A DNA stretch of 15,912 nucleotides from NCBI GenBank assembly GCA_021827225.1, contig JAKAXG010000024.1, positions 1-15,912 on the forward strand, given 5' to 3'. The notes under the pieces were generated by a model. It saw only the letters and a list, made by a program, of their open reading frames with translations. It had not been told where the DNA came from and searched no databases. Each line of letters starts with the position of its first letter. The first letter of the stretch is position 1. A program made the position numbers and the translations under genes. Source of the DNA: Actinomycetes bacterium. Its GTDB lineage: Bacteria; Actinomycetota; Acidimicrobiia; Acidimicrobiales; Palsa-688. This document shows, in pieces, positions 1-15,912 of the stretch.

Positions 1-118
1 TGCCCGGGGCCGCGCCGCGGTCCCGGGGCACAGGGCCCGCGGCCCCGGGGCACAGTGCCCGGCGCCCCGATAGGGGCCTTCTGCCACAGCGTCGACAGGG
101 AGAAAGAACGACACGACC
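1..118. repeat. GC-rich leader with short direct and inverted repeats
   Basis: No gene is visible before the sortase start. An 18-mer, CCCGGGGCACAGGGCCCG at 22-39, recurs at 44-61 with one mismatch (period 22), and a truncated CCCGGGGC lies at 3-10. The second copy contains the inverted repeat GGGCAC-A-GTGCCC (48-60). A further stem, GCCCC-GATA-GGGGC, spans 64-77 and is followed by CTTCT. These could be the terminator hairpins of an upstream plus-strand gene or the 5' leader of the sortase cluster. No convincing -35/-10 pair is visible. Confidence 0.45.
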
Positions 119-871
119 ATGTCCCAGCACCGTCTCTCGAGCGCGGCGATGGCCGCCGTGCTGGTGGCCGGCGGCGGCTCCGCACTCGGATGGGCCGCCA
201 CCCATCAAGGCCACGCTCCGCAGCCCGCGGCCGCTGCCGCCGGAACCCTCGACCCCTCCGCGGCCGAGACCGGGCCGGGCCGGGCAGCGACCGGGTCAGG
301 CCGGCGCCCGGCGTCGCCGACCGCTAGCTCGCCCGAACCGAGCCCCGCCAGGATGCCGGCGACGCCCGCCCCGGTGGTCGCGGGGCCCACGCTGCCCCGC
401 TCCCTCCCGACCAGGATCCGCATCCCGGCTATCGGCGTCGACTCGGCGCTGCTCCACCTCGGCGAGAACCCCGACGGCACGCTGCAGGTACCTCCCCTGG
501 ACGGAAGCCCCGAGACCAACATGGCGGGCTGGTTCGACGGCTCGCCCACACCCGGCCAGTTGGGCCCTTCCATCATCCTGGGCCACGTCGACTCGGCCGC
601 CCAGGGTCCGTCGGTCTTCTTCCGTCTAGGAGCGCTGGCCCCGGGGGACCAGGTACTGGTGAACCGCCAGGACGGCACCACCGCGACCTTCACCGTCAAC
701 GCCGTGCGCCGATACACCAAGACGGCGTTTCCGACCTCGAGCGTCTACGGCAACACCGACTACGCAGCTCTCCGGCTCATCACCTGTGGCGGTCCCTTCG
801 ACCCGGCCACCCGCCACTACCTCGACAACATCGTGGTGTTCGCCCACCTGACCGGCGGCGGTCATGGTTGA
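119..871 (+). CDS. Class F-type sortase, membrane anchored
   Basis: This 250-residue protein is a cysteine transpeptidase of the sortase superfamily, predicted to act on the outer face of the membrane. Sortases cleave sorting-signal proteins and join them to cell-wall precursors or other proteins. Residues about 8-27 form a hydrophobic signal anchor, followed by a low-complexity Ala/Pro/Ser linker to about residue 95. The catalytic domain starts at RIRIPAIGVDSALL. The full triad is readable: His156 in LGHVDS, Cys223 in LITCGG and Arg232 in ATRHYLDN. The GWFDGSPTPG and LGHVDS context and the small domain fit class F, common in actinobacteria and usually of unknown substrate. The ATG at 119 has a purine stretch, AGGGAGAAAG (97-106), rather far upstream. 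A start at Met11 would lose the N-terminal part of the anchor and has no ribosome site. The stop overlaps the next gene. No protein in this window has an LPXTG-like C-terminal signal, so the substrate is unknown. Confidence 0.92.
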   Translation: MSQHRLSSAAMAAVLVAGGGSALGWAATHQGHAPQPAAAAAGTLDPSAAETGPGRAATGSGRRPASPTASSPEPSPARMPATPAPVVAGPTLPRSLPTRIRIPAIGVDSALLHLGENPDGTLQVPPLDGSPETNMAGWFDGSPTPGQLGPSIILGHVDSAAQGPSVFFRLGALAPGDQVLVNRQDGTTATFTVNAVRRYTKTAFPTSSVYGNTDYAALRLITCGGPFDPATRHYLDNIVVFAHLTGGGHG

Positions 872-1901
872 CCGGCCGCCGCGGCGCGGCCTGACGGCGC
901 GGCACCTGCAGCTCGGCCTCGCCGTGCTCTGGCTGCTCGACGGGGCCCTGCAGCTGCAGCCGTTCATGTTCACGCAGGGCTTCGCCCGGCAGGTGATCGC
1001 CCCGGCCGCCCAGGGACAGCCGGCGCTCGTCAGCGCCGCCGTCGGATGGGCGGCCCGGCTGGTGGCCGCCCACCCGGTCGCCTGGGACGCCGGCTTCGCC
1101 GCCGTCCAGATCCTCATCGGACTCGGCCTGATATGGTCCCGCACGGCCCGCCTGGCCCTGCTGGGATCCTTCGCCTGGGCGGCCGGGATCTGGTACCTCG
1201 GCGAGGGCCTCGGCGGTATCGGGGGCGCCCACACCTCGCTGCTCGTCGGCGCCCCCGGGGCGGTCGCGGTGTATGCCGTCATCGGGGCCGCGGCCTGGCC
1301 GGATCCGGCCAAGCCCCCGGCCCGCTCTCCTGCGGCGGTGACCGCCTGGCTGCTCTCTGGCGGTCACAACCGGCCGCCCCGAAGCTGGGCCCCGGCGGCC
1401 TGGGCGCTCATCTGGGTGGGCGACGCCGTGTTCCGGCTGCTTCCCGGCCAGAACCGAGCCGGCGACCTGGCGTCCACCATCGCAGGCAACGCCGGCTCGG
1501 CGCCGGCATGGCTGGCCTCCCTCGACCGGGCGGTCGCCTCCGGAATGCGTCACGGCGGCACCTCGCTGGTCGCCGCCTTCTTCGCCGTCGAGGTGGCGAT
1601 CGGGCTGCTCGCCCTGGCCTCTCCCCCCGTCCGGGCGGTCGCTGCCGGCGCCGGCATCGCCCTGGCCGCGTTCTTCTGGCTGGTCGGCCAGAGCCTGGGA
1701 GGCATCTACAGCGGCCAGGCCACCGACCCCAGCACCGCCATCCCGCTGGCCCTGCTCGGCGCCGCCCTGCTCTACCTCCCCGGCCGGCGGGCCGCCGTGC
1801 CGGCTCCCGCAGCGGCAGCGGCAACAGCGGCGGCCAGCAGGAGGCGAGCACACCGTCAGCCTGTGCGAGGATATTTTGAAGTGGCGCAGGACCGGCTCTA
1901 G
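864..1901 (+). CDS. Internally duplicated eight-helix integral membrane protein
   Basis: This 345-residue hydrophobic protein has about eight predicted transmembrane segments, roughly at residues 14-30, 75-92, 98-115, 128-149, 180-195, 235-252, 260-280 and 290-305. It is two copies of a four-helix unit. W23-L-L-D26 in the first half matches W184-V-G-D187, and W110-YLGEGLGGI119 matches W272-LVGQSLGGI281, at a constant offset of 161-162 residues. The four-helix unit is broadly reminiscent of DoxX-like small membrane proteins, but I cannot assign a family firmly and no catalytic or heme motif is evident. The C-terminus (about 310-345) is an Ala-rich, then Arg-rich cytosolic-looking tail. The ATG at 864 overlaps the sortase stop by 8 nt, implying translational coupling and co-expression with the sortase. 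A role in envelope assembly is inferred from context only. Confidence 0.82.
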   Translation: MVDRPPRRGLTARHLQLGLAVLWLLDGALQLQPFMFTQGFARQVIAPAAQGQPALVSAAVGWAARLVAAHPVAWDAGFAAVQILIGLGLIWSRTARLALLGSFAWAAGIWYLGEGLGGIGGAHTSLLVGAPGAVAVYAVIGAAAWPDPAKPPARSPAAVTAWLLSGGHNRPPRSWAPAAWALIWVGDAVFRLLPGQNRAGDLASTIAGNAGSAPAWLASLDRAVASGMRHGGTSLVAAFFAVEVAIGLLALASPPVRAVAAGAGIALAAFFWLVGQSLGGIYSGQATDPSTAIPLALLGAALLYLPGRRAAVPAPAAAAATAAASRRRAHRQPVRGYFEVAQDRL

Positions 1902-1930
1902 CAGGGTGCGGACGCCGGACGGGGAGGGCG

Positions 1931-3283
1931 GTGAGCAGGTTGAGCATCGGGAGCCGGGAAGGGGCGGCGACCAGGCTGGCGCGCTCCGCCGCGGGCATGG
2001 CCGCCGTGGCGGTCGTCGCTGCGCTGGTGTCGGCGTGTTCCAGCGGCGGGCACAGCAGCCTTCCTGCGGGAGAGGGATCGGCTGGAGAGGCGTCCAGCGC
2101 CAAGCATCCGGCCAGCACCACCACCACGACGGTGGGTCCGCATTTCACGATCAGCCCCGGCGACGGAACCGCCGGCGCCGACCCGTCGGCGGGCATAACC
2201 GTCACGGCGAGCGACGCCACCCTGACCAACGTCACCGTGCAGACCGCCGGCGATCCCGTGTCGGGGGCCCTCAGCCAGGGAAACACCGTCTGGCACAGCC
2301 AGGGGACGCTCGACGTCTCACAGAGCTACAAGGTGACGGCCACCGGGGTCCGACCGGGCGGTAGGACCGTCACCAGCGTGAGCACGTTCCACACCCTCAC
2401 CCCGACCAAGACCTTCCGGACGGAGATCTTCGAGGGAACCAACCAGACCTACGGCGTGGGCATGCCCATCATCCTGTATTTCAACCAGCACATCGTCGAC
2501 AAGGCGGCGGTGGAGCAGGCCCTGCAGGTCACCACGTCCAAGCCGGTGGTCGGAGCCTGGTACTGGGACGATCCCTGCAACATGGCCACCACCTGCGCTT
2601 ACTTCAGGCCGCGTGACTATTGGCCGGCCGATACCACGGTGAGCTTCACCGGCCACCTCGACGGTGTGCAGGGCGCACCCGGCGTGTACGGCACCTACAC
2701 CCTGAGCCAGACCTTCAAGATCGGCCCGTCGCTGGTGGCCGTCGGGAACACCGCCACCCACCGCACGCAGATCTATCAGGACGGCAAGCTTCTCTACAAC
2801 TGGCCCATCAGCTCCGGCCGGCCCGGCGACGACACCCCCGACGGCAGCTACCTGACCATCGACAAGCACAACCCGGTGCAGATGGTCGGACCGGGCTACA
2901 ACATCTCGGTCCCGTGGTCGGTGCGCTTCACCTGGAGCGGGGACTACTACCACGACGCCTACTGGTCGGTAGGCCAGCAGGGGTTCCAGAACGTCAGCCA
3001 CGGGTGCGTGAACCTGGCGCCGGCGGACGCCCAGATCTACTACGGCCTCGCCGTCCCCGGCGACCCCATAACCATCGTCGGCAGCCCGGTGGCCGGTACA
3101 TGGGACAACGGCTGGACCGAGTGGTTCCTGAGCTGGGACCAGTACCTGAAGGGCAGTGCCCTGCACGAGGCGGTGGTGGCCGGACCGAGCGGCAGCAACT
3201 TCGTGGACCCGGCGTCGCTGCCTCCCTCGGCCGCCACCGCCCCGTTGTTGACCTCGCCGGCCAACAACTCGGCTGCGCAGTAG
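1931..3283 (+). CDS. L,D-transpeptidase lipoprotein (Ig-like domains plus YkuD)
   Basis: This 450-residue secreted lipoprotein is predicted to form 3-3 cross-links in peptidoglycan. The N-terminus has a basic region (residues 9-18), a hydrophobic core and a lipobox V33-S-A-C36, so Cys36 should be lipidated. After a Ser/Thr linker, two Ig-like domains follow (about 73-155 and 156-262), then a YkuD catalytic domain (about 265-390). The signature SHGCVN gives the nucleophile Cys359, with His357 and the upstream His341. The C-terminal segment contains W-D-N-G-W-T-E-W, like the C-terminal subdomain of mycobacterial LdtMt2-type enzymes, and then a disordered Pro/Ser/Ala tail. The start is GTG with GGGGAGGG at 1921-1928. 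The spacer is short, but an ATG at codon 23 would remove the basic n-region. It lies 29 nt after the membrane-protein gene and is probably in the same operon. Which Ldt paralog group it belongs to is not decidable here. Confidence 0.93.
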   Translation: MSRLSIGSREGAATRLARSAAGMAAVAVVAALVSACSSGGHSSLPAGEGSAGEASSAKHPASTTTTTVGPHFTISPGDGTAGADPSAGITVTASDATLTNVTVQTAGDPVSGALSQGNTVWHSQGTLDVSQSYKVTATGVRPGGRTVTSVSTFHTLTPTKTFRTEIFEGTNQTYGVGMPIILYFNQHIVDKAAVEQALQVTTSKPVVGAWYWDDPCNMATTCAYFRPRDYWPADTTVSFTGHLDGVQGAPGVYGTYTLSQTFKIGPSLVAVGNTATHRTQIYQDGKLLYNWPISSGRPGDDTPDGSYLTIDKHNPVQMVGPGYNISVPWSVRFTWSGDYYHDAYWSVGQQGFQNVSHGCVNLAPADAQIYYGLAVPGDPITIVGSPVAGTWDNGWTEWFLSWDQYLKGSALHEAVVAGPSGSNFVDPASLPPSAATAPLLTSPANNSAAQ

Positions 3284-3329
3284 CGGGGGCCGGCGGGCCG
3301 GCGGGCCGCCACGCCGTCGCTCGGGCGCG

Positions 3330-3350
3330 CCGGTCGCGTGACGCGACCGG
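3330..3350. terminator. Perfect 9-bp hairpin, possible terminator of the plus-strand cluster
   Basis: CCGGTCGCG (3330-3338) pairs perfectly with CGCGACCGG (3342-3350) around the loop TGA. It lies 47 nt after the L,D-transpeptidase stop. There is no run of T after the stem, only ATCTT nearby, so this would be a non-canonical GC-rich actinobacterial terminator. It is symmetrical and could act on either strand. Confidence 0.45.
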
Positions 3351-3444
3351 ACAGGATCTTGGGGACGGCTCGTTTCCTGGCGCGTTGTGACACCGATTCG
3401 CGCGCTTTTGGGACACGATCTTGGCGCCGGCGAAGATCGTGTCC
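3349..3444. repeat. Perfect 12-bp inverted repeat plus a direct copy of its motif
   Basis: GGACACGATCTT (3411-3422) is followed by a 10-nt spacer containing the palindrome GGCGCC and then its exact reverse complement AAGATCGTGTCC (3433-3444). A near-identical direct copy, GGACAGGATCTTGG, lies at 3349-3362 (13 of 14 positions matching 3411-3424). GTGACAC also flanks the structure at 3387-3393 and 3448-3454. The arrangement could be a terminator, a dispersed REP-like or MITE-like element, or a protein-binding site. No downstream T-run supports an ordinary intrinsic terminator. Confidence 0.55.
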
Positions 3445-3494
3445 GGTCGTGACACGCGGAAGGGCCTGGCGGTGACGGCGCGGCGGGGTGGAGG

Positions 3495-3587
3495 GCCGGA
3501 GACGTGCCGGGCGGCCGACTCGCCGCCCCCGCCGGCCCACCCCGCCGGAGACGTGCCGGGCGGCCGACTCGCCGCCCTCGCCGGCCC
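3495..3587. repeat. 44-bp tandem duplication
   Basis: The block beginning GCCGGAGACGTGCCGGGCGG at 3495-3538 recurs at 3544-3587 with a single difference (T instead of C at 3578), giving a 49-bp period. It lies outside any gene, just downstream of the minus-strand operon stop. With only two copies and no unique spacers it is not a CRISPR array. It looks like a recent slippage or duplication event, or a two-copy minisatellite that may vary between strains. Confidence 0.8.
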
Positions 3588-3589
3588 CC

Positions 3590-3604
3590 GCCGGCCGGGC
3601 CGGC
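3590..3604 (-). terminator. GC-only inverted repeat directly behind the minus-strand operon stop
   Basis: GCCGGCC (3590-3596) and GGCCGGC (3598-3604) are perfectly complementary around a single base, immediately 3' of the stop codon of the giant gene (TGA, 3608-3606 on the minus strand). The loop is too short for the full stem, but a slightly opened hairpin is possible. No T tract follows. A terminator or mRNA-end stabiliser is plausible; chance in such GC-rich sequence is also possible. Confidence 0.3.
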
Positions 3605-3605
3605 C

Positions 3606-6600
3606 TCAGCCGACCGAGTAGTTCTGGCCGGGCGACGGCGTCCCGGAGGTCACAGAGAACGCACCGGTGATGCCGGACGGTGAGAGCTTCGCAGGGGCGG
3701 CGGCGGTCGTGGTGGCCTCTTCCCAGTACTGCCCGGGGGCCAGGCCGGCGAAGGTGTAAGGGGTGGCGCCGGCGACCAGGGTCACCACCTGCGGGGTACC
3801 CACCTTGGTGGCGCAGGTGCTGTCCGAGCACAGGGTGACGGTCACGCTGGTGCCGGCGGTGCCGGCGGTGCCGCTGACCGTGCCGGTCAGGCTCCCGCCG
3901 TAGGTGAACGTCGGCCCGGGGGCGGTGCCGCCGGAGGTGACCGTCACCGGGTTGGGAACCCCGCTGGACGTGGCCCCGGTGACCTCGACGTAGTAGCTGC
4001 CCGGGTCCAGGCCGGTGAGGCTGTACGCCCCCGACGTGGGTGCCGAGGTCTTCACCGGGGTGGTGCAGGGGTAAGCGCTGCACACGTCGACCGTCACCGG
4101 CCCGGCCGTGGTGGTGACCGTGCCGGTGATGCCGCCGGTGTAGTCCACCGACACCGGCGCCGAGACATTGGAGCTGCCGATGGAGACCTGGAACGTCGCC
4201 CCGCTGGCGATGGTCAGTGACCCGACGGTGGCGGTGTAGTCGTTCGACGGGTCAGGGTTGACGGAGCTGAAGGTCGCCATACCGCTGGAATTGGTGGTGG
4301 CCGATATGCCCGTGATCGGGGTGAGCGGAGAGTCCGTGATGGTCACCGTCAGGCCGGCGGGGACCGGAGCCCCCGTCGTGGCGTCGGTGACGGTCACCGT
4401 CACCGGTACCGGCGCCGGCGACACGGTAAGGGTGGGGGTGGCGGAGACCGGGCCGGTCGGCGGCGAGGTGGTGGAAAGGTCGACGGTGTCGGTGTTGGAG
4501 GGGCTGTACCCGCTGGTCCCGGTCGACGCCTGGACGGTGTAGCTGCCGAGCGGCAGGTAGTCGCTGGTGTACTGGCCGGTGGAGCCGACGCTGACGGTGT
4601 CGACCGGCCCGGAGGAGTTGCTGAAGGTGACGGTCAGGTCGCTGGGGCTGATGGAGGAGTTCGCCGACACCGCCGCCGTGCCGGTGATGGTGCCCATCAG
4701 GACGGTGAAGGTGGCGCTCGCCGCCGGGGCGGAGGTGGACGTGGCCGGCACGTACTCCGCCACGTTGCCGCCGGGGCAGACGAGCAGGCCGTCGTCGGCC
4801 TGGGCCGGGACGCCCGAGCCGGTGACGGTCAGGTCGTAGAAGTCGGGCACCACCCCGGAGAACGACGCCTTGCCGTTGACCGGCACCGAGGCGGTCTGGC
4901 TGTTGCCGAACCCGGTGGCGGCCAGCGTCCCCCCGTTCGGGCAGGTGAGCGACAGGCCGGTGGGCGGGGTGGCCGGCGACAGGGAAACGGTGTCACCGGT
5001 CAGGCTGACGCCCTTCAGGTTGGTACCGACCGCGACCGAGAGGTTGACCGGGCTGGGGGTCAGCGACACGTCCTGGATGGTGGTCAGCGACGGGGAGGTG
5101 ACGAAGCTCTGCTGGTAGCCCGAGGCGTACTGGTATCCGGCCAGGGTGGCCTCCAGCCGGTAGCTGCCGTCGGTGATCTTCACCGATGAGGCGCTCGGGA
5201 ACTTGTAGGAGCCGTCGGCGCCGGTGGTCATCGAGTCGACCTTGTTGCCCTTGCTGTTGAGCAGTGTCACCACCACGCCGGCCAGCGGGCAGGGGTTCTG
5301 CGCCGGGGTGGCGCACGAGCCGGGGGTGGTGACCGTGCCCTCGACGGTGTCGTAGTTGAGGGTGAGCGACACCGAGGTGGTGCGGGCCTGATCGCCGATG
5401 TGGTAGCCGATGGTCTCGGTGAGGGGGGCGTACTGGGCCAGCGCGAAGCTGTAGGTGTAGGTAGTCGGATCGGGCGCCGGTGTCATCACCGCGGTGCCGG
5501 TGGCGTCGGTGGTGCCGGTGACCGTGCGGCCGATGGTGCTGGTGCCCACGATGGCCACCCCCTGCAGCGGCGTCCCGCCGGCCCCGGTGACGGTGAAGGT
5601 CTGCGGGACCTGGGTGGCGGCCACGTCGATGGGGCTGCCGCCGTTGACGGCGTTGTCGCCGGCCACCACCGTCACCGGGTAGGTGGTGGTCGGGGAGGTG
5701 TAGCCGGCGGGGGCGGTGATGCCCACGCTGTACACCGACGACGGGCAGATGCCGCCGTCGCTGGCCGAGGGGTTGGTGATGGTGAAGGTCCCGTCGGTGC
5801 CGGTGGCCGCCGACAACGTCGCCGGGGTCGCGGCGGCGCTGCAGCCGGTGCCGGCGGTGGTCAGGGTGGCGGTGATCTTGGCGCCGGCCAGGGGGCTGGC
5901 GCTGTTGTAGATCAGCCCGTCGACCAGCCCGCTGAGGTATCCCTCGGCGGTTAGCAGCGGGGCGTCGGTGACGGTCGAGGGGGTGGTGGCCGCCGGGAGC
6001 GTCTCGTGGCTGACCGACGTCTGGTAGCCGGGGGCGGCCACGGTGACGGTGTAGTCGTTCTCGGTGGAGGTGAGATCCCCGATGGTGGCCGTCCCGACCG
6101 ACGAGCTCAGGGGGACGGTGGCCACCGTCTGGCCGGCGCCGTTCTGCACGGTGACCGTCGGGTAGCCCAGGCCGGGCAGCGGGCTGAAGGCGGGGGTGAC
6201 GACCAGCGTGACGTGGGCGGTCAGGCTGATGGCGCCGACGCCCAGGTTGGCGGTCGGGTCGGGGGTGGGCCCGGGGGTGTAGGTGTAGGTGCCGTCGGTG
6301 ACCGTCGGCGGCCCCCCGCCGCCCACGCCCAGGGTGTCGGTGCAGGTGGCGTCGCACAGCGGCACGGAGAAACCCTCCAGCACGGCGGTGTCGTAGCCGG
6401 TGTCGGTGAAGGTGAGGTTGTAGACGCCGGGATAGGCCTCACCGGTGCCCTGGCCCGATTCCTGCCAGACGATGTTGTCGGTGGCCGAGGCGTTGGTGCT
6501 GATCGACAGGCCGGCCGCCGCCGGGGCCACGCTGATCGACGCCCCCACCGGCGACGCCAGGGTGCCGGTGACCGTGCTGGGGTTGGGGGTCAGGGTGAAC

Positions 6601-9105
6601 GCCTGGGTGGCGAAGCCGGCGTCGGTGGTGTTGGTGGCCGAGGAGAAGTGCTGGAAGGCCCCGCCGTCGACGGTGAAGGTGGCCGCCCCCGGGACGGTGC
6701 CGACCAGGGCGGACGCCGGGATGGTCCAGATGCCCGAGCCGCCCACGGTGGTGGCGGGGATCGTGCGGCTGCCGGTGCCGCCGCCGGGTTCGGTGGCGGT
6801 CACGCTGAGGGCCACCACCGCCGGCTCGTCGGCGGCGGACAGCCCCGGACAGGCGCCGACCGCGGTGGCGCTGGCCGCGCAGGTGAGCACGCCGGTCGGG
6901 GTCCGCCACGGGAACGACACGGTGATGCTCACCCCCGGGGTGGGCGGCACCAGCAGGGCGCTGTCGACGGTGGTGTTGTTGTACACCGCGGTGAACGGCG
7001 CCGAGGTCGGCGCGCTGTAGACCACCTTGTTGGAGTCGGTGTAGGTGAACGAGGCGGTGAACGGGGCGCCCACCAGGTTCAGCGGCAACGGGATGTCCAG
7101 CTCGTTGGAGGTGCCGGTCCCGGTGCAGCTCAGGCTGAACCCGGCGCTGGCCGTGCCGGCCACCCCGTTGACGGTGACCGTGACCCCGGGGGTGGGCACG
7201 GGAGCGGTGGCCCCGGCCGGGTAGGTGAAGGTCTTGACCCGGTAGTCGGGCAGGAGGGTGAGCACCGGGCTGGGGTTGGCGGTCCCGGGGGCGCCGTTGA
7301 GCAGCACGTCGACGCCGGGCTGGAGCTGCACCGAGGTGGTGAGAGGCTTGTACGGGCTGGTCCCGGCGCAGCCCCCGGTGCCGCTGACCGGGGGTCCCTT
7401 GACCACCAGGGTGTAGTTGCCGTGGGGCAGGCCGTCGAACTCGAAGCCGCCCTGGGCGGGCGTCGCCCCCGAGGCGGTCGGGTCCGTGACCGGCTGGTAC
7501 ACGATCCCGGTCTGGGCGTTGGTCATGGTCACCACCGGGAAGGGGACCCGGGCGCCGGTCCCGTCGACGACCACCCCGGCCACGCGGTCCAGCTGGGGCA
7601 TGAGGATGGTGGGGGCGAAGGCCAGCGCCCCCAGGGCCAGGGTGACCTGCACGGTGGTGGACTCGAAGGCGACCGGCGCCAGCAGGTGGCTGGCCAGGTC
7701 CAGGCTCTGGCAGGTGGTGGCGGTGGGGCAGTCGGCGGTGACGGTGTGGGTGCCGGGCGCCACGTCGTGGACGGCGAACGCCCCGCTGGCGTCGGTGATG
7801 ACCGAGGTGGGCTGCCCGTCGAGGGATATCTCCGCCCCGACCACCGGCTTGGCGGTGGCCAGGGACTCCACCACCCCCTGCACGGTGCCGGTGGCCAGGG
7901 ACTGCTGGGGCACCGGGGTCAGGCTGAGGTTGACGGTCTGCACCTGGCCGGGGGCCACCGACACCTGGGCCGACACGGTGGCGTAGCCGTACTTCTCGAG
8001 GGTGAGCACGTACTGGCCGGGCGGTACCTGCGGGAAGCTGAAGCTGCCGACGGTGCCGCCGGAGGTGGTGAGGGTCTTGTAGGTGTTCTGCTGGTTGGCC
8101 AGGACGGCCCCGGCTCCGGCCAGCCCGGCGCCCGCCGCGCTGGCCAGCCCGGTGACCTCGGCGGTGGAGGGGGTGACGGTGGCGTTGACCGTGGCGTTGT
8201 CGGTGCTGGGGTCGGAGGTCAGCGAAACCTGCTGGGTCTGGCTGACGTAGCCGGGGCCGGCGATGGTGAGGGCGTAGATCCCCGGTACCGGCAGGTCGGG
8301 CAGGGAGTAGGTGCCGACGGCGCCGACGGTGGTCGTGGTGGTGGTGCGCGACATGGCGGCGTCGGAGATGGTGACGCTCAGGCCGCCGACCGGCTGGCCG
8401 GTCCGGGCCGAGACGACGGTGCCGCCGACCGATCCCTCACCCGGGGTCATGTTCAGGGTGACCGGGCTCTGGCTGGAGCCGGCCCCCAGGGTGACCAGAC
8501 TGGTCTGTGTGCTGTAGCCGGGCAGGGTGGCGGTGATCAGGTAGGTGTCGGGGGTGGTCAGCCCGTGCACCGCCCAGCTGCCCACCGCCCCCACCGTCGG
8601 GGTGCGGGTGGTGAGGCTGACGGTGCCGTCGGTGATGGTCAGCTGCACCCCGCCTAGCGGCCCGTGGGGCCCGTCGACCGTGCCGGACAGGGACCCGGCG
8701 CCGGGGACCAGCCGGGCGGAGAGGCTGAGCGGCTTCCCGTCCCCGGTGACGTCGACCACGTAGTCGGCGGTGGCGTAGCCGGCTTTGGAAAAAGACACCA
8801 GGTAGTACCCCGGCTGACCGATCCCGGCGAAGGCCCAGAACCCGTCGGGGGAGGTGGTGGTGGTCATGGCCTTCAACGGCGTTCCCGGGGTGGGTGCCGA
8901 CGCCGCCGTCAGGGCCGGGCCGTACAGCTTGGTCAGCGGGGCGCTGGTGGCCGAGGTGAGCACGGCCCGCGACGACGCCGGGGCGATGTCGGCGGCGGCC
9001 ACCGCCACCGGGGTGGGGGAGTCGGTCAGCGAGGTGGGCGTCACCGTCACGGTCACCCCGCCGGGGGTGCTGGCCGCCACCTTGCCGCTCAGCCGGCTGG
9101 GCAGC
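3606..9105 (-). repeat. Protein-level array of beta-sandwich repeats in paralog C
   Basis: From the first seed RLSGKVAAS to the C-terminus (about 1830 residues), the protein is almost entirely repeats of roughly 80-100 residues. The consensus runs G-[ST]-[LVI]-x-G-x-V, then P-[LV]-G-G-V-x-[LV]-x-[IV], a DG-x-[FY] or VG-x-[FY] strand, LPPG-x-Y-x-[LV] and x-x-GY. Repeats near the membrane resemble those of paralogs A and B most closely. Those in the middle are longer, Cys-containing and more degenerate. Boundaries are approximate and the exact copy number cannot be counted reliably by eye. Confidence 0.7.
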
Positions 9106-10031
9106 TGCCCGGATCCGGCCCCGCCGCCGGCGACCGAGCCGCCGCCGCCACCGCCCGCTCCACCGGCCCCGCCGGCGGAGCCACCGCCACCGGACGCGCC
9201 GGTCCCCCCGCCGCCGGTCGGCCCAGCCGGCACGGAGGCCGGCGGGTTGTTGTTGGCGGCCTGCTGGTTGGCGCTCTTGTTGACCCGGGAGCTCAAGCTG
9301 GTGATGCCCACCGCCGCCACCGCCACCCACAGGGCGACCACGGCCACGATGGCCACTGCCTTGGTGGCCCACAGCGGCATCATCGAGCGCTGCACGAAGG
9401 CGCCCTCGACGAACACCGGGGTGCCCCGGGTGCGCACCCCGATCACGTAGGGCCGGCGGCGGGGGCTGCCCAGCACCGGGCGGGGCCCGACCAGCCGGGC
9501 CCGGACCCGGACCTCCTGACCGGGGCCGAGCACCTGGGTGGCGCCGGACAGGCGGACCTTCATCTCCCGGTCGGGCGAGGACGGGTCCAGGTCCACCCGT
9601 ACCGGGGTCCGGCCCCGGTTGCGCAGGACCACCTCGGCCCGGCCCCGGCGCCCGCCCCGGGCCTCCGGCGGCTCGAGGGCGGCGGCGACCACCGAGCCGT
9701 CGATGACGGTGAGGTCCAGGTCCCCCGACGCCTGCCCGCCGGTGCTGTCGGTGGCCACCACGGAGGCCACCAGCCGGCTGGGGGGATGGCCGAGGGGGAC
9801 GGTCACCACCACCTCGGTGGTGGCCACCGCCCCCGGGGCCAGCGGCCCGACCGGCGGCGGCAGGTGCACCCACGCCGGGTCCAGGCCGGCGACCGAGACC
9901 GACACGGTGGAGGGGTCGGTGCCCAGGTTGGTGACCGTGACCGCCACCCGGCACGGCGAGCCGGGGGTGATCTCCTCCGCCGCCGTGCGCACCGACAGCA
10001 ACGGGACGGGGTCCATGCCGGGCCCGGTCAC
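3606..10031 (-). CDS. Giant single-pass membrane protein with Ig-like N-terminus and many carboxypeptidase-regulatory-like repeats (paralog C)
   Basis: At about 2141 residues, this is the largest of three adjacent paralogs. Residues about 1-210 form two Ig-like beta-sandwich domains ending in the motif LGSPRRRPYVIGV. One helix follows (about 225-246, AVAIVAVVALWVAVAAV) with Lys224 before it, so the N-terminus should be cytosolic and the rest outside. A Gly/Ser/Ala linker (about 265-310) leads into a very long array of carboxypeptidase-regulatory-like or Cna-B-like units, recognisable by seeds such as SLSGTV, SVGGTV, TVEGTV, GITGTV and SLTGTV and by G-x-Y/P-G-Y strands. Paired cysteines occur at intervals (for example LCDATC, DVCSAYPC, LCSDSTC), suggesting extracellular disulfides. 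There is no C-terminal sorting signal, catalytic motif or second helix. The GTG at 10031 overlaps the upstream TGA by 4 nt and has GGTGA 7 nt before it; an ATG at 10016 is the alternative. Function is inferred: surface scaffold, adhesin or injection-system partner. Confidence 0.85.
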   Translation of the reverse strand: MTGPGMDPVPLLSVRTAAEEITPGSPCRVAVTVTNLGTDPSTVSVSVAGLDPAWVHLPPPVGPLAPGAVATTEVVVTVPLGHPPSRLVASVVATDSTGGQASGDLDLTVIDGSVVAAALEPPEARGGRRGRAEVVLRNRGRTPVRVDLDPSSPDREMKVRLSGATQVLGPGQEVRVRARLVGPRPVLGSPRRRPYVIGVRTRGTPVFVEGAFVQRSMMPLWATKAVAIVAVVALWVAVAAVGITSLSSRVNKSANQQAANNNPPASVPAGPTGGGGTGASGGGGSAGGAGGAGGGGGGSVAGGGAGSGQLPSRLSGKVAASTPGGVTVTVTPTSLTDSPTPVAVAAADIAPASSRAVLTSATSAPLTKLYGPALTAASAPTPGTPLKAMTTTTSPDGFWAFAGIGQPGYYLVSFSKAGYATADYVVDVTGDGKPLSLSARLVPGAGSLSGTVDGPHGPLGGVQLTITDGTVSLTTRTPTVGAVGSWAVHGLTTPDTYLITATLPGYSTQTSLVTLGAGSSQSPVTLNMTPGEGSVGGTVVSARTGQPVGGLSVTISDAAMSRTTTTTTVGAVGTYSLPDLPVPGIYALTIAGPGYVSQTQQVSLTSDPSTDNATVNATVTPSTAEVTGLASAAGAGLAGAGAVLANQQNTYKTLTTSGGTVGSFSFPQVPPGQYVLTLEKYGYATVSAQVSVAPGQVQTVNLSLTPVPQQSLATGTVQGVVESLATAKPVVGAEISLDGQPTSVITDASGAFAVHDVAPGTHTVTADCPTATTCQSLDLASHLLAPVAFESTTVQVTLALGALAFAPTILMPQLDRVAGVVVDGTGARVPFPVVTMTNAQTGIVYQPVTDPTASGATPAQGGFEFDGLPHGNYTLVVKGPPVSGTGGCAGTSPYKPLTTSVQLQPGVDVLLNGAPGTANPSPVLTLLPDYRVKTFTYPAGATAPVPTPGVTVTVNGVAGTASAGFSLSCTGTGTSNELDIPLPLNLVGAPFTASFTYTDSNKVVYSAPTSAPFTAVYNNTTVDSALLVPPTPGVSITVSFPWRTPTGVLTCAASATAVGACPGLSAADEPAVVALSVTATEPGGGTGSRTIPATTVGGSGIWTIPASALVGTVPGAATFTVDGGAFQHFSSATNTTDAGFATQAFTLTPNPSTVTGTLASPVGASISVAPAAAGLSISTNASATDNIVWQESGQGTGEAYPGVYNLTFTDTGYDTAVLEGFSVPLCDATCTDTLGVGGGGPPTVTDGTYTYTPGPTPDPTANLGVGAISLTAHVTLVVTPAFSPLPGLGYPTVTVQNGAGQTVATVPLSSSVGTATIGDLTSTENDYTVTVAAPGYQTSVSHETLPAATTPSTVTDAPLLTAEGYLSGLVDGLIYNSASPLAGAKITATLTTAGTGCSAAATPATLSAATGTDGTFTITNPSASDGGICPSSVYSVGITAPAGYTSPTTTYPVTVVAGDNAVNGGSPIDVAATQVPQTFTVTGAGGTPLQGVAIVGTSTIGRTVTGTTDATGTAVMTPAPDPTTYTYSFALAQYAPLTETIGYHIGDQARTTSVSLTLNYDTVEGTVTTPGSCATPAQNPCPLAGVVVTLLNSKGNKVDSMTTGADGSYKFPSASSVKITDGSYRLEATLAGYQYASGYQQSFVTSPSLTTIQDVSLTPSPVNLSVAVGTNLKGVSLTGDTVSLSPATPPTGLSLTCPNGGTLAATGFGNSQTASVPVNGKASFSGVVPDFYDLTVTGSGVPAQADDGLLVCPGGNVAEYVPATSTSAPAASATFTVLMGTITGTAAVSANSSISPSDLTVTFSNSSGPVDTVSVGSTGQYTSDYLPLGSYTVQASTGTSGYSPSNTDTVDLSTTSPPTGPVSATPTLTVSPAPVPVTVTVTDATTGAPVPAGLTVTITDSPLTPITGISATTNSSGMATFSSVNPDPSNDYTATVGSLTIASGATFQVSIGSSNVSAPVSVDYTGGITGTVTTTAGPVTVDVCSAYPCTTPVKTSAPTSGAYSLTGLDPGSYYVEVTGATSSGVPNPVTVTSGGTAPGPTFTYGGSLTGTVSGTAGTAGTSVTVTLCSDSTCATKVGTPQVVTLVAGATPYTFAGLAPGQYWEEATTTAAAPAKLSPSGITGAFSVTSGTPSPGQNYSVG
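9111..9240 (-). other. Gly/Ser/Ala-rich flexible linker within paralog C
   Basis: Directly outside the transmembrane helix, the protein runs through about 40 residues of almost pure Gly, Ala and Ser, with stretches such as GGGGTGASGGGG and GGAGGAGGGGGG. A linker here would let the long repeat stalk move freely at the membrane or pass through the peptidoglycan layer. The corresponding stretch in paralogs A and B is short and not Gly-rich. Confidence 0.7.
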
Positions 10032-12748
10032 GGGGTGTTCACCGTCAGCGGGTCGGTCGCCGGGTCGCAGGTGCCCGACCCGGCGGTGGTGGTCGAGGTG
10101 GTGGAGGAGGTGGACGGGTTCTGCGACCCGGTGGCCTGGCTGCCGCACACCGGCTGCGCCTGGCCCTGGCTGGTGTGCACCACGACGGTCTCCTGGGTGG
10201 CCGAACCGGCCGGGTAGGAGATGGCCAGCACGTAGTCCTGGGGGGCGTCCACGTTGGTGAAGGTGAACTGGCCGGAGCTGTCGGTCAGCACGCTGGCCAC
10301 GCTCACGGTCGGGTACTGGCTGGCCAGGTACAGCGTCACCTGGGCGCCGGGCACCGCCTGGCTGTGCTTGCTGGCCTGCACCACCGTCCCGTAGATGGAC
10401 GCCGCGGGGGTGAGCTGCGGGTTGTACTGGAACCGCTGGCCGGGGGTCAGGGTCAGGATGGACGAGGTGGGCTGGCCGCCCTGGCGGCTGAAGCTGATGG
10501 TGTAGGTGCCCGGCGTGACCCCGTCGATCTCGTAGGCCCCCGGGGTGGGGCTGTCGGCCGACACCACCTGGTAGGAGCTGGTCCCCGAGCTGAGCAGCAC
10601 GGTCACCTGGTGGACCGGCTGGCCGCCGGTCTGGGTGATGGTCCCGTACACCGCCGCCGTGTCGGGCGCCAGGTCGGCGTCGACGCCGGTGAGGTTCCCG
10701 TTGGTGGACGTGAGGCTCACCGCCTTGGTCTGGGAGGTGAGGTCCGGGCGGGAGAAGGTGAGGGTGTAGTCGCCGGGGTCGACCAGGCCGGTGAGCTGGT
10801 AGGTGCCGACCGGGCCCTGGCTCAGGGTGACGGTGGACGAGGAGGTCTGTCCGTTGGTGGCCGTGACCGTCACCCCGCCGGCCGGGACGCCGCCGCTGGT
10901 GACCGTGCCGGAGACCGACCCGGTGCCGGCCGCCAGCAGCACCGACACGCCGGTCAGCTGCTGGTGGGCGGCCAGGGACAGAGACAGCGTCTGCGACGCA
11001 TACCCCGGCGCTGTCACCACGACCGTCAGGTTGTCGGGGGTGGGCAGGTCGGACAGGACGAAGTCACCGACCGACCCGGGGGTGGTCTCGCTGACGCTGC
11101 TCACCGTTGAGGACCCGTCCGACGCGGCGATGGTCGCCCCACCCAGAGGACCGGACGCGGTGGAGACGCTCCCGCTGATGGAGCCGTCCCCTTTGTGCAG
11201 AGTAATGACCACACCCGAGCGGGTCTCCCCGCCGGCCAGGTTCACCTGCTGGACGGCCGGGGCGTAACCGGACTTGACCACCACCAGGTCGAAGGTGCCC
11301 GGCGACGGCACGTTGCCCAGGGTGAAGTTCCCCGACGAGCTCAGCGTCTGGGCGGTGACGATGGTGGGGCCGGCTCCCTGCTGGGCCGGGGTGGGCGGGG
11401 CGGCCGCCGTCAGGTAGGCGGCGGGGACCATGGCGCCGGCGGCGGTGGCGGCCGTCGAGGCGGGGGCGGTCGCCGATGGCGGGGCGGTGGTGGTCGTCGT
11501 CGGTGCGGTGGTGGCCGGGGTCGGGGACGGGCTGGCCGGGGTGGCGTTCTGGGCGGCGGCGGCCGCGGCGGCGTCACCCCCCGGGCCGGGGACCTCCAGG
11601 GTGAGCACCGCCCCGCTGGGATCGGCGCCCACCACCTGGCCGGTGATGGTGCCGGGCAGCCCGCCCAGCTGGATGTCGATGTTGGCGACCGTCTTGCCCG
11701 CCGACAGGGTGACGGGGGTGGCCCCGGTGGCGGTGAGGCTGTCGGGGTACCACAGCGACGCGAACCCGGCCCCCTGGAACTGCAACTTGTAGGCGCCGGC
11801 GGCCAGACCGGAGAAGTGGTAGCTGCCCTGGGGGCTGGTGGCGGTGGACACGATGGGGCTGGTCAGGTTGGAGGACTGGAAGATCTCCACCGTCACCCCG
11901 CCGACGGGGGTGCCGGTGCTCTGCTGGGCCACCGTGCCCGACACCCCGGCGGTGCCGGCGTTGGCGTTGCCGGCCTGGTTGGCCTGGGCCACCTGCAATG
12001 CCAGGTTGCGGTCGGCGTTGGAGGTGGTGACGACCTGGGACAGGGCCACGGCGATGACCACGGCGAACACCGTCGCCGCGGCCAGCAGCCCGGTGAGGGC
12101 CATGGCCCCCCGGGACAGCCGGGCCTTCTGCACCCAGCTGCCGGCGGCGACCACCGGAGCGCCGGGCGGGCCGGCCACCACCGTGTAGGGGCGGATCTTG
12201 GGGCTGCCGAACCACGGCCGGGGGGCCCGGAGCACGGCGGTGGCGATGCGCTGCTCGCCGGGGCCCACCGCCGGGGTCGCGTCGTTGAACCGGAAGCGCA
12301 CCTCGCCGGTCTCGTCCCGGCCGTCGAGGGCCACGTCGAGGGCGGCGTTGCCGGTGTTCTCCATCATCACCGCCACCGCCGCCTGGCGGCCGGCGGTCAC
12401 GCTGACGGGGTCGAGGGCCAGCTTCAGCCCCGGCTCGGCGGGGACGGTGAGCTCCACGTCCACGACCGTCCGGTCGTGGGGCGGGGTGAGCTCGGTGACC
12501 TCGATGGCCACCGACCGCCGGCCGGCCGGCACCCCGCGGGGCAGGGTGACGGTCACCACGGCCACCCCCGCGGTGTCGGGGAACAGCGACAGCCGCTCCT
12601 GGTCGATGGTGGCCCAGCGGGGGTCCACCCCCAGCACCCGGATCTGGTGACCGCTGATCAGGGTCCCGGTGTTGGCCACCGACACGGTGACGACGGTGGG
12701 CTCGCCCGGGACCGCGGAGAACTGCCTGGGGGTGACCTCGACGCGCAT
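10028..12748 (-). CDS. Single-pass membrane protein with Ig-like N-terminus and carboxypeptidase-regulatory-like repeats (paralog B)
   Basis: This 906-residue protein has two Ig-like domains (about 1-100 and 105-205; PGEPTVVTVSVANTG and VTAGRQAAVAVMMENTGN are their opening strands). The motif WFGSPKIRPYTVV and the basic WVQKARLSRG follow, then one helix (about 217-236, ALTGLLAAATVFAVVIAVAL). Outside the membrane are about six carboxypeptidase-regulatory-like units from AGVSGTV onward. The first contains the WYPD motif shared with paralog A. The second is interrupted by an Ala/Pro/Thr-rich insert of about 65 residues. The C-terminus is a Ser/Thr-rich tail with two cysteines. There is no signal peptide before the helix, no sorting signal and no catalytic motif. 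Its ATG shares one base with the stop of paralog A (TGATG), and its stop overlaps the start of paralog C, so the three are probably translated in tandem. Role inferred: membrane scaffold linked to the adjacent Pvc16-type gene. Confidence 0.88.
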   Translation of the reverse strand: MRVEVTPRQFSAVPGEPTVVTVSVANTGTLISGHQIRVLGVDPRWATIDQERLSLFPDTAGVAVVTVTLPRGVPAGRRSVAIEVTELTPPHDRTVVDVELTVPAEPGLKLALDPVSVTAGRQAAVAVMMENTGNAALDVALDGRDETGEVRFRFNDATPAVGPGEQRIATAVLRAPRPWFGSPKIRPYTVVAGPPGAPVVAAGSWVQKARLSRGAMALTGLLAAATVFAVVIAVALSQVVTTSNADRNLALQVAQANQAGNANAGTAGVSGTVAQQSTGTPVGGVTVEIFQSSNLTSPIVSTATSPQGSYHFSGLAAGAYKLQFQGAGFASLWYPDSLTATGATPVTLSAGKTVANIDIQLGGLPGTITGQVVGADPSGAVLTLEVPGPGGDAAAAAAAQNATPASPSPTPATTAPTTTTTAPPSATAPASTAATAAGAMVPAAYLTAAAPPTPAQQGAGPTIVTAQTLSSSGNFTLGNVPSPGTFDLVVVKSGYAPAVQQVNLAGGETRSGVVITLHKGDGSISGSVSTASGPLGGATIAASDGSSTVSSVSETTPGSVGDFVLSDLPTPDNLTVVVTAPGYASQTLSLSLAAHQQLTGVSVLLAAGTGSVSGTVTSGGVPAGGVTVTATNGQTSSSTVTLSQGPVGTYQLTGLVDPGDYTLTFSRPDLTSQTKAVSLTSTNGNLTGVDADLAPDTAAVYGTITQTGGQPVHQVTVLLSSGTSSYQVVSADSPTPGAYEIDGVTPGTYTISFSRQGGQPTSSILTLTPGQRFQYNPQLTPAASIYGTVVQASKHSQAVPGAQVTLYLASQYPTVSVASVLTDSSGQFTFTNVDAPQDYVLAISYPAGSATQETVVVHTSQGQAQPVCGSQATGSQNPSTSSTTSTTTAGSGTCDPATDPLTVNTP
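11385..11573 (-). other. Ala/Pro/Thr-rich insert inside paralog B
   Basis: The second repeat of paralog B is split by a low-complexity stretch starting with a run of alanines and continuing through PSPTPATTAPTTTTTAPP and further Ala/Thr/Pro sequence. Such mucin-like segments are typical of extracytoplasmic, often O-glycosylated linkers in actinobacteria. This agrees with placing the repeats outside the membrane. The neighbouring paralogs lack the insert at this point. Confidence 0.65.
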
Positions 12749-15006
12749 CACGCCCCCGCCGTGCTGTCGGAGGTGAGGGTGGCCGGGGCGGTGGCGGTCT
12801 GCCCCGGCTGCAGGTGGACCAGCACCGTCGACGACTGGTAGCCGGTGAGGGAGAACGTGACCGAGTAGCTGGCCGCCGGCAGGCCGGTGAGGCTGAACCC
12901 GCCGGCCGGGCTGGACGTGGTGGACGTGGTCCGCACGGTGGTGCCGTCGGTGACCGTGACCTTCACGCCGGTGAGGGTGCCGCCGGCGGACGAGGTGACG
13001 GTGCCGGTGATGGTGCCGGTCAGCGGGGCCAGCTGCACCGCGACGCCGGTCTTCGAGCCGCTCGAGCCGAGCGGGACGGCCACCGTCTGGGACTGGTAGC
13101 CGGCCAGGGAGAAGGTGAGGGTGTAGTCGCCGGGGGTGTTCAGCCCCGACAGCAGGAACGCCCCGACGCTGCCGGCGGTGAGGGTGTGGGTGGTGGGCGA
13201 GGCCGGGGCGTTGTCCACGGTGACCGCCACCCCGCCCAGCGGGGCGCCGGTGGTCGAGTCCACTTGGCCGGAGATCTGCCCGGCCCCTCCTGTCAGCGTG
13301 ACGGACAGGTTGGTCAGCGACTGGCCGGGCCCCAGGTGCTCGGCGACGGTGTCGGTGCCGTAGCCGGGGTCGGTGAAGGTGAGCAGGTAGGTGGCCGGGG
13401 TGGTCAGGTTGGGGATGGTGAACTGCCCCACCGCCCCGGTGGTGGGGGTGGCGGACGTAACGGTCTGGCCGTTGGCGTTGGCGGTGATGGTCACCCCGCC
13501 GAGCGGTTTGGTGCCGTCGGTGACCACCCCGCCCAGCGTGCCCGGCCCGGCCGACATGGTCACGGTGTTGGCGATGTGGGCCTCGCCGCCGGCGATCTCC
13601 TCGGTGTCGGAGGCCACCTGGTAGCCGGGGGCGCTGAAGCTCAGGTCGTAGGTGCCCGGGGCGGGGAGGGCGGCGACGGTGTAGTTGCCCGACGAGTCGC
13701 TGGTGGTGGTGGCCACCGGCTGGCCGCTGCCCTGCTCCGACACCACCGTGACGGTCACCGGCGGGGACGGGGTCTGGCCGGTGTCGACGGTGCCGGTGAT
13801 GGAGCCGGGCAGGCCGGAGATGGTGGTGTTGATGCCGTCGGTGCTGGTCTGGGCGGAGACCTGCACCGGCGTGGCCGCCGACTCCGAGGAGGCGTCGGGA
13901 TACCACTGGTCCTGGTAGCCGGTGGCGGAGAACATCAGCTTGTAGGCGCCGGGCAGGAGGCCGATCAGCGAGTAGCTGCCGTCGCTGGCGGTGGCCGCCG
14001 AGGACACCAGCACCGGCCCGTTCGGGGTGTCGCGCACCGCCTCCACGCTGATGCGGCCGATGCCGGCGCCGGTGCTGGCGGCGCGCACGGTGCCGTTGAT
14101 GGTGCCGCCCACGCCGATGACCACCCCGGACTTCGGTACGGCGCCGGCCGGCATCGGCCCGTCGGTGGCGGCGGCCAGCACCCCGGGCCGGCCCAGCACC
14201 CCGAACGCCGAGGTGTTCACCGGGTGGGTGGCGGCGACGGCCGCGTAGAACGACGGGGGGACCTGCTTGGTGAGCGGGTCGCTGGAGTTGGCCTTGTTCA
14301 GGGCGACGAGGAACACGGCCGCCCACATGGCCACGATGGCGGCCAGCACCACGGTGGTGCGGGCCCCCACGGGGATGATCGGGGCCTGGCGGAGCGAGGC
14401 GGTGGCGTCGATCTCCAGCTCGCCGGCCCGGGCCAGGACCGACACCCGGTGGCGTCTCTCCGAACCGAACAGGTGGCGGCGTCCCTGCACCCGCAGCTCG
14501 GCGTGGGCCTCGGCGCCGGGACCGACGGTCAGCGACGGCGGGTCCACCCGGGCGGCCAGCGTGCGGGCCGGGTCGGCGGCGGCCAGGTCCAGGTCCAGGG
14601 TGGTGTTGCCCTGGTTGGTGGCGGTCACCCGGTAACGGGCCCGGCGGCGGGCCCGGCGGGCGGGCGGGTCGACGGCCAGAGCGGCGGCCGGGGCCGGGAC
14701 CACCTCCACGGTCAGCACCAGCTCCAACCGCTCCGAGCTGTCCACGCTGGACGCCACCTCGACGGTCACCTCGTGGCGGCCGGCGGGGTAGTGGCGGCCG
14801 GCGGTGAAGGTCAGGTCCATCCGGCCGCTCGACCCGGGGAACAGGGCCAGCAGGGCGGGCAGGCAGGTAGCGGTCAGGCCGTCACCGGTTCTGGCGCCGG
14901 CGGTGACACCGTCGATCACCGCCAGGGTGTTGGTCACCTCGATCACGGCCACGCCCGGCTGGCCGGGGGCCAGCAGCAGCGTTTCGGTGATCAGGGAGGC
15001 GCGCAT
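12748..15006 (-). CDS. Single-pass membrane protein with Ig-like N-terminus and five carboxypeptidase-regulatory-like repeats (paralog A)
   Basis: This 752-residue protein is the simplest of the three paralogs. Two Ig-like domains occupy about residues 1-100 and 105-205. The motif LFGSERRHRVSVL precedes a basic segment and one helix (about 217-236, TTVVLAAIVAMWAAVFLVAL), predicting a cytosolic N-terminus. After a linker of about 65 residues come five clear repeats of 85-100 residues, starting at INGTVRA, ITGTVDT, LGGVVTD, ISGQVDS and ITGTVTS; each ends near a GY-x-x-x-x-V-x-L strand. The first carries QWYPDA. It begins 22 nt after the Pvc16-type gene. The region before its ATG is C-rich with no Shine-Dalgarno sequence, so translation probably depends on coupling to the upstream gene. 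The ATG fits the N-terminus of paralog B (both reach PG at residues 14-15). No enzyme motif is seen; carboxypeptidase in the fold name refers only to the regulatory domain. Confidence 0.88.
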   Translation of the reverse strand: MRASLITETLLLAPGQPGVAVIEVTNTLAVIDGVTAGARTGDGLTATCLPALLALFPGSSGRMDLTFTAGRHYPAGRHEVTVEVASSVDSSERLELVLTVEVVPAPAAALAVDPPARRARRRARYRVTATNQGNTTLDLDLAAADPARTLAARVDPPSLTVGPGAEAHAELRVQGRRHLFGSERRHRVSVLARAGELEIDATASLRQAPIIPVGARTTVVLAAIVAMWAAVFLVALNKANSSDPLTKQVPPSFYAAVAATHPVNTSAFGVLGRPGVLAAATDGPMPAGAVPKSGVVIGVGGTINGTVRAASTGAGIGRISVEAVRDTPNGPVLVSSAATASDGSYSLIGLLPGAYKLMFSATGYQDQWYPDASSESAATPVQVSAQTSTDGINTTISGLPGSITGTVDTGQTPSPPVTVTVVSEQGSGQPVATTTSDSSGNYTVAALPAPGTYDLSFSAPGYQVASDTEEIAGGEAHIANTVTMSAGPGTLGGVVTDGTKPLGGVTITANANGQTVTSATPTTGAVGQFTIPNLTTPATYLLTFTDPGYGTDTVAEHLGPGQSLTNLSVTLTGGAGQISGQVDSTTGAPLGGVAVTVDNAPASPTTHTLTAGSVGAFLLSGLNTPGDYTLTFSLAGYQSQTVAVPLGSSGSKTGVAVQLAPLTGTITGTVTSSAGGTLTGVKVTVTDGTTVRTTSTTSSPAGGFSLTGLPAASYSVTFSLTGYQSSTVLVHLQPGQTATAPATLTSDSTAGA
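12750..14110 (-). repeat. Five-unit beta-sandwich repeat array in paralog A
   Basis: Residues about 300-752 form five consecutive carboxypeptidase-regulatory-like units of similar length. They are the cleanest copies in the window and define the consensus used to recognise the more diverged ones: G-x-[IL]-x-G-x-V, LGGV-x-[IV]-T, a G-[AS]-V-G-x-[FY] or DG-[SN]-Y strand, LPAPG-x-Y-x-L-x-F, GYQ and a closing V-x-L. Unit five ends almost at the C-terminus, so nothing follows the repeats. Confidence 0.75.
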
Positions 15007-15028
15007 GAGGGGGCGGGCGGGGCCGGGC

Positions 15029-15724
15029 CTACTGGGGCCCGGACGTCCGGGTCTCGCTCGCCCGGGTTTCCCGCGTCACCGTGCCGGTCCGCCGCAGCCG
15101 GCGGGGGGTGGAAGGCTCGGTGGCCACCCAGCGGGCGGTCGCCGCCGGTACGGGCGGGGCCGGCGCGGCCATCGACGGGTCGATGCCGACGTCGATGCTG
15201 GTGGGCGGGGCGGCGGTGGCCTGCCATGCGTGTACAGGCAGAGCGGCTGTCACTGTGAGCTGCAGGCCGGGCTTGAGCCGGCCGCCGAGGGCCGACCAGA
15301 ACTCCCCGGGGACCCGGTCGCCGGCCGGCGCCAGGGAGATCTTCCCCGGGCCTTCGATGACGCCGGCGGGGACGGCCCCGTCGGGCAGCTGGCCCTTGGC
15401 CATCACGGACTGGAGGATGCTGCCGAGCAGCTGGTGCTCGTCGCGCACCTCGGTGGCCCAGGCGGTGATCAGGTACTGGAAGTCGACGGCCGGGTTGACC
15501 AGCCGGCGCTCGATGCCACCGTCGCCGTGGCGCTGGTCCAGGCCGGTCAGGGCGGTCTGGGAGGAGCGCGACAGATCCCAGAGGAACACGTTGACGGTGG
15601 GACGGTTGAGGGCGGCCCCCCATGCCTTGTCCGGCGTCTCGAACGACACTCCGATGGAGGACTCCGGCAGCGGGACCTGCTCACGCAGGAATTGCTCCAG
15701 AGCCCGGTCTATGAAGTTGATCAC
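15029..15724 (-). CDS. DUF4255 / Pvc16-family protein of a contractile injection system
   Basis: This 231-residue protein matches the Pvc16_N (DUF4255) family, a tail-terminator component of eCIS particles such as Afp and PVC, where it caps the sheath-tube end. Visible family features are the N-terminal helix MINFIDRALEQFLREQV, the strand pair SIGVSFETPDKAW, the NRPTVNVFLWDLSRS segment, VDFQYLITAWATEVRDEHQLL, and then a helix leading to LP-x-G. The domain runs to about residue 185. The remaining tail is Pro/Ala-rich and then basic (RRLRRTGTVTRETR). The GTG start at 15724 is supported by a strong AAGGAG site 8 nt upstream. It is the first gene of a four-gene minus-strand run with the three repeat-stalk membrane proteins. 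No sheath, tube, baseplate or ATPase gene lies inside the window; if the assignment is right they should lie beyond 15912 or elsewhere on the chromosome. Confidence 0.9.
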   Translation of the reverse strand: MINFIDRALEQFLREQVPLPESSIGVSFETPDKAWGAALNRPTVNVFLWDLSRSSQTALTGLDQRHGDGGIERRLVNPAVDFQYLITAWATEVRDEHQLLGSILQSVMAKGQLPDGAVPAGVIEGPGKISLAPAGDRVPGEFWSALGGRLKPGLQLTVTAALPVHAWQATAAPPTSIDVGIDPSMAAPAPPVPAATARWVATEPSTPRRLRRTGTVTRETRASETRTSGPQ

Positions 15725-15732
15725 CCCGTTTG

Positions 15733-15738
15733 CTCCTT
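15733..15738 (-). promoter_or_regulatory. Strong ribosome binding site for the Pvc16-family gene
   Basis: On the minus strand AAGGAG lies 8 nt before the GTG start at 15724, with spacer CAAACGGG. It fixes the start codon. It is the only textbook Shine-Dalgarno in the minus-strand run; the following genes have weak or no sites and appear coupled to this one. Confidence 0.85.
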
Positions 15739-15748
15739 CGGGGGCGAA

Positions 15749-15823
15749 TCATAGTGACCGGCATAGTCGTGCATCCATCGGTCGGGCGGTACTTTTTCAT
15801 ACGGATCAAGCGGAAGTCGACAA
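15749..15823 (-). promoter_or_regulatory. Candidate promoter of the Pvc16/paralog operon
   Basis: This is the AT-richest part of the window. On the minus strand, TTGTCG (15823-15818) and TATGAA (15801-15796) are separated by 16 nt, four of six matches to each housekeeping sigma box. A second -10-like TATGAT (15754-15749) lies closer to the gene but lacks a -35 box. The placement upstream of the first gene fits a promoter. The match is weak and could reflect another sigma factor. Confidence 0.35.
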
Positions 15824-15912
15824 AGAGCCTTTTGGCCGTTTTTGTGCCTGATTTCGGCGGTTGGGGCGGCCGGGCCTGGGTTTTTGCCGGCGGCCGGCCT
15901 GCTGATCCGGCT

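What the first reader, a model, noticed from the sequence alone, without database searches (positions are those of the whole stretch)
3606..15724. Pvc16-type gene followed by three large membrane-anchored repeat-stalk proteins: possible membrane-docking module of a contractile injection system
The DUF4255/Pvc16 family is established as a tail-terminator of eCIS particles. Here it heads a same-strand run with three proteins, each predicted to have a cytosolic Ig-like head, one helix and an extracellular stalk. Some actinobacterial injection systems stay in the cytoplasm and need a membrane partner; from memory, Streptomyces CisA is such a single-pass protein. I infer that these paralogs could be an independent membrane-docking, triggering or surface-reaching module. 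That step is inference; the gene order and topology are read from the sequence.
Basis: partly seen in the sequence, partly recalled or inferred. Interest (0 to 1): 0.82.

Follow-up and report, generated by a model that had tools for sequence, protein, structure and literature searches.

The report
Membrane trio beside an injection-system gene
Three related proteins, each predicted to cross the cell membrane once, are encoded beside a part of a phage-tail-like injection machine; they may hold that machine at the cell's own membrane or trigger it there, though their known relatives have been described as its toxic cargo, so this is a rereading that can be tested.

Summary
On the minus strand: a Pvc16/DUF4255 cap gene, then three coupled genes (s1 752 aa, s2 906 aa, s3 2141 aa), each an Ig-like (PapD/ASH kind) two-domain head, one TM helix and a stalk of CarboxypepD_reg repeats. 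The window has no other eCIS gene and no genome is held for it. Relatives give the setting: DUF4255-s1-s2-s3 recurs in 10 other loci, 9 with sheath, VgrG and baseplate genes on the same contig; in 4 the eCIS operon runs into the trio. s1, s2 and s3 form three clades, so the trio is old.

The heads belong to a published family, that of Streptomyces Sco4256-4258, called CIS effectors or putative toxin. They are not CisA. Across the family head and TM stay while the outer part changes (PASTA, peptidoglycan-binding, ricin lectin, ChW, an unnamed small domain, repeat stalks, nothing); in Deinococcus a kinase and an FHA domain precede the head. I judge docking or triggering at the producer's own envelope likelier (0.50) than cargo (0.30); the published empty-lumen phenotype of the triple mutant speaks for cargo. 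New variant of a known kind.

The parts
15029..15724 (-). DUF4255 / Pvc16-type tail-terminator (Cis16-like cap) gene, 231 aa, GTG start
   Evidence: Pfam PF14065 E 1.5e-25; PDB 9gts_0A E 1.5e-23
14371..15006 (-). s1 head: two Ig-like (PapD/ASH kind) beta sandwiches, predicted cytosolic
   Evidence: AF2 pLDDT 93.8; fold matches; alignment A1
14299..14355 (-). s1 transmembrane helix core (residues 218-236)
   Evidence: hydropathy 2.67; helix 213-241
12751..14298 (-). s1 outer stalk, CarboxypepD_reg repeats
   Evidence: Pfam, 5 stretches; AF2 pLDDT 78.8; 42-80% identity over residues 301-752 in 14 homologues
12098..12748 (-). s2 head
12041..12097 (-). s2 transmembrane helix core (residues 218-236)
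   Evidence: hydropathy 2.54
10031..12040 (-). s2 outer stalk, CarboxypepD_reg repeats
   Evidence: Pfam, 6 stretches
9360..10031 (-). s3 head
9303..9359 (-). s3 transmembrane helix core (residues 225-243)
   Evidence: hydropathy 2.82
3609..9302 (-). s3 outer stalk, about 1900 aa with CarboxypepD_reg and related beta repeats
   Evidence: Pfam, 12 stretches

Best explanation
The three genes encode single-pass membrane proteins of the Sco4256-4258 family that belong to an actinobacterial cytoplasmic contractile injection system. Shown by sequence: head, one TM segment, repeat stalk, an old three-part set, and its tie to DUF4255 and eCIS loci in relatives. Inferred: the head lies in the cytosol and touches the particle (baseplate or cap); the stalk reaches into or through the cell wall and senses or grips it; the trio thus docks free particles at the producer's own membrane and licenses or triggers firing there. 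Which particle part the head binds, and what the stalk binds, are not known.
For: eCIS genes on the contig of 9 of 10 other trio loci, sheath within about 30 kb. In G069, G129, G221 and G232 sheath, tubes, VgrG, baseplate J, DUF4255, s1, s2, s3 follow on one strand, downstream of the baseplate, where eCIS usually encode tail fibres and S. coelicolor encodes CisA (PMC12237407, passages). s1, s2, s3 each one clade of 11. Outer domains found by Pfam in family members: PASTA 3, PG_binding_1 2, ChW 2, ricin lectin 2, out of 13 short-type proteins that I picked for scanning. Two Deinococcus copies have kinase and FHA domains N-terminal to the head, in eCIS loci, which puts the head on the cytosolic side. 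K+R are more before than after the TM over 54 rows (2.28 against 1.69, P 0.005, related rows). No N-terminal hydrophobic segment passes the scan in the trio; no LPxTG, no DUF4157. DUF4157 genes, a mark of CIS cargo or its adaptors, lie apart from the trio in 5 of 9 trio loci (G002, G004, G119, G232, G388). For the related S. lividans particle the cargo was reported as Sle1 with Sle2 (PMC13277306, section 5), by description another kind of protein. s3 keeps head and TM where the stalk is gone (347 and 300 aa).
Against: In S. coelicolor the sco4256-4258 triple mutant has mostly empty lumens (about 85% empty; wild type about 97% filled), and the proteins are toxic in E. coli, read by the authors as effectors (PMC10066040, passages); docking does not predict an empty lumen. 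Sco4256 was in all three particle preparations of PMC10020575. Particles were seen free, not at the membrane (PMC10066040; rare membrane contacts in PMC12237407). CisA already has that role in Streptomyces, and 6 genomes have a CisA-like gene and a head gene. Heads far from eCIS genes: G119 (two), G037, G231; none found at all in G097, G162, G194. L006 is a trio whose MAG gave no sheath hit. No DUF4157 hit in G069 and G221, and only on other contigs in G003 and G129. In the window itself K+R before/after the TM are 2/2 (s1), 3/1 (s2), 2/2 (s3), so its own topology is not settled by charge. In 4 of the 5 relatives with the convergent layout a baseplate gene comes within 3 kb of the end of s3 (G002, G003, G119, G388); the window shows 3.6 kb there without one. 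No interaction was computed.
Confidence: 0.5

Rival explanations
1. The three proteins are effectors: loaded in the tube lumen and released on contraction, where TM and outer part harm the producer's own envelope, as proposed for Sco4256-4258.
For: Same family: an HMM of the three window heads alone matches 120 of the 120 listed relatives of a Streptomyces ricin-type protein (1465 found, best 120 listed), among them the 'hydrolytic protein' of S. coelicoflavus at E 2e-31. Published: empty lumens and no nisin-induced death in the triple mutant, toxicity in E. coli (PMC10066040); Sco4256 in particle preparations (PMC10020575). No DUF4157 hit in two trio genomes, G069 and G221.
Against: No DUF4157 or named toxin domain in the trio. 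s1 homologues run 746-804 aa, within a search that admits 413-1316 aa, and are conserved along the whole stalk. Outer PASTA or PG_binding_1 domains and N-terminal kinase/FHA fusions suit a resident membrane protein. The phenocopy of CIS mutants is equally expected of a docking factor.
Confidence: 0.3
2. Surface stalks or wall scaffolds that share an operon with the eCIS but do not act in docking, firing or delivery.
For: Neighbouring + strand genes are a class F sortase and an L,D-transpeptidase; head copies exist away from eCIS; CarboxypepD_reg repeats are common in surface proteins (established knowledge).
Against: DUF4255 directly upstream of s1 in 11 of 11 trio loci read, six of them not found through DUF4255; eCIS genes on the contig in 9 of 10 besides the window; no LPxTG in the trio.
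Confidence: 0.12
3. The window holds a leftover: DUF4255 and trio without a working eCIS in that genome.
For: No other eCIS gene in 15.9 kb; the s3 side carries L,D-transpeptidase and sortase genes instead of the baseplate seen there in its nearest kin.
Against: Intact coupled frames with strong GC3; AAA (G002, G003, G004, L001) or the eCIS operon (G069, G129, G221, G232) lies on the DUF4255 side in relatives, which is beyond base 15912 here; the contig is 25,930 bases long, so about 10 kb is unseen.
Confidence: 0.07

Closest known systems
Sco4256, Sco4257, Sco4258 of S. coelicolor (PMC10066040, PMC10020575)
   Same: Adjacent paralogues in a CIS cluster, shared N-terminal domain with pilus-chaperone-like fold, one TM, variable C-terminal part; the window-head HMM matches Streptomyces relatives at E 2.3e-16 or better
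   Different: Ricin-like ends in 4257 and 4258; here stalks of about 500 to 1900 residues, three separately inherited subtypes, genes next to DUF4255. The Sco sequences themselves were not in hand.
CisA / Sco4242 (PMC12237407)
   Same: Single-pass membrane protein of a CIS with cytoplasmic N-terminus, proposed to bring particles to the membrane; gene downstream of baseplate genes
   Different: CisA has a largely unstructured N-terminus and a small C-terminal domain; the trio head is an ordered two-domain fold and the outer part a repeat stalk
Cis16/Pvc16 cap protein
   Same: The DUF4255 gene is a plain member
   Different: Nothing notable beyond its place before the trio
T6SS membrane complex and thylakoid-anchored CIS (recalled, and named in the introductions of PMC12237407 and PMC12998442)
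   Same: A membrane partner for a phage-tail-like machine
   Different: No comparison was run

Membership tests
Sco4256-4258 family of CIS-associated bitopic proteins | Shared N-terminal domain, pilus-chaperone-like | tested here: met
Sco4256-4258 family of CIS-associated bitopic proteins | One TM helix after the N-terminal domain | tested here: met
Sco4256-4258 family of CIS-associated bitopic proteins | Encoded in an eCIS (type IId) locus | tested here: inconclusive
   Only DUF4255 in the window; eCIS genes on the contig in 9 of 10 other trio loci; the IId subtype was not tested by phylogeny
Sco4256-4258 family of CIS-associated bitopic proteins | Acts as CIS effector | not testable with these tools
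   reported for S. coelicolor (PMC10066040)
CisA | Sequence homology to CisA | tested here: inconclusive
   One S. clavuligerus protein taken for CisA by place and layout matched none of the called trio-locus or window ORFs at E 0.1 and nothing in 9 trio genomes, but also nothing in 15 of 21 other genomes
CisA | Largely unstructured N-terminal region | tested here: not met
   s1 head pLDDT 93.8, two beta sandwiches
CisA | Single-pass protein with cytoplasmic N-terminus | tested here: inconclusive
   One TM met; side by prediction and by the Deinococcus fusions only
Pvc16/Cis16 tail terminator | Pvc16_N domain over the cut-off | tested here: met
   90.4 bits against 27
DUF4157-type eCIS cargo | eCIS_core (DUF4157) domain | tested here: not met
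   absent from s1, s2, s3 at E up to 1
Sortase-anchored surface proteins | LPxTG-type sorting signal | tested here: not met
   no LPxT[GA] in s1, s2, s3

The most novel reading that the evidence does not exclude
Cytoplasmic CIS of many actinobacteria have their own membrane-and-wall complex made of three fixed paralogues whose heads dock the particle and whose rods read the cell wall; Sco4256-4258 are its Streptomyces form and have been taken for effectors, and the Deinococcus kinase-FHA fusions are a phospho-controlled form.
Probability: 0.3. Interest if true: 0.82.

Novelty: new variant of a known kind. Interest (0 to 1): 0.6.

Why it matters
How a cytoplasmic CIS meets the membrane is open. 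CisA is the one factor shown to matter, and a close homologue is missing from many loci (24 of 30 genomes here with one query; Roseiflexus in PMC12998442). A family that joins one constant head and TM to changing wall-facing domains would be a candidate partner in loci without CisA, and would change the reading of proteins now listed as effectors. The three clades give three defined parts to test.

Tried and rejected
Rejected: sortase substrates; chance reading frames; CisA as family, by layout, with the sequence test inconclusive. A tape-measure role of s3 is unlikely, as its length runs from 300 to over 3200 aa among relatives. Fold search gave many PapD/ASH/Ig-type matches and no CIS protein in the rows shown, which excludes nothing. 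Paper supplements were not read. Literature searches that found no paper: 'extracellular contractile injection' with 'carboxypeptidase regulatory', 'contractile injection system' with 'PASTA domain', 'contractile injection system' with 'Acidimicrobi' and 'membrane', 'hydrolytic protein' with 'contractile injection' and 'Streptomyces'.

Limits: the genome search scored at most 6 or 13 head candidates a genome, so head counts are lower bounds. The phylum and order samples share genomes, and G004 and G003 are their own centres, not random draws. Genomes are related, so P values are not strict. L001-L004 and L006 were found with DUF4255 as bait. For outer domains I chose 10 of the 30 loci, partly because the outer part looked like a known domain; there the commonest outer part is a small beta-looking domain that had no Pfam match in the two copies scanned (L042, L047). 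Gene calls in fetched contigs are my own GC-based choice and miss some genes: window s1, DUF4255 in G002 and G004, s1 in G004, s2 of G388 (taken from L034 for the tree). The 54 rows leave out window s1 and hold G129 s2 twice.

Full report
What is there. The window carries, on the minus strand, a DUF4255/Pvc16 gene (15724..15029) and three long genes, here s1 (15006..12748, 752 aa), s2 (12748..10028, 906 aa) and s3 (10031..3606, 2141 aa). The frames are open, GC3 is 0.92-0.98, and s1/s2 and s2/s3 overlap (TGATG, GTGA), so translation is probably coupled. DUF4255 is a plain Pvc16_N protein (E 1.5e-25) and matches PDB chain 9gts_0A, a Pvc16 N-terminal domain protein (E 1.5e-23); the code 9GTS occurs once in PMC12237407 (count, passage not shown), which describes the S. 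coelicolor CIS and its Cis16 hexamer cap. The rest of the window, on the + strand, is a class F sortase, a membrane protein without family and an L,D-transpeptidase.

Setting in relatives found with DUF4255. The bait found six loci. L001, L002, L003, L004 and L006 carry s1 next to it, L002, L003, L004 and L006 the whole trio; L005 (Chloroflexota) has no trio but a stalkless head protein 21 kb further on its contig. In G002, G003 and G004 two tube genes, LysM, VgrG, baseplate J and, except in G004, gp25 were called, convergent with the trio, and an AAA ATPase divergent from DUF4255 (with the S. clavuligerus eCIS genes as references).

Finding by heads. A profile of 16 heads over 396 genomes of the phylum gave 61 with E 0.001 or better, 27 with E 1e-20 or better. 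Sheath was in 37 of the 396 (34 over the cut-off), DUF4255 in 30 (29 over the cut-off). Of the 27, 22 have sheath (P 9e-22) and 24 have DUF4255 (all but G097, G162, G194). Six DUF4255 genomes have no strong head: G052, G103, G134, G141, G212, G305. Of 53 strong head places in the 27 genomes, 34 lie within 30 kb of a sheath hit and 38 within 30 kb of sheath or DUF4255 on one contig; 15 do not. Some of the 15 are on small contigs, but G119 (two), G037 and G231 have copies 0.49 to 2.1 Mb away on the same contig, and G097, G162 and G194 have neither sheath nor DUF4255 hits. In an overlapping sample (198 genomes of the order of G003) 33 have heads at E 1e-20, 33 have sheath, 25 both, 8 heads only, 8 sheath only (P 3.8e-18). 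The head family is strongly tied to eCIS but not confined to it.

The trio. In the phylum sample seven genomes (one of them the centre, G004) have three heads in a row with DUF4255 just upstream on the same strand and sheath on the same contig: G004, G069, G119, G129, G221, G232, G388. With G002, G003, L006 and the window this makes 11 trio loci. In the 9 with sheath on the contig, VgrG and baseplate J were called in 9, tubes in 8 (not G388), LysM in 8 (not G129), gp25 in 6 (not G004, G232, G388). The tenth, L006, is a 13.7 kb contig of a MAG without a sheath hit. G437 in the order sample looks like a twelfth, with sheath on the contig; G482, G506 and G557 have two or three such heads on small contigs and sheath on other contigs (not read). 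In G069, G129, G221 and G232 sheath, tubes, VgrG, baseplate J, DUF4255, s1, s2 and s3 follow on one strand; in G002, G003, G004, G119 and G388 the trio faces the eCIS operon. A tree of 54 heads puts s1, s2 and s3 in three groups of 11, each one side of a branch (supports 89/93, 94/92, 94/81; 0 of 500 shuffles as low). The trio is an old set with fixed members. The window's s1, s2 and s3 each group with those of L002, L003 and L004. In these three and in G388 and G119 the baseplate gene comes after s3, within 3 kb in all but G004; the window shows 3.6 kb there without one, so its layout differs from that of its nearest kin.

Family. Streptomyces eCIS loci carry shorter proteins with the same head and TM: S. 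clavuligerus 'hydrolase' (L012; E 6e-14 to s2), 'hydrolytic protein' of Streptomyces sp. NBC_01324 and two neighbours in G199, which is Streptomyces sp. NBC_00704. tblastn of the s2 head against plasmids hit 24 records: Streptomyces 18, Deinococcus 4, Streptantibioticus 2. Of the regions opened with annotation, those of S. clavuligerus, NBC_01324 and the two Deinococcus plasmids hold eCIS genes, while that of NBC_01471 holds none within 15 kb; the S. cattleyicolor record has no annotation there. Outer parts by Pfam: PG_binding_1 (S. clavuligerus, G252), ChW (NBC_01471, G199), ricin lectin (G375, G199), PASTA (G084, G106, G130), nothing named in NBC_01324, G098 and G113. Of the PASTA three only G084 has head and sheath within 30 kb on one contig. 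The two G199 heads are nearly alike (path 0.09) while one protein ends in ChW and the other in ricin lectin. L060 (G034, no sheath hit) has a caspase domain before half a head. In two Deinococcus plasmids the head sits in 1613 and 1602 aa proteins after a protein kinase and an FHA domain and before a TM, among eCIS genes; the head match there is modest (E 4e-5 and 4e-4).

What is published. PMC10066040 (passages) reports Sco4256-4258: single TM, highly similar N-termini, ricin-like ends in 4257 and 4258, toxic in E. coli, triple mutant with mostly empty lumens and without nisin-induced death; called effectors. PMC10020575 (passages) finds Sco4256 in all three particle preparations, relatives in 90% of 105 Streptomyces class IId eCIS and in other Actinobacteria, Cyanobacteria and Chloroflexi, rarely outside eCIS regions, with a chaperone-like first domain; it calls it a putative toxin. 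PMC12237407 (abstract, outline, passages) describes CisA, a different bitopic protein needed for contraction. PMC13277306 (section 5 and passages) reports Sle1 with the DUF4157 protein Sle2 as cargo of the related S. lividans particle. PMC12998442, PMC8213781, PMC11126660, PMC9282665 and PMC12402492 were seen in passages, PMC13314943 in the search listing. The window heads belong to the Sco4256 family by proxy: an HMM of the three window heads alone matches all 120 listed relatives (of 1465 found) of the G199 ricin-type protein, the 'hydrolytic protein' of S. coelicoflavus at E 2e-31; SCO4257 bears the name 'hydrolytic protein' in a table of PMC9282665. SCO4256-4258 themselves were not in hand.

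Mechanism. The constant part is head plus TM; the outer part varies from nothing to about 3000 residues, and where I found a named domain it is of wall- or sugar-binding type (PASTA, PG_binding_1, ricin lectin by established knowledge; ChW from recall). The Deinococcus fusions put kinase and FHA on the side of the head, hence the head in the cytosol; charges around the TM agree over 54 rows (30 higher before, 11 equal, 13 lower) but not clearly in the window. That is the layout of a receptor or anchor, with the particle inside and the wall outside. A CisA-like protein of S. clavuligerus, taken as such by place and layout, found a match in 6 of 30 genomes, none of the 9 with a trio; but 15 of the 21 others lack it too, so its absence is no mark of the trio. 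Where CisA is missing the trio could do its work; in the six it could act beside it. In s1 the stalk is more conserved than the head in 14 of 14 homologues (for example 80% against 77%, 59% against 45%), which suggests a fixed outer partner. Separate DUF4157 genes lie in 5 of 9 trio loci, on other contigs only in G003 and G129, and none was found in G069 and G221; so a separate cargo is likely in some loci and unseen in others. Against this reading stands the empty lumen of the S. coelicolor triple mutant. A docking factor could change loading indirectly, but that is a patch, not a prediction.

Verdict. Observation confirmed; eCIS link shown in relatives, not in the window's own genome; family known; the three-part long-stalk form with its own clades is a new variant; docking is the likelier but unproven role.

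Noticed in passing
L060:2-1588 (G034): A caspase (Peptidase_C14, E 1.6e-16) domain precedes the second half of a head and a TM; G034 has no sheath hit. A death protease on the same membrane head would be worth a look.
   Followed up: no
L029:16738-21579 and L030:13738-18546: Deinococcus eCIS loci encode kinase-FHA-head-TM proteins of about 1600 aa with a long outer part without a Pfam match over the cut-off.
   Followed up: partly
L002:10307-11350 and L003:15926-16828: s3 has lost its stalk: head, TM and a short tail (347 and 300 aa), while s3 elsewhere has up to more than 3200 aa.
   Followed up: partly
L068:2299-6887 (G129): Two further head proteins lie on the other side of the sheath, five heads in one eCIS locus; the one scanned has CarboxypepD_reg repeats.
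   Followed up: partly
L013:11456-13072 (G002): A DUF4157 protein of 538 aa lies next to the short s3, a candidate cargo protein; its C-terminal half has no Pfam match.
   Followed up: no
L042-L057 (several): A small outer domain with a recurring NFRDLDYHF-like stretch ends many short-type head proteins; the two copies scanned (L042, L047) had no Pfam match there.
   Followed up: no
window:119-871 and L028:20796-21509: Class F sortase genes lie near the head genes both here and in Streptomyces sp. NBC_01324, though the trio has no sorting signal.
   Followed up: no
window:3284-3605: Between the convergent s3 and L,D-transpeptidase genes lies a 12-base perfect inverted repeat (GGACACGATCTT...AAGATCGTGTCC) and a direct repeat of about 30 bases; it could be a two-way terminator (read by eye in the sequence).
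   Followed up: no
window as a whole: The protein table gives 25,930 bases as the longest contig of s1, so about 10 kb of this contig may lie outside the window.
   Followed up: no
G005:C114:54015-61174: In a Chloroflexota eCIS locus the stalkless head protein lies between a Cache-domain membrane protein and a WD40 protein.
   Followed up: no
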